IMG/VR virus record: IMGVR_UViG_3300037883_000122
Span: 1 to 64,000 of that record
Source of the DNA: a virus
Length of the DNA stretch: 64,000 nucleotides
Direction: 5' to 3' (one strand)
Below the pieces are notes generated by a model. That model saw only the letters and a list, made by a program, of their open reading frames with translations. It had not been told where the DNA came from and searched no databases. The position numbers were made by a program, and so were the translations under genes. Shown piece by piece: positions 1 through 64,000 of the stretch; position 1 is the stretch's first letter; each line of letters begins with the position of its first letter.

Positions 1-1910
1 ATCGAGGCGACCATTTCGCGCGACCAGTTCATGATGTCGTTCGAGCGGGTGCTGATGTTCGGCACGCCATTCGTATCGAGGAACACGTTCCAGATCGTGC
101 AAGGATACTTCTGACCCAGTCGTGCAGTCCGAGCCCGAGCCTGCTTGTACTCGTGATCCCGGAAGGGCGAGTTCATGAAGACCGAGGTCGAAGCCATGAT
201 CAGCGGCACAGCGGTCGACAAAGAATCGAACGTTGCCACAAGCGGGTTCAAGTCTTCGTCCTTGGCGAAGCGATCGATGATCGACTTCAGGTCCTTGTTG
301 GTGTCACCGTAGACGAGTAGCGGCTGGTAGCCTTCTTCCTGCAGATACTGGTCACAGCGTTTCACCACTTGCACGTACGACGTGAAGATCACCGTCTTCG
401 ACAGCGAGGCGTCGATCAGCTTAGGCAGACCCACGTACGGCACCATGTCGACGTGACACTGTGCGCGCAGCTTACCCAGCACGCGGCCGAGTGCCTCACC
501 CTGCACCTTCAGGTCCACGTACTTCACCACGGACCGTGCATCCAGGAACGCCACTTTCAGCTCCCGTGGAAGCGTCGGCGCGATTCTGGACTTCTCGTAG
601 TGATTACACCACGCCACCATGTCCTTCATGGTCTTCGGGTCGTAGCCTTGACGAATCGTCGAGATATAACCCTGGTACTTCTTGAAGGCGATGACGTCTT
701 GGCCACCATGCAAGGTCTTCTGGAAGATGCTGAGCGCGTAGAAGTACGTCTTCTCGAACTCCTTGAAGTTCGCCTTGTAGAACGCCATGCGCTCTTCAAT
801 GAACTTACGCATCACGTCCTTGACGTTATCCAACGTGTAAGCTTCCCCGTTGGGCATCTTGATGTCCAGGCGCGGCTCAGCAGGCTCCATGTCCTTGACT
901 GCATCCACCTTGTACATCATCAGACCCAGGCGGTTACGCAGGATGTCGTTCGCCCGGCTCGAGTTCTTACCGAAGATTTCCTGGAAGCGCATGCGGGCAT
1001 CTTCGTCGAAGTCATCACACAGCACCGTGAGAATCGGAATCGCTTCGTTGCCGATCGCTTTAAGCGGTGTGCCCGACATCGGCAGTGTGTGCTGGCAGTT
1101 AATCGTACGGCACAGATCGATCCACAGCCCGGTACGCAGGCTCCCCAGGTCATTCAGGTTGTGGGATTCATCCACGACGATGAACGGCTTACGCATGCCG
1201 TTCTTGTTAGCCTTGAGGAACTCGGTTGCCCGCGCCAGTTGTTCGTAATGGAACACGTAGTGCTTGTAGCCCCACACGAGTGGCTTGTTCGAGGTCGAGG
1301 TCCAGAACGTGTGATCCTGCGGCTTCTTGAAGATGGTACTGAGCGTCTTGCTCCAGACTTCATCAACCGAGTTCTTCGGCACGATGTAGATCTGCACATC
1401 CGCATTCAGTGTCACGCCCAGTGCGATCGAGTTGATCGTCTTACCCGAGCCCGGTGACGCTGCCAAGACGTAGCCCTTCAGGCGCATCCTGGGAACCATC
1501 TTGTTGTAGATCTCCAGGAACGTCTGTTGGTGCGGCAGTAGCGTCAGGTTCAGCTGGTTCAGCGCACCAAAGTCGAGAATCTCGTGATGCTCGTCACTGA
1601 TCGTGTCTTTCAACCAGGTATTCTCGTACATCAGGTCGATGACCTTTTGCAGTGCCCGGTTGTTGTAGTTGCGGCTACGCTGTGCCAGGATCGTCTTCAG
1701 TGTGTAGGCGATGTCCGGGGCAAAGAACGGGTTGAATGCCACGCTCGACTTGTTCATTTGCGTGAACATGAAGTTCGTGATCTTGCTTGTCGACCAGATC
1801 TTCACGATGTCGCGCGCCACCACGTCGGCAGGCAAGCCTTCGACATGGATGAGCTTGGCGTCTTGGGTAACATCGATCTTGCCGATCAGACGCTTCAGGC
1901 CTGAAAACAT
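1..1910 (-). CDS. SNF2-like superfamily 2 helicase (C-terminus beyond window)
   Basis: At least 636 residues are present; the gene runs off the left edge, so the C-terminus is missing. The start ATG at 1910 follows an AGAGGA ribosome binding site. Visible motifs in order: LLPHQ just before the ATPase core (about residue 125), Walker A SPGSGKT (about 152-158), DESH box (about 247-250), motif III MSGTP (about 278-282), and near the end of the visible part a motif VI QARARTARLGQ. The QxxxRxxRxGQ form is typical of SNF2 proteins. Such enzymes translocate on duplex DNA using ATP and remodel DNA or protein-DNA complexes; the target here is unknown. It lies downstream of the replicative-type helicase on the same strand, fitting a replication or recombination role. 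Confidence 0.85.
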   Translation of the reverse strand, partial: MFSGLKRLIGKIDVTQDAKLIHVEGLPADVVARDIVKIWSTSKITNFMFTQMNKSSVAFNPFFAPDIAYTLKTILAQRSRNYNNRALQKVIDLMYENTWLKDTISDEHHEILDFGALNQLNLTLLPHQQTFLEIYNKMVPRMRLKGYVLAASPGSGKTINSIALGVTLNADVQIYIVPKNSVDEVWSKTLSTIFKKPQDHTFWTSTSNKPLVWGYKHYVFHYEQLARATEFLKANKNGMRKPFIVVDESHNLNDLGSLRTGLWIDLCRTINCQHTLPMSGTPLKAIGNEAIPILTVLCDDFDEDARMRFQEIFGKNSSRANDILRNRLGLMMYKVDAVKDMEPAEPRLDIKMPNGEAYTLDNVKDVMRKFIEERMAFYKANFKEFEKTYFYALSIFQKTLHGGQDVIAFKKYQGYISTIRQGYDPKTMKDMVAWCNHYEKSRIAPTLPRELKVAFLDARSVVKYVDLKVQGEALGRVLGKLRAQCHVDMVPYVGLPKLIDASLSKTVIFTSYVQVVKRCDQYLQEEGYQPLLVYGDTNKDLKSIIDRFAKDEDLNPLVATFDSLSTAVPLIMASTSVFMNSPFRDHEYKQARARTARLGQKYPCTIWNVFLDTNGVPNISTRSNDIMNWSREMVAS

Positions 1911-1980
1911 GGGGTCCTCTGCGATTTATTAGTAAGGGCCAAAATTGGATTCATAACTATTTCGGCGCTTTGTTTTGTAA

Positions 1981-2023
1981 TACGGCATAAAGGCCAGCAA
2001 CACCTGGGTTGGTCAGACCCAGG
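1981..2023 (-). terminator. Hairpin terminator after the DnaB-like helicase gene
   Basis: On the minus strand a 7-bp stem CCTGGGT/ACCCAGG (2003-2023) lies just past the stop of the helicase gene. It is followed about 14 bases later by TTTATGCCGT, the tail that recurs after other hairpins in this window. The rest of the 146-base gap to the next gene shows nothing else clear. Confidence 0.5.
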
Positions 2024-2056
2024 CGTCACCGGCAGGCACTACAGGGGAACGGGAAA

Positions 2057-3664
2057 TTACAGTTGAAGAGGATCGTCAAGTGCTGCGAACCACGGCGTTT
2101 CGTCAGTACTGCCAATCGGACCACCACCAACCTTACGGCGAGTCGTGTCCGGACCATTGACGTCGTCCAGGATGCCCCCAATCGGTTGGAAAGGTAGCAC
2201 GCAATACTGGTCGACCAACGGTGTCTGTCCCACAATCCGGTGCTTACCGCGCTGCACCGTCAACCATGACTGACCATTGACGATTTCGATGTGGATGTAC
2301 AACTCCAAGTCGACTTCCTGGTCAATCTGTCGCGACCCGGCGTAGTAGCCCTTGTTCGCGATTTCCTTCACGAAGTCCATCTTGCCATCACGCACCAACT
2401 GCTTGGCTTCAGTCGAGAGCTGGTGTGGTGTGATGAACGTGATCTTGCGCGGGTTGGTGAAGTTACGCATGCGGCGGAACATGTCACGCACATCGTGACC
2501 GGCCGGACCCTGCGAGCAACCCGTGGTCGGTACCATGTAGAGGTAGTCGACGATCAGCGCATGGATTTCGTAACCATCGGCTTCGAACTCGATCAGCTTG
2601 TTGCAGATGTCCATGTACGACCACTTGGTCGGGTCCACCCGCAGCATCTCGATGTGATAGCCGTTGACGCCCATCTTCTCCTTCACGTACGCTGCGATCT
2701 CCTGCGGATCTGCACCTTCCAGTTCCTTGTCGGTCACAGCCACGCCCGTCTCGTTTTCCTTCAGAGACGTGTAGAGGAAACGCATGTTGTTGTTGATGTC
2801 GTCTTCAAACGAAATCCGCAACAGCAGAGGTTTCTTCGTGGGGTCGATCATTTCCGGCACATTGTAGAGTGCCAGGTGTTTAAAGATCGACAGCGTAAAG
2901 CCCGTCTTGTACTTGTGCTGCAGTGCGCCGATGACGACCTGCTCGCCTCGACGGAAGCCACCGCGCAGCATCCGGTTGATACCTTGCCAGCCGGTACGCA
3001 GGATCGAGTTGCCGTTGGACTCCTGCTGAATGTCCTTGAACACCTCGGCCATGCTATCGAGATTGCTGAAGGACACGTGCGAGACAATCGCTGGGTCCTT
3101 GGTCACCGCGTCTTGCTGGTACGGCTCGAGCTCTGCACAGACTTCCGCCACGAACTGTTTCATGTCCGTGATGGATTCGCGGTTGAACTTCACCGCAACG
3201 CCTGCCTTGTGCAAGATCTCCTTGACCTTTTCCTCACGGAAGTAATTCTGCAGCGTGCGCCGAATGTTCAAGCAGGTGCGCTTCAGGGAGTTCTCGACGA
3301 GATCACCCGTGACACCTTGTTCGAACGCTTCGTAAAGCGCCTGGTCTTCCCCGCAGACCACCTTCATGCGCTGCATGACCTCCATCGGCTCGTAGACGTG
3401 ATCCTGAGGTGTGTCACACATGGCCAGCGCCGTGCTCTTCAAACCAGCCAGGATTTCCGTTTCCGGGTCGAGGGTCAACTGCTGCTCTGGTAGCTTGATC
3501 GTCGACACGATGTTACGCACCAGATTCGAGGAGCGCTCCATGGTCGGCGGCAGCTGACTTTCACGATAGAGCAGGGTGATCGCGTTCACCAAAAGAAGTC
3601 GGTTATTCATTTCTGCAGCGGTTGATTGATGTTGTTCTCGAGACTTACCCCGTGCTACACACAT
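2057..3664 (-). CDS. DnaB-like replicative DNA helicase
   Basis: Up to 535 aa. The C-terminal half has a RecA/DnaB-type core: GWQGINRMLRGG before the ATPase fold, a divergent Walker A GALQHKYKTG (246-255, keeping K253-T254), a Walker B strand ALIVDYLYMVP (about 369-379), a PHQLS segment matching the DnaB H3 region (about 413-417) and QRGKHR matching the H4 region. Such helicases form hexamers that unwind DNA at the phage replication fork. The N-terminal ~220 aa are helical and not recognised. The start is uncertain: ATG 3664 has only a weak site, and the ATG at 3610 (Met19, MNNRLLLVN) looks like a more natural protein start. A hairpin separates it from the SNF2-like helicase downstream. Confidence 0.75.
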   Translation of the reverse strand: MCVARGKSREQHQSTAAEMNNRLLLVNAITLLYRESQLPPTMERSSNLVRNIVSTIKLPEQQLTLDPETEILAGLKSTALAMCDTPQDHVYEPMEVMQRMKVVCGEDQALYEAFEQGVTGDLVENSLKRTCLNIRRTLQNYFREEKVKEILHKAGVAVKFNRESITDMKQFVAEVCAELEPYQQDAVTKDPAIVSHVSFSNLDSMAEVFKDIQQESNGNSILRTGWQGINRMLRGGFRRGEQVVIGALQHKYKTGFTLSIFKHLALYNVPEMIDPTKKPLLLRISFEDDINNNMRFLYTSLKENETGVAVTDKELEGADPQEIAAYVKEKMGVNGYHIEMLRVDPTKWSYMDICNKLIEFEADGYEIHALIVDYLYMVPTTGCSQGPAGHDVRDMFRRMRNFTNPRKITFITPHQLSTEAKQLVRDGKMDFVKEIANKGYYAGSRQIDQEVDLELYIHIEIVNGQSWLTVQRGKHRIVGQTPLVDQYCVLPFQPIGGILDDVNGPDTTRRKVGGGPIGSTDETPWFAALDDPLQL

Positions 3665-3825
3665 TCATCTCTATGAAAATGATTATGTTGTGGAAGAACG
3701 ACTGATCTCGAGCAATGGATTCTTGCGTATGCCTGTTTGTTTGCAGGGCTCTTTTGGTCCCCTGTACATACTCTAGGCAAACGGCAACAAAATTAACACT
3801 GACACCCATACCGGGAGTGGATACC

Positions 3826-4395
3826 GTGGCAGAGAAGAAGATTGTGGTGATCCCCTTCTGGATCGCCGACACGGTTCATCGGAACAAGATGAGCCTGGCA
3901 GATGTGTTGGATTTCGAGAAGATCCGACGCTTCTGCTCACCGGCCGATCTGGCTGGATTTGCTGCTGTGCAGGATTGTGCTACTAATCTTGTAGGCGGTG
4001 ATACACACGCAGGGTCCTGGAGTCTATACCAGGTTTGGCATGAATCACTTCGTACGGAGGATGGAAAGAGCCTATTGGCGAACACGGTAAATCCGCTGAC
4101 ATTCGACGAATCGTTCGTCAAGGACGCGAAAGATCGCTTGTTTGGCGAAGACAGTCGAAACGAGCGCTATAGCGAACCTTTTCATTACTATGACATAGCA
4201 CCTGCCGTTGGCGCGATGGTCATTAGTCCGGGCTTCTATACAGCAATGGCGCCGGAAGAGCTTCATCTCCACACGGTGGAGGCGATTCTGAAAGCATTGT
4301 ATGTGTACGCACCGCTCGACGAGGTGGCTCGATCACCTTGGTTTCGGCGCTGGCTTGAGCTGCTTTCCAAAAAGAAAGTAGCAGTTCCGGCATAA
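3826..4395 (+). CDS. Hypothetical protein, 189 aa
   Basis: I chose the GTG at 3826 (VAEKKIVVIP) because GGGAG sits eight bases upstream; the frame stays open further upstream to 3715 but that part is Cys-rich and atypical. The protein is soluble-looking with mixed alpha/beta content, no membrane segment and no motif I recognise. It lies alone between the divergent helicase gene and the capsid gene, so the roughly 160 bases before it probably hold promoters for both directions. Function unknown. Confidence 0.6.
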   Translation: MAEKKIVVIPFWIADTVHRNKMSLADVLDFEKIRRFCSPADLAGFAAVQDCATNLVGGDTHAGSWSLYQVWHESLRTEDGKSLLANTVNPLTFDESFVKDAKDRLFGEDSRNERYSEPFHYYDIAPAVGAMVISPGFYTAMAPEELHLHTVEAILKALYVYAPLDEVARSPWFRRWLELLSKKKVAVPA

Positions 4396-4443
4396 GCGTC
4401 ACAAGCCCCAATAGCAACTTCGTTTAAACTCAAGGGATAGAAA

Positions 4444-6645
4444 ATGTCCAAATTGTATCAAATCGGCAACGGTGGTCAGGACGGTACGATCAACTCGCTG
4501 GTCGCCAAGGTTCAAGGTCACTTCAACCGCGGCCCCGCCGTCGACAAGACCCTCGCTTCGCGCGTCGTCGCGATGGAATCGTTCAGCGACGGCGATGTCC
4601 GTACGCAAGAACTCGACACCTCGATCAAGGGCCTGAAGGCTGCCCTCGAAGGCATCAGCTCGACGTTCGCATCGGAAATGAACCAGAACGACGGCATCGT
4701 CGCTGGCAAGCACACGGCTGCTCAGAAGCAAGCTGGTCTCGTCGCTGCGATCGTCGCAGGCGACATGAAGGGCTTCCTGTCGGCGCCGGTCAGCCGCAAG
4801 ATGTCGCTGGAAGGCTACACCTTCATCCCGGCAGTGGGCAACGGTGCGATGGACAAGCGTCAGTCGAAGGCTCTCGAAGCTTACGACGAACGCGAAACGA
4901 AGGCTGCGACCGTGTACTCGGTGGCGTACAACCTCCAGGCTGCTCGCCAGGACGAATTCGGTGAAGCGTTCTTCCCGACCGTCGTCGTGACGCCGGACCA
5001 GTACGGCTACACCGTCTCGATCCGCCTCGTGCAAGTGTACGACGAAGTTCGCCGCACCATCGACGGCGCGGTCAGCAAGAACTTCGGCAAGAAGAACATC
5101 ATCCAGGCATTGATCGACCCGACGATCCTGCGCAACGACCTGTCGAAGATCATCCCGGTCTTCCGTCCGGAAGCTGCTGCAAACTTCGTGTCGCCGACCC
5201 TGGTTCCGACGCAAACGATCGACCACGAAGGCATCTCGGTCGCGACCGGCCCGCTGGCGATCAACAAGCAGTTCTCGCTGCTCGGCATCTCGCAAACCGA
5301 CGCGCTGCTCGAAACCGGCATGCTGGATTCGACCGACGCGATCGACCCGGCTATCAAGCTGTCGGCTCTGTACCTCCAGGTCGGCACGGGCGGCTCGGCT
5401 GAAGTGATCAAGTTCAAGTCGGTGGCCAACATGCAATCGGGTACCTTCACGTACTCGGTGCAGAACAACTACCGCCTGATGTCGCTGAACTTCATCAGCA
5501 ACGCGCTGGTGATCAACAAGAACACGACGAAGGCCGACGGTACGGCTTCGACGGCTCTGGCGTCGATCGTCACGGGCAACTACGAAGTCAAGTTGTCGAT
5601 GCAAGTGTTCGGTACGGTCAACCTGGAACTGGCAGACACGCAACTGTCCGCTGGCGCTGTGTCGATCTACGAAGTGCGTGACGAAGACGGCAACCTGGTC
5701 GACACGACCACGGGTCCGGGTGCAACGATCGCGACGGCTCTGGCCAACGCGCAAGTCATCGGTTACGACCTCGACGCACGTCGCACGAACACGAACCGTC
5801 GTGAACGTGGTCAGCTGCTCGACCTGACGTTCTACAACATGGTTTACGGCGTGCCGCTCCTGTCGCCGATCACGATTCCGCGTCCGCTGACCCTGGGTGA
5901 CCAGAACGATGCGTCGGACCTGGCTGCGCTGATCACGGCAACGCACATCCGTACGTCGAACGCTGCAGTTGCGAAGCTGCTCGAGGCAGAAGGCGCGCTG
6001 AAGGAACTCGTCACCAGCAATGGCGGCCTGTACCAAGGCGATCCGGAAATCCTCGGCGTGGCACGTTTCCTCGTGACGCCGTTCTACGAGAACCAGCAGT
6101 ACAGCGCACCGGCTGTGGTGGACTCGATCAAGTCGCACGAACGTGCGGCCGACATCCAGGCTTCCCTGGTCAACCTGCTGCGCGACATGGTTTATCGCAT
6201 GTACCGCGACTCGGGCTTCAAGGCTGCTGCTGACGCGCTGGCTGGTGGCGTCGCTGCTACGCCGACCGTGATCATCGGTACCGATCCGGTCATCGCACGT
6301 TACCTGCAAGTGACGGGCGACTTCCGCACGCTGGGCAATGACTTCAACGTCAAGATCGTCTCGACGCTGAACATCAACATGCGTGGCAAGATCCGCTTCT
6401 CGTTCGGCGAGTTCGGTGAAGGCAAGGAAGGCGTGCCGAACCCGATGCACTTCGGCAACATGGCATGGAAGCCGGAACTGACGTTGATTCTCCCGCTGCA
6501 TCGCAATGGCGCGAACAGCAAGGAAATCACCGTGCAGCCTGCGTTCCTGCACGTGGTGAACCTCCCGATCATGGGCTCGATCGATGTCTCCGGCATCGAA
6601 CAAGTCGTGACCGCGAAGGTCGCAGTCAACATGCACTCGGTCTGA
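4444..6645 (+). CDS. Major capsid protein
   Basis: The 733-aa length matches the phiKZ-type major capsid protein (747 aa for gp120, from memory). The segment EAFFPTVVVTPDQ (about 174-186) and the alternating strand-rich middle and C-terminal parts look like a large HK97-fold capsid subunit. Codon use is strongly biased to a few codons (TCG, GGC, CTG, AAC), as expected for the most abundant protein. It has its own ribosome site (AAGGGATAG) and a strong terminator at 6735. The acidic, helical N-terminus (1-110) may be a cleaved propeptide; I see no decisive protease site. Residues 265-306 and 381-450 have a paralogue in the gene at 12714. The next large gene downstream is an RNA polymerase beta subunit, the same order I recall around gp120-gp123 of phiKZ. 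Confidence 0.8.
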   Translation: MSKLYQIGNGGQDGTINSLVAKVQGHFNRGPAVDKTLASRVVAMESFSDGDVRTQELDTSIKGLKAALEGISSTFASEMNQNDGIVAGKHTAAQKQAGLVAAIVAGDMKGFLSAPVSRKMSLEGYTFIPAVGNGAMDKRQSKALEAYDERETKAATVYSVAYNLQAARQDEFGEAFFPTVVVTPDQYGYTVSIRLVQVYDEVRRTIDGAVSKNFGKKNIIQALIDPTILRNDLSKIIPVFRPEAAANFVSPTLVPTQTIDHEGISVATGPLAINKQFSLLGISQTDALLETGMLDSTDAIDPAIKLSALYLQVGTGGSAEVIKFKSVANMQSGTFTYSVQNNYRLMSLNFISNALVINKNTTKADGTASTALASIVTGNYEVKLSMQVFGTVNLELADTQLSAGAVSIYEVRDEDGNLVDTTTGPGATIATALANAQVIGYDLDARRTNTNRRERGQLLDLTFYNMVYGVPLLSPITIPRPLTLGDQNDASDLAALITATHIRTSNAAVAKLLEAEGALKELVTSNGGLYQGDPEILGVARFLVTPFYENQQYSAPAVVDSIKSHERAADIQASLVNLLRDMVYRMYRDSGFKAAADALAGGVAATPTVIIGTDPVIARYLQVTGDFRTLGNDFNVKIVSTLNINMRGKIRFSFGEFGEGKEGVPNPMHFGNMAWKPELTLILPLHRNGANSKEITVQPAFLHVVNLPIMGSIDVSGIEQVVTAKVAVNMHSV

Positions 6646-6734
6646 AGGACCCGCTTGGTAGAAGTAACTGACCTGGATGGATTTAACGTCTATCCAGGTT
6701 AACCCGTTGCCAAGGGTGCAGCTGTTGGGGCTGG

Positions 6735-6768
6735 GGCTCCTCCTGGGGAAACCTGGGAGGAGCCTTTT
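6735..6768 (+). terminator. Terminator of the major capsid gene
   Basis: GGCTCCTCC pairs with GGAGGAGCC (6735-6764) around a short G-rich loop, followed by only four T and then ATGCCGTC. A separate 8-bp dyad ACCTGGAT/ATCCAGGT lies just upstream (about 6671-6701), between the stop codon and this stem. Confidence 0.8.
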
Positions 6769-6769
6769 A

Positions 6770-6960
6770 TGCCGTCGGTTCAGAAGGTGAGTCGGGCCGA
6801 TCAGAATTGCTGGGAGTGAATTCTTACCTGAGTTTGCTAATGTTTTGAGGAGAACCGGCAACGGAACTTCTTGAAGTGCTTCGGTAGGACGGACGTCGCC
6901 TAACCAGCTTCGTCCGCTCCTCGGTTTATGCCGTTCTTCCGAAACGACATGTGAGAAACT
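6770..6960 (+). ncRNA. Gene-free stretch between two terminators; candidate structured RNA
   Basis: The 460-base gap between capsid and next gene contains no convincing coding frame here. GAGGAG (6847-6852) can pair with CTCCTC (6917-6922), enclosing a hairpin ACTTC-TT-GAAGT (about 6866-6877) and a second GGACG...CGTCC (about 6887-6915). The closing stem is followed by GGTTTATGCCGTT, the same tail seen after the terminators. A second terminator at 6972 would end a transcript begun just after the capsid terminator, giving an RNA of about 200 bases. It does not fold as a tRNA. This is inference from structure and position only. Confidence 0.35.
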
Positions 6961-6971
6961 GCCGTCATAGC

Positions 6972-6994
6972 GCGAGGCCTAGGCCTCGCTTTTA
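6972..6994 (+). terminator. Palindromic terminator
   Basis: GCGAGGCCTAGGCCTCGC (6972-6989) is a perfect 18-base palindrome followed by TTTTATGCC and preceded by GTCATAGC, so TATG/CATA flanks are present on both sides. It closes the gene-free stretch upstream of the early-type promoter. Confidence 0.65.
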
Positions 6995-7023
6995 TGCCCT
7001 TGTATCAAAAGTAGATTCAAACA

Positions 7024-7031
7024 TATATTAC
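7024..7031 (+). promoter_or_regulatory. AT-rich early-type promoter core TATATTAC
   Basis: TATATTAC lies in the context ACATATATTACTAACT, 75 bases before the start of the 391-aa gene and just after a terminator. From memory, phiKZ early promoters used by the virion RNA polymerase have this kind of AT-rich core. The same core and flanks occur once more in the window, at 52324. Confidence 0.6.
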
Positions 7032-7105
7032 TAACTTGCGACAGTATGAAAGAGGCAGTCAGGAAATGAAGTACCTGGCTTAACGTTAGCAGTTGGAGTC
7101 CCAGT

Positions 7106-8281
7106 ATGTCCTATTCACCACCGAACAGTCCTACGTTCTTTGGAGATGTGACGTTGGGCTCAGCAATGGGCGAGGCTTGGAGCGATCCGGTCTTCGCTAC
7201 GTGTAGGGTAAGCTTCATTAATGCGACTACGTTTGCGATCACAGTTGTTCAGCGATCCGGCCTGAAGGTGACGATTCCGCCCAAACAATCGTTCCGTAGT
7301 CGTGACTTCATCATCCGTCAAGAGTTCCAAATCGCGGCAGAAGTAAAAGAAAACGTGAGGGCGGTATTAGATGTAGTCGATGACAGCTCTCCTATAGTGT
7401 TGCAAAGACTCAAAGCAGCGCTTGCTGAGGCCGACAAAACGTTCGGGCTTTATGCCCGAGCAAATTTAATACTGGACCACCCCATCACTTTGGATCAACT
7501 GAAACAGCACGGTCAGAGCGTGTATCACCACGAATCTGATACGTTGGTGTCGATGTTAAACCCTGGGTTCGTACCGTTGCATCCGTACAGCGAACAAGGG
7601 CGCAATGCCAAGATGATGGAGGACACTCCTGTTAAGGTAGGCGGGGATAGTTTCGGCTATTGCGTGGAGATTGTCGATAACACTGGCAGGTTTGGTGATC
7701 GATTTGTCAACATTGCGAACCAGGTGTATCGGATTCGCACGAAACGAGACGTAGCACGACGCGATGGGATCTATATTGGTTCGAGTGACCCCGATGAAGG
7801 CGAGCTCTTCACCGGCAGCTATTCGGTCAACCGGATTCCATTGGACGCACCAGATCACGAGAAGTACGGCGTCTTCAAGACATTCGAAGAAGCCAAGACT
7901 CTGGGCGATCTTAGCCAAGCGCAGAAGCGGCAATTGGCTGACGTTGAGTTTGCGACCACCCATCTGAAGCGGGAGTTGGAACAGGAAAAGCTCCGTCACT
8001 CGCGAGAGATGGCGGGTGTCGAGCACGACCTCAAGCTGTCTGAAGCCAGAGCGAAGGAGGCAGAACTCATTCGGGACCGACGCGAGGCGGAACTGAAGGA
8101 GGAGCGCGCGAGAGCCGAGCATCTGTTGGCAATCGAGCGACTCAGGCTGAAGGACAAGTACGAGGAAAGGTCCCTAGATAGAAAGGACCGCAGTGAGATA
8201 GTAAAAATGTTGCCGACGATCATTGTCGGTATCGGGGCGGCCATCCCGATCATCATGAAGCTCATGAAGCCAAATAGTTGA
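7106..8281 (+). CDS. Coiled-coil protein with C-terminal membrane anchor
   Basis: 391 aa; ATG with GGAG seven bases upstream. Residues about 1-230 are globular and unrecognised. Residues about 255-365 are a highly charged helix rich in E, R, K, A and L that reads as a long coiled coil. The last ~25 residues contain a hydrophobic segment TIIVGIGAAIPIIMKLMK, a single predicted tail anchor, leaving the bulk of the protein in the cytoplasm. It follows the early-type promoter at 7024, so early expression is likely. It is flanked by capsid and RNA polymerase genes, yet an anchored coiled coil is not an obvious virion part. Function unknown. Confidence 0.75.
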   Translation: MSYSPPNSPTFFGDVTLGSAMGEAWSDPVFATCRVSFINATTFAITVVQRSGLKVTIPPKQSFRSRDFIIRQEFQIAAEVKENVRAVLDVVDDSSPIVLQRLKAALAEADKTFGLYARANLILDHPITLDQLKQHGQSVYHHESDTLVSMLNPGFVPLHPYSEQGRNAKMMEDTPVKVGGDSFGYCVEIVDNTGRFGDRFVNIANQVYRIRTKRDVARRDGIYIGSSDPDEGELFTGSYSVNRIPLDAPDHEKYGVFKTFEEAKTLGDLSQAQKRQLADVEFATTHLKRELEQEKLRHSREMAGVEHDLKLSEARAKEAELIRDRREAELKEERARAEHLLAIERLRLKDKYEERSLDRKDRSEIVKMLPTIIVGIGAAIPIIMKLMKPNS

Positions 8282-8330
8282 TTGGAGATGAGGAAGACTG
8301 TGTAGGAACTTTTAGAGTAGACCAAAGGCA

Positions 8331-10001
8331 ATGGCAGACCGTGAACTTTCTCGGCTAATTGATCTCCACACCCCCAAGCTAAACCCGGATCTCGCAAATG
8401 GACTTGCCCAAAAGCACATGCAGGATGCCGAAGGGTGGGTGAATAGCGTGTTCCGAGCGGTGGCGCAAGGGTTTCCTGATGGATTCACTTACGTAAAGGG
8501 GGAAAGATGTACACCGCAGGAAGAGTTCGACGAGGCAACTCGTAAGAAGAACAACAAGCGAATGTTCGACGTTGCCCGTTCGGACATTTACATGATGAAG
8601 TACCTCTTTCGCCATATCGATCCGAAGACCGGTAAGGTGGAAGAAATCAAACGGTATATGTATCTGCCGTTTGTGTCGGACGCAGGGGTGATCTATCTCG
8701 GCGGGTCGCGCTTTGTGATCTCGCCGATTCTGGCCGACCGAGTGATCTCGAAGGGGGAGTCCTCCATCTTCGTGAAGCTCATCCGGGCAAAGCTGACCTT
8801 CCAGCGCGAGCAGCAGCATTTCCTCGCGAACGATGTTACGGGGCGTGACTTCCGTGAGACCGTTCACGTGGCCTGGTCCTTGGTGTACAACAAGAACCAG
8901 AAGATGCAAAAGCTCAAGCCAGTGATCAAGGCGAACACGACGTTGGTCCATTACTTGCTGTGTAAGTATGGATTTGCGGAAATGTTCCAGCGCTTTGCGG
9001 GCACTGTACCGATCGTGGGAGATGCGAGCACCATCAGCGAGGCAGAGTATCCGCCAAGCGACTGGGTGATCGTGAAGACCAATACCCACACGCGCCCTGC
9101 TCGGACGTACACCCTGAAGTCCTATACGCCCACGACGATACGTCTGGCTATCCGCCGGAGTGAGTACACGCAGCAGGTCAAAAACCTGGTGTGTGGCTTC
9201 TACTATCTCGTCGATCACTTCCCCAATCGGGTGCTGCCGAAGTATATCGGTACCCTTGCGGAACCCAAGCCGCGTGAGCGTGCATTGTGGATGATCTTGA
9301 TGGGCCATCTGCTTTTCTCGAGCAACATCAACGAGGGCAAGCTCGAGGACGATATCGCTGAACACATCCGCAGTCTGGATGAGTACATCGATGAGGTGAT
9401 GAAGATCAAGTTCAAAGACATCGGCATGCCGGTGGAGGACATCTACCAGTTGTTCGGTATTGTTCTCGAGAACTTCCAAGACTGGATTCTGGCGGCTCAG
9501 GATCAGGTCTCGAGCATGTACGACAAGGAGCTGTCGGTCCTCTACTACGTGCTGGATGAAATCACCAAGCAGATCAACAAGTTCTACTTCAAGCTGAAGG
9601 CGGCTTCGAAGAAGGAACTGAACGCGAAAGAAATCACGACCATGATGAACCAGACACTCCGGACCGGTCTGGTGTATTCGATCACCAAGAAGCACGGTGA
9701 GGTTTCGACTATTTCGTGCCCCGGCGACAATAAGGCGTTCAAGACGACCGCCCAGTTGGTGCCACAAACGAGTTCCAGTCGTCAAACGGGGCGGAAGGAC
9801 AACGCGGCAATCAGTGACCCGACCAAGCAGATCCACATCTCGGTGTGTGAAGTCGGTGGCTACGCGAATCTGCCGAAAAGCGATCCTTCCGGACACGCAC
9901 GTCTGAATCCGCATTTGCATACCGATGCGAAAGGCGTGGTGTTACGCGATCCGGGACTCATTGAGTTGCTGGACCAAACGCAGCAGAAGTTGAAGCAGTA
10001 A
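8331..10001 (+). CDS. RNA polymerase beta subunit, N-terminal part (phage multisubunit RNAP)
   Basis: 556 aa. Residues about 113-145 (YLPFVSDAGVIYLGG, then RFVISPILADRVI) match the conserved bacterial RpoB stretch with [22 protein letters not shown]. Near the C-terminus, DPTKQIHISVCEV and DPSGHARLNPHL sit where RpoB has [21 protein letters not shown], so the protein appears to end in the fork region and the rest of beta must come from another gene. phiKZ-like phages split beta and beta' over several genes, and from memory phiKZ gp123 is a beta N-terminal part of the non-virion enzyme a few genes after the capsid gene. It would transcribe middle and late genes in the infected cell. The ribosome site before ATG 8331 is weak. 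Confidence 0.75.
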   Translation: MADRELSRLIDLHTPKLNPDLANGLAQKHMQDAEGWVNSVFRAVAQGFPDGFTYVKGERCTPQEEFDEATRKKNNKRMFDVARSDIYMMKYLFRHIDPKTGKVEEIKRYMYLPFVSDAGVIYLGGSRFVISPILADRVISKGESSIFVKLIRAKLTFQREQQHFLANDVTGRDFRETVHVAWSLVYNKNQKMQKLKPVIKANTTLVHYLLCKYGFAEMFQRFAGTVPIVGDASTISEAEYPPSDWVIVKTNTHTRPARTYTLKSYTPTTIRLAIRRSEYTQQVKNLVCGFYYLVDHFPNRVLPKYIGTLAEPKPRERALWMILMGHLLFSSNINEGKLEDDIAEHIRSLDEYIDEVMKIKFKDIGMPVEDIYQLFGIVLENFQDWILAAQDQVSSMYDKELSVLYYVLDEITKQINKFYFKLKAASKKELNAKEITTMMNQTLRTGLVYSITKKHGEVSTISCPGDNKAFKTTAQLVPQTSSSRQTGRKDNAAISDPTKQIHISVCEVGGYANLPKSDPSGHARLNPHLHTDAKGVVLRDPGLIELLDQTQQKLKQ

Positions 10002-10095
10002 GGACCTGGCTGGGCCAGCCACTCAAAACAGCAATAATCTTTCAAACTAACCTCGCGGGGACGCTCGCGGGGGAAAAAACAAGGAATCAAACGCC

Positions 10096-12171
10096 ATGGT
10101 GAATTTACAAGGTGGTCAGCTGCCTGCAGACCCGTACAACGCGGAACGGCAGCCTCTGCAGGGTATCTCGATCGGTAATCCCCCATTCGTCCCGCAGTTC
10201 AATGCGCCGGGATTCATGGGTGATCTGATCCCTGTGATTGCTGGTGCAATTGCGACGGACATTCAGGAGAACGCGCTGCGCACGCCCGCGCGCATGTTCA
10301 CGTATAACCTGGTGTCGCGCAACGCCTTCCAGAACGAAATCTTTGCAGGTCTCGTAATCGGAGTGACGGACTGGGTCTGTCTGGCGCTGGCAGATCGTAA
10401 GTTCCAGAACCCAGAACAAGCAGCGCAGGCACTCGTGCCGAAGATGGTCGAGATGTTCGTGGCCATCCAGATTCTGCAGTACCAGGAGTTGCAGAAGGAC
10501 TGCCCGCCGCAAGCGCAGCAGACCGTCGAGAACCTGGGTCGGATCTGGACCGAGTTGCAAAACGAAATCCCGCAGTTCAAGGCATCCAATGTCTACGCGC
10601 AGATGATGCAAGGCGGCTTCGGCGGCGGGAATGTCGGTGGTGGTTGGGTGCAGCAACAGCAAGGCAACCGTTGGGGTGGCGGTGGTCAGGCTGGTGGTCA
10701 GTGGGGTGGAGGCGGTGGTCAGAACCAGGGTGGACGTTGGGGCTCGGGTAACCAGGGCGGTGGCTGGCAGGGCAACCGTCAAGCACCACGTCAATTCACG
10801 GGGATGAACGCCGGTAACACGGGTCTGTTCACGGGCGGTGGCGGCGGCACAGCCGAGGGTAGCAGCTCGGATCGCTTCAACACGGATCGTTTCGCGAGCC
10901 GTGGCGATGCTGCGCAACAACAGCACAAGCCGGACCCCAATTCGTCCTGGGTGCCGAAGAACGCTCCGTCGGAGAAGGTCGACAAGATGACCGTGGCGGC
11001 AACAGCGCCAGTGCAGCAGGTGGAAACGAAACCGGTGCAGAACGAGCCGGAACACATCGACACCACCAAACTGAAGTGGCGTCCGTCGTTGTCCCAGCCG
11101 TATGCGCTGGCGTACAACCCGCGTACGCAACTGATGTATCTGCAACAGCAAGCCGACGGCACTGTTCTCCAGCTCGTGAAAGAAAGGACGGAAATTCCCA
11201 TGGACCGTGAAAAGCATCGCCTACCCACAACCTTCGGTAGCGCACCGAAGAACGTCGATACCAGCAAGTCTGCCGAATCGCTCCAACGCGTGAAGGCTGG
11301 CGTGAAGGAACTGACGGCAGTGGTCGGCGACGGTGAAGCGGGCGAAGAACCGCCGAAGCGTCCGTTGGTGCAGGTGATCGAAGATGCATGGGTGCTGGAA
11401 ACGTCGGAAACCCTGGCGTGGCTGCAAGGTACCCTGAAGTGCATGGCAACGGTGAAGGACTCGCAAGTGCCGGACGTGTTCCGTGTGCGTGCGCAAGTGG
11501 CCGAGCCGTTCGTCGCAGCAGTGGACGAACGTGGTGCGATCCAGTCCTTTGCAGAAGCGAAGTCGTACTCGGAACTGCGCGAGATGATGTTGTCGGTGGA
11601 AGGTGCGATGTCGGCGGCGCTGTATCAGGCCGTCAACCTGCGCATGACCGATGTCATCAATCGCGTGCTGGGCCAGAGCCTGTCGATTCCGGATATCCGC
11701 ATCACGTCGTTCGTCGACGACGCGGAAGATGTGGGTCCGGCGATCGAGCAGTACTACGGTGATGCGTTCTCGAATGCTTTCCTGGGCAACCAGGTGAAGA
11801 ACATTCGCGCAGCGTTTGCCGAGTTCGTCACGGAAGAAGAAGAGGTGCTCCTCACGGAGAACCTGCTGATGGATCGCGAGTATTCGAAGGACAAGGGGCC
11901 GAAGATCACGTATCTCGTCGCCAACTTCACGCTCACGTATCTGAACGTGTCTGCTATCGAGCTCGAGTTGGAACTCGATCCGGCGGACAAGATTGCCTCG
12001 ATGATCACGAGCGATCTGCCGGAGTTGTACGAGCTGGCCCGCAGCATCTTCGAAGCGACGGAAGGCGAGAATTTCCATCGCCATCTGATTCGCACGGCTG
12101 ACGACCATCTGCTGGAAGTCACGCAAGGCCTCATTGGCCAGGACGTGTATCTGATCCGTAAGGTGAAGTAA
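10096..12171 (+). CDS. Gly/Gln-rich protein, probable virion protein
   Basis: 691 aa. Three parts can be seen: an N-terminal mainly helical domain (1-170); a low-complexity region (about 170-245) of G, Q, N, W and R with repeated GGGG, GGNQG and RWG patterns; and, after a linker rich in K, P and T, a C-terminal alpha/beta domain (about 390-691). No enzymatic motif is visible. The central part resembles prion-like or RGG-type sequences that drive self-association. Codon bias is strong, suggesting high expression. It sits between the RNA polymerase gene and a terminator at 12186. Function unknown. Confidence 0.7.
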   Translation: MVNLQGGQLPADPYNAERQPLQGISIGNPPFVPQFNAPGFMGDLIPVIAGAIATDIQENALRTPARMFTYNLVSRNAFQNEIFAGLVIGVTDWVCLALADRKFQNPEQAAQALVPKMVEMFVAIQILQYQELQKDCPPQAQQTVENLGRIWTELQNEIPQFKASNVYAQMMQGGFGGGNVGGGWVQQQQGNRWGGGGQAGGQWGGGGGQNQGGRWGSGNQGGGWQGNRQAPRQFTGMNAGNTGLFTGGGGGTAEGSSSDRFNTDRFASRGDAAQQQHKPDPNSSWVPKNAPSEKVDKMTVAATAPVQQVETKPVQNEPEHIDTTKLKWRPSLSQPYALAYNPRTQLMYLQQQADGTVLQLVKERTEIPMDREKHRLPTTFGSAPKNVDTSKSAESLQRVKAGVKELTAVVGDGEAGEEPPKRPLVQVIEDAWVLETSETLAWLQGTLKCMATVKDSQVPDVFRVRAQVAEPFVAAVDERGAIQSFAEAKSYSELREMMLSVEGAMSAALYQAVNLRMTDVINRVLGQSLSIPDIRITSFVDDAEDVGPAIEQYYGDAFSNAFLGNQVKNIRAAFAEFVTEEEEVLLTENLLMDREYSKDKGPKITYLVANFTLTYLNVSAIELELELDPADKIASMITSDLPELYELARSIFEATEGENFHRHLIRTADDHLLEVTQGLIGQDVYLIRKVK

Positions 12172-12185
12172 AACGTCCAACGACG

Positions 12186-12219
12186 GGTCTGGGGGGTAAC
12201 TCCCAGACCTTCTTTTTTT
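12186..12219 (+). terminator. Rho-independent terminator
   Basis: GGTCTGGG (12186-12193) pairs with CCCAGACC (12202-12209), followed by TTCTTTTTTTATGCC. This one has both a good T-run and the recurrent TATGCC tail. Confidence 0.85.
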
Positions 12220-12246
12220 ATGCCCGTGTATGCCTGAGGAGGCGTC

Positions 12247-12690
12247 ATGAATCTCAAGGTCAATGAAGATCTGGAAGCACTGAATGTCCACGATAAGCGG
12301 ATGAACGTGCTGGTGACCGGCGGTAAAGAAGATGATCGCGCTGTTATCCAGGACGTCATCTTCAACGCATTGGAAGGAGCGGGCTTTCGTAGCCTCTATT
12401 ACGAGGCGAACGCTTATAGCGCTGAACCGCCGATGGAAGTCAAGTCGATTCTGGATGCCATGAAGGAACAGAATCCTGCTTTCTTCGACATGCCGATTAC
12501 GATCGAGTCGGCGAATCGCATCTACGATACGGTAGGTGGGACTATTACCGAGGCGTGCGATTTCCCCGAGGAAGTCCCGAACAACGAAGCGTGGCAGCGC
12601 GTAACGGATCGTTTGAATCGCCTCCACGGCAACACCGACCGCGGTCCGCTCGAAATGGAAGTCAACGGCAATATCGTGATTCGCTTCTGA
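12247..12690 (+). CDS. Small alpha/beta family protein, copy 1
   Basis: 147 aa; ATG preceded by GAGGAGG. First of five paralogues between 12247 and 16363. The shared core is strand (MNVLVTGG), helix (RAVIQDVIFNALEGAGF), strand, helix ending in NPAFFDMPITI. The consensus of the family is xNPxx[FM]xxP[IV]xI after the second helix. The C-terminal ~50 residues differ from the other copies. The N-terminal strand-loop-helix resembles a degenerate P-loop without GK[ST]. Function unknown. Confidence 0.75.
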   Translation: MNLKVNEDLEALNVHDKRMNVLVTGGKEDDRAVIQDVIFNALEGAGFRSLYYEANAYSAEPPMEVKSILDAMKEQNPAFFDMPITIESANRIYDTVGGTITEACDFPEEVPNNEAWQRVTDRLNRLHGNTDRGPLEMEVNGNIVIRF

Positions 12691-12713
12691 AAGACCAAGG
12701 AAACAAGGAAACC

Positions 12714-13862
12714 ATGAAAGTCATCCCGCAGTACAGCTTGGAACACGCCGAATACTTCGTCGACGGGAAGTTCAATCATGCCGAAAACAAAACGGTCACG
12801 ACAGGTCGCTCCGTTCTCAGTGCCCCGCTCGTCATCGCGAAATCGATTCCGTTTCTCGAACTGGCCAAGACAGATCTACTGCTCGAAGAAAATGTGATTG
12901 ATTCGAAATGGGCGATCGATCCTGAGTACGTGCGGCTGGAATCGGTGGCCATCGAATTCCCTGGCTTGCCCAAGCTCATCAGTTCGCATATCGGTCTGAA
13001 TGTCGAAGAGGCGCTCTTTCGTCCGACCGCGCAACACACACCACACCACCTGCTGATCGTCAAGAAGAAGATCCCGGTGATCGTCGGTTTGTCGGAACTG
13101 GCCGCCTGCAGCAGTTACGACGATCGTGCAGCCCATGCACCGCTGCTGCAATATGCAGCCGAGCAGAACCTGCATCTGGTTTTCTCGATGGAGATCTCGG
13201 GTTCGGTGAACATAGCGACCGGCACGGTTCGTCTTTTGTCGAACTCGTTCGATCTCGTGTCGATTCTGGACCACGCAGGCAGACTGCTTGAAGCCACGAA
13301 CAGTGCAGAAATCAATAAACTGCGCGAGTACGTGAAAGACGCACATCCGCGCGGCTACTCGTTGGATGCGAACTGGCTACAGACGAACGAAGCCCAGACC
13401 TATCAGTTCGAGATGGGTGACCCGAATCCAATCGGTCGCGGCATGGCACTCCTGGTGCGCGGTTATCTGTTGTCGGCTCCTTCGGTCGGCTACGCAGCAG
13501 AGATCACCGAACCCTCGGTGAGCAAGGTCGGTGCCACCAAACTCTACCTACAGCCTGATCGTACCTCGGAACCGGAATGGTACGTGACGATCGAGGAAGG
13601 CTTTGAGTTGTCGCCGGGTGAGTGCAACATCGCGTTCCATGCTCACGGCACGGAATGGGCCAACGTACTGGACGATAACAACGAAACGATCAAGCGCTGG
13701 AAAGAGCTCGGTCGTTGGGAAAGTATCGCACCCGGCGCGTACGGTTTGTGGGTCGAAGCAATCGCGCAATTCCTGCTGGATGGCGAGGAGTATTATTTGA
13801 CGAACACGTTGCCGGATACGATTCCCGAAGGTGTGGGGTATCGCGCAACTGACAACGGTTAA
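12714..13862 (+). CDS. Partial paralogue of the major capsid protein
   Basis: 382 aa; ATG 12714 has AAGGAAACC just upstream, and a longer reading would overlap the previous gene. Residues 33-75 align without gaps to capsid residues 265-306 with about 19 of 42 identities (shared TD.LLE....DS..AIDP), and residues 153-218 align with capsid 381-446 (SM...G.VN, GY.LDA). The N-terminal third and C-terminal third of the capsid protein are absent, and residues 230-382 have no visible match. I read it as a duplicated capsid domain turned into a separate protein: a minor head, decoration, vertex or assembly protein. Its neighbours are members of the small alpha/beta family. Confidence 0.75.
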   Translation: MKVIPQYSLEHAEYFVDGKFNHAENKTVTTGRSVLSAPLVIAKSIPFLELAKTDLLLEENVIDSKWAIDPEYVRLESVAIEFPGLPKLISSHIGLNVEEALFRPTAQHTPHHLLIVKKKIPVIVGLSELAACSSYDDRAAHAPLLQYAAEQNLHLVFSMEISGSVNIATGTVRLLSNSFDLVSILDHAGRLLEATNSAEINKLREYVKDAHPRGYSLDANWLQTNEAQTYQFEMGDPNPIGRGMALLVRGYLLSAPSVGYAAEITEPSVSKVGATKLYLQPDRTSEPEWYVTIEEGFELSPGECNIAFHAHGTEWANVLDDNNETIKRWKELGRWESIAPGAYGLWVEAIAQFLLDGEEYYLTNTLPDTIPEGVGYRATDNG

Positions 13863-13895
13863 GTCAGAGACCATCCTGAAAGGAGTAAGTGACGC

Positions 13896-14297
13896 ATGAG
13901 CGCCCGTAAGAACCCTGTCCTTCCCGTGACTGTTTCGATGGCTGATAACGTGCCGAATCCGTTCGGTTACGCGATCATGGGAATCCTGCAGGCTAAGCTG
14001 TTAGCAGTGCGTTCGGTATTTCCGAACATCCAGCTGAAAACTATGTACGTGTGTGAGACGCCGGATGAAATGGCCCACACCCAGTTCTGCTTCCTGGATC
14101 TGAATCGCATGGGAGACAAAATCCCCTATGTGACGATGAGTGAGTACCAGGACCCAGACGGTGAAGTCCGCTACGATCTCTGGTTACACCAGGACGGTCG
14201 AGTGGAAGAACTCTTCGTCGAGGCGATTATCGAAGAAGTAGTTGTGGCTGCCAATACCGTCTGGACGCACCTCAAACCGCAGGCGCTCTCGAAGTAA
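13896..14297 (+). CDS. Hypothetical protein, 133 aa
   Basis: ATG with GGAG eleven bases upstream. The start (LPVTVSMADNVPNPFGYAIMGILQ) has a strand-loop-helix outline like the neighbouring family, but the NPxxFxxP motif is missing, so I do not count it as a sixth copy. The middle is strand-rich (QFCFLDLNRMGDKIPYVTM) and the end is an acidic helix. It is co-directional with the block, 33 bases after the capsid paralogue. Confidence 0.65.
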   Translation: MSARKNPVLPVTVSMADNVPNPFGYAIMGILQAKLLAVRSVFPNIQLKTMYVCETPDEMAHTQFCFLDLNRMGDKIPYVTMSEYQDPDGEVRYDLWLHQDGRVEELFVEAIIEEVVVAANTVWTHLKPQALSK

Positions 14298-14322
14298 AAC
14301 TTACGACCCCGAACCATCAGAT

Positions 14323-14351
14323 GGAGAGCGCTCCGGCGTTCTCCGTCTTAT
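14323..14351 (+). terminator. Hairpin followed by TTATG
   Basis: GGAGAGCGC and GCGTTCTCC (14323-14344) form a 9-bp stem with one G-U pair and a TCCG loop, followed by GTCTTATGAAC. There is no T-run, so termination may be partial. Confidence 0.5.
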
Positions 14352-14368
14352 GAACCCAGCGAGGAAAG

Positions 14369-14818
14369 ATGAGTCCCGAAGACATCAACATCACCGTCGA
14401 AGCCCAAGGCGCAGAAACACGCCAACTGGTTGCGAGTTTGATCTCCAACCGTCTGACGGAGGCGGGCTTCACGAACGTCGACGTGGGTCTCGCGACCCGC
14501 GAAGACAAAACGAGCACGCCCATCGCCGCGGAAGCGATGCCGTCGTTGCTCGACGCAATCAAAGAAGCCAACCCGGCTGTGTTCGCACGTCCGGTGAGCA
14601 TTCTGGCCATGCCCTTTAGCGACATCATCGACGGCGAGCGGATCGTCCACGTGGCGTTGATGAAGGATCGGTCGGATATGGAAGAAGGTCCGGAGCTGGA
14701 GCCGGGCCAAGGTCGTTTGGAAGACGGCACGATCATCGATCTGGCGACCTATGTGTCACCGGACGGAACGCGACTGGCAGAAGCTCTGATCGAAGTCGGC
14801 GCGGGTCAACACGTCTAA
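14369..14818 (+). CDS. Small alpha/beta family protein, copy 2
   Basis: 149 aa; GAGGAAAG ribosome site. Core: INITVEAQG strand, RQLVASLISNRLTEAGF helix, NVDVGL strand, SLLDAIKEANP helix, FARPVSILAM strand. The remaining ~65 residues are acidic and lack a recognised motif. Nine bases separate it from the next copy, so the two are probably co-translated. Function unknown. Confidence 0.75.
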   Translation: MSPEDINITVEAQGAETRQLVASLISNRLTEAGFTNVDVGLATREDKTSTPIAAEAMPSLLDAIKEANPAVFARPVSILAMPFSDIIDGERIVHVALMKDRSDMEEGPELEPGQGRLEDGTIIDLATYVSPDGTRLAEALIEVGAGQHV

Positions 14819-14827
14819 GGAGTACGG

Positions 14828-15439
14828 ATGGCACAGGTATCCGAACGCTTCGCTGCCCAAAAGGAACGCATCCTGGAACGTCTTCAGGAAGGCCCCTTAA
14901 CGGCATTAGAAGCCTTGGAGAATTTGGGTGTCATGCGAATGGCTGCCCGAGTTCACGATCTGCGAGCAGACGGTCATCCGATCGTTTGTGAGACTGTCGT
15001 TGTGCCTAACCGATTCTCGGAAGAAAGTCGGGTGGCACGCTACAGCTTGCAGCCCGAACAACATAATCAACCTACGAAGCAGGGAAGTAACATGAGCGAA
15101 GCACTTGACAACAATCCGACGCAAGCCGCAGGCATCATCATTGCCTCGGACAACATCAACCAGCGTCAAGCTATCTCGGTTGCCGTCAGCAAAGGTCTGA
15201 AGGACGCCGGTTTCACCAACGTCACGGTGGTGGTCGACAAGAGCGACGACCCCAGCCGGATCGACGTCACACCCGAAAATGCGGAATCGCTGCTCGGCTC
15301 GATTAAGGCCCTCAATCCCGGCCTCTTCGACGCGCCGATCAACATCCTCGCCGCAACGGGCGGTGGCGCGGGCGCAGAGCTCGTGCAGGACATCATGGCC
15401 GACGCCCAGGAAGACGGCTCGGCAGTGACCACGTTCTAA
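14828..15439 (+). CDS. Helix-turn-helix domain fused to small alpha/beta family protein, copy 3
   Basis: 203 aa; ATG with AAGGAG upstream. Residues about 5-75 look like a phage winged helix-turn-helix (LTALEALENLGVMRMAARVHDLR), of the type that controls phage or plasmid genes. Residues about 100-180 are the family core (AGIIIASDN, LKDAGFTNVTVVV, SLLGSIKALNPGLFDAPINIL). Between them, Met89 (ATG 15092) has its own good site AGGGA, so a 115-aa family protein without the DNA-binding part is probably also made. It could be a real fusion or two genes whose stop was lost. Confidence 0.75.
   Translation: MAQVSERFAAQKERILERLQEGPLTALEALENLGVMRMAARVHDLRADGHPIVCETVVVPNRFSEESRVARYSLQPEQHNQPTKQGSNMSEALDNNPTQAAGIIIASDNINQRQAISVAVSKGLKDAGFTNVTVVVDKSDDPSRIDVTPENAESLLGSIKALNPGLFDAPINILAATGGGAGAELVQDIMADAQEDGSAVTTF
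15092..15096 (+). promoter_or_regulatory. Internal start site inside the HTH fusion gene
   Basis: ATG 15092 is in frame with the longer gene (codon 89) and is preceded by AGGGAAGTAAC. It matches the usual distance and strength of real starts in this window. It would give the family domain alone. Confidence 0.5.
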
Positions 15440-15459
15440 GCAGTAATCGTCACCGGCTT

Positions 15460-15485
15460 GCCCTGCTTCGGCAGGGCAGCTATGC
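15460..15485 (+). terminator. Tetraloop hairpin terminator
   Basis: GCCCTGC-TTCG-GCAGGGC (15460-15477) is a perfect 7-bp stem with a stable TTCG loop, followed by AGCTATGCCTCTT. No T-run follows, but the TATGCC tail is present. Confidence 0.65.
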
Positions 15486-15514
15486 CTCTTTACAACGGAA
15501 ACAAGGAAAAGATC

Positions 15515-15859
15515 ATGTCTCTGGAAGAGCACGAAGAAGCCGCAGCCAGTATTGTCATCAGTGCACGCAGCAGCGACCTTGCCCAGGCTTTGGGTAAGGT
15601 TGTTGGTCATGCGCTGACGGAAGTGGGCTTCAGCAGTGTCACTGTGACCCACAGTGACGAGGAGGGCGAAGAAGCGGTCGATCAAACCGATCTGGAGCAA
15701 GGCAAGTCTTTGCTGGAAGCCATCGCGGATGCGAACCCGGATACGTTCCGTGGTCCGATTGCGATCCACAGCTTCGGCTTGAGCGATGAGACGGATATGC
15801 TCCCGCCGGAAGAATCAGCACACCTCGCCGAGATCATTGCGGAGAACGACGAGGATTAA
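15515..15859 (+). CDS. Small alpha/beta family protein, copy 4
   Basis: 114 aa from ATG 15515, chosen for the AAGGAAAA site; the frame is open upstream but crosses a terminator hairpin. Core: SIVISARSS strand, ALGKVVGHALTEVGF helix, SVTVTHS strand, SLLEAIADANP helix, FRGPIAIHSF. It is the shortest copy with little beyond the core, and very acidic at its end. Function unknown. Confidence 0.72.
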   Translation: MSLEEHEEAAASIVISARSSDLAQALGKVVGHALTEVGFSSVTVTHSDEEGEEAVDQTDLEQGKSLLEAIADANPDTFRGPIAIHSFGLSDETDMLPPEESAHLAEIIAENDED

Positions 15860-15874
15860 CCCGAGGAGAGTAAG

Positions 15875-16363
15875 ATGGAGACGCCAGTCAACATCTTGGT
15901 GGAATCACCCGATCCGCTCAAGGCGAATCTGGTTGGCAAGGCCATCGCACAGAGCCTGAGGGACAGCTATGGCTTTAACACGGTCATGCATGCCCATGTG
16001 TTGGTCGACACACCGGAGAGCCGTTCCTGGACGGTGTCGACTGCTGAGGAGCAGGAGGAGAGTATTCTGCAGGCCATGGTGAATCTCAATCCAAGCATCA
16101 TGGACACGCCTGTTACTGTCCTGAGCCGCGGCAACGACGACACGTCTGAGCCTGACATCTCCAAGATCGACCAGCTGCAAGGGCATCGTGGGATTCTGCT
16201 TCAAGGCATCGGTGACGAAGCAGTAAGCTTTGATGAGCTGCGGGAAAAGGCGTGGCAGGCGGCTCAGCCCACGCTTCGGCCGATGGTCGAGAAGTTCGCC
16301 CAGGAAATGATTGACATGTTCGATAGCTCGGGCTTGTCGGCCACCGGGGTCAAGAAGTTCTAA
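15875..16363 (+). CDS. Small alpha/beta family protein, copy 5
   Basis: 162 aa; GAGGAGAG site. Core: NILVESPDP, helix to YGFNTVMHAHV, SILQAMVNLNPSIMDTPVTVLS. This is the most divergent copy (Met replaces Phe in NPxx[FM]xxP). The C-terminal ~70 residues form extra helices. A hairpin separates it from the P-loop protein that follows. Confidence 0.7.
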   Translation: METPVNILVESPDPLKANLVGKAIAQSLRDSYGFNTVMHAHVLVDTPESRSWTVSTAEEQEESILQAMVNLNPSIMDTPVTVLSRGNDDTSEPDISKIDQLQGHRGILLQGIGDEAVSFDELREKAWQAAQPTLRPMVEKFAQEMIDMFDSSGLSATGVKKF

Positions 16364-16371
16364 TGCAGTAG

Positions 16372-16391
16372 CGGGTGGAGCAATCCACCCG
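16372..16391 (+). terminator. Hairpin between family copy 5 and the P-loop gene
   Basis: CGGGTGGA-GCAA-TCCACCCG is a perfect 8-bp stem with a GCAA tetraloop, followed by TCTTAAGGAG, which is already the ribosome site of the next gene. It may be a weak terminator or an RNA end that protects the mRNA. Confidence 0.45.
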
Positions 16392-16408
16392 TCTTAAGGA
16401 GAGAAAAG

Positions 16409-18370
16409 ATGACGAATCGCTTCAAAGCAGGCGTGCGCGTGACCATCGACGGTCACTGCCATACGGGCAAAACAATCCTGATGCAGGCTTTCGCGGCCTT
16501 TCTGGAACAATGTGGCTTTCCGGCGGAACAGATCGCTCAATTGTGCGACACGCATGAAGGCGCGCGTATGAAAGGCCAGGATGCTATCGATTACCTGAAG
16601 AAGGCGATTGCCGACGGTCTCTGGAAGGACAACCAGCTGGTCTTCCTCGAGCGCATCGTACCGCGTGCCTTCCGAGCCGATCCGGCCAAGCCGATGATTC
16701 TCGAGTGGGATGCCATGCCGGATCTGTCGCAACACGCACTGCCGCACAATCCGGCGTTTGCGCTGCCACATTCGCAGGTGGAGTTCGAGATGACGAATCG
16801 GCCTTCGAAAGCAGACGCGGTCCGTAACAGCCTGCTGGTGATGCTGAAGTTCGCGGGTGTGATGGCCGCCATCAAGAACTCGCTGCCGCAGGGTGTGACT
16901 GTTCCCACGGATGTCGAGGAATGGATCGCGAAGGCCGGGGTCTTCGCAGAACACACTGATCCGGCACGCTTGGATGCTCCGGACGTGATTGCTGAAACGA
17001 ATCGCGACTACTTCAACGTGTGGGCTGCGGGTGGCGACTCAGTCGCAGGACGTGCAGCTCAAAAACGCCTCATGTTCGCCGGAATGGAAGTTCCTGAGAT
17101 CAAGGGTGTGCGTTTTAAGGATTCGTCCAAGCTACTCCAGCCCAAGCGTTTCTGGCAAGCAGGTTCTCCCGGTGCACTGTTGCTCAACGAAGCAGACCCT
17201 GCTGCAGAACTGACAGCCAGTCTGTGTCGTCGTGGTTATCGCGACTTCTTCGAGGAGCACGCGATCGGTAACTTCGACGTCGTCGATCGTGAACGGGCAG
17301 GGTTCTATTACGATCGTGCCCGTGAGGAGCAGGAGCCGAACAATCCGCACCGGGCGATGATGGAAGTGAGTGTCTATCGTAAAGACAGAGTACCCCTGAC
17401 GAAGGAGGCAGTCGAAACCGCTCGTCAGATGCTCTTCCAATACGATCCGCTCATCATCCTGACGGTCAAGCTGCAGAACTCCAGTCTTTCTGGTGCTCAT
17501 GTCTCGGCCAGCAAGCCGTTGTTCAAGAAGCAACCGCGTGGGATGACCTCCGCCATCTTGCATTTCGATGATGCGCCGTTCCAACCGCGCCTGGAAACCT
17601 TGGCGGACATCACCAAGAACCACTTCGCAGTGCGCGCTACGGACGCTCGTCCTTTCACGCCTGAAGGTGGTTGGCCTGCAGACTTTGATGTTGCACCGTA
17701 TCGCCAGCAGATTCATCCGATCACGGGTGAAACGCTGAATCAAATGGCGGATCGCGCTCAACCGTTCATCAAGACGAAGAACCTGGGCGAACATGTCGCA
17801 CTGGACTACTCGGATCTTCCGGCGGATCTGATGTTTGATCCGAAGTGCGGTGTGCGCTGGAAGACGACGGCTGAAATGGCAGAAACGCAGGCTGAAGTGG
17901 ATCGAATCTTCGACGCTGTGCAGGATGGAACCGCACAAATCGTTCGTGATGGTACCGGTGAAGTCATGATGGTGTTTTTGCCGACACCAGCTGATGAAGT
18001 TCGGGTTCTGAATCCGGAACCGAAGCCCGCGTACTTCAGCGGTATTACGGATGATTCTGCGCAGGCATCGGCGGACGTGAAAGACCTGTTCGCTGAAGCG
18101 CCGCCCATCAGCAAAGGCCTTCAGTTGACTCCGGAGCAGTCGCAGCAGTTCGAAGAGCGTCTAGCCAGACCAGCTCCGCCTACCGAAGCAATGAAGAACG
18201 CGCTGGACAAGCTTCGTTTCGGTGCGCCGGTAGTTAACGCAGAGCCGACGGCGTTCAGTGTTCTCGAGGGTGACAAGTCTTCTGTCCAACCAGCACCTAC
18301 CAGCAACCTGACCAAGATCCACGACGGCGGTACGAACGGCAATCGCTTCTTGCCGCCTTCTGACGAGTAA
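16409..18370 (+). CDS. P-loop protein, 653 aa, function unknown
   Basis: AAGGAG precedes the ATG. The N-terminus has a strand and Walker A motif VTIDGHCHTGKT (residues about 11-22), as in kinases or small NTPases. A following helix ends in CGF, and a second helix (AIDYLKKAIADGL) and strand (NQLVFL) follow, which parallels the layout of the small alpha/beta family just upstream. The next ~450 residues are mixed and unrecognised. The last ~100 residues are Pro/Ala/Ser-rich and probably disordered. It ends at a bidirectional terminator facing the portal gene. A nucleotide-dependent assembly or nucleotide-metabolism role is possible; neither is shown. Confidence 0.7.
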   Translation: MTNRFKAGVRVTIDGHCHTGKTILMQAFAAFLEQCGFPAEQIAQLCDTHEGARMKGQDAIDYLKKAIADGLWKDNQLVFLERIVPRAFRADPAKPMILEWDAMPDLSQHALPHNPAFALPHSQVEFEMTNRPSKADAVRNSLLVMLKFAGVMAAIKNSLPQGVTVPTDVEEWIAKAGVFAEHTDPARLDAPDVIAETNRDYFNVWAAGGDSVAGRAAQKRLMFAGMEVPEIKGVRFKDSSKLLQPKRFWQAGSPGALLLNEADPAAELTASLCRRGYRDFFEEHAIGNFDVVDRERAGFYYDRAREEQEPNNPHRAMMEVSVYRKDRVPLTKEAVETARQMLFQYDPLIILTVKLQNSSLSGAHVSASKPLFKKQPRGMTSAILHFDDAPFQPRLETLADITKNHFAVRATDARPFTPEGGWPADFDVAPYRQQIHPITGETLNQMADRAQPFIKTKNLGEHVALDYSDLPADLMFDPKCGVRWKTTAEMAETQAEVDRIFDAVQDGTAQIVRDGTGEVMMVFLPTPADEVRVLNPEPKPAYFSGITDDSAQASADVKDLFAEAPPISKGLQLTPEQSQQFEERLARPAPPTEAMKNALDKLRFGAPVVNAEPTAFSVLEGDKSSVQPAPTSNLTKIHDGGTNGNRFLPPSDE

Positions 18371-18407
18371 CAGTTTTACCATGGCTGTAGTACTTTGACG
18401 GCATAGA

Positions 18408-18450
18408 GCGAGGACCCTAGGGTCCTCGCCTTATGACCGTCTTTTTTTTT
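18408..18450. terminator. Bidirectional terminator between convergent genes
   Basis: GCGAGGACCC-TA-GGGTCCTCGC (18408-18429) is a perfect 22-base palindrome. On the plus strand it is followed by CTTATGACCGTC and a run of T; on the minus strand by TCTATGCCGTC. It serves the P-loop gene (plus) and the portal gene (minus). Confidence 0.85.
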
Positions 18451-18458
18451 TGGTCTAT

Positions 18459-21311
18459 TTAGACCGGTGAAGGTGCTGCACCCATCGCTTCCGGATCTTC
18501 GTCTTCCGGGTTCAACGGCGATTCGCTACCCGAGCCTGTACCAGCACCCGTGTCAGTCCCTCCGGCTTCATCACCGAAGTCACCGAATCCACCACCTCCG
18601 AAGTCTCCCATCCCAAAGTCGTCTGTGCCGCCACCAGAGGCCGCACCAGCGCCTCCCATGTCCATCCCGCCACCCATACCACCTGCAGCGCCACCATTCG
18701 TCTGGTCGGTCTCCTTACGCTTCTGCTCGTTCAGATTCGCCGCATCCTTGATCGGCTTGATGCCGTTCATGAAGTGGTCGAGGACCTTCGTGACGTTACC
18801 GATGTGATCCTGGAACGAATCCCAGAGGTTCAGCAACGGACGGCCGTCATCATCCAGCGTCGTGAGCTCAGCGAGTTCCGGCATGACGCCATTCTCACCC
18901 AGCCACTTACGGATAAAGTGAGCCTTAGCCACTTCCTTGATGGTGCTGATGTAGTTGCTGACGTCGCCACCCACATCGGCGGTGAACCAGTTCGACGAGA
19001 TGTACGAGTCCAGTGCAGCATCGACCGTCTTGGTGTACGTGTCGAGGGCTGCCACTTGGTTCTCCAGCGTGACCGAGTTCGGCTTAGGCAAGGTGACTTC
19101 CATGCCCATCACGAAGTCGTACAGCAACTGCTGGATCACCAACTGCTTCGGCTGGCTGCCGAGGTTGGTCTTGTACGTCGGGTCGTCCTTGTGCGCTTCG
19201 TCACGTGCCTTCAGGCGTTCGATCACCTTGTCCGCATTGGCTTCGAGAATAGCACGCAGATCTCGGATGAGCTCTTCGTCATTCATCATCACCTTGCGGA
19301 TGTGGTCAGCCAGTTGCGGCTCGATCACTTCCTGAATGTTCATCACACGCTTGGAGAGCAGGATGTTGTTGGTGAGCACCGAGGTCGCAAACTCCGCCTC
19401 GAACGCTGCATCCACGGACTGAGGCGTGAGACCCAGACCCATGATCGAGCGCTTACGCAGGTCGTCATCCAGCTCATTGTCGACCTTCGCGTAGTTGGTG
19501 TTCTTCTCACCGAACTCCACCGTCATGTCAGGCAGACCAGGATGGCCTTCCGGCACGAACTCGAAGCCTGCACGCTGCACCCAATCGACGATGTCCATCG
19601 GACTATTCGTACCAACCGGGAACGCCTGTTGACGCGAGCGCAGGATTTCGTGCACCACACGCTCAAAGGTCTTCTGCGGGTCAGGATCGTGCTCGTCCAT
19701 CTTGATCTTGACTTCGGTCCGACCCATCGAGTTCTTGACTGCCGCCATCACGTTGGCAAACAAGAGCATCGAGCGCAGCGAGTTGATGATCTTCAGGTCG
19801 TCCAGCATCGACTTACCCATGCCGTCGCCGTTATAGCGCAGCGCGAAGTACGTCATGAACTCGATCGGCATGAAGAGCAGCTGCGTGTGTTGCTTAGCGA
19901 GTGCCCGTGCAAACATGATGCGGTACACTTCTTCACGCTTAGCCAACGCCACGCCGTTGCCGTAGACACCATTGCGCAGACGAGCCAACAGATCTTGCTC
20001 GATCATCTCACCGTAGACGCGTGCCGAGTAATCCAAGTGCGCGTTGTTGGTGTTATCGAACCCCTGCATGTTCGCCTTGACCTTCTGCAACATCGCAGAC
20101 GGGAACGAACCGCCGGAATTCATCCGAGCATTCAGTTGCTGGTAGTAGTCAACGTCCGCAATGCGCTGGATCGGGTGACCGTCTTCATCGATCAGGATGA
20201 AGAAGCCCACGTGCTGTTCGATGTTACCCGGCACGAACACCGGGATCACGGCTTCCGACGGCAAGTGCATGATCAGCGGGCTGCCTACAGCACGGCGATT
20301 CAACTGCTCTTGCGTCTTGAGCGTCGTGATCGGCTTGTACTGATAGTTGCGATCCCGATAAATCAGGTTCGACAACTCGCGGTCATTGATCTTCTCCTTG
20401 CGCAGGCTGCCGCCAATCTCATGCACCATGGTCGTACCGTGACCATCGGCCCCGTAGGCTTCCATAGCGCGCATGCCGCGCGAACCCATCAAATCCATGA
20501 TCCGTTGTTCACGAATCTTCTGGTTGACCTGCGGGATCTTGAGCAGCGAGTAGTTATCCGTCACCGTCGTGAAGGTTTCCTGACCCTGGCCTTCGAACGC
20601 CAGCTGCAGTCCCATCTGGGTGTCGTATGCCGTATCGAAGCGATAATCCTGCATCGATTCAAACGAGATCGACGAGCCCTTACGCTCTTCGCGCGGCTTG
20701 TTCTTGATGACCGGACCGAGCAGACCGAGCGGCTTGATCTTGCCCTCGCGATCGAAATGCTCCGTGAGTGACTCCATCGTCACCTTGCGCGGACCATTGA
20801 TCACGTCGTCGATTGCATTCTCCGGAATCACTGCAACCGGATAGCTCCCAGTCTCGAACAGAACGTCACGCAGCAGGCGAGGCAAGACCTGCTTTATTTT
20901 ATAGTTCTGTTCAAAATGGACGCGAACACGATTGGTCATTGCCGTGTTCACTTCCGGTGTGACCAAGTTCTCCGGGGCTTTATAAACCAGCTCCACAGTC
21001 ATCATGTCTTTGGGCGAAAGCACCGAGGACACGAGAATCTGTGCAGCCAGTTCCAACTCCGGAAGCGTCTGCATCACGGTCTGAGCATCAGAGATGTTCT
21101 GAACCGTATTGTCCGAAACGTTCTTCAACGCCTGGATCGACGGATTGTCCGTCGTCATGTTCCCGGTGCTGTCGTAGCGGGGAGGCGTTTTGCCGTGCAC
21201 AAGCTTGCTAACAGTGGCGGCCATGCCAGGGTCCGATCGGACCAGCGACATGGCTGAGTAGCGTTTACCACTGCCAGCCAGCGCAATGGCTTCCTTCAAC
21301 GCTTTGGACAT
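18459..21311 (-). CDS. Portal protein
   Basis: 950 aa; GAGG site before ATG 21311. The domain layout fits large phiKZ-type portals (gp129, from memory): a helical N-terminus, a wing with SYPVAVIPE (about 176), a segment with DYSARVYGEMIEQDLLARL, then PIEFMTYFALRYNGDGMGKSMLDDLK and the long MFANVMAAVKNSMG-type helix of portals. Twelve copies would form the DNA channel at one capsid vertex. The last ~85 residues are unusual: Gly/Met/Asp-rich (GGMGGGMDMGGAG, GMGDFGGGGFGDFGDE) and probably disordered. The gene is divergent from the virion genes at 21378. Confidence 0.78.
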   Translation of the reverse strand: MSKALKEAIALAGSGKRYSAMSLVRSDPGMAATVSKLVHGKTPPRYDSTGNMTTDNPSIQALKNVSDNTVQNISDAQTVMQTLPELELAAQILVSSVLSPKDMMTVELVYKAPENLVTPEVNTAMTNRVRVHFEQNYKIKQVLPRLLRDVLFETGSYPVAVIPENAIDDVINGPRKVTMESLTEHFDREGKIKPLGLLGPVIKNKPREERKGSSISFESMQDYRFDTAYDTQMGLQLAFEGQGQETFTTVTDNYSLLKIPQVNQKIREQRIMDLMGSRGMRAMEAYGADGHGTTMVHEIGGSLRKEKINDRELSNLIYRDRNYQYKPITTLKTQEQLNRRAVGSPLIMHLPSEAVIPVFVPGNIEQHVGFFILIDEDGHPIQRIADVDYYQQLNARMNSGGSFPSAMLQKVKANMQGFDNTNNAHLDYSARVYGEMIEQDLLARLRNGVYGNGVALAKREEVYRIMFARALAKQHTQLLFMPIEFMTYFALRYNGDGMGKSMLDDLKIINSLRSMLLFANVMAAVKNSMGRTEVKIKMDEHDPDPQKTFERVVHEILRSRQQAFPVGTNSPMDIVDWVQRAGFEFVPEGHPGLPDMTVEFGEKNTNYAKVDNELDDDLRKRSIMGLGLTPQSVDAAFEAEFATSVLTNNILLSKRVMNIQEVIEPQLADHIRKVMMNDEELIRDLRAILEANADKVIERLKARDEAHKDDPTYKTNLGSQPKQLVIQQLLYDFVMGMEVTLPKPNSVTLENQVAALDTYTKTVDAALDSYISSNWFTADVGGDVSNYISTIKEVAKAHFIRKWLGENGVMPELAELTTLDDDGRPLLNLWDSFQDHIGNVTKVLDHFMNGIKPIKDAANLNEQKRKETDQTNGGAAGGMGGGMDMGGAGAASGGGTDDFGMGDFGGGGFGDFGDEAGGTDTGAGTGSGSESPLNPEDEDPEAMGAAPSPV

Positions 21312-21377
21312 TTGAACCTCAACGAATGGAGAGCCCTTTGAAACAGCGAGGGCATGTGTAATAAATAGGGGTGCCGC

Positions 21378-23672
21378 ATGGCCACGACTTCGAACCAGTA
21401 CCAGGTCTACTTGGACAGCGTACTTGCTCTGGCCCGCTACATTGTTATCAAGTCGTCGGACACGGCCGATGCGATTAACAACTATGTTAGTACTAGCCTC
21501 GGTCTACCGGTGGATTCCACCGACCCGACGAGCTGGCGCTACTATATGAATTTAGCGGGCCAGTATCATGCTGCTGACCAACCGATGTATGTCGTCTCGA
21601 TGGACACGCTGGAAACCATCGAGTTTACCGTTGCAAATCTGAAGCTGCACCGGGCGACCGCTAAGGCGTATCAGTTCGGACAGCGTGACTATCTGGCGCT
21701 GGTGGCGCAGTATCCGTTGCAGGTAACACTCATCAACGGGATCTTGAATCCCGTGGACGTGCATGCCGCAATCGCTGCCGCCGATGGACAGATCCTGACG
21801 TACCCGAGCGTGCTCGTCGAGTTTAACGAGTACAGCCTGGTGGATAAGTTGCAGCGCTGGATCTACGGCTACAAGACGCGCTGGGTCAACCGAGCTTACA
21901 CAGTCTCGGACAACATGTACGTGCCCTTCACCATGGGGATCATGTACGCGCTGTTGCCCCAGGTGATCCTGAGTCTGCGTCTGGAAGCCTGTAAGACGAA
22001 CGAGGCACACAGCTTCCACGTGCGTCAGTACCTGCTCAGTCACGGTTTGCTGGACGTGTATCTGGACCAGCTCACCACCAAACAAAGTCTCGAGCTATAT
22101 CGGAACATCAACTACCTGGAGCGTAACGCCGGGCAGTCGGAGATCTTCGATTGGCTCGTGGACCATATCATGACCGAGCGGAACCTGCCGCTGGCTAAGT
22201 ACACGATGAAGCATGACGTGTCGCAGTTGCCAGCCCAGCAGTATCCGACCATCACGTTCACACGTGACCCGGTCAACCTCGGCTACAACACGGACAACAT
22301 CAACCAGATCACTCTGGACCAGATGTTGCAGAAAGAGTGGCCGTTGGCTCGGGACAATGAAGCGTTCCAAAGCGAGTTCGAACCTGAGATTCAGGAGAAG
22401 ATGGAGAACTCGCTGTACAACAAGTTGTCGACCAAGGCGCTCGATTCGTCGATGGTCGACTACACGGGTAGCGTACGGTATCCGCTGGATGAGACGCTCA
22501 TCAATAACTGGTTGTGGTTGAGTAGTTTGGGCTACTACGCAGCAGCAATCCAGTTCACGAATCCGGCCACGGGTGAGACTGTGCCGATGTTTGTGAAGGA
22601 TGCGTTTTGTTTGGCCTGGTACGCACTCAATGCTTCAATCGGGATTACGCTAGATCAGATCCCGCCGATGTACGCCAAGCGTGTGCCGCGTCTTCCTGTG
22701 CCGAGCGTGCAGGACATGGCAGCGCTGTGTGACATGACGCTGGTCGACACCACTACGCTTCAGGAGATTCACGACCTGATGCCGGTGATTCAACCGCCGT
22801 CGACGTTTCTCTCGACCGAAGCGTTCTACGAATTGTGCGTAGACATCTACTCCGCCGCCAATGAGCAAGATGGCATGGTGTCGCTGCAAGAACACATGGA
22901 GACGCGTGGCTACGTGAAGAACGCCACGAATCTGCTGTGGAGCGATAACCTCTGTCTTGTTGCGGATGCGGGGGATAACTACACGAACTGGTTTGCTGAA
23001 CGCAACCTGGACGTGGCAGCGTGGACCGAGTCGCAATGGGGTGAGTTGTACAATCAGATTGTGGCTGCGGCTACGGGGCAAGATCTGATCACGACGCCCA
23101 GTGTTGCGAACATCCAGAAAGCGATGATCGGGATGATGCAGCAGCTCTCGAGCTACTCCATCCAGTTCATGCAGGAGATCAATAACTCGACGATTGTGCC
23201 TAGCGATTGGGCTGCGATCCGAGTCGGCGATAACCAGAATGCTCACCAGTCCAATCATGACGAAGCAACGGACCTGGGCATTCGCGCACTGGATCAACAT
23301 CCTCACTTTTACAACAGTGAGGACAATAAGGTCACGAAGTACACGCCGCTGCATGATCAGCACGTTTCGATGCATGCGCACACCAAGTGGCGCTTGCGCA
23401 AGCTCTTCCACGAGACGACGAGCAACCTCCAGCACAGCTTCTTTAATGCTGGTCGGGTGCGTTTTCGGATCGAGGACTGCAGCTGTGATCTGCCTAATCC
23501 GCTGGGTGCAGTACCAGTACCAGGTCTGTGTGACTGGCTGGGTCTGCCGCCTGCGCAGCAGCAACAGATCACTGACATTTGGGGGAGTGACTTCCAGCCG
23601 AATGTGCCAGGCGCGGTCGAACTGTCGACAGTAATCATGTTCACGGGGCTCGTGTACGTGCCTAACTCGTAA
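21378..23672 (+). CDS. Virion structural protein, 764 aa
   Basis: ATG with AGGGG upstream. Large, mixed alpha/beta, with no signal peptide, membrane helix or catalytic motif. The C-terminal ~80 residues are strand-rich and end like a virion component (GAVELSTVIMFTGLVYVPNS). It stands right after the portal gene and before another virion-like protein, and phiKZ has a run of structural genes after its portal gene, so I infer a head-tail or baseplate part. Confidence 0.6.
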   Translation: MATTSNQYQVYLDSVLALARYIVIKSSDTADAINNYVSTSLGLPVDSTDPTSWRYYMNLAGQYHAADQPMYVVSMDTLETIEFTVANLKLHRATAKAYQFGQRDYLALVAQYPLQVTLINGILNPVDVHAAIAAADGQILTYPSVLVEFNEYSLVDKLQRWIYGYKTRWVNRAYTVSDNMYVPFTMGIMYALLPQVILSLRLEACKTNEAHSFHVRQYLLSHGLLDVYLDQLTTKQSLELYRNINYLERNAGQSEIFDWLVDHIMTERNLPLAKYTMKHDVSQLPAQQYPTITFTRDPVNLGYNTDNINQITLDQMLQKEWPLARDNEAFQSEFEPEIQEKMENSLYNKLSTKALDSSMVDYTGSVRYPLDETLINNWLWLSSLGYYAAAIQFTNPATGETVPMFVKDAFCLAWYALNASIGITLDQIPPMYAKRVPRLPVPSVQDMAALCDMTLVDTTTLQEIHDLMPVIQPPSTFLSTEAFYELCVDIYSAANEQDGMVSLQEHMETRGYVKNATNLLWSDNLCLVADAGDNYTNWFAERNLDVAAWTESQWGELYNQIVAAATGQDLITTPSVANIQKAMIGMMQQLSSYSIQFMQEINNSTIVPSDWAAIRVGDNQNAHQSNHDEATDLGIRALDQHPHFYNSEDNKVTKYTPLHDQHVSMHAHTKWRLRKLFHETTSNLQHSFFNAGRVRFRIEDCSCDLPNPLGAVPVPGLCDWLGLPPAQQQQITDIWGSDFQPNVPGAVELSTVIMFTGLVYVPNS

Positions 23673-23717
23673 TCGCCAATAGTGTGATTAAAAACGATTT
23701 CCTTTACGGAGTATCTG

Positions 23718-24599
23718 GTGGATAACATCGTACGTACTGTGTATGGTAGCTATCTGCAATCGTGCCAGCTTTTGGGCTTGCCGTTTGCGCTGGCTGCCAA
23801 TAGCACGCTCAATGAGAAATTTGGTGTGCAAGCCGGGGTCCCGCCTAATAGCGGGGTGCTGCCCAACTGCCGATATTTCGCGATCGGCAATGGCGGCCAC
23901 AAGCTGTCGGTAACGAACGGCTTGTACATTCCTGAACCGATTCAGCACATGACGACGGATGCGGCGCTGTTCAACCATCTGCCGTTTGTGCTGCGTGAGC
24001 CGAGCAACGATCTGACAGCAACCCAGCGCGCGAACTACGCGCTGCGCGTGGCGGAAGTGCACAACGGGATCAACTACGTTGCGTACTACCTGAAACGCAT
24101 CGACTTCACCAACGTGGCTGCTTCGATGCAGTACAAGACGGTGGCGTCCGATGGTTCGGTGACGACCACGCCGTTTGTGCCGACCACGGCCAACCTCAAC
24201 CCGACGCCGCAAACGCTCTCGACCACAGGCGTGAACGTGGTGACGGGCGACTACGTGATGGCGTCGGCTCCCGTGCCCATTACGCTCACCGCAGATGACG
24301 TCGCAGAAATTTTGAACGTTGCGAATATCATCTATGGTGATCCGAATGCCGCTATCGTCTCGGAGATCGCACTGGTGTCTGGGTGCGACAAGGTGATTGC
24401 AGCAGGCGGGTCGGGTTCGACGACGTTCAACTTCAACGAAGTGATCGCTGCACAAGTCGATTCGTTCATCAATACGTTCTACGCGCTGAACTTCAGCCAA
24501 GACGGGGTGGACAACATCGTCGACTGCGGTGCGGTCGAGCCGCTCTACAAACTCGCCGCAGGGTCGGGTACGACTACGGGCATGACGACGGGCAGCTAA
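23718..24599 (+). CDS. Virion structural protein, 293 aa
   Basis: GTG start at 23718 chosen for GGAG seven bases upstream. The protein has Ala/Thr-rich beta segments (STTGVNVVTGDYVMASAPVPITL) and ends in Gly/Thr repeats (GSGTTTGMTTGS). No enzymatic motif. It lies 45 bases after the 764-aa protein and two bases before the RuvC-like gene. Probably a tail or head accessory protein. Confidence 0.55.
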   Translation: MDNIVRTVYGSYLQSCQLLGLPFALAANSTLNEKFGVQAGVPPNSGVLPNCRYFAIGNGGHKLSVTNGLYIPEPIQHMTTDAALFNHLPFVLREPSNDLTATQRANYALRVAEVHNGINYVAYYLKRIDFTNVAASMQYKTVASDGSVTTTPFVPTTANLNPTPQTLSTTGVNVVTGDYVMASAPVPITLTADDVAEILNVANIIYGDPNAAIVSEIALVSGCDKVIAAGGSGSTTFNFNEVIAAQVDSFINTFYALNFSQDGVDNIVDCGAVEPLYKLAAGSGTTTGMTTGS

Positions 24600-24601
24600 G
24601 C

Positions 24602-25183
24602 ATGTTAGTAATACCGGAAGGTGCATCCCCTGTGGGGTGCATCGCTGGTATCGATCCGGGCTCCGAGACCTTGGGTTTCGGTGCTCTGAAGGTAGACGTG
24701 GTGTCACTCGAAATCATTGAGTCCACTGCGTCTACCTTCGTCGGTTCGAAACTGGCGGACAGTGAAGGATGGTTTGGTGATGTCCACGGGGCTCGGGCAT
24801 CGCGTATTCAAGCCCATGCGGATAACCTGGTTCAGGTGTTCCGTTTTTACCAGCCCAATATGGTGGCTTCTGAATCTCCGTTTTACAGTCAATTTCGACC
24901 TCAGGCATACGGCGCATTGACAGAGACTGTCGATGCGATCCGGAGTGCCCTATGGCGCTATGACTGTTGGCTCAGCCTGTTCATGATCGATCCACCGACC
25001 GTGAAGAAGGCAGTTGGGGCGAGCTCTCATGCGAAGAAGGATGAAGTCAAGGCAGCACTGATGGCGCTACCTGATTTGAACTATAACGGACCAACGCCTA
25101 TCGAAATGCTGGATGAACACTCGGTCGATGCACTCGCAGTAGCGTACTGCCGACTGAGGATCTTACGGGAGCAGCACAGATGA
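24602..25183 (+). CDS. RuvC-like Holliday junction resolvase
   Basis: 193 aa. The RuvC/RNase H fold signature is complete: IDPGS with Asp18, SESPFY with Glu91, a basic stretch TVKKAVGASSHAKKDEV (about 133-149) that matches the DNA-binding loop, and DEHSVDALAVAYC with His173 and Asp176. Such enzymes cut four-way junctions in pairs of nicks; in phages they debranch replicating DNA before packaging. No clear ribosome site, but the start lies two bases after the previous stop, suggesting coupled translation. It overlaps the next gene by ATGA. Confidence 0.85.
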   Translation: MLVIPEGASPVGCIAGIDPGSETLGFGALKVDVVSLEIIESTASTFVGSKLADSEGWFGDVHGARASRIQAHADNLVQVFRFYQPNMVASESPFYSQFRPQAYGALTETVDAIRSALWRYDCWLSLFMIDPPTVKKAVGASSHAKKDEVKAALMALPDLNYNGPTPIEMLDEHSVDALAVAYCRLRILREQHR

Positions 25184-25716
25184 ATCAAATCTCGCTGGAG
25201 ATAAAGGCGGCGATTGCCGCTGCAGTCCTTGTCGTCTTTGCTTTGGTTGCTTGGTTTGGCTGGCATGAGTACAAAGCTCATCTGGCGGACCAGTCCACCA
25301 TGGGGCAGCAAACGCAAGTGATTGCGGATCAGCACAACACGATCCAAACGCAGGCCTCGTCAGCGGCCGTCACCGATACCGTGGTGGCGTCTTCCGTTCA
25401 AGCCGATCAGGCTGCGCAGGCTACCTCTTCCAAGATCGACGCGTGGATCGCTACTCAGACCTCGCAGATCAACAGCAAGTACGCCAATGGTCCGACCTCG
25501 GTGGTAGCACCGACTCCGGCAAGCGGCACGGCTGTCGCTACGAAACCCGTAGCCCCTGCACCTGCCACCGTTTCGGCAGACCAAGCAGGCGATGTCGTAC
25601 CGACCGGTAAGGAAGCGGAAATCAGCGCAGTTCAGCTCACCGGTAGCTGGATGAAGTACTGTGCTGCCATCGGCGATGCGGACCCGAAGTGCGCTTCGGT
25701 GCCTCAGGCACAATAA
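25180..25716 (+). CDS. Inner-membrane spanin-like protein (Rz-like)
   Basis: 178 aa. A single N-terminal membrane helix (about 9-29, AAIAAAVLVVFALVAWFGW) is followed by a Gln/Ala-rich helical stretch (30-105) and a Pro/Ala/Val linker, placing most of the protein in the periplasm. It is followed directly by a lipoprotein gene. This pairing is typical of i-spanin and o-spanin, which fuse the inner and outer membranes in the last step of lysis. Overlaps the RuvC gene stop. Confidence 0.65.
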   Translation: MNQISLEIKAAIAAAVLVVFALVAWFGWHEYKAHLADQSTMGQQTQVIADQHNTIQTQASSAAVTDTVVASSVQADQAAQATSSKIDAWIATQTSQINSKYANGPTSVVAPTPASGTAVATKPVAPAPATVSADQAGDVVPTGKEAEISAVQLTGSWMKYCAAIGDADPKCASVPQAQ

Positions 25717-25731
25717 AGCGAAGGAAAGACC

Positions 25732-26067
25732 ATGAAGAAGATTCTGATGGCGGCGGTGATCGCCACGGTGTTGGCGGGGTGTGGTGCTCAGCAATGCGTA
25801 CCGGACATCAAGAACAACTATATCGGCCCGCCTGATGCGTTGCTCACGAAAGCGCCGGTCGAAGCTCCTCCTGACCAGTCGAGCTATAACACGTTGAGCT
25901 GGAAGGATCGCAGCACCGTGTGGCAAAGTAAGTACGACTCCCAGACGGCGAACGTGGCGACAGCCAACCGGCGACTGGGCTCCCTGGAAGACTGGAAGCA
26001 GCAGAACAACGCGGTGTTTGCTACTGCGCCGCAGGGGGCGAGCAATGCTAGTGCAGCGCGTCCTTAA
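25732..26067 (+). CDS. Outer-membrane spanin-like lipoprotein (Rz1-like)
   Basis: 111 aa with a lipoprotein signal peptide: MKKILMAAVIATVLAGC, lipobox LAGC with the modified Cys at about 17. The mature part is about 95 aa, longer than lambda Rz1, with a helical region (STVWQSKYDSQTANVATANRR). It sits 15 bases after the i-spanin-like gene and overlaps the next gene, so the three are likely co-translated. Confidence 0.65.
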   Translation: MKKILMAAVIATVLAGCGAQQCVPDIKNNYIGPPDALLTKAPVEAPPDQSSYNTLSWKDRSTVWQSKYDSQTANVATANRRLGSLEDWKQQNNAVFATAPQGASNASAARP

Positions 26068-26551
26068 GGGGATTAGCGACACACGAGCAGTATCGGATCA
26101 CAAGCCGGGTCGTCTTCCTCTGGATGACCTGGTGGATGAATACAACGAGAAGAGTGCTCACGTCGCCGAACTCCCCACTATCGAGCCAACCTCAACCGGC
26201 AAGGAACTGAAGGAGTCCATTGAGAAGATGGACCCGGAGGACCAAGTCTGGCTGCTGTACCGCTATCTGCAGCGCTGCGATGATCTACCCAAGGATCACG
26301 CCCCCAAGGAAGTCAAGACGCTTGATGAGGAAGAAGAAGCCGACCTCGAGCCGCGTGACTTTGCCCGGCTGAAGATCTGGTTGATCAAGGGTATTTTCCT
26401 CGTCTCAGCGGCAGTAGTGTTGATTGTTGTCGGTGCCACGGCGATGGTTGCCTGGCGTGAAGGTCACGCAACTGACAACCCTGCCATGGTCGCCCTTTGG
26501 CATACCGCTAAAGAGATCCTCGGCGTGCTTGTCGGGGGCGGTGAAGAATGA
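26045..26551 (+). CDS. Single-pass membrane protein, possible lysis accessory
   Basis: 168 aa. ATG 26045 overlaps the end of the lipoprotein gene and has GGGGCGAG upstream. The first ~110 residues are acidic and helical; one strong membrane segment follows (LIKGIFLVSAAVVLIVVGATAMVAW, about 118-142), then a short C-terminal tail with a weakly amphipathic helix. Position beside the spanin pair suggests a holin or lysis regulator, but one membrane segment with a long cytoplasmic N-terminus is not a standard holin. Confidence 0.6.
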   Translation: MLVQRVLKGISDTRAVSDHKPGRLPLDDLVDEYNEKSAHVAELPTIEPTSTGKELKESIEKMDPEDQVWLLYRYLQRCDDLPKDHAPKEVKTLDEEEEADLEPRDFARLKIWLIKGIFLVSAAVVLIVVGATAMVAWREGHATDNPAMVALWHTAKEILGVLVGGGEE

Positions 26552-26575
26552 AGTAATAACGTGGAGTGAACAAAC

Positions 26576-28537
26576 ATGCGCCGTCATTTGATGCGACTGG
26601 CCCTCGAGAATGCATTCGTCGACGTGAGCAAGCCGTCACCCGAAGACGCTCTGATCATGTCGTTCCGCAAGGAGTTCGGTCATCTGTATCCGACTCCGCC
26701 TGTGGTGATCGAACACAACCCGATTGCACGGCCGTATCTGGTGATGGAAGAAGTCGCCAACGGCCAACCAGTGAAGGAAATCGAGCACACGATCTACGCC
26801 AAGGTCGTGAGCCCGTCGGAGTTGGAGCGCGCTGCTTCCAAGGAGAATCAGGAGCAGTGGGAAATCCGGGTTCCCAAGAGCGATCAGAATGCTGGTAAGG
26901 GTTCGATTCGTGTGCGCAAGACCTGGCAGAACGGTAAGGAAGAAGAAGCCACTTTCGTTCAGACGTTCAAGATTTCGATGAACGAGAATGGGGACAAGAT
27001 TGAAATCCCCATGCCGTCGAACAAGGACATGTTCACCGCCTTTAAGTTCCTGGGTGGTGCAGGCATGCGCAAGGACCGCTTCACGTTCCCGATCATCGGT
27101 ACGGACCTGAAATGGGAAGTCGACATGTTCCCGAAGGCCGACGGTAGCGGCTATCATGAATGGTGCAAGATCGACCTGGAAGTACGGGATCGCAGTCAAC
27201 CGATTCCTGAATTCCCGATCGCGTTGACCGACGTGATTCTGCCCGAAGGCTACGGTCGTCCCCAAGGCGGTAACGAAGAAGGCGCGGTGCGTGATCTGTA
27301 CGATCAGTTCTTCCTGTTGAAGAACCAGTTCCTGCAAAAGCCCTCGACGGAACCTGCGGTCGGTGCGCAGCAGCAAGAGAACGGCGGATTGAATACGTCG
27401 GAACAAGCTGCCCTGCCGAATGATCCGGGTGCAGCTGACACGAGCATGGGTAAGCCCGCGCTGGTGCAGAACAACAGCGACGAGCCGCCTGCCCAAGGCG
27501 TGAGTGAAACCCCGGCTGCACAGTCTTCATCGACGACACCGGACGAGCAACCCGAGCACGAGAAGCTTAACCAGGCACTCACCGAGGGCACACCGGAAAA
27601 CTTGAACCTGCCGCCGCAATCGGATCAAGGTCAGGGTGAAGCCGAGAACCCGACGGACGATCACGGCAACGCGATCCCTGACGAGCCGAACGGTGCTTCG
27701 CCTAACGGTGATGGTGCCACGACGCCGGAGCAAGACGCAGGTAACCAGCAAGACCCTGGTCTCGCTACCAACCCGCAGCAAGGCACCCCGGATCAAGCGG
27801 CTCAGCCCGAACAAGGCGATCAGTCCACTCCGCCTGACGAGCAACAGCAAGCGGATGCCTCGCAGCCTTCGAACGACGACTCGGTAGATGCAACGGGTCC
27901 GGCTGAGAACGAAACGGGCGAGAACGACGAATCCGAAGCTGAGCAGGAAATCGAAGCGAACCAACAGCAGCAAGAAGCCCAGCAGAAACAGACGCTGGAC
28001 CAAACGCAGCTGAAGGTCGACCAGATTCAGAAGGAAAAGCAAGCCGAAGCCCTCAGCCAAGGTAAGCCTGATCCGACTGAAGGTGGTAAGGTGCCGGTGG
28101 ACCTGCTCGATAACCCACAAGGTGATCCGTCTGTCGCGCCGGAGCCGGGTTCGGAAGATCAGTCGACAGACGCCGGTGAAGAAACCACCAATGGCGGTGA
28201 CTCCACCGGTGCAACGGACGGAACCAATCCGGATGACAACGCTGCAGGCACGGGCGATGGTCTCGGTGGTGATCTGGCAGACGGTGCAGGTACCACGGGT
28301 ACTGACGACGGCATGGGCGATGGTCAATTGCCTGATACGACAGCTGATGGTGAGGCTGGTGTCACGGGTGGTGATCAAGCACAAGCCGAAGGCGCTAATG
28401 CCGAAGGGACGGACAACGCTGAAGTGAATGGTGAAGATGCAGCAACAGCCGCCGCTCCTGAAAAGGCTGCGCCGGACGAGTTGCCAGCTGAGAACCAGGA
28501 CCAGCGTCCGAAGAAAGACGAGCAACAGCAGCAGTAA
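26576..28537 (+). CDS. CYTH-domain (triphosphate tunnel) protein with long acidic C-terminal tail
   Basis: 653 aa; GGAG site. Residues about 65-225 carry the CYTH pattern: ExE...K (Glu68, Glu70, Lys76), RVRK (112-115), RKDRF (about 165-169), KWEVDMF (179-185) and KIDLEVRD (about 198-205). CYTH proteins bind triphosphates in a tunnel of strands; members include triphosphatases, thiamine triphosphatases and class IV adenylate cyclases. Residues 260-653 are very different: Q, E, D, P, N and G with almost no hydrophobics, so disordered and strongly acidic. A virion role or an enzyme acting on RNA 5' ends or a nucleotide signal are both possible. Confidence 0.6.
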   Translation: MRRHLMRLALENAFVDVSKPSPEDALIMSFRKEFGHLYPTPPVVIEHNPIARPYLVMEEVANGQPVKEIEHTIYAKVVSPSELERAASKENQEQWEIRVPKSDQNAGKGSIRVRKTWQNGKEEEATFVQTFKISMNENGDKIEIPMPSNKDMFTAFKFLGGAGMRKDRFTFPIIGTDLKWEVDMFPKADGSGYHEWCKIDLEVRDRSQPIPEFPIALTDVILPEGYGRPQGGNEEGAVRDLYDQFFLLKNQFLQKPSTEPAVGAQQQENGGLNTSEQAALPNDPGAADTSMGKPALVQNNSDEPPAQGVSETPAAQSSSTTPDEQPEHEKLNQALTEGTPENLNLPPQSDQGQGEAENPTDDHGNAIPDEPNGASPNGDGATTPEQDAGNQQDPGLATNPQQGTPDQAAQPEQGDQSTPPDEQQQADASQPSNDDSVDATGPAENETGENDESEAEQEIEANQQQQEAQQKQTLDQTQLKVDQIQKEKQAEALSQGKPDPTEGGKVPVDLLDNPQGDPSVAPEPGSEDQSTDAGEETTNGGDSTGATDGTNPDDNAAGTGDGLGGDLADGAGTTGTDDGMGDGQLPDTTADGEAGVTGGDQAQAEGANAEGTDNAEVNGEDAATAAAPEKAAPDELPAENQDQRPKKDEQQQQ

Positions 28538-28570
28538 CGCGTTTAGAGCCTCTGTAGCGGCCTCGTAGAA

Positions 28571-28629
28571 CGGCATAGGGCCCTTTCCCTACCCCTCGGA
28601 AACGAAGGGCGGGAAAGGCCTCTATGACG
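28571..28629. terminator. Bidirectional terminator between convergent genes
   Basis: A long stem with CCCTTTCCC pairing to GGGAAAGG (28581-28618) lies between the CYTH gene and the minus-strand fibre cluster. CGGCATAG precedes it and CTATGACGC follows, so TATG[C/A]CG follows the stem on both strands. Confidence 0.7.
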
Positions 28630-28632
28630 CTT

Positions 28633-29142
28633 TTAAGACGGCTCGTAAGGCGTGAAGCCACTGAGGTCTGGATTGGTGAGCACAACGTCCAACTCCGGAC
28701 CTACAAAGTTCGGAGCCAGACTACCGATATAGCACAGCGCAGTGTCCGCAGCAGCAATCGTGATCGGACCCGACAGACTCTGGTAGGTCACATTCACGAC
28801 GTCGCTCGGCTGTAACTGAATCTGGTACGCAGCGTTGATCGCAGCCAGCAAGTCCGTTGTTTGAAACGGCAGCGTAGGCAAGACAATCGGGTCAGTCGAA
28901 GTCGGCACCAACTCACTGAGGGGAAGTCGCCGGTAAGCAATCTTGGTCGAGCCCGTATACAACTCGGACTCCATCAGATTGTCGGTGATCTCCACTACAG
29001 TGTTAGCCGCCCATGGGGGCGGATTGTCGATAGCCTTAGGCACACCAAAGTCTAGTGTGTCGTACTCGAATGAAATCCCATTGCTGCGCCAGATCAGATC
29101 GATGATGATCTGCGTGGCGGGTTTATTGAGATCGAGACTCAT
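28633..29142 (-). CDS. Tail fibre-associated protein, 169 aa
   Basis: ATG 29142 has AAGGGG six bases upstream; a GTG lies one codon earlier. The sequence is rich in short strands (DVVNVTYQSLSGPITIAAADTAL) with a start (LDLNKPATQIIIDLI) similar to small phage structural proteins. Last gene of a minus-strand row with three fibre genes, so probably a fibre connector, tip or chaperone. Function not shown. Confidence 0.5.
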   Translation of the reverse strand: MSLDLNKPATQIIIDLIWRSNGISFEYDTLDFGVPKAIDNPPPWAANTVVEITDNLMESELYTGSTKIAYRRLPLSELVPTSTDPIVLPTLPFQTTDLLAAINAAYQIQLQPSDVVNVTYQSLSGPITIAAADTALCYIGSLAPNFVGPELDVVLTNPDLSGFTPYEPS

Positions 29143-29151
29143 CACGCCCCC

Positions 29152-29661
29152 TTACGGAATAGCCGTGATAAGCACATTGACCCCAACATCGGACGCACCA
29201 CCCCAAGGGTTGTCATCGTTGTAGATGATACACGTCCAGTCATTCCCTGCGTTCGGCGCTTGCTGCAACGTGACGTTAGAACGTCCCGCGTACTTCTGCG
29301 GTGTACAGCTCACGTTACGGTACTGGGCAATGCGGTCAATCGGAGACATCTGTGCGGTGTACCATTCCAAGTGCGGGCCGTGGTCACCATTGAAGCCGTA
29401 CGCATTGTAAGCGCCGGTACGGAAGTTGATACTGATGTAGCCGTTTCGGTCGATGTACATCGCGTACTGTGCGAACAGTGCGTTGTTGTACGTCGGCAGA
29501 TTCGACTTCCCATACCAGTAGCTCCATGCATACGTCTGACCCGAGCCCACACCAGCCAGTTGCGACAGCGTAGGATCACCAGCATCCCACCTCTGTTGTG
29601 CGATATTGCATTCCGCCATCGCTTGAACCATGGAGATCGGACCACTCGATTGCATGGTCAT
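29152..29661 (-). CDS. Small fibre-tip-like protein, 169 aa
   Basis: The start (SSGPISMVQAMAE) resembles N-termini of short phage tail proteins that form fibre ends. The rest is Tyr/Asn/Gly-rich (YAWSYWYGKSNLPTYNN) and ends in a strand-rich domain (NVTLQQAPNAGNDWTCIIYNDD). It starts one base after the preceding fibre's stop region (TAAGCCATG), with GGAGGG as ribosome site. Candidate receptor-contact protein. Confidence 0.5.
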   Translation of the reverse strand: MTMQSSGPISMVQAMAECNIAQQRWDAGDPTLSQLAGVGSGQTYAWSYWYGKSNLPTYNNALFAQYAMYIDRNGYISINFRTGAYNAYGFNGDHGPHLEWYTAQMSPIDRIAQYRNVSCTPQKYAGRSNVTLQQAPNAGNDWTCIIYNDDNPWGGASDVGVNVLITAIP

Positions 29662-29664
29662 GGC

Positions 29665-31164
29665 TTAGCCCTCCAGCTGGAGCAGACGCTGTTCGTGATC
29701 CTGCGTTTGCTGATCCAGAGCCTTGATGCCTTCGATGAGCAACGCCACGAGCTTGTCGTACTGAATCGTGATGTAGAACTCACCCGACTTCGACACACCC
29801 GGAATCACTCGACCTTTCTCATCACGTACCTGATCGAACGGAGCCGGACCAACCAGTTGCGGACACACAGCGAAGACCTGCTGAGCCAGCAGACCCATGT
29901 GTTCGATTTCGGTGTCGCAGCCCGTGAGCTCCGCAGCCAGCTGGTTGTGGGTGTACAGAATACCCATCAACTGGCGGATCTTCTCCAGCGGCAATTCGAT
30001 CGCACGGATGTTCTCTTTCAGACGTTCGTCGGACCAGAAGGCCCAAATGTCGTGCGCCGAATAGATAGTTCCGCCAGCCGTAATGTCACCGAAGGATACT
30101 GACTGACCGATGCCCGTGTAAGCAATCGTGTTACCGATCACCACGCGCGCATTGATCTGGTTCTGGAGATTGTTGACGTTGGTCGCCATCTCGTTGTACG
30201 TCACCATCCCGCCCAAGTCGCTCGAGTCGACTTGCAGACGTAGACGCGAGCCGTCCCAGCCCAGATAGATCTTGTTCGTGCCTTGATTGGCCCCGCCGCC
30301 TTGCTGCACCGGCGTGAACGGAATCCGCACTGCAGCCACAGCCGTCGCGATCTTCGAATCGATGGTCGGACCATCGTACGTATTCAACTGAGCAACCGTC
30401 ACTTGGTGAGGATTACTCTTATTGGCCACGTGATTCGTCAACGTAGTGTTGATCGGTCCGGTGATCGCATCCGACTGCTGGGTGGTGTAGGCACCAACCT
30501 GCTGCGCGGTCGTGCGGTGCGGATTACCGAAGTCAGACAAGTGGGCATTCAGTGCGCCGTTACCCGAATCGATCTCGGCTTGCAGCGTGCTCTGGACGTG
30601 ATCGATGTAGGCGTAGATCTGGTCGTACTGCGCCGTGTCACCCACTTCGATCGCATCGCGCACCCGGTCAATGGCGTGGACCAGATACTCGAAGCCATAC
30701 ACGTCGCCGATGTCATGCAAGTGGAAGGCAGGCGGGAATTCGCTCGGTCGATCCAGGATGTCACCCCAGGCAACCGGACGATCGTCCAGACCCAGGTTTG
30801 CAATCTGCTGAATGATCGCTTGCGCGCTCGTGCTGTACGGGCCACCCAAGGCCTGATACTGCAGCGAGACTTGATTGCTCACGGTCGGATCGGTGACCAG
30901 GATGACTGCACAGATCTCTTGACCGTAGCGTGCCGAGGGGAGCTCGTAGAGTTCCGCGGCGTAATACTGGGTACCCGGTGTGAGCACCTGATTGGTGGCG
31001 GTGTCCGTCACAATCAGACTGGCCGTATAGAACGCACCGTACATCGGCGCAATCGCCCGTACGTTCCGGTTAGCCGTCAGATTCTGGATTTCCCCCGTCA
31101 CCAAGTTATTGGTGCTCGTACCCGTCGGATCGAGCGGGTAGCGAATGACAAGTGGCGTCGACAT
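29665..31164 (-). CDS. Tail fibre with C-terminal self-cleaving chaperone (peptidase S74)
   Basis: 499 aa; GAGGAG site. Residues 1-180 are similar to the N-terminus of the fibre at 31264 (YPLDPTG, LVTGE, LQYQALGG), probably the attachment domain. NPHRTTAQQVG and NPHQVTVAQL repeats mark the shaft. The C-terminus has the S74 signature SDERLKENIRAI (about 390) with a later helical part, known from endosialidases and other fibres: it folds the trimer and then cuts itself off. Predicted to bind the host surface. Confidence 0.8.
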   Translation of the reverse strand: MSTPLVIRYPLDPTGTSTNNLVTGEIQNLTANRNVRAIAPMYGAFYTASLIVTDTATNQVLTPGTQYYAAELYELPSARYGQEICAVILVTDPTVSNQVSLQYQALGGPYSTSAQAIIQQIANLGLDDRPVAWGDILDRPSEFPPAFHLHDIGDVYGFEYLVHAIDRVRDAIEVGDTAQYDQIYAYIDHVQSTLQAEIDSGNGALNAHLSDFGNPHRTTAQQVGAYTTQQSDAITGPINTTLTNHVANKSNPHQVTVAQLNTYDGPTIDSKIATAVAAVRIPFTPVQQGGGANQGTNKIYLGWDGSRLRLQVDSSDLGGMVTYNEMATNVNNLQNQINARVVIGNTIAYTGIGQSVSFGDITAGGTIYSAHDIWAFWSDERLKENIRAIELPLEKIRQLMGILYTHNQLAAELTGCDTEIEHMGLLAQQVFAVCPQLVGPAPFDQVRDEKGRVIPGVSKSGEFYITIQYDKLVALLIEGIKALDQQTQDHEQRLLQLEG

Positions 31165-31217
31165 TTGTTACTAACTCCTCACACTGAGGTCACGTATTCG
31201 TTATACTGACGACACAA

Positions 31218-31250
31218 ACGCCTCCAACGGGTAGTCCCCGAAGGAGGCGT
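31218..31250 (-). terminator. Hairpin between the two fibre genes
   Basis: ACGCCTCC (31218-31225) pairs with GGAGGCGT (31243-31250). It lies 14 bases beyond the stop of the 612-aa fibre, so it ends or attenuates that transcript before the S74 fibre gene. CTATGATCG follows on the plus side. Confidence 0.6.
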
Positions 31251-31263
31251 CTATGATCGTGGC

Positions 31264-33102
31264 TTAGCTGCCGCTGATCTGCGTAGCGAGCGCATTGAAG
31301 GCAGTGGTGAGCGTCTGGATCGCCGCCGTCACTTCCGATTCAAGCGCGAAACGATCGGTCGTCGCGTACGTGATTCCGGCCGGAGCCACAGCCACGCTGG
31401 CGGTACCGGTGATCGTGCCCGAGTCTTGCGACAGACGCGTGATCGACAAAGCGTTCAGGTTTGCACCGCGCTTCATCCACAGGCGAATCGTCGGGACCGA
31501 CGTACCACCGCCATTTACGACGTTTTCGATGGTGTAGCCGAACTGCTCACCCGGATCAGTGACCACGAAGTTCGTGATCGACAGCGCGACTTGAGCGTTG
31601 GACGGGCCACGGACATTCACGTTCATCAGGTACAGACCTGACGTCAGCTGGTTGTTCGAATCACCGCCCGAGATCACCCAGTTCGTATCGTTGTACTGGC
31701 TGAGTTCCGGATCGCTTTCCGAAGGCAGCGGGATCTGGCCGAGTTCCGTCCAGTAAGTCGTGCCTGCTGATTCACCACTGGTCGGATTGACCAGTTTCTG
31801 CGGTGCGAAAGCCGTACCCACGCCCGACGAAGCCTGTGCGATCACTTGCTGCAACGTGTAACCGCCCAGCTCGTTCGAGTTCGCTGCCGGACCGTTGTTG
31901 TTCAACACCCACGCCGCAAAATCAGCAGGCGTCATGTTGTTCAACTTACTGGCGTTCGACGCCGTGCCATTGGCCAGCACCCATGCTGCGTACGTCGGTG
32001 CATCCATGCCATTGAATTCGAACGTGTCCGCGGCCTTACCCGAGAGCGCATCCGAAATCACCTGAGCATACGTACGACCACCCAGTTCGTTGGAGTTTGC
32101 AGCCGTACCACCCAACACCGAGGCCGTGAAAGCCGCAGGCGTCTGACCACCAAACTCCAGCGAGTTGGAAGCCACGCCCGTCGAGAGCGCCCAGTCGCGG
32201 TAGGTCGGCGCATCCATGCCGTTAAACAACAGGGTATTGGCTGCTGCGCCACCGGCAGGCGTATAGCCTGCGAGCAACTGGTCGATTTCCGCTTGCGTGT
32301 ACGTGCCGACTTCATGGGCCGTCGTCGCGTGCGGGTTGTCGGTCCGTGCCGCGTGAGCATTGATGGCAGCAGTCGGACCCGCGTTCATCATCGTCGTGAC
32401 ACCACCCGGCGTCATGTACGTGGTATTGCTCACACCCGAAGCCAGATCAGCAGCTTGAGCGATGCCGAAGTTCTGCACCAGACCCAGACCCACTTGAGTT
32501 GCTGTCACGCGGTGCGGGTTCGTGAAGTCCGCCAAGTGAGCTGCCAGGCCTGTCGAGCCCGTCTGACGCAGCATGTCTTCAATGCCACCGAGTGCCGTGA
32601 CGATGTCCGATGCACCCACGAGATCCACGAGATCCCATTCGTGATCGATCACCGGGAACATGACCGGCTGATCCACCACTTGTTCCCAGGCACTGATCCG
32701 TGGATTCGCCAGTCGATCGGCCAACAGAGCCGAGATCGCCGTCGTATCGAGCGTCCAGATGCCGCCCAGCGTTTGATACTGCAGTTTGATCACGCCCGAC
32801 AACAGCGGGTTGATAAACTGCACGCCACCCCAAATCGGTTTGGCACACGCACGAGAGGCCGAGATAAACTCGAAACACGCGTAGTAGTCTTCCCCCTCGA
32901 CCAGCGTACGTGTGTTGCCCTGCGTGTCCGTCAGCGTCACCACCAGACTGTCGTAGAAGAACGGCGCCCAGCGTGGCACGATAAATTGATAATCGGTCCA
33001 ATTCACCGCCGTGAGGATCTGCTGCTCCCCGGTGATGAGGTTTGACGCCAGCGAACCCGTGGGGTCGAACGGGTAGGCCAGGTCATTCAAATTCAAAGGC
33101 AT
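31264..33102 (-). CDS. Tail fibre with tandem repeats, 612 aa
   Basis: Residues 1-180 match the S74 fibre at 29665 (YPFDPTG, NLITGE, LQYQTLGG), so the two probably attach to the same baseplate position or to each other. NPHRVTATQVG and NPHATTAHEVG shaft repeats follow. Residues about 280-425 are six tandem units of about 24 aa (see repeat entry). The C-terminal ~150 residues form a strand-rich domain ending in a helix. Expected to be a homotrimeric fibre; it lacks an S74 chaperone. Confidence 0.75.
   Translation of the reverse strand: MPLNLNDLAYPFDPTGSLASNLITGEQQILTAVNWTDYQFIVPRWAPFFYDSLVVTLTDTQGNTRTLVEGEDYYACFEFISASRACAKPIWGGVQFINPLLSGVIKLQYQTLGGIWTLDTTAISALLADRLANPRISAWEQVVDQPVMFPVIDHEWDLVDLVGASDIVTALGGIEDMLRQTGSTGLAAHLADFTNPHRVTATQVGLGLVQNFGIAQAADLASGVSNTTYMTPGGVTTMMNAGPTAAINAHAARTDNPHATTAHEVGTYTQAEIDQLLAGYTPAGGAAANTLLFNGMDAPTYRDWALSTGVASNSLEFGGQTPAAFTASVLGGTAANSNELGGRTYAQVISDALSGKAADTFEFNGMDAPTYAAWVLANGTASNASKLNNMTPADFAAWVLNNNGPAANSNELGGYTLQQVIAQASSGVGTAFAPQKLVNPTSGESAGTTYWTELGQIPLPSESDPELSQYNDTNWVISGGDSNNQLTSGLYLMNVNVRGPSNAQVALSITNFVVTDPGEQFGYTIENVVNGGGTSVPTIRLWMKRGANLNALSITRLSQDSGTITGTASVAVAPAGITYATTDRFALESEVTAAIQTLTTAFNALATQISGS
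31830..32250 (-). repeat. Six tandem ~24-aa repeats in the fibre shaft
   Basis: Units begin with N..[ELK][FL][NG][GN] followed by [MTRY].A..[FY]...[VA]L, for example NSLEFGGQTPAAFTASVLGG and NSNELGGRTYAQVISDALSG. Two units are nearly identical (FNGMDAPTY). Each unit is about 70-75 bases. Such arrays can change copy number by recombination and alter fibre length. Confidence 0.7.
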
Positions 33103-33211
33103 TCTTATCTCCCAGCGGGTGAAGGCGATATTCTATAGGTTTTAGTCTGTATCTAAGACTACAACAAGCTACAATCATAGTATTCAGAAAGACTTTTCCC
33201 GGAGCCACGGC

Positions 33212-34477
33212 ATGTATACGCTAGTTTCAGCCATCGGTAAATCGTTCGCCAGTGAAGGCCGCTGGGTAGATGTGGACATCGGCGCTATGCCCCTGTACCA
33301 GATTTACGCGACATACGTGAAGGTCTACGCAGTTCTCACCAATCCATTCGTCGAAGGACAGGTGAGTTTGGACCTCTCACAGATCCAAGCAACCGACGGT
33401 GGTCTGTCGATCACCTTCAACGACTTCCTCGCTCAGAACGGGGATACCGTGTTGCCGACTTCGACCACGGTCCCGACTCTCAGCGCCCGCTACGCTGAGT
33501 ACAAGGATGCCTTCCGGGCGGGTTACAAGGTCCAGCCAGTCAACGCCACTGCTGCCCCGGATGCCCAACTGCCCCTGTCGGACAAGACCTGGCTCTATCT
33601 GACCAAGACAGACCCGCAAGGTAAGTCGATTGACTTTGACCTCTGGTACAAGTCGATGATGGTCACGGTCAATGGTTTCTTCCACCGCATCGATGCGACA
33701 CCCACAGGTGGTTACGTGGTCGATGGGATGCTGAGTAACTTCAAGTGCCATCAGAATCAGATTGGTCTGTTGAACTTCCAGAACCTGGGCAGCCTCACTT
33801 ACGTGCCGATTACCGCCGGGATGATCTACAAGCAGTCCAGTGATCAGCTCTATCGCAACCAGATGTACGTGAACCTCGGTCAGGACATCACGAACAAGAC
33901 GGTGCTGCTTTCGCTGGGTGGTTATCTGACGGTGCTGGATGGCAAGACGATGGCGCGCGTCGGAACCGATACGGTCGCGATCAACTTCAACAACCTGTCA
34001 GTCATCGAGCGCTTTCACGAATCGCTGCCCTATCTGGACTTCTCGGCGCTGCCGTATCAGAAGGACCCGAATGATCCGAGTCTGATTGTGGTAGCGGACT
34101 TCCTCTCGGATGCGAACCTGGTGGCGTATGCGACCATGAGCCAGTCGTTCTTCGTGATCCTGGACAACTCGGAAATCTTCCTCGACTACGAGTATCCGCG
34201 CATTGGCGGGATCACCAACAAGCTGACCTCGTTCCTGGAGCCGAAGTACCCGCTCATCAACGGTATCGGTAAGGTGGCAGACTACTGGTCGGTCTACGAA
34301 GACAAGCAGTGGGCTATCTCGGTGTACGACAACCGGTATCACAACCGGACCTACGACACGATAGATCTGAAGAACTCGATAATGGTCAACAGTGCCCGTC
34401 AATCGCAACAGATCGTGCGGCCTGGTCGCGCTTACTTCCTGAAGATCGGCACGGACTTCGATAGTTCGTCGACCTAA
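33212..34477 (+). CDS. Virion structural protein, 421 aa
   Basis: GGAG site before ATG 33212. Strand-rich throughout (MYVNLGQDITNKTVLLSLGG, YATMSQSFFVILDNSEIFLDYEYP) with no enzymatic motif or membrane segment. It is transcribed away from the fibre cluster and ends at a terminator shared with the minus-strand gene at 34539. Likely a baseplate or tail protein, from context only. Confidence 0.55.
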   Translation: MYTLVSAIGKSFASEGRWVDVDIGAMPLYQIYATYVKVYAVLTNPFVEGQVSLDLSQIQATDGGLSITFNDFLAQNGDTVLPTSTTVPTLSARYAEYKDAFRAGYKVQPVNATAAPDAQLPLSDKTWLYLTKTDPQGKSIDFDLWYKSMMVTVNGFFHRIDATPTGGYVVDGMLSNFKCHQNQIGLLNFQNLGSLTYVPITAGMIYKQSSDQLYRNQMYVNLGQDITNKTVLLSLGGYLTVLDGKTMARVGTDTVAINFNNLSVIERFHESLPYLDFSALPYQKDPNDPSLIVVADFLSDANLVAYATMSQSFFVILDNSEIFLDYEYPRIGGITNKLTSFLEPKYPLINGIGKVADYWSVYEDKQWAISVYDNRYHNRTYDTIDLKNSIMVNSARQSQQIVRPGRAYFLKIGTDFDSSST

Positions 34478-34530
34478 CGGCATAAACCCCCAACCTACCC
34501 AAGACATCGGGCGGGTTGGGGGTTATGACG
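34478..34530. terminator. Bidirectional terminator
   Basis: ACCCCCAACC pairs with GGTTGGGGGT (about 34486-34523). The dyad extends into the flanks: CGGCATAA on the left and TTATGACG on the right, giving TTTATGCCG on the minus strand and TTATGACG on the plus strand. Clear example of the window-wide tail signature. Confidence 0.85.
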
Positions 34531-34538
34531 CCGAAGCG

Positions 34539-35459
34539 TTAAGCAGGGGTGTCGCCAGCAGCACGAACGAACGCGAGGAACTGGGCGTGAGCCATGCCCC
34601 AGACCAGTGCGAGTTGATCTTGCGAGAGCGTACGGATGTCAGCGCGCGATTCGAACGGAGCGAACGAAACGTAGATCGGACCATCGCCATGCGGCAGGTT
34701 GGTGACGATCACTTGCGCCTTGCTGTTACGCAGGAACAGTTGACCCAGACGCGTCGATTCGTCGCGGTAGAAACCATTCGGCCACTGGTTCACTTCCAGA
34801 TCGCGCGGCGACATCGTGGTGATGTCTTGCGTGTACTGCTTCAGGCCTGCGTATTCCGGTGCCACGAAGCCACGGCCTTGACCGAACACGGTCGGCGAGA
34901 GGAACTTCGCGAAGATCGAACCCGTGCCGAAGAAGTGACCGAAGTAGTCGACATCGCTCGGGGCGGCGAGCGGAGCACCAGCAGCCGGAGCCGCACCTTC
35001 CACGGTCGGCTTGTTGCGTTGCACACCTGCGTGGATGCCCGAAGCCGACACCGGTGCTTGCGGACGGCTTGCCGAGACGGCGGCCGTGTGCGACTTCATT
35101 TCTTCGAGCAACGGCAGCACTGCCGCGCTGGCGGCAGCAGCAGCTTGTTCGATCGGCGAGATCCGCTTTGCGGGCAGATTCGCTTGACCCACGTCAGCCA
35201 CCTTAGCGATGGTCGGTGCCGTGCGTGCCGGAGCACTCGCGTGCGATGCAGCCTGACGTTCGACAGGCAGATGCGCTTCGATCGCTTCGATGATCGACAG
35301 CGAGTACGAGATGTCGGCCATCACGGCCGACACCAGATTCTGCGTGAGGTTCAGCAGGTTGTGCAGGGCCGCTTGTTGCTTGCCCAGACGATGCTTGAGC
35401 AGATCCAGCGGATTGAGCGTGGCTTCAGCCGGATCGACTTGTGCGTGTTCGTGACTCAT
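34539..35459 (-). CDS. Hypothetical virion-like protein, 306 aa
   Basis: AAGGA site. Residues 1-70 are helical (LLKHRLGKQQAALHNLLNLTQNLV), 70-165 are an Ala/Pro/Ser-rich linker, and 165-306 form a compact domain starting DVDYFGHFFGTGS. Codon bias is strong. It follows the SbcC-like gene on the same strand with a 22-base gap. No motif recognised; the layout suits an internal or tail accessory protein. Confidence 0.55.
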   Translation of the reverse strand: MSHEHAQVDPAEATLNPLDLLKHRLGKQQAALHNLLNLTQNLVSAVMADISYSLSIIEAIEAHLPVERQAASHASAPARTAPTIAKVADVGQANLPAKRISPIEQAAAAASAAVLPLLEEMKSHTAAVSASRPQAPVSASGIHAGVQRNKPTVEGAAPAAGAPLAAPSDVDYFGHFFGTGSIFAKFLSPTVFGQGRGFVAPEYAGLKQYTQDITTMSPRDLEVNQWPNGFYRDESTRLGQLFLRNSKAQVIVTNLPHGDGPIYVSFAPFESRADIRTLSQDQLALVWGMAHAQFLAFVRAAGDTPA

Positions 35460-35481
35460 AGTCCTTCTTTCCTTTCAGGCG

Positions 35482-37968
35482 TTAATGAATGGTAACGTGT
35501 TCGTTGTACTTCGCCGGAACAGTGATGTTCTTGGCATCCAGCACGCAAGTCTGCGCATTCGTAAATGAGCCGTAACCACTTTCGTAGTGCGAGATCATGT
35601 ACAACTGCGAAAAGCTCTGCGTATCCATCAGGTTCTTGATACAGTTCGATGCCGCGGTGCGGTGCTCCAGGTCAAAGCTCGCGCCAAACTCATCCAGGAG
35701 CAATGGTGCTTCACCTAAACCCAGATACTTCATGGCGACGACCTTGAAGGCCAGATCCACCACCTCTTGCATCCCACTGCTGCCGTTCTTGACGTCATCC
35801 ACAATGTTCGCACGGGACTGCACCATGAGCGGGAACTTGTAGTCCAGCTCTGCCCCACGGTCCGTTGCAACGCCACACGGTTGAATCTCCAGCGGGTACG
35901 TCCAGATCTTCTTGATGAGCAGGTTCATCTGCTTGACAAAGCGACGAATGAAACCCAACAAGCCTTCTGCGATCAGTCCATCGGTCGGTGACATTTCCTT
36001 GACCATCAACTTCAAGGTCTGTTCCCGCAATGCATACTGACGGATCGTATTTTCTAGCTCGGCGATGATGCCCTTCTGAAGCTTCATTTCCTGCAAGGCT
36101 TCACTCTTACGAGCGAGGCTCAGCTGCAACGCATTGATGCAGTTCTGGATCGCCTCACGCCGAATCATCTCCACCAGTTCTTTGGTACAGTCTTCGGCTT
36201 TGTCGATCAGCGCTTCGATCTTCTTACCGGTTTCCTGCACATCCGACATCTGACGTCGATACGCGCTTTTAGAATTGAGGTAGGTGTTCAACCGCTGCAA
36301 CTTAACGGTCAGGTCTTCCACTGTCTTGGTGGTTTCCACCAGCCGCTCGGTCACTTCGTTCAGGTTCGCATCACCCAGCTGTTCAGCCTGCTTGATGAGT
36401 TCCTTGATCTCCGTGATCTCGCCCTCGTACTTGTGGGCTTCAAGCTCCAGCATCAGGTCTTTCTTCAGCTGGTCCAGTTTCATCAAAGCGATCCGCGGTG
36501 CACGCACCACCATCTCTTCGTCGAGCAGGTAATCCCAGAACGGTTGCAGCGCAGGCCAGTTCTTCACACAGCGACTGAAGTCCATGTAGAGGTTCACGTA
36601 CTGGGTGAAGGTCTCCACTTCGTCTTCGAGCAGCTTGATCGCTTCCTGCACTTTGGTGATCTCATCAGTACGTTCCGTAATCGCTGTCTCGTACTTCTTG
36701 ATCACTTCCGGATCGTAACCAATCTTCCACAGGTGGTGACAGTTCGGACACTCGACATTACCGTCGTCCTTGTGCGATTCCATGTGCTGCTTCTTGCCAC
36801 TGAAGAAGTTGATCTCCTTTTGCTTCTGGAGGATCACATCCTTCTGCTGCAGGATCTTGGCCTTGGTCTCGTTGTTCCTCGCCTGACTAAAGCGTCGGTC
36901 CTCATTCTGCGGGATGGCGGAGAACGTTGCGAAGAGCAATTCAAAGATCGACTCCAGCGCATTGTTGGCATTGACTGGATGAAAGCCTTCCAGACCCAAG
37001 GTGCGTTGGCCCAAGACCTGATTGCGTTTCTCCTGAGCCAGATGCAAACGACGCAACAGTGCATCGACACCTTGCGCACCGGTTTTCTTCAGGAGCTCAT
37101 GCTTCTCAGTGAGCTTGCCGTGTTCTTCCGCAGACTTGGCCAAGAGCGCCTGCGTGGCCGCAATCTCCTGCTTGGTCTGATCGATGTCTTCGCTGATCTG
37201 TTCGACCGAGTCATAGCCCTTCCAGCCAAAGAAGGCCGAGCGATGACGCAACAGGTTGTTAGAGATCGTGTAGAGCTCGTCCAGGACCTCTTCTTGCTCG
37301 GTCATGAAGGTAGATACCGGACGAGGCAAAGGCGCCCGCTGGCGCTGCAACTGCTCGATCTCTACGTACAGTTGCTCCACTTCCTTGCCGAGTTTCTTTT
37401 CCTCTTCCTCGGTCGTGAGCTTACCCATCTCGGACACCAGCTTATTCTTCGCCAACTTCAAAGCGTGCGTCGAACCGCTGGCCGCTTCCTTCAGGCGCAT
37501 GTAGAGCCCGATCGCGTAGGTGAAGTCCGAGTCCGACAGCATCGTGAGCCACTTGCGACGATCCGTTGGTCCCATCGAGTGGAACTTCACCAGATTGCGC
37601 AGCAGCTCATGAATGTCGTCAGTAATGCCAAATTCGGTTTGGACCAGCTTGCGCTGAACCGTGATGGTGTGACCATCATTGAGTTCGGTACCGTTCTTGA
37701 TGAAGCTGTGCTTGTTGCCTTCGCTGAACCAGCTTTTCAGAACGTAGGTGCTGCCACGGTGTGTAATCGTTATGGTTTTCGAGCCATCTTTACTGTATTC
37801 TTTCGGCTCAGCAGGAAGAGGCGTCAATTCCTTCATCATCGAGGATTTGCCGCTACCATTCGTGCCGAGGATGAGTTGGATGCGTTCGGCGGGTCGGATG
37901 ACAAAGCGCGTATGGCCGTTCAAGGCGATGCGCTTGTACCCAATCAGCTCAAGTGAAGTTATTAGCAT
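35482..37968 (-). CDS. SbcC/Rad50-like ATPase
   Basis: 828 aa. Walker A LGTNGSGKSS at residues 34-43, then a split coiled coil with a zinc hook ECPNC (about 406-410) in the middle, and Walker B APLLLDEFGAS (about 755) near the end. This is the SbcC/Rad50/T4 gp46 plan: two ATPase halves joined by long helices that hold DNA ends. The partner nuclease (SbcD/gp47) is not in the window. Role: processing of DNA ends for recombination-dependent replication or host DNA breakdown. Shares a 74-base divergent control region with the spike-like gene at 38043. Confidence 0.88.
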   Translation of the reverse strand: MLITSLELIGYKRIALNGHTRFVIRPAERIQLILGTNGSGKSSMMKELTPLPAEPKEYSKDGSKTITITHRGSTYVLKSWFSEGNKHSFIKNGTELNDGHTITVQRKLVQTEFGITDDIHELLRNLVKFHSMGPTDRRKWLTMLSDSDFTYAIGLYMRLKEAASGSTHALKLAKNKLVSEMGKLTTEEEEKKLGKEVEQLYVEIEQLQRQRAPLPRPVSTFMTEQEEVLDELYTISNNLLRHRSAFFGWKGYDSVEQISEDIDQTKQEIAATQALLAKSAEEHGKLTEKHELLKKTGAQGVDALLRRLHLAQEKRNQVLGQRTLGLEGFHPVNANNALESIFELLFATFSAIPQNEDRRFSQARNNETKAKILQQKDVILQKQKEINFFSGKKQHMESHKDDGNVECPNCHHLWKIGYDPEVIKKYETAITERTDEITKVQEAIKLLEDEVETFTQYVNLYMDFSRCVKNWPALQPFWDYLLDEEMVVRAPRIALMKLDQLKKDLMLELEAHKYEGEITEIKELIKQAEQLGDANLNEVTERLVETTKTVEDLTVKLQRLNTYLNSKSAYRRQMSDVQETGKKIEALIDKAEDCTKELVEMIRREAIQNCINALQLSLARKSEALQEMKLQKGIIAELENTIRQYALREQTLKLMVKEMSPTDGLIAEGLLGFIRRFVKQMNLLIKKIWTYPLEIQPCGVATDRGAELDYKFPLMVQSRANIVDDVKNGSSGMQEVVDLAFKVVAMKYLGLGEAPLLLDEFGASFDLEHRTAASNCIKNLMDTQSFSQLYMISHYESGYGSFTNAQTCVLDAKNITVPAKYNEHVTIH

Positions 37969-38042
37969 TTCTACTCGTTTTCCACAGCGTGATTCTGTCG
38001 TCAGACGATGGAATGGCTGTGTGATTTTTACCAGGACTGAAA

Positions 38043-39065
38043 ATGGAAGAACTTGTCAAAGCTCTCCAGGGGCATGGCTCGCCTGAAGCGAGCATGAGTA
38101 AGCTGCAAGTTTACACGTACGGGACAGCGGCAGAGAACTTGGCGCTTAATTCATACGAGCTGGAAATCACCCCGCTTGAACACACGCCGATGGCGGACGG
38201 GGAACTGACCACCAACGCTCAGACTTCCACGACGCAAGGTATCGATCTCACAGGGGTCCAGTATCAGACCCAGATGACGTCCTCAGGTACGATTCGAGCC
38301 ACTTGGTTACCGTTGGGTCAACCTAACCGCATGACGCCGCCTAACGTGCGTCGGGGTGAAGAAGTGGTGGTGTATCGCTTCGGGGATGTGGATAAGTTCT
38401 ACTGGAATACGGCGCGCAATGACCTGATGTTCCGGCGACTGGAAACCGTGGTGTGGGCAATCAGTGGCGAAGTCATCGAAGGCAAGAAGGTCGATCAGAC
38501 CAACTCGTACTTTGTGGAATTCAGCTCGCACAAGAAAACCATCACGATTTCGACCAGTACGGGTAAAGCCAACGGTGAGAAGGTCTCGTACCAGGTCCTG
38601 CTTGATCCGGGTAATGGGATCTTCTCGATCAAGGACGATCTGGATAACTCGATGTTCTTGGACTCTACTCAGAACCAGTGGCATATCCAGAACGGCGATG
38701 GGTCGTTTCTCGACATCACCAAGAAAGCCATGTCAGGGATGGCGGCGGATTCGATCAGCTGGAAGACCAAAGCCTGGTCGATCGATGCGTCCGACACCAT
38801 CAGCGAGCAGACCACTGCACGCACGATGAAGGCGACCACGGAAACCGTGACGGCCACCACTACCCACAACGGGGACACGATCCACGAAGGCAACATCGGC
38901 CTGAATGGTGACCTGACCACCGCACCGGGTAATGATGGTTCGGGTAAGATCAGCATCAAGGGTGAAGCCGAACTGCTGGGCGATCTGGACGTCAAGGGCA
39001 ATCTCACTGCAGTGACGATTGAGGCCACTGAGTCGATCACGGCGCCGAACCTGCAGTACAACTAA
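38043..39065 (+). CDS. Baseplate spike-like protein (OB-fold plus beta-helix)
   Basis: 340 aa; AGGA site. Residues about 60-130 (IRATWLPLGQPNRMTPPNVRRGE then VVVYRFGD) have the outline of the OB domain in gp5/gpV spike proteins. From about 170 onwards short repeats of polar strands dominate, and the last ~70 residues (NGDTIHEGNIGLNGDLT, KGEAELLGDLDVKGNL) look like a trimeric beta-helix needle. It would pierce the outer membrane on tail contraction. No PAAR-type tip is seen. Confidence 0.65.
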   Translation: MEELVKALQGHGSPEASMSKLQVYTYGTAAENLALNSYELEITPLEHTPMADGELTTNAQTSTTQGIDLTGVQYQTQMTSSGTIRATWLPLGQPNRMTPPNVRRGEEVVVYRFGDVDKFYWNTARNDLMFRRLETVVWAISGEVIEGKKVDQTNSYFVEFSSHKKTITISTSTGKANGEKVSYQVLLDPGNGIFSIKDDLDNSMFLDSTQNQWHIQNGDGSFLDITKKAMSGMAADSISWKTKAWSIDASDTISEQTTARTMKATTETVTATTTHNGDTIHEGNIGLNGDLTTAPGNDGSGKISIKGEAELLGDLDVKGNLTAVTIEATESITAPNLQYN

Positions 39066-39082
39066 AAAAGTAGGGACATAGT

Positions 39083-39110
39083 GGGGAGGCCTGAGCCTCC
39101 CCTTATGCCC
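39083..39110. terminator. Bidirectional terminator
   Basis: GGGGAGGC-CTGA-GCCTCCCC (39083-39102) is a perfect 8-bp stem, followed by TTATGCCC on the plus strand and by ACTATGTCCC on the minus strand. It lies between the convergent spike-like and lectin-like genes. Confidence 0.8.
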
Positions 39111-39115
39111 TCGAT

Positions 39116-40396
39116 TTACGAGGCCGTGTTCCACGGATTGAAGCCCGACGGAATAGCATTGACCCACGCGGTAGCACCAGCGTTGATTGTCAACTCATCG
39201 GTGACCGCATCCAGCGAGACGCCCAGATAGACTGCTTGTGCTACGCCTGCAGCGACGGCCAGCAACGACAGCGTAATGCCGCCTACACCCGTTGCCGGAT
39301 TCTGGTTGGCTACCACATCCCCGTTCCATTGCTGGGTGACAGGATTGTAGAACCAAGCCAGCTTCGCATTCAGATCGATCGCGACCCCAACGGTCTGGCC
39401 TGCTGCCGGTGAGACACCCAGGTCCTGTGCAATCGCACCGTTGTAGCGTACCCCCGCATCCGCCCCACTAGGCAAGGCTTGGATCGAGATGCCATTGGTG
39501 TCACCACCCAACTCACTGGAGGTAAGTTGATTGGCGTTGCAGACACCGAAAGCGACCGAACCAACCAGCGTGTTGATGGTGGCTTCTGCATAGTACTTAC
39601 CTGAGGTGTGCTCCACCGTACCACGAACCGATTCCCAACCTGCTGCCGTACTGGTGGCCGTGAGGTTAGCGTTCGACAGCGTGATGCCTGCCGGAACCAA
39701 GCTGGCGTCCAGTTGATCCGTCGGATTGGCCGGAGGCGTGGTACCGCTCAGCTTGTCGATATTGTCCTGCACGAACTGCTCGAGCGTTGCGTAGGCTTGC
39801 TGCACACTTTGCAATTGCTTGGTGAGCGCAATGACCTGTGCTTCGGGTGTCACCGTATTGGTGATATTCGCCTTACGGGCCGCCTCAGCAAGATTGTGAT
39901 CCGACTGAGACACATTCGTCGTCGGGGACACAATCACCGTCGTGATCGCCACTTGCGTGAGACCAACCGTCGTCTTCACGAGGTTAGCCAGCTGCTGTTT
40001 CAGGAACGTGAGGTCCACGTACTCGGGCAACACCCCGATGTCGATCGCCAGCATCAGTGCCTGATACGGGATACCGCCTGAAGCCGGAAAGCTGGCAATG
40101 AAGGTGGTCGGTACATAGACCACCGCGCCAGAGCTTGACTGCAGCGTGACGATACAGACACCCGCACCCAGGTCAGCTGTGTACTGATCTTTGAGCGAGC
40201 CCGCGTTCTGGCCTTCTTGCGGCACGTAGTACAGGGAGTAAGGATCACCCCCTGCTGCGATAATGCCCTGCAACTGACGGACTTCCAAACACTTGTACGA
40301 CGCGGTCGCGGAGATCAACGCATCGTACGGTGCTGTCAGGCTCCAGACACCGGTGGTACCGACATCTGGAACCAGGCTAGTTGTAATAACAGCCAT
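39116..40396 (-). CDS. Adhesin-like protein with C-terminal SPRY/lectin-like domain
   Basis: 426 aa; AGGAG site. Residues 1-125 form an N-terminal domain; 125-225 are helical (a possible coiled-coil stalk, TPEAQVIALTKQLQSVQQAYATLEQ is typical); residues about 230-400 match the concanavalin-like SPRY pattern seen in phage adhesins: SGKYYAEATI, VAFGVCNAN, VRYNGAIAQDLG, VGVAIDLNAKLAWFYNP and QQWNG. Predicted to bind host surface sugars or proteins. Confidence 0.65.
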   Translation of the reverse strand: MAVITTSLVPDVGTTGVWSLTAPYDALISATASYKCLEVRQLQGIIAAGGDPYSLYYVPQEGQNAGSLKDQYTADLGAGVCIVTLQSSSGAVVYVPTTFIASFPASGGIPYQALMLAIDIGVLPEYVDLTFLKQQLANLVKTTVGLTQVAITTVIVSPTTNVSQSDHNLAEAARKANITNTVTPEAQVIALTKQLQSVQQAYATLEQFVQDNIDKLSGTTPPANPTDQLDASLVPAGITLSNANLTATSTAAGWESVRGTVEHTSGKYYAEATINTLVGSVAFGVCNANQLTSSELGGDTNGISIQALPSGADAGVRYNGAIAQDLGVSPAAGQTVGVAIDLNAKLAWFYNPVTQQWNGDVVANQNPATGVGGITLSLLAVAAGVAQAVYLGVSLDAVTDELTINAGATAWVNAIPSGFNPWNTAS

Positions 40397-40408
40397 GAGG
40401 TGCTCCTA

Positions 40409-41722
40409 TTACGACCCGAACTGCGTGTTCGACTTGGCAGCGACCAGGTAGTCGATCGTGTTGTAGTTGTAGACGATGTACAGGATGCCATTACGCAGGA
40501 GCTTGGTGTAGCCCAACGGAATGCTCGAGTACTGTGTCATCGTCTCAGCCACCTGGATCATCACAGCCAGCGCTTGCAAGAACGTCTGCGTAGCCTGACT
40601 CATGCGGGCGAAGTCCGTCGAGGTCGACGACACGGCGATCAAATCCGGGAAGATCTGTTGCAGTTCAAACAGGTTGTTGCGGTTCTGATCCGAGCAGATC
40701 ACACCAATTTGCAACGACTTATACGGGTGAGCCATCACCGTGCCGTGAGCATTGATATGAGCAGAAGGATAACTAGCGAACTGGGGAAGCAGCGCAAGCG
40801 TTGCCGACAGGTTCGCAATGGGGCTGTATACCGCCGACGCATCGCTGGAGCCACTAGCCCGGCCCGCAATGGCGACGTTCTGCCACAAAGGGACCATCGT
40901 GACCTCCGAACGCTTGAAGATGTCCGGGAAGATCGCGACCCACTCATCACGGGTGTGCGAGCTGTTGGCCAGAATGTAGGCTTCCAGCGCGTCACTGATC
41001 GAGTCGACGTTATCGCCCGCCATCCCGTAGAGGATGATGGTCCAGTTCGTCGGGATCAGATTAGCAGCATTGTTCGGATCGTTCCAGTCGTACACCATCG
41101 TGATGATGTCCGACTCGGGATGACCTGCCTTGGCCGTGTTGACGTTCACCATCAACTGCGGCACCGTCACAGCGTTGACTTCAGCGAGCACCGACGAAGC
41201 AGCCTTAAAGAAATCGTCGAGCGGGGTAATCGGCGGCACGATGACGATCGTGAACTCGTCGTACTGGGACTGGAAACTGCCATCTGCCAACCAGATGCGG
41301 ATGAAGGAACCCGGCGTGGCGAGATCCGTCCAGCTCACCCATTCGGGCACCCAGTGTGTCCCGTCAGTCACCATGGCGCCCGACTGGAACGTGTTGGCAA
41401 TCGTCTGGAACTGGGTCAGTGCACCAGCAAGCAACTGATCCGCGTACAGCTGGCCAGCGTTTTGCAGGGTCTGGTTGTAGAACCAGGCACAGATCTTCAG
41501 TACACGAGTCGCTAGATCGGAATCGACCACTTGGGCCGTTCCATCCGTGGCGCTCAAAAATGAGAGCAGCGTCAGATTCGGCGCGTTGGTTTGGTCAACG
41601 TATTCCCCGACGTCCTGGGAGTACGTGCGCGAGATCGTCGAGATTTCACCAATCGCATTGGTGGTGCCCGGCGTATTGTTTGCGAACAGGCCATGCGTCG
41701 CAAAACCTTTCAGAGTGTACAT
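40409..41722 (-). CDS. Virion structural protein, 437 aa
   Basis: GGAGAG site before ATG 41722. Mixed alpha/beta protein with repeated references to tail-like beta segments (TNWTIILYGMAGD, GILYIVYNYNTIDYLV) and no catalytic motif. It is 12 bases upstream of the SPRY-domain gene and probably co-expressed, perhaps as the attachment protein that holds that adhesin. Function inferred from position only. Confidence 0.5.
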   Translation of the reverse strand: MYTLKGFATHGLFANNTPGTTNAIGEISTISRTYSQDVGEYVDQTNAPNLTLLSFLSATDGTAQVVDSDLATRVLKICAWFYNQTLQNAGQLYADQLLAGALTQFQTIANTFQSGAMVTDGTHWVPEWVSWTDLATPGSFIRIWLADGSFQSQYDEFTIVIVPPITPLDDFFKAASSVLAEVNAVTVPQLMVNVNTAKAGHPESDIITMVYDWNDPNNAANLIPTNWTIILYGMAGDNVDSISDALEAYILANSSHTRDEWVAIFPDIFKRSEVTMVPLWQNVAIAGRASGSSDASAVYSPIANLSATLALLPQFASYPSAHINAHGTVMAHPYKSLQIGVICSDQNRNNLFELQQIFPDLIAVSSTSTDFARMSQATQTFLQALAVMIQVAETMTQYSSIPLGYTKLLRNGILYIVYNYNTIDYLVAAKSNTQFGS

Positions 41723-41826
41723 CGAGGTCTCTCCAGCAAATCACAGGTCGTTGACACAGTGCGTGACAATGTGTCGGAAATCGATTAGAATAAAACTAAG
41801 CATAAAATGAAGCAATAGGGGTTATC

Positions 41827-42264
41827 ATGCTGGCATGGAAAACTGTTACCCTCTTGTGGCCGTTTCTAAAGGAGCTTTTTCTGGGGAAGAAGACGCTCCG
41901 GGAAGCCCTCAAGACAAACAAAGGGCGAGTCTTTGTGATCCTTGGGATCATTGGCTCGGTGATCTTGAACGTTTGGCTGGTCCCCAACATTGTCCGCATC
42001 TCCGCAGACTACGTAGACCTGAAGCACAGATACGATGACTTGAAGAAGTCTGACGATACTAAGCAGCCTGCGCCGCCAACGCCTCCGACCAAGGTGAAGA
42101 CGGACATCGCCGCTGCCAAAGTTACTGACTCACTGCCCGCTGGCTATCGCTCTCCGGCAAGTGCGCCGGAAGTTCCCACGGCGACGGTGCAGCAGTGGTC
42201 CAGTTACGACGACACGCTGTCGCGGTTTAGTGCGATTGCTCAGCGTGAGCGGCATCAACGGTAG
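41827..42264 (+). CDS. Membrane protein with periplasmic-type coiled coil (second spanin-like pair)
   Basis: 145 aa; AGGGG site. An amphipathic N-terminus is followed by a membrane helix (VFVILGIIGSVILNVWLVPNIV, about 37-58), a short coiled coil (ISADYVDLKHRYDDLKKS) and a Pro/Thr-rich tail. The next gene, ten bases on, encodes a lipoprotein. The plan matches the spanin-like pair at 25180-26067. It could be the true i-spanin, or part of an envelope-protection system. Confidence 0.6.
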   Translation: MLAWKTVTLLWPFLKELFLGKKTLREALKTNKGRVFVILGIIGSVILNVWLVPNIVRISADYVDLKHRYDDLKKSDDTKQPAPPTPPTKVKTDIAAAKVTDSLPAGYRSPASAPEVPTATVQQWSSYDDTLSRFSAIAQRERHQR

Positions 42265-42274
42265 GTAGAAGAAC

Positions 42275-42730
42275 ATGAGATTTCTCAAATACGCTGTAGT
42301 GCTGGCCATCGGCCTTACGGGGTGCAATAGCTTTAACACGTACGATCAGGCCGCTCAACACCAGGGGCAGGTGAAGAGCACTAAGGATGACAAGGGCTTC
42401 TGGAATAAGATCTTCGGCAGCGATGAGGCTGCCAGCGATCCGACCGTGGTCGAAACTGTCAACCCCAACCCCCTGGTCGCTACACGGGATGAGCGGGGGC
42501 AAACGCTGTGTCCGACGGCTAAGCTGGCAGCAGTCCCTGGGCTGCCGCCTTTGCCAGACGATCAGCTGAAGCAACTCAGCCCGAAAGACAAGGATGCGAT
42601 CATCGCACTGCTGACCAATCACATCGACGAGCTGCGTTCTTACGCCAGCAAAATCCGTGATCAGAAGAACGGTGAACGTGCCCGCTACATGGCTGATTGC
42701 CGCCGCTGGATCATGCAGCATCAGCAGTAA
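42275..42730 (+). CDS. Lipoprotein, 151 aa (second spanin-like pair)
   Basis: Signal peptide MRFLKYAVVLAIGLTGC with lipobox GLTGC, modified Cys at about 17. The mature chain has a helical C-terminal half (KDKDAIIALLTNHIDELRSYASKIRDQ) and three Cys in total (17, about 76 and about 143), so a disulfide is possible. Longer than most o-spanins. Ends at a terminator at 42748. Confidence 0.6.
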   Translation: MRFLKYAVVLAIGLTGCNSFNTYDQAAQHQGQVKSTKDDKGFWNKIFGSDEAASDPTVVETVNPNPLVATRDERGQTLCPTAKLAAVPGLPPLPDDQLKQLSPKDKDAIIALLTNHIDELRSYASKIRDQKNGERARYMADCRRWIMQHQQ

Positions 42731-42747
42731 AAAAATGCTTTTTTGAC

Positions 42748-42781
42748 GGGGTAGGGTCATGTTCTGCGACAGACCCGCCCC
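42748..42781 (+). terminator. Hairpin terminator after the lipoprotein gene
   Basis: GGGGTAGGGTC pairs with GACCCGCCCC (42748-42781) with a bulge. It ends seven bases before the next ATG and lacks both the T-run and the TATGCC tail; a T6 run precedes it. Confidence 0.5.
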
Positions 42782-42787
42782 TTAAAC

Positions 42788-44932
42788 ATGACGACTTCTA
42801 CCATTCAAGATTGGCTTCAATCCAATCTATCGCTTTATGTCCATGGGGATTTACGCAAGCGTATTCCTTTGCCGGGTGTGTATGCGATTTATTTCCCTTT
42901 GACTGATGAAGTCTTCTTCGGGCAGACCAAGCACCTGTACCGAGGTCGTCTTAAACACCTACGTGCTTTGAAACGGGGTGTAGCCGAAAACAAGGGTTTG
43001 CAACGAGCATTTAAGGAAGGTAAGCGAGCCTTTGATTTCTACTACATCAACCTCCCTCAGCAGGTCTCGAAGGAGGTAGCGCAGGACTACATTGGCCTGC
43101 ACCACGATCAACCTTACCTACTGAATGAGGCGAGGGCCGAACGGACTCACAAAGTACATTCTACTGCGCTGGCGGATAGTCTGACGAGTCCGAACAAGTC
43201 TGATTCGGTAAGATTAGAAAAGAAAGGATTACAGCGTATGGCTAGTATCGTTACAGCACAACCGGAAGTTATTCCGGTGATCATCCCCGCGGTCTCAGAC
43301 GAAGAAGCCCCCACGGCTAAAGTCATCAAACAGACACAGATGCTCACGGATGCGCCGTTGGGTGTCGTGTACCACACGGATGGTGGTGCGCGTCCCAATC
43401 CGGGTCCTGGAGGCTGGGGCATCCACGGCTATCTGTACCGTGCCGTGAAACCGAAGAAGGGTTCGGGTAATCCGGACCATGTGTTGACCGTCGACGGGTA
43501 TCACGCCAAGGCGGATTACAACAAGCAGAAGGAACTCGACTGGGGTCCGGAAGATTTCCAATACTGGCTCGACAATCCGTTGGGTCGCAAGAAGTATCTG
43601 GAAGTCATGCCGGTCAACTACGTGGATGGTTACGGCTGGTTTGCCGAACCGGTCACGAACAACATCGCGGAACTGGTCGCTGCGACTGCAGCACTGGAAC
43701 ACGCGGCGCAGTTCGACGTAAAGGTGGTCCAGATTCGAGCGGACAGCCAATACGTCTGCAAGGGCTTGGCTGAGTATGTCCCGGCTTGGATTCGTAACAA
43801 CTGGATCAAGGTCGATGGCTTTCCGGTCAAGAACAGCGAGTACTGGAAGAAGCTGGTAAGTGCTCGTGATGTGCTGGTGAATCGGGGCGTGGTAGTTCGT
43901 GTCGACTGGATCAAAGGTCACAATGACCATCTCGGCAACGAGTTGGCCGATCAGGCAGCAACGATCGGTGTGATGAAGGCCCAGCAGTTGCTCTTTGGTA
44001 AGCCGTGGCAGTTCAATCCCGATGGTCCCGCAGTCGTGGCCTATTCGGATCTCACCACGGACGAAGCCGAGGGCTATTGGAAGTACGACACGGAGAAACA
44101 TCCGTTCATTTCCATGCCGCGGATGTATTTCAACACCTGTGAGGAGTATTGTCTTCCGGGTGTGTACTATCTCGGCAATGGCAAGGAAGAAGAACATCCG
44201 GGTAAGCGAATCTCTGACGGTGCATTCGCTGTGATTAAACTCGCGGAACCGGACAGAGTGCTCGAACTGGTTCGCCGGTATCAGAGCAAACTGGCCGATA
44301 ACGTTATGGCTCTCGCCCAAGCGCGTCTGGACTTTATCTATCGTCCGGACATCCACAAGAAGCTGATCGATCATGGTCCGCTCGTGATGGTTCAAAACGA
44401 CCCGTCGCGACTGGATACCTACGATCTACACAGCCTCGACAAGGACAAGCAGAAGGAGCCGATCACTCGTGAGTTGAGACCGCCGCACTTGGCCATGCGC
44501 GCGGTAGAGAACGTTGAGCTGCTCACACAGAAGCTCAATCAGTATCTGTCGAAGGACCCGGACGTCGTTGTCACGGATCTCACTGACATACTTTATGAGA
44601 AGAGTCAAAAAGTCGTCAAGAAAGAGACGGTCGACATCTGCACGCTAAATCCGAAATACAACGTCGGGTTTGCGGCACTCGAAGTCAATGCCAATTATAA
44701 GACGGACGAGGGTATTTCGTCTGCGCCAGTGATCCTGACACTTGGCATTGACCTCATCGATCGGAACGCTCTGAAGCGGCTCGAGACGTCTCATCCGAAA
44801 GTCAGCCTTATCAGCTGGCTGGAGGCCCCGCACATTTTCCGTTACGCTTCGGTCATTGAGATCGACGGTTGTGTCGGTATCTGGGCGGGACTGTATTCCA
44901 ACGTGCGAATTGTGACACCGCAATCCCGCTAA
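42788..44932 (+). CDS. GIY-YIG-like domain fused to ribonuclease HI
   Basis: 714 aa. Residues about 25-135 resemble a GIY-YIG nuclease: GVYAIYF, VFFGQTKHLYRGRLKHL, and PYLLNE near its end. Residues about 190-395 are RNase HI with all four acidic residues (Asp198 in HTDGG, Glu295, Asp319, Asp388) and His378; a large insert (about 213-285) interrupts the fold. RNase HI removes RNA from RNA-DNA hybrids, such as primers. Residues 400-714 are unrecognised. Met151 (ATG 43238) has its own AAGGA site, so RNase H may also be made alone. A phiKZ RNase H (gp155, from memory) is the likely relative. Confidence 0.75.
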   Translation: MTTSTIQDWLQSNLSLYVHGDLRKRIPLPGVYAIYFPLTDEVFFGQTKHLYRGRLKHLRALKRGVAENKGLQRAFKEGKRAFDFYYINLPQQVSKEVAQDYIGLHHDQPYLLNEARAERTHKVHSTALADSLTSPNKSDSVRLEKKGLQRMASIVTAQPEVIPVIIPAVSDEEAPTAKVIKQTQMLTDAPLGVVYHTDGGARPNPGPGGWGIHGYLYRAVKPKKGSGNPDHVLTVDGYHAKADYNKQKELDWGPEDFQYWLDNPLGRKKYLEVMPVNYVDGYGWFAEPVTNNIAELVAATAALEHAAQFDVKVVQIRADSQYVCKGLAEYVPAWIRNNWIKVDGFPVKNSEYWKKLVSARDVLVNRGVVVRVDWIKGHNDHLGNELADQAATIGVMKAQQLLFGKPWQFNPDGPAVVAYSDLTTDEAEGYWKYDTEKHPFISMPRMYFNTCEEYCLPGVYYLGNGKEEEHPGKRISDGAFAVIKLAEPDRVLELVRRYQSKLADNVMALAQARLDFIYRPDIHKKLIDHGPLVMVQNDPSRLDTYDLHSLDKDKQKEPITRELRPPHLAMRAVENVELLTQKLNQYLSKDPDVVVTDLTDILYEKSQKVVKKETVDICTLNPKYNVGFAALEVNANYKTDEGISSAPVILTLGIDLIDRNALKRLETSHPKVSLISWLEAPHIFRYASVIEIDGCVGIWAGLYSNVRIVTPQSR
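43238..43240 (+). promoter_or_regulatory. Internal start codon before the RNase HI part
   Basis: ATG 43238 is codon 151 of the fusion frame; AAAGGA lies nine bases upstream, better than the site before the annotated start at 42788, which has none visible. A 564-aa RNase H product from here is plausible. Confidence 0.45.
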
Positions 44933-44988
44933 CCTATGAGGGCTGCATCTTTTTACCGTCAAGTGTAGCTCTATTGGAGTTCTGCCCT

Positions 44989-45402
44989 ATGCAACGGTTA
45001 ACTGCACGTCTGAAGTCCGGCGTCGCAAGTCTCCTGGAATCGTCACTGCCTGGTCGTACCAAGCGACTGATCCTGTTCACGTCGCTCGCGGCGCGGGCCA
45101 AGGAGACTCAAGACCTGGACGTCACGACACTTCGCAAGCTCAACAGTCTTATGGATCTGGCGGGCTCGGAGGATGCGATGAAGTGGCCAGCATCGCTTTC
45201 TCGCGCGATTTGGGACGGCAAGCGCTCGGTCGACGCCATTGAAATGCTTGGCAAGGGGGGTCCGCTCCCTGAAGCCACGATCAGAGATCTTGTCCAACAG
45301 ATCAAAGCCTGCATTCCTCGCTGTTTGCGTTACGGCCGAGAAGGTGATCTGGATGCAGATCTCGAGAAGTTCGTGCATCACAAGTCGGAAGTGCTGGGTT
45401 AA
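44989..45402 (+). CDS. Hypothetical protein, 137 aa
   Basis: ATG 44989 with GGAG nine bases upstream; a longer reading would overlap the RNase H gene. Mostly helical, basic N-terminus (MQRLTARLKSGVASLL), no Cys motif or membrane segment. Follows the RNase H fusion by 56 bases and ends at a terminator. Function unknown. Confidence 0.55.
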   Translation: MQRLTARLKSGVASLLESSLPGRTKRLILFTSLAARAKETQDLDVTTLRKLNSLMDLAGSEDAMKWPASLSRAIWDGKRSVDAIEMLGKGGPLPEATIRDLVQQIKACIPRCLRYGREGDLDADLEKFVHHKSEVLG

Positions 45403-45426
45403 TCCTGGCATCGCGAAGAAGGTCAT

Positions 45427-45474
45427 AACCCACTAGCCCGCCCGAACGATTGGGAGAGCTAGTGGGTTTATGCC
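45427..45474. terminator. Bidirectional terminator
   Basis: AACCCACTAGC (45427-45437) pairs with GCTAGTGGGTT (45458-45468), an 11-bp perfect stem. TTATGCCGTT follows on the plus strand and GGTTATGACC on the minus strand. Confidence 0.85.
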
Positions 45475-45475
45475 G

Positions 45476-46300
45476 TTACTTCAGGATCTCGGTGATCTTG
45501 TCGACACTGGCGTTCACTGCCGTAGCGTAGGCGAGTACACGGTAGTAGATGACGGAGAAGAACTCGAGCTCGCTGGCGATCTGGAACGCACCTTCGGCGA
45601 GTTCCTGGGCGACTTCGGGTGCGCTCGATTCCAGCTTGCCATCCTTGAGCAGGCTGATGACCTTGTCCATCAACTGACCGGCTTCCTTGACCTTGTGGTT
45701 CAGGGCCGTACGGTCAACGGAGTTCATCTGCTTGGACAGTGCGTCGACTTCGCCGAAGACGATTTCCCAGTCCTTGTTGCGCGAGACGACGTCGCCGTAC
45801 TTGCGCTTGGTCTCGTGGCTGCCAGGTTTGAAGAGCGCGCCCATTTCCTTCAGGATCTGGTCACGTTCCGTTTGCATGCCCTGGTACACCTGGACGCTGT
45901 TCTTCGTCTCGAAGCGCTGGAACTCATTGGTGATGAGCATGGCCAGATACGTGGTGTACGTATTCAGGAGGTCGCGCACCTTCAGCGCATGGTCAGCGGC
46001 TTGATGCAGCACGTTGCCGAGTACGACGAAGTCAGCGTCGAAGCCTTCGGGCACCACCACGGCGAGCGGGCTGATGTCGACGAAGTTGTGTTTCTCGACA
46101 AGCTTGATGAAGTTGCGTTGATCGCGCGAGAGCGGGATCGGTTTGTCGTTGGCCGAGAAGCGCGCCACGAAGTTGCTGAAATGCGATTTGATGTCCGGCA
46201 TGACCTTCTTGAGCATGCTGGTGACATCGAGAGTCTGGACGCTGAAAGTCTCCAGCGCCACGACGTCACGATGGTGACGCAGAGTTTGAAGCGAGTCCAT
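45476..46300 (-). CDS. Helical protein, possible internal virion protein, 274 aa
   Basis: AAGGA site. Nearly all alpha-helix: MDSLQTLRHHRDVVALETFSV at the start, then long amphipathic helices (NVLHQAADHALKVRDLLNTYTTYLAML) and a tail (IASELEFFSVIYYRVLAYATAVNASVDKITEIL). No signal peptide or catalytic motif. Codon bias is strong, suggesting abundance. It is divergent from the UvsX-like gene over a 136-base control region. An internal head or tail role is guessed from abundance and helicity. Confidence 0.55.
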   Translation of the reverse strand: MDSLQTLRHHRDVVALETFSVQTLDVTSMLKKVMPDIKSHFSNFVARFSANDKPIPLSRDQRNFIKLVEKHNFVDISPLAVVVPEGFDADFVVLGNVLHQAADHALKVRDLLNTYTTYLAMLITNEFQRFETKNSVQVYQGMQTERDQILKEMGALFKPGSHETKRKYGDVVSRNKDWEIVFGEVDALSKQMNSVDRTALNHKVKEAGQLMDKVISLLKDGKLESSAPEVAQELAEGAFQIASELEFFSVIYYRVLAYATAVNASVDKITEILK

Positions 46301-46436
46301 AGGTGTCCTTCAGTGTGAAAGAGAACGTGTTTGCCATAACATGCGCGCACGACTTACGCGAGAGTAGTAAATTTCACCGTCAAACGCCATCATTTGTAAG
46401 GCTCTGTTTCCCGTCTCTCTAACAAAAGTCAACGCA

Positions 46437-47867
46437 ATGGAATTTCTCCAACCTAAAATTACTGCTGCGCCGCCGGTCAAGCTGATGATCAACATCGGGG
46501 CGTTGATGGACATCCCGACCGGGACGTATATCGAAGGCCGTCGGGGTGAGCACATCCTGAATGGCGGTCTGGCAACGCTCACGGGGGTCGTGGGTATCGG
46601 TAACAACTTCAAGTCGACGGTGATGCACTACCAGATGCTCACGGCGATGTCACGCTTCGAACGGGGTTCGGCCAGCACGTACGACACCGAAGTCAACATT
46701 CAGGAATGGCACTTGGCGGAAATGATCCGTCGCGTCGAAGGCCTGCACGAAGAAGACGTGCTGCAAACCGGTCGCTGGATTATCACCGACAAGACGATGC
46801 ACACCGGCGATGACTGGTACGCCAAGCAACGCGAGTTCCTGGAAGACAAAGCCAAGAACGCCGCGAAGTGGTCGGTCGATACGCCGTTCTGGAATCGCGA
46901 TCGTTCGGGACCACTCAAGATGATCATCCCGACGTTCAACGAGATCGACTCCTTCACGGAATTCGAAACCTCGGACGTGATGGACATGCAGGACAAGAAC
47001 GATCTGGGCGAGTCGGGTGGTAACACCATCCACATGCGTCAAGGTCTGGCCAAGCTGCGCCTGCTGATGGAAGCACCGCGCTTGAATGGCCAAGCGAACA
47101 ACTACTCGCTGATGACGGCGCACATCGGCAAGGAATCGACGATGCAGAATGCGGGCCCAGCAGGCTCGGTTCCGATCGTCAAGCTCAAGCACTTGAAGAA
47201 CGGCGACAAGATCAAGGGCACCACCGACAAGTTCACCTTCATCACGCACAACTGCTGGCATGCGTACAACGCCAGTCCGTTGATCGCCGCAGACAAGAAC
47301 GGTCCGGAATACCCGCGTGACTCGGACGACAAGATGAAGCTCGACACGGACTTGAACACGGTCCAGTTGCGCAACCTGCGTTCGAAGTCGGGTCCCTCTG
47401 GCATGGCGATCACCCTGATCGTCTCGCAGACCGAAGGCGTGTTGCCGTCATTGACCGAATTCCATCACATCCGTGAACAGGACTACTACGGTCTGGTCGG
47501 CAGCAAGATCAACTACGCACTCGCTATCTACCCGGACGTCAAGCTGGGTCGGACCACGGTACGTTCGAAGATCGACGAAGATCCGAAGCTGCGTCGTGCG
47601 TTGAACATCACATCGGAACTGTGCCAGATGTCGTACATGTGGCATCACCTCGACGACCTGATGTGCACGCCGGAAGAACTATACAACGACCTGAAGGCGA
47701 AGGGTTACGACTGGGACACGCTGCTCAATACGCGCGGCTGGTGGACCACGGATGAAAACCATCCGCTGCCGTTCCTCTCGACCATGGATCTCTTGCGCAT
47801 GCGCAAGGGTCTGTACCATCCGTACTGGTACCCGGTCGCCGTAGATGCACTGAAGGCTGCTGCGTAA
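46437..47867 (+). CDS. UvsX/RecA-like recombinase ATPase
   Basis: 476 aa. The Walker A motif GIGNNFKST (about 54-62) has the FKS form of T4 UvsX (GPSKSFKSN) rather than the SGKT of bacterial RecA, followed by a typical helix. A Walker B-like strand KMIIPTFNEIDSFT (about 161-174) follows. The rest is mixed alpha/beta with a long C-terminal part (about 320-476) not found in RecA. Codon bias is strong. UvsX proteins coat single-stranded DNA and drive strand exchange in recombination-dependent replication. From memory phiKZ gp152 is a similar protein. Confidence 0.65.
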   Translation: MEFLQPKITAAPPVKLMINIGALMDIPTGTYIEGRRGEHILNGGLATLTGVVGIGNNFKSTVMHYQMLTAMSRFERGSASTYDTEVNIQEWHLAEMIRRVEGLHEEDVLQTGRWIITDKTMHTGDDWYAKQREFLEDKAKNAAKWSVDTPFWNRDRSGPLKMIIPTFNEIDSFTEFETSDVMDMQDKNDLGESGGNTIHMRQGLAKLRLLMEAPRLNGQANNYSLMTAHIGKESTMQNAGPAGSVPIVKLKHLKNGDKIKGTTDKFTFITHNCWHAYNASPLIAADKNGPEYPRDSDDKMKLDTDLNTVQLRNLRSKSGPSGMAITLIVSQTEGVLPSLTEFHHIREQDYYGLVGSKINYALAIYPDVKLGRTTVRSKIDEDPKLRRALNITSELCQMSYMWHHLDDLMCTPEELYNDLKAKGYDWDTLLNTRGWWTTDENHPLPFLSTMDLLRMRKGLYHPYWYPVAVDALKAAA

Positions 47868-48034
47868 TGGCACGCCTGACGCGCTGGATCAAAGAAGCGC
47901 TTTGCAAGCACTCGAAACGCACGATGGTGAAGACCGATCTGGTTCTCGCTCAGCACGTGTGTGACGAGTGCGGCAAGCGGATCGTCGAACCTTACAATGG
48001 CTTCAAAGCCCTGGGTCAGTATGAGCGAAAATAA
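47867..48034 (+). CDS. Small zinc-binding-like protein, 55 aa
   Basis: ATG overlaps the stop of the UvsX-like gene (TAATG), so translation is coupled. Cys13-Lys-His15 and Cys32-x2-Cys35 (HVCDECGKRI) suggest a single zinc ribbon or finger. It is basic in its first half (RWIKEALCKHSKRTM), which would suit nucleic-acid binding. It overlaps the next gene by 14 bases. Possible partner of the recombinase. Confidence 0.55.
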   Translation: MARLTRWIKEALCKHSKRTMVKTDLVLAQHVCDECGKRIVEPYNGFKALGQYERK

Positions 48035-48308
48035 GCAAGAAATTCCTGTGGTGTCGCCGGTCAAGTTCATGATCAATGACGTGGTCGAGCACATCAAGTC
48101 TGGCGGCATCTACGTGGTCGCTGGATTGCCGACGGAATACGTGATCGAGGCGACCCGTGAACCGGCCTACGCCTACCGCATGAAAGACGGTCGCGTCTGT
48201 ATTCGCTGTCAGAGCGAGTTCGAAGACGGCCGTTTCGAATATCGTGGCCGGGCCGACGGCTCGACCTATCCCAGAGAAATCATCCGCGGGATTCATCCCC
48301 GCGTGTAG
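48021..48308 (+). CDS. Hypothetical protein, 95 aa
   Basis: ATG 48021 lies inside the end of the zinc-binding-like gene. Small strand-rich protein: PVKFMINDVVEHIKSGGIYVVAGLP, then AYAYRMKDGRVCIRCQSEFEDGRFEYRG. The SGGIYVV...R..D..V segments look like a small beta-barrel domain of the kind found in phage accessory proteins. Function unknown. Confidence 0.55.
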   Translation: MSENKQEIPVVSPVKFMINDVVEHIKSGGIYVVAGLPTEYVIEATREPAYAYRMKDGRVCIRCQSEFEDGRFEYRGRADGSTYPREIIRGIHPRV

Positions 48309-48318
48309 GAGCACCAAC

Positions 48319-48687
48319 ATGAATACCGGCATTGCCCTGAATCCCGAACAAGCTGCACAAGAAGCACAAGCACCTGCAGCGCCCACGCTCGAAGCCAACC
48401 TGGTCGATTACGTTACCAACCGTCTGAGCGAGAGCGGTCACCCGAATCCGAGCTACTGGCAAGGCGGCCTGCATCCCGATGCGTTTACGACGCACGAGTT
48501 TGGCATTCACCGCTTTCTCGTGAACCGTCAACTGCGTCTGGTCCTGGGCAACCTCCAAGCCAACACGACCCAGGAGCGTTTCTGCCTGGTCGACGGCGGT
48601 ACGGCCGATGACTGGAAGCGCCTCTTCGAGGACAAGATCCTGCCGTGCCTGATCAAAAACGCACCCCAATCGGCTGCCGCGAACTAA
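48319..48687 (+). CDS. Hypothetical protein, 122 aa
   Basis: ATG 48319 follows TAGGAG. N-terminal Ala/Pro/Gln-rich segment, then a mixed domain (NLVDYVTNRLSESG, HEFGIHRFLVNRQLRLVLGN, DWKRLFEDKILPCLIKN). No motif recognised. Overlaps the SLOG-type gene by about 40 bases, so the two are likely co-translated. Confidence 0.55.
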   Translation: MNTGIALNPEQAAQEAQAPAAPTLEANLVDYVTNRLSESGHPNPSYWQGGLHPDAFTTHEFGIHRFLVNRQLRLVLGNLQANTTQERFCLVDGGTADDWKRLFEDKILPCLIKNAPQSAAAN

Positions 48688-49196
48688 GGCATCCGCGACT
48701 GACGTACGACGGCAGTGCTGGATGGCAGATTAGTCGAGAGTCCTGCACCACTGACATCTACGATGCGATCATCATCGTAACCGGCAGCTGGAACTTTAAC
48801 GATTACGATTTGTTCTGTGATTGTTTAGAGCGACGGCTGCTCCGAGATGATCTCGTCGACCTGCCTCTGATTTGTTTTGTGTCCTGTAAGGCCAGCAAGG
48901 GCGCTGATGATATGATTATCCGCTGGTGCCAAGAGAACGGCTTCCCGTGGGCAGAGTTTCCTGCCGACCGGAATCAAGGCCGTAGCGCAGAGTTTGCGTG
49001 TAATGCTCAAACGGCACAAGTGGGAACCCATCTCATCGCCTACTGGGACGGAGTGTCACCTGTAACTCGCCATATGTTCAAGCTCTGTGAAAGTCAGGGC
49101 TTAGCTGTGAGCGTGAACCTGGTGGACCCGGACCTGGACTGGCAAGAAAGGACCACGACATCATGGCAGGCAACCGCAAGGCCGCAGAGGCTGTAA
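48645..49196 (+). CDS. SLOG-fold (DUF2493-like) protein
   Basis: 183 aa if the GTG at 48645 is used; this start overlaps the previous gene and has no clear ribosome site, and no later ATG fits before the first strand. From residue about 42: IIIVTGSWNFND, SCKASKGADDMIIRWCQENG, FPADRNQGRSAEFACNAQ, THLIAYWDGVSPVTRHMFKLCESQG. This is the SLOG/DUF2493 pattern (glycine-rich GS..F first loop, G.ADxxI..W, R...N..M...). Family members bind nucleotides or nucleotide-derived ligands; some act in anti-phage signalling. Ligand here unknown. Confidence 0.7.
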   Translation: MPDQKRTPIGCRELRHPRLTYDGSAGWQISRESCTTDIYDAIIIVTGSWNFNDYDLFCDCLERRLLRDDLVDLPLICFVSCKASKGADDMIIRWCQENGFPWAEFPADRNQGRSAEFACNAQTAQVGTHLIAYWDGVSPVTRHMFKLCESQGLAVSVNLVDPDLDWQERTTTSWQATARPQRL

Positions 49197-49831
49197 TTCT
49201 CGAATGGATCGAGAAATTGATCCCGGACTCGGGTAACCGAGATCTGTACGCGAACCTCTTCGCGGGAATGGATGACGCAGCGTTTGCTGTGTGGATGGAA
49301 AAGCTCGAGCGACAGGAGATTCGGCTGGCAGTGGTTGCGCCGAACCTGGCGAAGTCGTCGCTGGACATCGATCGGAACCTGAAGCTGGCTGACGAACTGG
49401 GCCATAACTTCTTCGAACGGATTCTGATCGACAATGGCAACGATATTCCGCCGTATCTCTCACCGGTTCGCTACTTGGTGGTTGATCTCCCCCTGCGCCG
49501 TCAAGCGCAGCTCCTGGTCAAGAAGATCTCGATTCCTGAGGACACTAAGTCCGTGGATGACTTTACCGGCCAGCCGACCGGCAAGTCCAAGGGCTCGAAG
49601 ATCTCCTATCCAGAGACCCAGATCATGGCTGCACTTAATCTGGATGCCAACCTCACCGAGATGCTTAAGTATCGCGGCGGCGACGAGAAGGGCTTTGACG
49701 CCCTCAACTCCTCCATCAGTAAAACTGGTGGTGTGTCGCTGCAATCGATCGAGAAGCTCGGCACCCAAGTGAAGTCGACGCAGACTCTGTCCATCATCCT
49801 CACTTGCATGCACCTTGAGAACACGTTGTGA
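49163..49831 (+). CDS. RNA polymerase beta C-terminal-like protein, 222 aa
   Basis: Residues about 100-222 follow the order of the RpoB C-terminus: VRYLVVDLPL (RpoB VGYMYMLKL), GQPTGKSKGSKISYPETQIMAAL (RpoB [23 protein letters not shown]), LTEMLKYRGGDEKGF (RpoB LQEMLTVKSDDVNGR), then a final TLSIILTCMHLENTL where RpoB ends ESFNVLLKEIRSLGINIEL. Residues 1-100 are unrecognised. phiKZ-like phages split their polymerase subunits, and from memory phiKZ gp149, near gp152, is a beta C-terminal part of the virion enzyme; this gene lies close to the gp152-like gene. It overlaps both neighbours. The match is by eye and moderate. Confidence 0.5.
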   Translation: MAGNRKAAEAVILEWIEKLIPDSGNRDLYANLFAGMDDAAFAVWMEKLERQEIRLAVVAPNLAKSSLDIDRNLKLADELGHNFFERILIDNGNDIPPYLSPVRYLVVDLPLRRQAQLLVKKISIPEDTKSVDDFTGQPTGKSKGSKISYPETQIMAALNLDANLTEMLKYRGGDEKGFDALNSSISKTGGVSLQSIEKLGTQVKSTQTLSIILTCMHLENTL

Positions 49832-49947
49832 TGGAAGAAGATCCGAACTCTCCGTGGTATGAGGATTCATGCGACCGGGATGATCTGTTTCTCGTCTGTC
49901 TGATCCTCGAGGTCATTCTCATCGGGCTACTGAAAGCCTGGTCTTAG
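49831..49947 (+). CDS. Small membrane protein, 38 aa
   Basis: ATG overlaps the previous stop (TGATG). Acidic N-terminus (MEEDPNSPWYEDSCDRDD) followed by one hydrophobic stretch LFLVCLILEVILIGLLKAW. Ends just before AGGAG of the next small gene. Single predicted membrane helix with its acidic end likely in the cytoplasm or periplasm; not resolved. Confidence 0.5.
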   Translation: MEEDPNSPWYEDSCDRDDLFLVCLILEVILIGLLKAWS

Positions 49948-49955
49948 GAGCAAAG

Positions 49956-50057
49956 ATGTCCGAAGTTCATAAACGCGTGATGGCACAGATCCGTGCATGG
50001 AAACTCATGTACGACTCCCAGCCCTGTCGCGTCATCGTTACACCGAAACAGCAATGA
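49956..50057 (+). CDS. Very small basic protein, 33 aa
   Basis: ATG with a near-perfect AGGAGCAAAG site, the best evidence that it is translated. Short basic helix MSEVHKRVMAQIRAWKLMYD, then CRVIVTPKQQ. Its last four bases (ATGA) are the start of the next gene. May be a functional small protein or serve mainly to couple translation of the downstream gene. Confidence 0.45.
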   Translation: MSEVHKRVMAQIRAWKLMYDSQPCRVIVTPKQQ

Positions 50058-50437
50058 ACATCAATGTCGCGTTTGTCGACAAATGGATCACGCTCGAACT
50101 GGCCGCAGTGCTCTCAGCAGAGCCTGCGCCAGTTCAGCCTCTTGATCCACCCAGGAAGGAAATGGGTTTTTATGCCCTGCATTTTCCGGAACATGATTAC
50201 GTGTACTTTGGCGAGGCTGGTGACTTGGCTTTTGCTAAAGCGAATCACCTGTACAAGCTCAGATGCAATAAACATGATCAGCCGGAACTACAACAGGCTT
50301 ATAACGACGATCCGCAGGGCAAGGTCCTCTTCTTCACGATTCCTACGCAAACTCGTGAAACAGGACGGCGGATTCTCGAGCAATTTCTGAAAGCCTACGA
50401 AGGGCAAGAGAAGCTTTTGAATGGGGGTATGAAGTGA
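50054..50437 (+). CDS. Degenerate GIY-YIG-like protein, 127 aa
   Basis: ATG overlaps the previous stop. GFYALHFPEHDYVYFGEAGD and KANHLYKLRCNKHDQPELQQAY parallel the N-terminal domain of the RNase H fusion at 42788 (GVYAIYFPLTDEVFFGQTKH, ...HLRALKRG...LQRAF), and RRILEQFLKAY lies where that domain has its later helix. The Arg expected near GQTKHLYRGR is replaced (LAFAKANHL), so it may bind without cutting. Overlaps the next gene by four bases. Confidence 0.5.
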   Translation: MNINVAFVDKWITLELAAVLSAEPAPVQPLDPPRKEMGFYALHFPEHDYVYFGEAGDLAFAKANHLYKLRCNKHDQPELQQAYNDDPQGKVLFFTIPTQTRETGRRILEQFLKAYEGQEKLLNGGMK

Positions 50438-51006
50438 ATGGATTAGCACGTAGTCAACGTGAGCAACCGGTGGACCCGACGGTGTTCGTCAATGACGACA
50501 TGGAAACCGTAGCAGGGGCTTTCCAGGAAGCATTCAAGACAGTACTGGCACAGTACCTGAATGAGGAGCAGCTAGTCGCTGTCAAGACCTTTGTGACTAA
50601 GGTCGTGGTGGAAGAGAAGCCCTGGATGTGGTCTTCTCCGGAAGGCGTAGAACACTTGCTGGACCTGGTGATGGTCGACGAGCTGATCCGCGACTTTGTG
50701 ATGACCTTGGCCTTCACGTTTTTCGCACGCTGGGGCGAGGCAAGTGTTAAATTTACTGGGTTGACTGATGCATTGAGCTGGGGTACGTCAGCAGACAATG
50801 ACAACGGTGATGATCGACAGCTGGTTCTCATGCCAGACGTCATCAATTCTCGTTTGACCCAGCAAGCTGATGTGAAAAAATACCTAGCCGCTAATAAGTG
50901 GGTAGTGACTCTTCTGTTGATCAAGTTGTTCGTCATACCACCAGGACCGGACGAACCGCCTGCTCGCAAGAAACAGCCAACCATAACAGGTTTTCAACAA
51001 CAGTAA
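50434..51006 (+). CDS. Hypothetical protein, 190 aa
   Basis: GTG start overlapping the stop of the GIY-YIG-like gene. Mostly helical (MVDELIRDFVMTLAFTFFARWGE; KYLAANKWVVTLLLIKLFVI). The end, RKKQPTITGFQQQ, contains Q..I..F, a loose match to clamp-binding peptides; too short to trust. A 12-base-spaced hairpin follows (51015-51038). Function unknown. Confidence 0.55.
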   Translation: MNGLARSQREQPVDPTVFVNDDMETVAGAFQEAFKTVLAQYLNEEQLVAVKTFVTKVVVEEKPWMWSSPEGVEHLLDLVMVDELIRDFVMTLAFTFFARWGEASVKFTGLTDALSWGTSADNDNGDDRQLVLMPDVINSRLTQQADVKKYLAANKWVVTLLLIKLFVIPPGPDEPPARKKQPTITGFQQQ

Positions 51007-51014
51007 CCGGGGGT

Positions 51015-51038
51015 CCAGCCGAATCCGCTAATGGCTGG
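51015..51038 (+). terminator. Hairpin between two plus-strand genes
   Basis: CCAGCC pairs with GGCTGG with a 12-base loop. No T-run follows and the next start is ten bases on, so it may instead affect translation of the gene at 51048, which has no clear ribosome site. Confidence 0.3.
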
Positions 51039-51047
51039 GCTTGATGA

Positions 51048-51788
51048 ATGAGTCAGAAAGCAGTTGCCGTAGTCTACGCCGAGCTAGACGCTTTGCTAGA
51101 CACGCGTGCAGGAACACTGGCTCGCTTGAGCCAGGAAGTAGCAGCTGAAGTCTTACGCGGTAACTACCACAAACGTGAATCCGACCAATTCGCGGGTGTG
51201 GACATGAAGGCCTACCGGGTCCTTTATGCGAAACGGGATGTCGAAACGCTTAAAGCGTCACGTCCTACCAAGGCGCTGCTCCTCATGAGCGCACTTGTCC
51301 GGTATTTGAAGGAACAGGCGACTGTACGTCCGTACCATGAGACTACGAAAGTCGTCGTCAACACGTTCCCGTACAAGCTGGACAGAGATGAAGAAGCTGA
51401 GTTGGGCACGGTCATTGCGACCTGGATTTCAGGGCTCGCGCCGGTTGAGCTCGTACATATGCGCCCACATGAGCTTACTCCTCTGTACATCAAACAGCAG
51501 TCGTATTCGAGTATGTTGATGTACGAGTACGATGAATGGATGAGTCTGCATTACGCAGCCGACAATAAGCACGCAAAGCCTATCCAAGATGTTGCTATAT
51601 TCGCACCAGCGATATACTTCGCGGAAAAGCCCAGCGATGAAGAAGTTCAGCAAGCGATCGACATTGCAGCCCATCCACTGCAAGCTGTTGAAATCTTGGC
51701 GAGATCCCTCGTGGGTCTCAACTTGATTGATGTCGAATACTTCAGCATCATTCGACCTTCCGGACCGACACAAGGCCCCGTACACTAG
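51048..51788 (+). CDS. Hypothetical protein, 246 aa
   Basis: No strong ribosome site; the start is the first in-frame ATG. Mixed alpha/beta with a long helical N-terminus (VYAELDALLDTRAGTLARLSQEVAAEVLRG) and a strand-rich middle (ETTKVVVNTFPYKLDRDEE). Its stop lies inside a terminator stem at 51781. No motif recognised. Confidence 0.55.
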   Translation: MSQKAVAVVYAELDALLDTRAGTLARLSQEVAAEVLRGNYHKRESDQFAGVDMKAYRVLYAKRDVETLKASRPTKALLLMSALVRYLKEQATVRPYHETTKVVVNTFPYKLDRDEEAELGTVIATWISGLAPVELVHMRPHELTPLYIKQQSYSSMLMYEYDEWMSLHYAADNKHAKPIQDVAIFAPAIYFAEKPSDEEVQQAIDIAAHPLQAVEILARSLVGLNLIDVEYFSIIRPSGPTQGPVH

Positions 51789-51814
51789 ACCCCACTTGTG
51801 AGCGGTCTAGTGTA
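51781..51814. terminator. Bidirectional terminator overlapping a stop codon
   Basis: TACACTAGACC (51781-51791) pairs perfectly with GGTCTAGTGTA (51804-51814). The TAG stop of the plus-strand gene is part of the left arm, and GTATGGAG follows. It also ends the minus-strand gene at 51846. Confidence 0.65.
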
Positions 51815-51845
51815 TGGAGCACCGTATAGGTCAACGGATCGGGTT

Positions 51846-52295
51846 TCAGCTGGTTGCGTTCTCTTCGGGAGCGAACTGAGCGTGGAACGAATCGAAGTCT
51901 TGCTGAGCGGGGTTGGTAGCAACCTCGCCTTCGACGAGTACAGGATCAGGCACATCGCTTCCAAGCGCAGGTACCTCCCTCGGGACAGGTACAGGAGCTT
52001 GGAAGGTATTGCCGCCAGAGCCCATTTGACGCAGGAGCTCGGCGATGTTCGCCGCCATGCCTTCCTGGTTTTGAGTCTGTTGTTCTTCCACGCGGATCTT
52101 CATCTTGCCCAAGGCCTGACGATCCATGCCGTCGAGCGTTTGGTTCAGCGTGTTGATGACCTTCGGGTCCTGCAGATTCTCCAGATCCTTTACCAGCGAA
52201 GTGACGATCTGTTTACGAATCCCTTGGGTGTAGTCGAGGACGGCTTCGTCAGCATCCTGACGCCCGACCACTTCGACTTCTGTTTGTTGAGACAT
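51846..52295 (-). CDS. Hypothetical acidic protein, 149 aa
   Basis: ATG 52295 with GAGGAC upstream; the frame is open a little further but lacks a site. Helical core (GIRKQIVTSLVKDLENLQDPKVINTLNQTLDGMDRQALGKM) followed by a Pro/Val-rich and acidic tail. Shares a 150-base divergent region with the early-type promoter at 52324. Function unknown. Confidence 0.55.
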   Translation of the reverse strand: MSQQTEVEVVGRQDADEAVLDYTQGIRKQIVTSLVKDLENLQDPKVINTLNQTLDGMDRQALGKMKIRVEEQQTQNQEGMAANIAELLRQMGSGGNTFQAPVPVPREVPALGSDVPDPVLVEGEVATNPAQQDFDSFHAQFAPEENATS

Positions 52296-52323
52296 GATCG
52301 AGTCCTCAGAATAAAAATAGACA

Positions 52324-52331
52324 TATATTAC
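52324..52331 (+). promoter_or_regulatory. AT-rich early-type promoter core TATATTAC
   Basis: Context ACATATATTACCAACT, identical to the site at 7024 over 15 of 16 bases. It reads toward the gene at 52446, with a leader of about 110 bases. Confidence 0.6.
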
Positions 52332-52445
52332 CAACTAAGAAGAATGGTAAATCTGTCCTTATCAGATGCCCCACAAAACGGGGGCGGTGTCATAGTATCC
52401 GGTAAGAATCCACGCACATACGACGTTTTACAACAAGAGGAAACC

Positions 52446-52991
52446 ATGAAGTTGCTCGATTGGTTGTTGGCGCTCTTTGAAGAGAAGGGCGTACTTGGTC
52501 CAAAAGAACACTACGCTGCACTGCAGCTGAAGTATCAGGACCAATCCGTGTTCAAGCCTAACCGCAAGCAATGCGCGGAATTGCTAGGGTTGCTTGATCC
52601 ACAACAGTATCTGAATTACGATCCGCATTACGGGCGTTCGATCACGCTCAGTGCGGAGACCCCTAATCTCGAAGCCTTCACCAAGAAGCTTCAAGATGCC
52701 TCGGCGATGGTGATCCGTGAATACCGGATTCCCAATGACTGGGTGCGCACGGATGAAGTCGTCGTACCGTTTGACAAGCTGTTCATCGGCGTGGATGGTT
52801 GTTACATCACCGACTTCACACAGGCTGTCGCGAAGTTCAAGACAGCAGCCTCTCGACTGTGTGATTTGATGGAAGCCTCGGACGATGCAACGCACGGCAT
52901 CCACGAGCACAACCTGCGCATGCTTTCTCGACTCTTTGTCCAGATGCGCGACTTGACGACCTCGATGTTGGAGGTCTCTTTACAACAGTAG
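52446..52991 (+). CDS. Hypothetical protein behind an early-type promoter, 181 aa
   Basis: GAGGAAACC before ATG 52446; the open frame upstream to 51798 overlaps other features. Acidic and helical with two short strand regions (VVVPFDKLFIGVDGCYITDF). No membrane segment. Expected early transcription suggests a takeover or host-interaction role, but nothing in the sequence says which. Confidence 0.6.
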   Translation: MKLLDWLLALFEEKGVLGPKEHYAALQLKYQDQSVFKPNRKQCAELLGLLDPQQYLNYDPHYGRSITLSAETPNLEAFTKKLQDASAMVIREYRIPNDWVRTDEVVVPFDKLFIGVDGCYITDFTQAVAKFKTAASRLCDLMEASDDATHGIHEHNLRMLSRLFVQMRDLTTSMLEVSLQQ

Positions 52992-53031
52992 TTTACAACT
53001 AGCAGTTACAACAGTTACAAGCGAGGCTACA

Positions 53032-53463
53032 ATGGCTAAAAACCAGATGGCGAATATTCTCGCCAAGACAGACAAGGACATTGGCAACACGTCCATGGCG
53101 AACGGGGTCCTCTCGCGTCTGTTCCGTAAGATGCTGATGACGATGAATGTCAACGAGAATCGTTGGAACCTGCTGATGCATGCGTTCCTCAACGATGCGC
53201 GTAACGGTATTCCTCAGACTCGCAAGGATCAGACTAGCATGCGAGGTAACCTCACCAAGGAGTTTGCGCGGCCGCAGATGACTTGGAAGGTATTTTGCAA
53301 GGCCATGATGTTCATGCAGTTTACGCGATTCGAGGTGTGTATCATTGCCCGCACTGCTTCTGGTAAAGAAGTGGCGTTCAGCACTGAGGTGAACCTCGGC
53401 GACCGGAGCAGCGGCAACCTTCAATCCCTGGCCGAGCCCGAGAAAGGAGACAAGGACGAGTGA
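53032..53463 (+). CDS. Hypothetical basic protein, 143 aa
   Basis: CGAGG site. Met-rich helical protein (RLFRKMLMTMNVNENRWNLLMHAFLNDAR; MTWKVFCKAMMFMQFTRFEV) with a strand-like C-terminal part. Sits 40 bases after the early gene, likely in the same transcript. No recognised motif. Confidence 0.55.
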   Translation: MAKNQMANILAKTDKDIGNTSMANGVLSRLFRKMLMTMNVNENRWNLLMHAFLNDARNGIPQTRKDQTSMRGNLTKEFARPQMTWKVFCKAMMFMQFTRFEVCIIARTASGKEVAFSTEVNLGDRSSGNLQSLAEPEKGDKDE

Positions 53464-53485
53464 ATACTTGACCGGCTCCTTATTT

Positions 53486-53505
53486 CCCGAGCTGCTGGAC
53501 TCGGG
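53486..53505 (+). terminator. Hairpin between two plus-strand genes
   Basis: CCCGAG pairs with CTCGGG, loop of eight bases, followed by TGACTAATTT. Weak as a terminator; it may only shape the mRNA. Confidence 0.3.
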
Positions 53506-53532
53506 TGACTAATTTATCGCGAGGAAAGCGAG

Positions 53533-54252
53533 ATGTTGAATGATCGCGAAAAGAAGTTGCGCACGCGTCGCCGCATGGTTAGTGAACAGCACCAGCTGGA
53601 CATTGAGCACGCCCATCCGCGCGAACGCACGAACACTACAACAAAGTCGGGCGCGAAGCCCGCGGAGAAATCCATGAATGCAGTGATTGAGACCAAAGAC
53701 CAGCTTGTGCATGCCCCGACTCACCCCTTGGTCCTGGAAGACGGTGTCAAGCACATTAACATCGACACCTACGCCAAGACGGAACTAGGGAAGATGTTGG
53801 TCCATAAGTACCCGGCACGTTTTGAGCATCCCAAGTTCGGCCGCTTCCGTTCGGTCGAAGGTTTCTGGGGCTTTATTCGTACGGGGGCCCGTGAAGATCG
53901 TTGGCGTTATCTGTCCGGCATGCCTGCCAAGCGCGAAACTCGCAACTTGGACAAGCGCTGGATCAAGAATTTTCACCAGATCATTATGGAGGCCAACTTC
54001 CACAAGGTGAGTCAGAACGAAGAGATCAAGAAGTTGATGTTGGCTTCAGCGCTCCCGTTTGATCACTACTACATCTTCCGCAGTGAGCAGATGAAACCGG
54101 ATGACCCCGGCCTACCGACCCGTCCGCAGATCGCGAGCTGGCTGTGTGAAGGTTTCGAGGAAATCCGTCGCCTGCTGCGCGAAGGTAAGCAACCCGTAGT
54201 CCCTGACTACGAGGATGTGTACCTGGGCGATAACGAAGTCATTAATCGCTAA
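53533..54252 (+). CDS. Conserved-looking phage protein, 239 aa
   Basis: GAGGAAAG site. The first ~60 residues are basic and probably disordered. The domain from about 95 includes FEHPKFGRFRSVEGFWGFIRTG, GMPAKRETR and FHQIIMEANFHKVSQNEE, a pattern (SVEGFW..., KR...) I associate with hypothetical proteins of large phages but cannot name. Soluble, no membrane segment. Ends at a strong terminator. Confidence 0.55.
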   Translation: MLNDREKKLRTRRRMVSEQHQLDIEHAHPRERTNTTTKSGAKPAEKSMNAVIETKDQLVHAPTHPLVLEDGVKHINIDTYAKTELGKMLVHKYPARFEHPKFGRFRSVEGFWGFIRTGAREDRWRYLSGMPAKRETRNLDKRWIKNFHQIIMEANFHKVSQNEEIKKLMLASALPFDHYYIFRSEQMKPDDPGLPTRPQIASWLCEGFEEIRRLLREGKQPVVPDYEDVYLGDNEVINR

Positions 54253-54268
54253 ACGATGTAGTGCGACG

Positions 54269-54316
54269 CGGGGGGCCTTCGGGCTCCCCGTATGCTCTCT
54301 TCTCTTTTTTTTTGCT
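54269..54316 (+). terminator. Strong terminator
   Basis: CGGGGGGCC-TTCG-GGCTCCCCG (54269-54290) is a 9-bp stem with one G-U pair and a TTCG tetraloop, followed by TATGCTCTCTTCTCTTTTTTTTT. It combines a TATG tail and a long T-run. Confidence 0.85.
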
Positions 54317-54328
54317 TTCGAGGTCGAT

Positions 54329-55786
54329 ATGCCGTCAATTACCGATGCTGTACAGAGCGCGACGAACGCAGCGGCCGCCGCATCCAGCGCGGCGTTGACT
54401 GGTGTCAGCGGGTCCGTACAGGCTGCACAAGCCGCTCTCGCACCTAACGTGTGGGTTGGTGCCGCTGATAACAAACTGGCCACTGCAGACCCGTATAACC
54501 CCCCTAATGCGCCGTCTGTTATCACGGATGTCCAGAACCTATTTCAGAAGTTCGACTTCACGATCACGGACGTGCTGCGCGGTGGTAAGTACATCGCTGC
54601 CCAGGCGATCGGGATTGCGCGTGATGTGAAGATGCTCACCTCGGGTGACATCACTGCACGTATTCTGGGCGCATCGCTCTTAACCAAGAGTGCACTCAAT
54701 GCGCTGGGTGCGGTAGGACTTGGCAATGTGGTGGATTCCGTCAATAGCGGTATCTCGATGGCCGAGGGAGCGATTGGCGATGCAGTCGGAACAGTCGCGA
54801 GTGAGGTCTACGCTGATCTGAATGGCGTGGTCCAGCAGGTTTCGTCTGCAGCTGCTCAAGGTCTCTCGGCAGTGGGAGCCTGTATCAATGAGCTCGGCGT
54901 GAATGCGTCGTTCTCCATTGCAGACAGTGGAGCGAAGATCGGTCTGTTCGCAGGATTGATTCAGTCGTCGTGTGGTTACGGCATGCAGGGTTCGTTCGGT
55001 AGCCTGATGGCCAGTGTGACAGATCGCAACATTCTGGGTGCCGTGACGATGCGGGTGATTCCGTCGATCGTGCAAGGCTCCGATGTGAAGAGCCTGCTGC
55101 AGATTGGTCTGACGTTGGGTTCGCGACAAGCCTACGCCTATTCACCGAATATCCTGGCGAACTTCAGCTCGCAGTATTCAACCCCGCTCGGTACCGGTGC
55201 CTCGGGTAACGTGGATTACTCGGGTGCGTTCCAGGACACCATGGCTGCATACAGCGCAGTTGATCCGGACTGGGCCACGTTGAATCGTCAGACGACGATC
55301 ACGGACGAGAATGGCAATGACCTTACGCAAACCGATGCGGCGTTCAATCTGAATGCTGTTGCGAATGGTTCGCAAGACTTCCAGACCATGGTTCAGCAAG
55401 GTGCCATGGCGTCGACCGATCCGAATGACAAGCTGATGTTGCTGGCGAACCAGGTACAGCAGACCACCGTGGCGAGCAAGCTGGCCAGTCAGTTCCCGAA
55501 GACGGTGTTTGACGGTAATAGCCAGATTACGTCGGACACGCAAGATCCGCAAGTCATCGCACTGGGCACCACGACCCCGACTGCACCGTCGGGTTACTCG
55601 AAGGTGGCACCGAACAACAACCAGCCGGTGAACTACGATATCCAGGCCGACGGTATCCACGACATCAAGGACGCCAAGCTGGAGAATGGCATCTATGTGT
55701 GGCCGGACGGTTACTTCCAGGTTGGGGCAACTCACCAGGGTTCCGACGGCGGAGGTTACGTCTCGAAGGGCATCACGTTCAACTAA
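54329..55786 (+). CDS. Virion structural protein, Ala/Ser-rich, 485 aa
   Basis: ATG 54329 with GAGG upstream, just after the terminator's T-run. Residues 1-200 are Ala/Ser/Val-rich amphipathic helices (AQAALAPNVWVG, SALNALGAVGLGNVVDSVNSG), the remainder is more polar with a strand-rich C-terminus (GIYVWPDGYFQVGATHQGSDGGGYVSKG). The composition resembles tape-measure-associated or DNA-ejection proteins. It is convergent with the 702-aa tail protein at 55841. Confidence 0.6.
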   Translation: MPSITDAVQSATNAAAAASSAALTGVSGSVQAAQAALAPNVWVGAADNKLATADPYNPPNAPSVITDVQNLFQKFDFTITDVLRGGKYIAAQAIGIARDVKMLTSGDITARILGASLLTKSALNALGAVGLGNVVDSVNSGISMAEGAIGDAVGTVASEVYADLNGVVQQVSSAAAQGLSAVGACINELGVNASFSIADSGAKIGLFAGLIQSSCGYGMQGSFGSLMASVTDRNILGAVTMRVIPSIVQGSDVKSLLQIGLTLGSRQAYAYSPNILANFSSQYSTPLGTGASGNVDYSGAFQDTMAAYSAVDPDWATLNRQTTITDENGNDLTQTDAAFNLNAVANGSQDFQTMVQQGAMASTDPNDKLMLLANQVQQTTVASKLASQFPKTVFDGNSQITSDTQDPQVIALGTTTPTAPSGYSKVAPNNNQPVNYDIQADGIHDIKDAKLENGIYVWPDGYFQVGATHQGSDGGGYVSKGITFN

Positions 55787-55807
55787 GGTTTCAACTAAGG
55801 TCATAGA

Positions 55808-55840
55808 CGCCCAGGGTCACCCCTGGGCGCTATGCCGTCA
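55808..55840. terminator. Bidirectional terminator
   Basis: CGCCCAGGG-TCAC-CCCTGGGCG (55808-55829) is a perfect 9-bp stem. CTATGCCGTC follows on the plus strand and TCTATGACC on the minus strand. Confidence 0.85.
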
Positions 55841-57949
55841 TTACTGACGTACGGTACCGCGGAAGATTGCCGAGACCACATGGCCTGGCAACGTATCGCC
55901 CATGAAGGAAGCGAAGTGTGATGTGCTATACCACGTCTTCCAGGTCGTCATGGCGCGCGTCAAGTTGAGCTTGAACTTGTTCGCAGAGTAGATCTGATCC
56001 GTTAGACCCATCCCCGAGAGCACCGCCATGTAATCCGTGAACGTGTTGTCATCATCAAACATCGAACCGATGGTCGCCGCTGCATTGCTCGCAGCATCGG
56101 CTACGGAACCCAGCGCACCACCCACTGCGGCACCAGCAGCGGCACCACCGACTGCCGTCACCGGACCACCGCCTGCGCCCACTACTGCGCCTGCGATACC
56201 ACCGATCTCGGAACCGGTCGCTGCACCATTGCTGGTAAAGCCTTGGCTAATCGGCATGGCCAACACGGTCGACATATCGGCGAACGAGATGCTCACCTCA
56301 ATGCCCATTGCGTGACCTTCGCGGTTCCAGCCGGTGTTACCCGTGCCACGCGAGATGGAGATCGACTCCACCATGGCGAGACGTGACTGACAACGACCCC
56401 GGTCAAAGATTTCGCACAGGAACGGACTGGTGTACGACTGCTTACCGGTTGCAATCGGCAAGGACATCGCCAACAGCATCGCGAGTGGCACGTACAGGTT
56501 CAACAGCTGCGAGACGCGATTGCCATACGGGCTGATCAGGTTGATCGTGTACGTCATGCGCGGCAACGACGCTACTGAGTCCTGCCAGTTCCGCGGGATG
56601 TCCACAAAAGCCGAACCCCCCAACGCCGCCAGACCCGAGAGCGACACTGAATCCAGCGCACCCTTGACCAGATCCCCGACTGCTCCGATTGCAGCGCCCA
56701 AGGTCTGACCGGCAACACCGCCCAGGATGTTGCCGTTAGCCAGATCGAATTCAGCCGAGCGAGCCTGCGAGGAGATGCCGTTGATCTTCTGCTTGATCTC
56801 CGAATCCTGGAACGAATTGGAGAAGCTCTCACCGACCTGACCCGTTGCATTGACCCGGAACGACACGAAGGCCGAACCGTCATCCATCTCTGCGCCGAGG
56901 AAGTCAAAGAAGCCCGCGTCGTACGCCTGACTCGGCTGTGTGGTTCCGTTGGAATCGTTGTTCAGGGATTCCGTGGTGGAGCTACTACCATCCGAACCAG
57001 ACGCTTGGGTTTTCGATTGCGAAGAGCCCAGCCACTTTTGCAAGTAGTTGGTCCAGCCACCACCGCCCGTATCCGTCAGCTGTTGGGTATAAGCCCGTTG
57101 AATCGCTTGCGAGAGGTTCAGGTTGTCCGAGTTGTAGACCTGTTCCAGATTCGCATGATGCAGACGATTCAAACGCTGAGCCCGGTTGGCCATCGCATAG
57201 ACGTCGATCGAGCCACCCTGGTTGATGATGTCCGGCAACAGCTGATGCAACTGCGTTTGCGCAGCCGAATCAAACTGGTAGCCATTGGTCAGGGTCTGGG
57301 CCAAGGACGTACCGCCAATCCGAGGCACCACGCCCATGTTCACCGCAATCTGGTTCACGATGGTTTGCACCGCGTTCCAATAGAGCGGCATGGCGGGCTT
57401 CGAGTAGTAGAACTTGCTCGACGGTTTCTGCAGGAAGAAACGCGCGGCATTACCCAGCAGCGTCACAGCCAGCAGTTTCCACGAGAGGATCGATACCACA
57501 AACCCAGCTGCCCGGCCGAGTTCGTAGAATGCCGACGGTGCCCGACCTGTACGCGCCAGTGTCCCTGCACTCGTGTTGTAGAAACCCGAGAAGAAGGTGG
57601 TCAGCGAATTGAAGGACGGTACACCACAACGAATGTTGATGACCTGGGAGTGAGCCTCGATAGCTTCCCCGTAGTAGCGGCCAATACCCACGTTCCCGGC
57701 GCGGTTCTTACCGCCGGTGTCGACCCCGTACGCACTGCGCGGTTTCAGGTCAGCATAGCGGGTGAATTGCGGAGGCGGGTTAATACAGAGACTACCGCCT
57801 GGTGCGGTATCGGTAAAACTAAAACTCACCGGAGTGAAGGTGCGGTTCTCCTGATCGACCGTTTGCAGGTCTTTTACTTGAACCAGGAAAGACTGTCGCA
57901 CCCAACTGGAGTCTTTGTTGAGGTTGTTGACATTATTCTGGGAGCTCAC
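55841..57949 (-). CDS. Large virion tail/baseplate-like protein, 702 aa
   Basis: GTG start 57949 with AGGAG six bases upstream. Contains Ala/Gly/Val-rich stretches that look like membrane-active or ejected segments (AGFVVSILSWKLLAVTLLGN; GGIAGAVVGAGGGPVTAVGGAAAGAAVGGALG), Asn/Gln/Ser-rich linkers (about 310-350) and strand-rich parts. It follows the tape measure gene on the same strand, so a role in the tail tube, baseplate hub or ejection is likely. No enzyme motif. Confidence 0.6.
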   Translation of the reverse strand: MSSQNNVNNLNKDSSWVRQSFLVQVKDLQTVDQENRTFTPVSFSFTDTAPGGSLCINPPPQFTRYADLKPRSAYGVDTGGKNRAGNVGIGRYYGEAIEAHSQVINIRCGVPSFNSLTTFFSGFYNTSAGTLARTGRAPSAFYELGRAAGFVVSILSWKLLAVTLLGNAARFFLQKPSSKFYYSKPAMPLYWNAVQTIVNQIAVNMGVVPRIGGTSLAQTLTNGYQFDSAAQTQLHQLLPDIINQGGSIDVYAMANRAQRLNRLHHANLEQVYNSDNLNLSQAIQRAYTQQLTDTGGGGWTNYLQKWLGSSQSKTQASGSDGSSSTTESLNNDSNGTTQPSQAYDAGFFDFLGAEMDDGSAFVSFRVNATGQVGESFSNSFQDSEIKQKINGISSQARSAEFDLANGNILGGVAGQTLGAAIGAVGDLVKGALDSVSLSGLAALGGSAFVDIPRNWQDSVASLPRMTYTINLISPYGNRVSQLLNLYVPLAMLLAMSLPIATGKQSYTSPFLCEIFDRGRCQSRLAMVESISISRGTGNTGWNREGHAMGIEVSISFADMSTVLAMPISQGFTSNGAATGSEIGGIAGAVVGAGGGPVTAVGGAAAGAAVGGALGSVADAASNAAATIGSMFDDDNTFTDYMAVLSGMGLTDQIYSANKFKLNLTRAMTTWKTWYSTSHFASFMGDTLPGHVVSAIFRGTVRQ

Positions 57950-57974
57950 GTCTACTCCTGTAGCGAAATAAGAA

Positions 57975-57992
57975 GGGGACCCGAAGGCCCCC
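57975..57992 (-). terminator. Hairpin after the tape measure gene
   Basis: On the minus strand GGGGGCC-TTCG-GGTCCCC forms a stem with one G-U pair and TTCG loop; on the plus strand the same site has an A-C mismatch, so it works in one direction. It lies about six bases beyond the tape measure stop. Confidence 0.6.
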
Positions 57993-57997
57993 TCCAG

Positions 57998-60900
57998 TTA
58001 GACCATTTTGCTCATCGACACCGGAGGCGTCGGCATGGACGTCGGGTTCTTGCGTTGCATAGCATCAGGCGAGGCACTGCCGCCAGTCGGTGCAGGTGTG
58101 TTGCTAGGCTTCTGGCCAGATTGGCCGACGCCCATCTTCACGAGCTGCTGCAAGGCTTGAAGCATGCCCTGCTGGACTGTCAACGATTGCTTCAGCACAT
58201 CGGTCACCGGACCCAGCGACTTGGCCAGGCTTTCGGCCTGGTAGTCCCCTTGTGCTGCCAGATCCTTGTTGCGAGTCTGGAAGCCTGTCACGGAAGCCGT
58301 TTGCGAGGCAATCGAATCTGGCTGTGCATTCACTGCAGCCGAGGCATCGCTCGAAGCCGAAGGTGTCGGGGTCGTGCCCTTGGTGGCCGGAGCCGGTCCA
58401 GGGGTTTGATCCGCTACCTTCATCATGCCACCACCGCTCGGCGCAGCACCACCAGCTGACGGAGCAGCACCCGGTGCACCCGTTGCATCAGCTTGCTGCG
58501 CAGCATTCGGATCAGGCTTACCACCCAATGCACCGCTGGCTGCCTGGGACAGGTACGTCTGGAATTTAGCTGCCCGGTCTTGCAAGCCGTTGTAGCCGCC
58601 ATTGATGGCCTTCGTGACTGCTGCCACGTCACCATTCTTAGCTGCCGCTGAGCTCACTCGACTCTTCCAGTACGCAATGGCAATCTTGGCCGCATTGACA
58701 GGATCACTTGCGAGGTCCGGGTTATTCACCAGGTCCAAGCCAGTCAGCTTGCCAAACTTGATGTAGTTGTCCTTACCGGTCAACTGCACCACACCGCGAC
58801 CACGATACTTCCAACCATCGCCCGGATCTTTGTTCCCCATGCGACCACCGTAAATCCGGTTAGCGATTGCTTCCGGACCTTCCGAGGCCACCTGTTGAGC
58901 ATCCTGAGCACCACTGAAGTGTCCCTTGAAGAGACTCATCAGCACCGATGGTCGATAGTTCAGATTTTCCGAGAGCGACTTGAAGCCACCGCTCTCATGG
59001 TCCATCTGCGCCATGAACATGGCCTGCTCCTTCGGGTCACTGATCCCGGCCGTCTTCATCGCAGTGATGAGGGCGTTCTTGATCGCACCTGCCGAAGCTG
59101 AGATCGTTGCACCGATCCGGCCTGCTGCTCCCTTGGCTGCGTTATAGCCCGACTTCAGGGCATCTCCCGCACCCGACACGACACTCCCCACGGCACTGCC
59201 GACTGCCACCCCGGCGTTGACAATCCCGTTGCCGACTGCCGAAGCTGCCGACTTGGTCGCATCCCAAGCTTTGCCTGCAAACGCCTTCGTAGCATCCCAC
59301 GCATTGGACACGCCAGACTTCAGCTTATCCAACCAGCTCGGTTGAGCTGCCGGTTGACCATCCTGACTCGTGTTCTTCGAGTCGTTGGCTGCAGAGGTCT
59401 TCTTTTGGAAGGCCGCCTGCTCAGGCAAAGCCGGGGCTTTCTGCGCTTGCTTCAGGCTCGCCATGTTGCCATCAGTCGACGCCGACTCCTTATTCAACTC
59501 GTAGTTTTCCCACGGTGAAGTCGGAATCTGCCAGACCGACGTTGCCATCCCGTACGCAGTCGTCGATGCACTGACGACTTGTTTAGCGGCGTTGAGCAGA
59601 TCGTCCGGTTTGATAGCCTTCATCGCACTGGTCGGATCTTGCTGGTTCGTCACCGAGCACACAGCAGACACGTAGGTCAGGTAGGTCGGCAAGAAACGCT
59701 TATGGAACCAGGCCATCCAATCGTACGCGCGGTTGCTCCGGTTGCCCGAGAAGCCAAACTGCGGTGCAATCTTGGCGGTCAGATCCGAGACATCGCCACC
59801 CCAGTCGGCTTTACCCTTGGAGACTTTGACGTCCTTTTGTACGAGCGTTTCCAGTTGACGCAAGGAATGGACCTTATCGGTATCCATGTCCTTAAGACCA
59901 TACGTCTTGAAACGAATGGCCTCCATCGCGCCCACTTGAGCGTTGTTCATCGCCGTGATGGCAGCGCCTACAGACGCACCAGCTGCAGCCAATCCACCGC
60001 CCCCAACCTTCGGCATCTGCGGCTGATTCGCCGTGGCTTGCTGGTTAAGCGCAGCAACGGCTGCCCCAGCTGCGGCACCGGCAGCTACCGCCGTACCTGC
60101 ACCCAACTTGGGACCCGTCGCATCCGCAGCCTTACTCAGTGCATCGGTCGGCTTCTTGTCCTTGTCGTCCTTGGCATCCTTATCGATCGACTTCTTTGCG
60201 TCATCAATCGCTGCCTTGACGTCATCCGGACCGGCTGAGAGCTTACCGCCCGGCACCGGTGAGACCATCACGTTGTACGGATCAGACGGCATCTGAATAC
60301 CGCTCAGGTACTTCTGCTTCTCCTGAGCATTCAGCTTGCTATCTACATCCCCCAACGACACGCCTTGCTTGATCCCGTTCAGGACCGTGAGGTGTGTGAT
60401 GAACACCGGTTTGAAGCGCTTCAGATACCACGTCGTAAACGCCGCCACCTGGTCCTGGTCGTGCAGATCCACGCCAAAGCTTTCGACTGCCTTCTTCAGA
60501 TCCACCTTCTTGGGGTCGATCTGTGCCATGCCGCCTTGGTAGACGACACCCGGCATCAGCGTGCTTTCCAGACCAAAGACTTTGCTTACGTAGTCGTTAT
60601 CGTCCGCCTTCCAGCCGTACTGCGCGTAACGGATCTTCGAGAGATCATCCAGCTTGTTACGCGTCAGAAACTTGTAGCCACCGTACAGAGCCGCAGCCCC
60701 TGCTGCCAGACCCAATGCAGGCAGGAGAACAGGTGAAGCAATGATCGCCCCAAGTCCAGAAAGGAGCGCCCCTCCTGCAGCCCCTGCAAGGCCCAGTGCT
60801 CCACCCTCAATACCGAGTAGACCAGCAGCCCCAGAAGCAACAGACCAGCCAGTTGCAGCGTCACCCGCATAATCCAGCCCCTTGCCAATCGTCGTGTGGC

Positions 60901-63900
60901 CCGTCGCGTTCGCAAGTGATCCTGCTGCACCGAGTGCCAAACCCGCACCCAGTCCCTTGCCCCACTTCAGACCGCCCAGCAACCGGCTCCCAATGCCTCG
61001 CTTTGCAGCGCCAGCCACTGCACCTTCTGCAGCTGCGGCACCCCCCTTGCCAAAGAGACGGCCCAGACCAGGTATCTTGCGCAGGTACTTACCGCCCGGA
61101 ATCTTCCCGAGGATGCGTTCCCCAATCGCCTGACCGACACCCGACTCGATGTCGTCCACGATCCCGCCCTTGCCATCACCTTCGTCATCCTTCTTTTTCT
61201 TCTTGCCAAAGAGACCCGAAAGCAGGCTGAGAATCCCGCCCCGCTTCTTGTCCCCCTGATCACCATCCTTGCTACCCTTACGGGCTTCGTCTTCGGCTTC
61301 CTTACGCGCCCGATGTTGATCTTCAATCGAGCCCTTACGGATGTTGTGCGGCTTGGGTAGGCGTTCCTTCAGCAGGTCACGAATCTCACCCACGGTGTCC
61401 ATCAGCTTCTTGCCACCACCGAAGAAGATTCCGTGACGACCAAACATGCCGGAGAGTCCCGAGAGGAAACCCTTGCCCAGACCGAAAGCATTGCCGACGC
61501 CTTGGTTGATGCCACCCGCCAACCACTTGAGTGCACCCACACCAGCGCCCGCAATCTTGCCCACACCCGACAGCAGTCGACTCACGCCCGTCTTCAGGGG
61601 GTCCCCGTTCTTGCTGTAGAGCCCCATCTTGAATTCGTCATCCGTGAGGACTTCGACACCCTTGTAATTGACAACTGCGCCGTCAATGTCCTTGGGGTTC
61701 TTGATAGGGTGATCATTCACAGCCGACTTGTAACCACCTGCGCGCATGGTGCGTGCATCGAGTGCTTTGCGAAGCTTCTTCGGATTGCTGGCGTCATGCA
61801 CATACACGTCTTGCGGACCGTTCATGTACGAAGTGGCAGCCTTGAGCACCATCCCGCCGACACCGGAGACCATCTTCCAGCCACGCGGCAACGCATTGAA
61901 TATACTGCCTCCAATGCCATTACCGATCTTCGCAGCAGTCTTGACGATCGCGCCCATCCCACGCAGAGCCTTCTTGCCCAAGCCTTCACGCACATAGGCA
62001 GTCGCGGCTTGCTCATCCGTCATGACGATGCCGGACTCATCAGCCACGGCGCCCTGAATGTCCTTCCACGTCTTGATCGGCTTGCCGGTCTTGACATCGA
62101 AGTACTCACCCGCTTTCAGGCGTTGACCGTAGAGCAGCACCTTACGACCGGTCCCTTCCGAGTACACGTCCTTAAAGCCACGCATCTTGTCAGCGGCTCG
62201 ACCGAGCTGCCCGCCAATCAGACCGGCACCGAAACGTGCGACACCAAACGACGAACGGATACCACCGCCCACGAGCCAGTTAGCGAATTGGCCGCTCTTA
62301 CGAGCTGCGCCCCACATCCCGCCACCGATGCCCTTTGCGGCATCCTTGATCGAACGGTTCCACCACCAGCCCTTACTCTTCTTGCCGTTGTCAACTGCGG
62401 CCGCCGGGATGTTGCCATCTGCGACATTACCGACCACCATCGTCGGCAGACCCTTTTCCATGCGCTCAGCCATCTCGTTGAGCTTATCCAGCATCTTCGA
62501 GAAAACAGACGGCTTTTGCTCCGGCGAGAACATCATGTCGGAGATATGCATGGTGTTGCGGTCGATGTGCATCGTATCGACGTGGATCGCACCCAGCATC
62601 TTTGCATTCAGGCTGTCGCCCACACCACCCTGACCCGACTTGCCACCCATGAACGGTTGCTTAGACGGACGAGCAGCGCTACGGCGCGGACCGCGACGCT
62701 GACGGGAGCCCTTCAGGCCCATCGGCTGGCCAGTGAAGGTGTGATGACCCGGCGCAGCCGGATTACCACCAGGGTTGTATTCGCTACCGTAGTAATACTC
62801 GAAGAACTTCTCGAGATTGACGCCGTCACCCTTCTCGTTCAGAATGCCCGACTCTTGCAGGAAGTCATTCATCCCCAGGTTGGAGAAGTCCTGCACCGAA
62901 TCACGCGAAGCCGATGCGTACTGACCCAGTGAGTTGTACGCATTGGCAAAGCTGTGCTTCTTGGACGAGTCGTGGTCGTTCCTGAAGTAGTCACGGAAGA
63001 GTTGCGAGAACTGACCCGCATGCTGCTGAGCATCCCCGTCGTAACGCTGCGTCTTGCCCAACACTTCCACACCACCCAGTCGACCCCGTACGTTATTACG
63101 CAGGAGCTGCTGACCCAAGATCCGACGCTGATCCGGTGAGAGGGTCTTCTTGCCATCCACCTCATCGAGCAGCTTCTCAACCTGATCCTTGGTCCACTCT
63201 TTCTGGTCCTTATCGACCAGCGAGCCAAAGGCATTCTTCTTCACGTTCGAATGCGTATCGAAACGATTCTTGGTGAAGTCGTAATGGACCATCTCCGTCT
63301 TGTGGTCACCCGTGCGGATGATCTGCAATTCCTGGAGCATCCGAGCCAGATAGCCCGGAATGATTTCGTTGAGAGTCTTCGCGCTTTGACGGCTGAAGTA
63401 CGACGGCTCGTTCATGCCCTGAACCGTGTCCTTCATCACGCCGGTTTGCAACTTGGAAGCGGAGCGAACGTTCGCCTTCAGGAAACGAATCAGTCCATCA
63501 CTCATACCGCCCGTTTCGTGCTTGTTCGAGCGGGCCCATTGATCCAGGATCTGCGGCAGATTCTCAGCCCCGTACTGAAGCTTGTTGCCCGTTTTCTTGA
63601 TACCGGGGATCTTGTCCAGATGCGGCTTGAGCTTGCCCGCGAGCCAATCCCCCAGTACTGAGGTACCGAGTGCCCCGCCAATCACGCCACCCGTATGGTA
63701 CGGGTCGGTCTTCATGCCCATGGCTTCAGCCAAGTCCATGTCGTCCAGACGTGCATTCACATCTTGCAGCGCACCGCGACCAAAGCCGACGGTGCTCTTC
63801 ACACGACCCACAGCCGTCTTCTTCAAATTCCCCATGAGGGTATTGAGAAAATCGTTGGAGCGACCAAAGATCGTGTTGCCAATCACCGAGCCGATCTGCT

Positions 63901-64000
63901 TCTTGGCCATGTCCTTAAACGTGTCCGAAGCACGGAGCTTGACTTGCTCCGGCAGGGCCGTGTTGTGGACGATGGCTGCAAGCGCCGCCTTCATTTCTGC
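57998..64000 (-). CDS. Tape measure protein with GH19-type peptidoglycan hydrolase (N-terminus beyond window)
   Basis: The frame is open to the right edge; ATG 63994 may be internal, so at least 1,998 aa are visible. Long helical and Gly/Ala-rich segments, hydrophobic stretches and Lys-rich linkers are typical of tape measures that set tail length and enter the host. Two internal duplications are visible (62011-62170 with 61631-61810; 60375-60635 with 59655-59918). Near 58640-59060 a GH19-like domain occurs: AMFMAQMDHESGGF with the catalytic-type Glu, IYGGRMGN, KYRGRGVVQLTGKDNY and AIAYW. It would open the cell wall during infection. phiKZ gp181 has the same plan, from memory. Confidence 0.8.
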   Translation of the reverse strand, partial: AEMKAALAAIVHNTALPEQVKLRASDTFKDMAKKQIGSVIGNTIFGRSNDFLNTLMGNLKKTAVGRVKSTVGFGRGALQDVNARLDDMDLAEAMGMKTDPYHTGGVIGGALGTSVLGDWLAGKLKPHLDKIPGIKKTGNKLQYGAENLPQILDQWARSNKHETGGMSDGLIRFLKANVRSASKLQTGVMKDTVQGMNEPSYFSRQSAKTLNEIIPGYLARMLQELQIIRTGDHKTEMVHYDFTKNRFDTHSNVKKNAFGSLVDKDQKEWTKDQVEKLLDEVDGKKTLSPDQRRILGQQLLRNNVRGRLGGVEVLGKTQRYDGDAQQHAGQFSQLFRDYFRNDHDSSKKHSFANAYNSLGQYASASRDSVQDFSNLGMNDFLQESGILNEKGDGVNLEKFFEYYYGSEYNPGGNPAAPGHHTFTGQPMGLKGSRQRRGPRRSAARPSKQPFMGGKSGQGGVGDSLNAKMLGAIHVDTMHIDRNTMHISDMMFSPEQKPSVFSKMLDKLNEMAERMEKGLPTMVVGNVADGNIPAAAVDNGKKSKGWWWNRSIKDAAKGIGGGMWGAARKSGQFANWLVGGGIRSSFGVARFGAGLIGGQLGRAADKMRGFKDVYSEGTGRKVLLYGQRLKAGEYFDVKTGKPIKTWKDIQGAVADESGIVMTDEQAATAYVREGLGKKALRGMGAIVKTAAKIGNGIGGSIFNALPRGWKMVSGVGGMVLKAATSYMNGPQDVYVHDASNPKKLRKALDARTMRAGGYKSAVNDHPIKNPKDIDGAVVNYKGVEVLTDDEFKMGLYSKNGDPLKTGVSRLLSGVGKIAGAGVGALKWLAGGINQGVGNAFGLGKGFLSGLSGMFGRHGIFFGGGKKLMDTVGEIRDLLKERLPKPHNIRKGSIEDQHRARKEAEDEARKGSKDGDQGDKKRGGILSLLSGLFGKKKKKDDEGDGKGGIVDDIESGVGQAIGERILGKIPGGKYLRKIPGLGRLFGKGGAAAAEGAVAGAAKRGIGSRLLGGLKWGKGLGAGLALGAAGSLANATGHTTIGKGLDYAGDAATGWSVASGAAGLLGIEGGALGLAGAAGGALLSGLGAIIASPVLLPALGLAAGAAALYGGYKFLTRNKLDDLSKIRYAQYGWKADDNDYVSKVFGLESTLMPGVVYQGGMAQIDPKKVDLKKAVESFGVDLHDQDQVAAFTTWYLKRFKPVFITHLTVLNGIKQGVSLGDVDSKLNAQEKQKYLSGIQMPSDPYNVMVSPVPGGKLSAGPDDVKAAIDDAKKSIDKDAKDDKDKKPTDALSKAADATGPKLGAGTAVAAGAAAGAAVAALNQQATANQPQMPKVGGGGLAAAGASVGAAITAMNNAQVGAMEAIRFKTYGLKDMDTDKVHSLRQLETLVQKDVKVSKGKADWGGDVSDLTAKIAPQFGFSGNRSNRAYDWMAWFHKRFLPTYLTYVSAVCSVTNQQDPTSAMKAIKPDDLLNAAKQVVSASTTAYGMATSVWQIPTSPWENYELNKESASTDGNMASLKQAQKAPALPEQAAFQKKTSAANDSKNTSQDGQPAAQPSWLDKLKSGVSNAWDATKAFAGKAWDATKSAASAVGNGIVNAGVAVGSAVGSVVSGAGDALKSGYNAAKGAAGRIGATISASAGAIKNALITAMKTAGISDPKEQAMFMAQMDHESGGFKSLSENLNYRPSVLMSLFKGHFSGAQDAQQVASEGPEAIANRIYGGRMGNKDPGDGWKYRGRGVVQLTGKDNYIKFGKLTGLDLVNNPDLASDPVNAAKIAIAYWKSRVSSAAAKNGDVAAVTKAINGGYNGLQDRAAKFQTYLSQAASGALGGKPDPNAAQQADATGAPGAAPSAGGAAPSGGGMMKVADQTPGPAPATKGTTPTPSASSDASAAVNAQPDSIASQTASVTGFQTRNKDLAAQGDYQAESLAKSLGPVTDVLKQSLTVQQGMLQALQQLVKMGVGQSGQKPSNTPAPTGGSASPDAMQRKNPTSMPTPPVSMSKMV
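58640..59060 (-). other. GH19/chitinase-like hydrolase domain inside the tape measure
   Basis: Motifs in order: MDHESGG (Glu as proton donor), YGGRMGNKDPGDGWKYRGRG, QLTGKDNYIKFG and DPVNAAKIAIAYW. This is the lysozyme-like fold of GH19 endolysins. Its place near the C-terminus, after the helical body, means the tip that meets the cell first may carry the enzyme. Confidence 0.7.

Follow-up and report, generated by a model that had tools for sequence, protein, structure and literature searches.

A five-member family of small acidic proteins interleaved with a capsid-protein paralogue in an FLC9-like jumbo phage

Why does a jumbo phage carry five diverged copies of one small protein side by side? 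Jumbo-phage heads and takeover factors include many unassigned paralogues, and the locus studied here is a compact case. The initial annotation read its five related genes as the result of repeated tandem duplication under selection, and suggested hetero-oligomer assembly, internal head proteins or arms-race proteins as roles. We analysed the locus in a stretch of 64,000 nucleotides (hereafter the window) from a 98.8-kb IMG/VR virus record (IMGVR_UViG_3300037883_000122).

The window comes from a phiKZ-like jumbo phage whose nearest described relative is Burkholderia phage FLC9 (megablast, 83% identity over 45% of an 8.3-kb query). The nvRNAP-like gene and the major capsid protein (MCP) are 97% and 94% identical to those of FLC9 at the protein level. 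FLC9 and the Chimalliviridae genus Chiangmaivirus have been put in one family by a review (PMC12388082). The gene order DnaB / capsid protein / 7106 / nvRNAP / 10096 / ... / 18459 (minus) / 21378 was also found in Xanthomonas phage LucasX, and FLC6 shares the left part of it. The five-gene block is flanked on one side by the MCP/nvRNAP block and on the other by genes with LucasX counterparts for which similarity to virion structural proteins is noted. The protein encoded downstream of nvRNAP (10096-12171) has a Gly/Gln/Trp-rich stretch at residues ~170-250 and a C-terminal half that is conserved in FLC6, FLC8 and SURPRISE13 (about 22-23% identity).

The shared domain and its genes

Five genes, here called A to E, were found where the initial annotation had placed them (Table 1), C starting at 15092 or being fused from 14828, and they share one domain. 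In local alignments all ten pairs beat shuffled sequences: z was 5.9-17.4, and zero of 1000 shuffles per pair reached the observed score. Copy B, used as query against the 98.8-kb record, retrieved the other four (E 7e-10, 4e-9, 7e-5 and 2e-3). When 3392 ORFs from the window, from FLC9 and from the relative G002 were searched with a family profile, it returned the five-copy clusters and one distant extra copy per complete genome, with zero significant matches beyond these. The core was as first described, strand-helix-GF-strand-helix-NPxxFxxP[IV]xI, with its G, L, N and P unchanged across 19 sequences. A short shared motif, a simple fold and pairwise identities of just 20-35% might suggest chance resemblance between unrelated small alpha/beta proteins, but this was ruled out by the shuffles, the single-query retrieval, the tree described below and the profile search, and the copies are also adjacent and each conserved in related genomes.

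A-E form a protein family missing from every curated library searched, with zero matches to Pfam, NCBIfam or PDB families, in agreement with the initial annotation. PDB sequence matches (de novo protein M7, TFIID subunit 8) weakened or vanished when a fuller alignment was used, and a PDB fold search gave zero matches. AlphaFold models of copy C (pLDDT 68, pTM 0.58) and of the B core (pLDDT 70, pTM 0.44), both of low confidence, contained the expected helices; DSSP assigned helices only, and the strands of the shared core are those read from the sequence. Among viral models, the C model had a sole good match, A0A1L7N106 of Ralstonia phage RP12 (probability 1.00, TM 0.50/0.54, E 9e-3, 22% identity), which was not repeated with the B core model. 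Four of ten family members matched phrog_38013 in register over the core, at marginal significance (best E 0.0021, range 0.002-0.009). phrog_38013 and A0A1L7N106 are both 107 long and, judged from this length, are probably the same family; they may be remote relatives of A-E.

All thirty cluster proteins are strongly acidic (pI 4.1-4.7, net charge -9 to -23). A-E of the window have pI 4.1-4.5; the median of annotated FLC9 neighbours is 5.25.

Copy C had been described as the C-terminal half of the gene starting at 14828. The family domain is present there, but this ORF (14828-15439) opens with 88 codons of an inserted, separate winged-helix domain (HTH_39). The start of copy C is very probably at 15092, because the copy has its own Shine-Dalgarno sequence (a GGAAG-type ribosome site common to the window and FLC9) and a start matching that of FLC9 (MSEALENN). 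The HTH_39 cassette also has its own Shine-Dalgarno sequence. It is in frame with C, no stop codon intervenes, and thus a cassette-C fusion, a separate C product from the internal start, or both are possible. Among the relatives examined, only the window phage has a cassette between B and C; no homologue was found in FLC9 or G002, and FLC9 copy C, unlike that of the window, is without the winged-helix extension.

The terminator-like hairpin upstream of A would end the upstream gene and isolate the cluster. With the GCAA-loop hairpin after E, it suggests that A-E, neighbour F and the capsid paralogue plausibly form one transcription unit. Neighbour F had no match in Pfam or PHROG.

Table 1. Features of the block and its flanks (12185-18370) in the window, and related genes in other records
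Feature	Record or locus	Position	Strand	Evidence or remark
Intrinsic terminator-like hairpin and T-run	window	12185-12210	+	11-bp stem, TCTTTTTTT tail; RNA fold -21.9 kcal/mol, z -4.3
Family copy A, 147 aa, pI 4.5	window	12247-12690	+	Aligns to B, z 10.6; orthologue clade (FLC9, G001, G002, G005, G006) support 100/99
Truncated MCP paralogue, non-member of the five-copy family	window	12714-13862	+	PF25620 (PhiKZ_MCP), E 9e-18
Neighbour F, 133 aa, unrelated to A-E	window	13896-14297	+	70-89% identical across clade
Family copy B, 149 aa, pI 4.3	window	14369-14818	+	Finds all five as query; orthologue clade 99/96
Winged-helix (HTH_39) cassette, reads in frame into C	window	14828-15091	+	PF14090, E 3.6e-14; phrog_4973, E 6.6e-14
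Family copy C, 115 aa, pI 4.1, probable own start	window	15092-15439	+	Start and ribosome site common with FLC9; clade 97/97
Family copy D, 114 aa, pI 4.1, net charge -23	window	15515-15859	+	Aligns to B, z 14.2; clade 96/96
Family copy E, 162 aa, pI 4.5, fast-replaced	window	15875-16363	+	Aligns to C, z 10.5; clade 97/98; mosaic dropout in relatives
GC-rich hairpin, GCAA loop, between E and next gene	window	16371-16392	+	RNA fold -17.3 kcal/mol, z -4.3
P-loop (GHCHTGKT) protein, mosaic build, conserved position after E	window	16409-18370	+	Walker A conserved in six genomes; patchy DNA similarity
P-loop protein after E, other versions	L048	10881-12911		
	L051	10800-12593		
	L052	10792-12261		
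167-171 aa gene between E and P-loop gene	L048	10354-10857		
	L051	10273-10776		
	L052	10253-10768		
	L047	10296-10799		
Sixth copy	G002	78102-78503		L085 4103-4504
	G007	195180-195578		
	G006	214504-214899		
	FLC9	207887-208270		
Sixth copy with MCP-like residues	L086	4172-4636		
Stand-alone MCP middle-domain copies	G002	149121-149879, 149928-150683		L150
	FLC9	136688-137440		L133

Age and order of the set

Exactly five copies, in unchanged order, occur in FLC9 and in at least six further viral contigs of the clade. Scanning viral contigs with the copy C and copy B alignments gave eight records, 8/8 with five copies in the block; several of these records come from near-identical strains, and one is a duplicate of the window. 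The 17.6-kb contig IMGVR_UViG_3300037451_000180 runs collinear with the window, the offset being constant, and the compared parts are identical; it was therefore left out as independent evidence. FLC9, G002, G005, G006 and G007 share one order (A, capsid paralogue, F, B, C, D, E, P-loop gene); G001 has the same order and all five copies, minus the capsid paralogue. In FLC9 the five orthologues, from A to E, are FLC9_gp88, gp85, gp84, gp83 and gp82 (LC667451), which are 45-81% identical and annotated merely as hypothetical proteins.

A maximum-likelihood tree built from 30 sequences placed every copy in a clade of its own (support 96-100 / 96-99); 4 label changes, the minimum, were enough for the five copies. 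The tree gave no firm branching order among the copies, and the tree program warned of long branches. Because each copy forms its own clade across genomes, in the same order and the same number, the duplications predate the FLC9-like clade and copy number is fixed. Tandem duplication of one gene, as proposed in the initial annotation, is supported by the retrieval, the alignments and the tree. The ongoing duplication that the annotation implied is not supported: copy number is five in every other record with the block, the order is unchanged and each copy is one clade. A search of jumbo phage genomes for copy-number variation, also proposed there, found the number fixed at five wherever the block is present.

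Profile searches did not find the family in LucasX or the FLC6 group, though both keep the flanking genes, nor in 16 further reference jumbo phages, which gave one match of E 0.03 (Ea35-70). The block was therefore acquired and multiplied, and then became fixed, in the common ancestor of the FLC9-like clade. LUCX_289, at the equivalent place in LucasX, was rejected as a single-copy ancestor (sequence unrelated, zero profile hits in LucasX). FLC6 gp121, at the equivalent place in FLC6, is unrelated by eye, and zero profile hits were obtained in FLC6. Ochrobactrum phage OC, Microcystis phage Mel-JY01 and phage D6 gave weak matches at chance level, and a scan of bacterial genomes with copy A returned zero matches. 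The locus offers a natural design of five orthologous series over several genomes, one of them hypervariable, and the presence of the fixed five-member set in a culturable phage, FLC9, makes it directly testable.

Selection, copy E and the P-loop gene

In comparisons among G002, G005 and G006, dN/dS of A-D was 0.02-0.09. Between the window and FLC9 it was 0.20-0.30, with synonymous sites of A and D near saturation; the value for nvRNAP was 0.04. Gene-wide positive selection was not seen in A-D. These ratios indicate that A-D are under purifying selection, and values below 0.1 among close relatives do not resemble an arms race. Identity to orthologues in the G002/G005/G006 group was 31% for A, 54% for B and about 66% for C, versus 93% for nvRNAP.

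When genomes with about 94-95% identity to the left and right of copy E are compared, DNA similarity vanishes over much of E itself, and similarity of the P-loop gene after E is patchy between the same near-identical genomes. Tree end branches among the same three genomes were 0.3-0.6 for E proteins, versus less than 0.06 for A-D. The pattern in E looks like allele replacement by recombination, and by these comparisons E is the only one of the five copies that behaves like a diversifying gene. As a set, A-E look like fixed parts rather than a freshly expanding weapon.

The P-loop gene varies in size (375-676 aa), and two versions of it weakly match a divergent family B DNA polymerase model. 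Four relatives have a gene of 167-171 aa between E and the P-loop gene; it is missing in the window and FLC9. The P-loop protein has a strand-loop-helix start similar to that of A-E, but a degenerate P-loop origin of A-E was rejected (hhalign probability 1.8%, not significant); the Walker A motif is absent from all of A-E.

Capsid links and possible functions

The capsid paralogue reported among the five copies is real. The gene at 12714-13862, whose start was set by alignment to FLC9, matched PF25620 at profile positions 142-367 of 635 only, and matched the phage's own MCP (4444-6645) with a BLASTP E of 1e-12. It corresponds to about MCP residues 235-458, with a different C-terminus, and by these alignments is a domain paralogue of the PhiKZ major capsid protein, short of a full capsid protein. 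It is missing in G001 while all five copies remain; the paralogue and A-E thus need not work together.

Large or complete genomes have a sixth, divergent copy away from the block, which matched the five-copy alignment in profile-profile comparison (probability 93%, E 3e-7). In G002 and G007, ~45 residues between its domain halves match residues 186-230 of the phage's own MCP (BLASTP E 8e-8; z 10.8 versus shuffles), and the profile matched capsid genes of six records (E 2e-8 to 9e-7). The MCP-like stretch is weaker in the G006 sixth copy, and no match to it was found in that of FLC9. It is a second capsid link beside the block paralogue, and may have arisen by descent or by convergence. The sixth copy lies in a non-structural region with small genes and, by eye, an apparent thymidylate synthase.

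The reading that we favour, with a probability of about 0.42, is an ancient tandem duplication followed by specialisation of the five copies as subunits of a late, head-associated hetero-oligomer. In this reading, tandem duplication of an acidic ancestor with a single domain, about 90-160 aa long, preceded the diversification of the FLC9-like clade, and the five paralogues specialised and were retained as an ordered set in one late-region insertion between conserved virion and RNA-polymerase genes. Their products would be subunits of a mixed assembly, each in a non-equivalent place, expressed late and most likely associated with the head or head assembly. Copy E would be the subunit that is exposed or faces the target, and this would account for the replacement of its alleles along with the mosaic P-loop gene next to it. 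Fixed, ordered, diverged and co-maintained acidic paralogues under purifying selection fit specialised subunits better than a shifting arsenal. A role in the head or its assembly is suggested by the surrounding structural genes, by the paralogue of a capsid domain and by the capsid-like segment in the sixth copy. Among the roles first suggested, a hetero-oligomeric or head-associated one would best fit the fixed set as far as sequence can tell, and the arms-race role would apply mainly to E. A head-associated set would illustrate how duplicated phage proteins become specialised for capsid positions that are non-equivalent.

Large paralogue families occur among the head proteins of the related phage SPN3US (PMC5694885). 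Its head paralogue family B is, like A-E, a lineage-specific expansion in a phiKZ-like jumbo phage with many adjacent members, although those of the tandem run are longer (265-500 aa). By analogy, these families are a precedent for the pattern of a paralogue set, but they are unrelated to A-E; membership in family B was rejected (hhalign probability 0.9% versus the tandem-run members). The phiKZ inner-head proteins of PF12699 also have several paralogues per genome and are located in the phiKZ head (PMC5694885). Membership in PF12699 was likewise rejected: zero A-E members match the Pfam model, and the true PF12699 genes of FLC9-like phages (hits in FLC9 and G002) are elsewhere in the genome, apart from A-E. 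The shortest family forms start only a few residues before the first strand and thus have no space for a long propeptide, which counts weakly against a protease-processed inner-head type of protein. Besides the missing match to either head family, a head role is opposed by the lack of the capsid paralogue in G001, the non-structural surroundings of the sixth copy and the lack of a detectable MCP-like stretch in the FLC9 sixth copy.

Counter-defence or host takeover is the main rival, possible, chiefly for E, but on balance unlikely. A-E would be small acidic decoys (e.g. DNA mimics or inhibitors of several host targets), one target per copy, with E under current pressure. This explanation stays in contention because of acidity, fast divergence and the replacement of E. 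Every copy has the strong acidity expected of DNA mimics, against a regional median pI near 5.3, but acidity by itself is common in phage proteins. The copies evolve faster than their flanks, yet purifying selection on A-D is strong. E and the adjoining P-loop gene are replaced between near-identical genomes, and a winged-helix cassette was inserted beside C; however, copy number and order are invariant. The whole block is an insertion that is missing in LucasX and FLC6, but it lies within a late structural neighbourhood. Similarity to PADLOC-DB entries, which list defence rather than anti-defence proteins, was zero. In a counter-defence role, E would mark the site of current host pressure.

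We consider it less probable still that A-E serve phage metabolism or regulation, e.g. as small ligand- or nucleic-acid-binding regulators, and are linked to capsid genes by accident. The distant sixth copy adjoins apparent nucleotide-metabolism genes, but five paralogues are maintained inside a structural neighbourhood. Copy C gained a winged-helix DNA-binding domain in the window phage; however, high acidity speaks against direct DNA binding, and a ligand-binding motif was not found in A-E. The next gene after E encodes a P-loop protein, but the profile comparison with it was not significant.

A more specific form of the favoured head-associated assembly seems doubtful. The hetero-oligomer would be unique to FLC9-like jumbo phages, and its five acidic subunits (six with the distant copy) would have co-evolved with pieces of MCP, namely the capsid domain inserted in the block and the capsid segment grafted into the sixth copy. 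It would be an accessory capsid or assembly module, with E as its variable, recombining subunit.

Stand-alone copies of the MCP middle domain (residues about 235-450) were also observed in G002 and FLC9, where they adjoin a gene that by eye resembles a cyclophilin-type prolyl isomerase.
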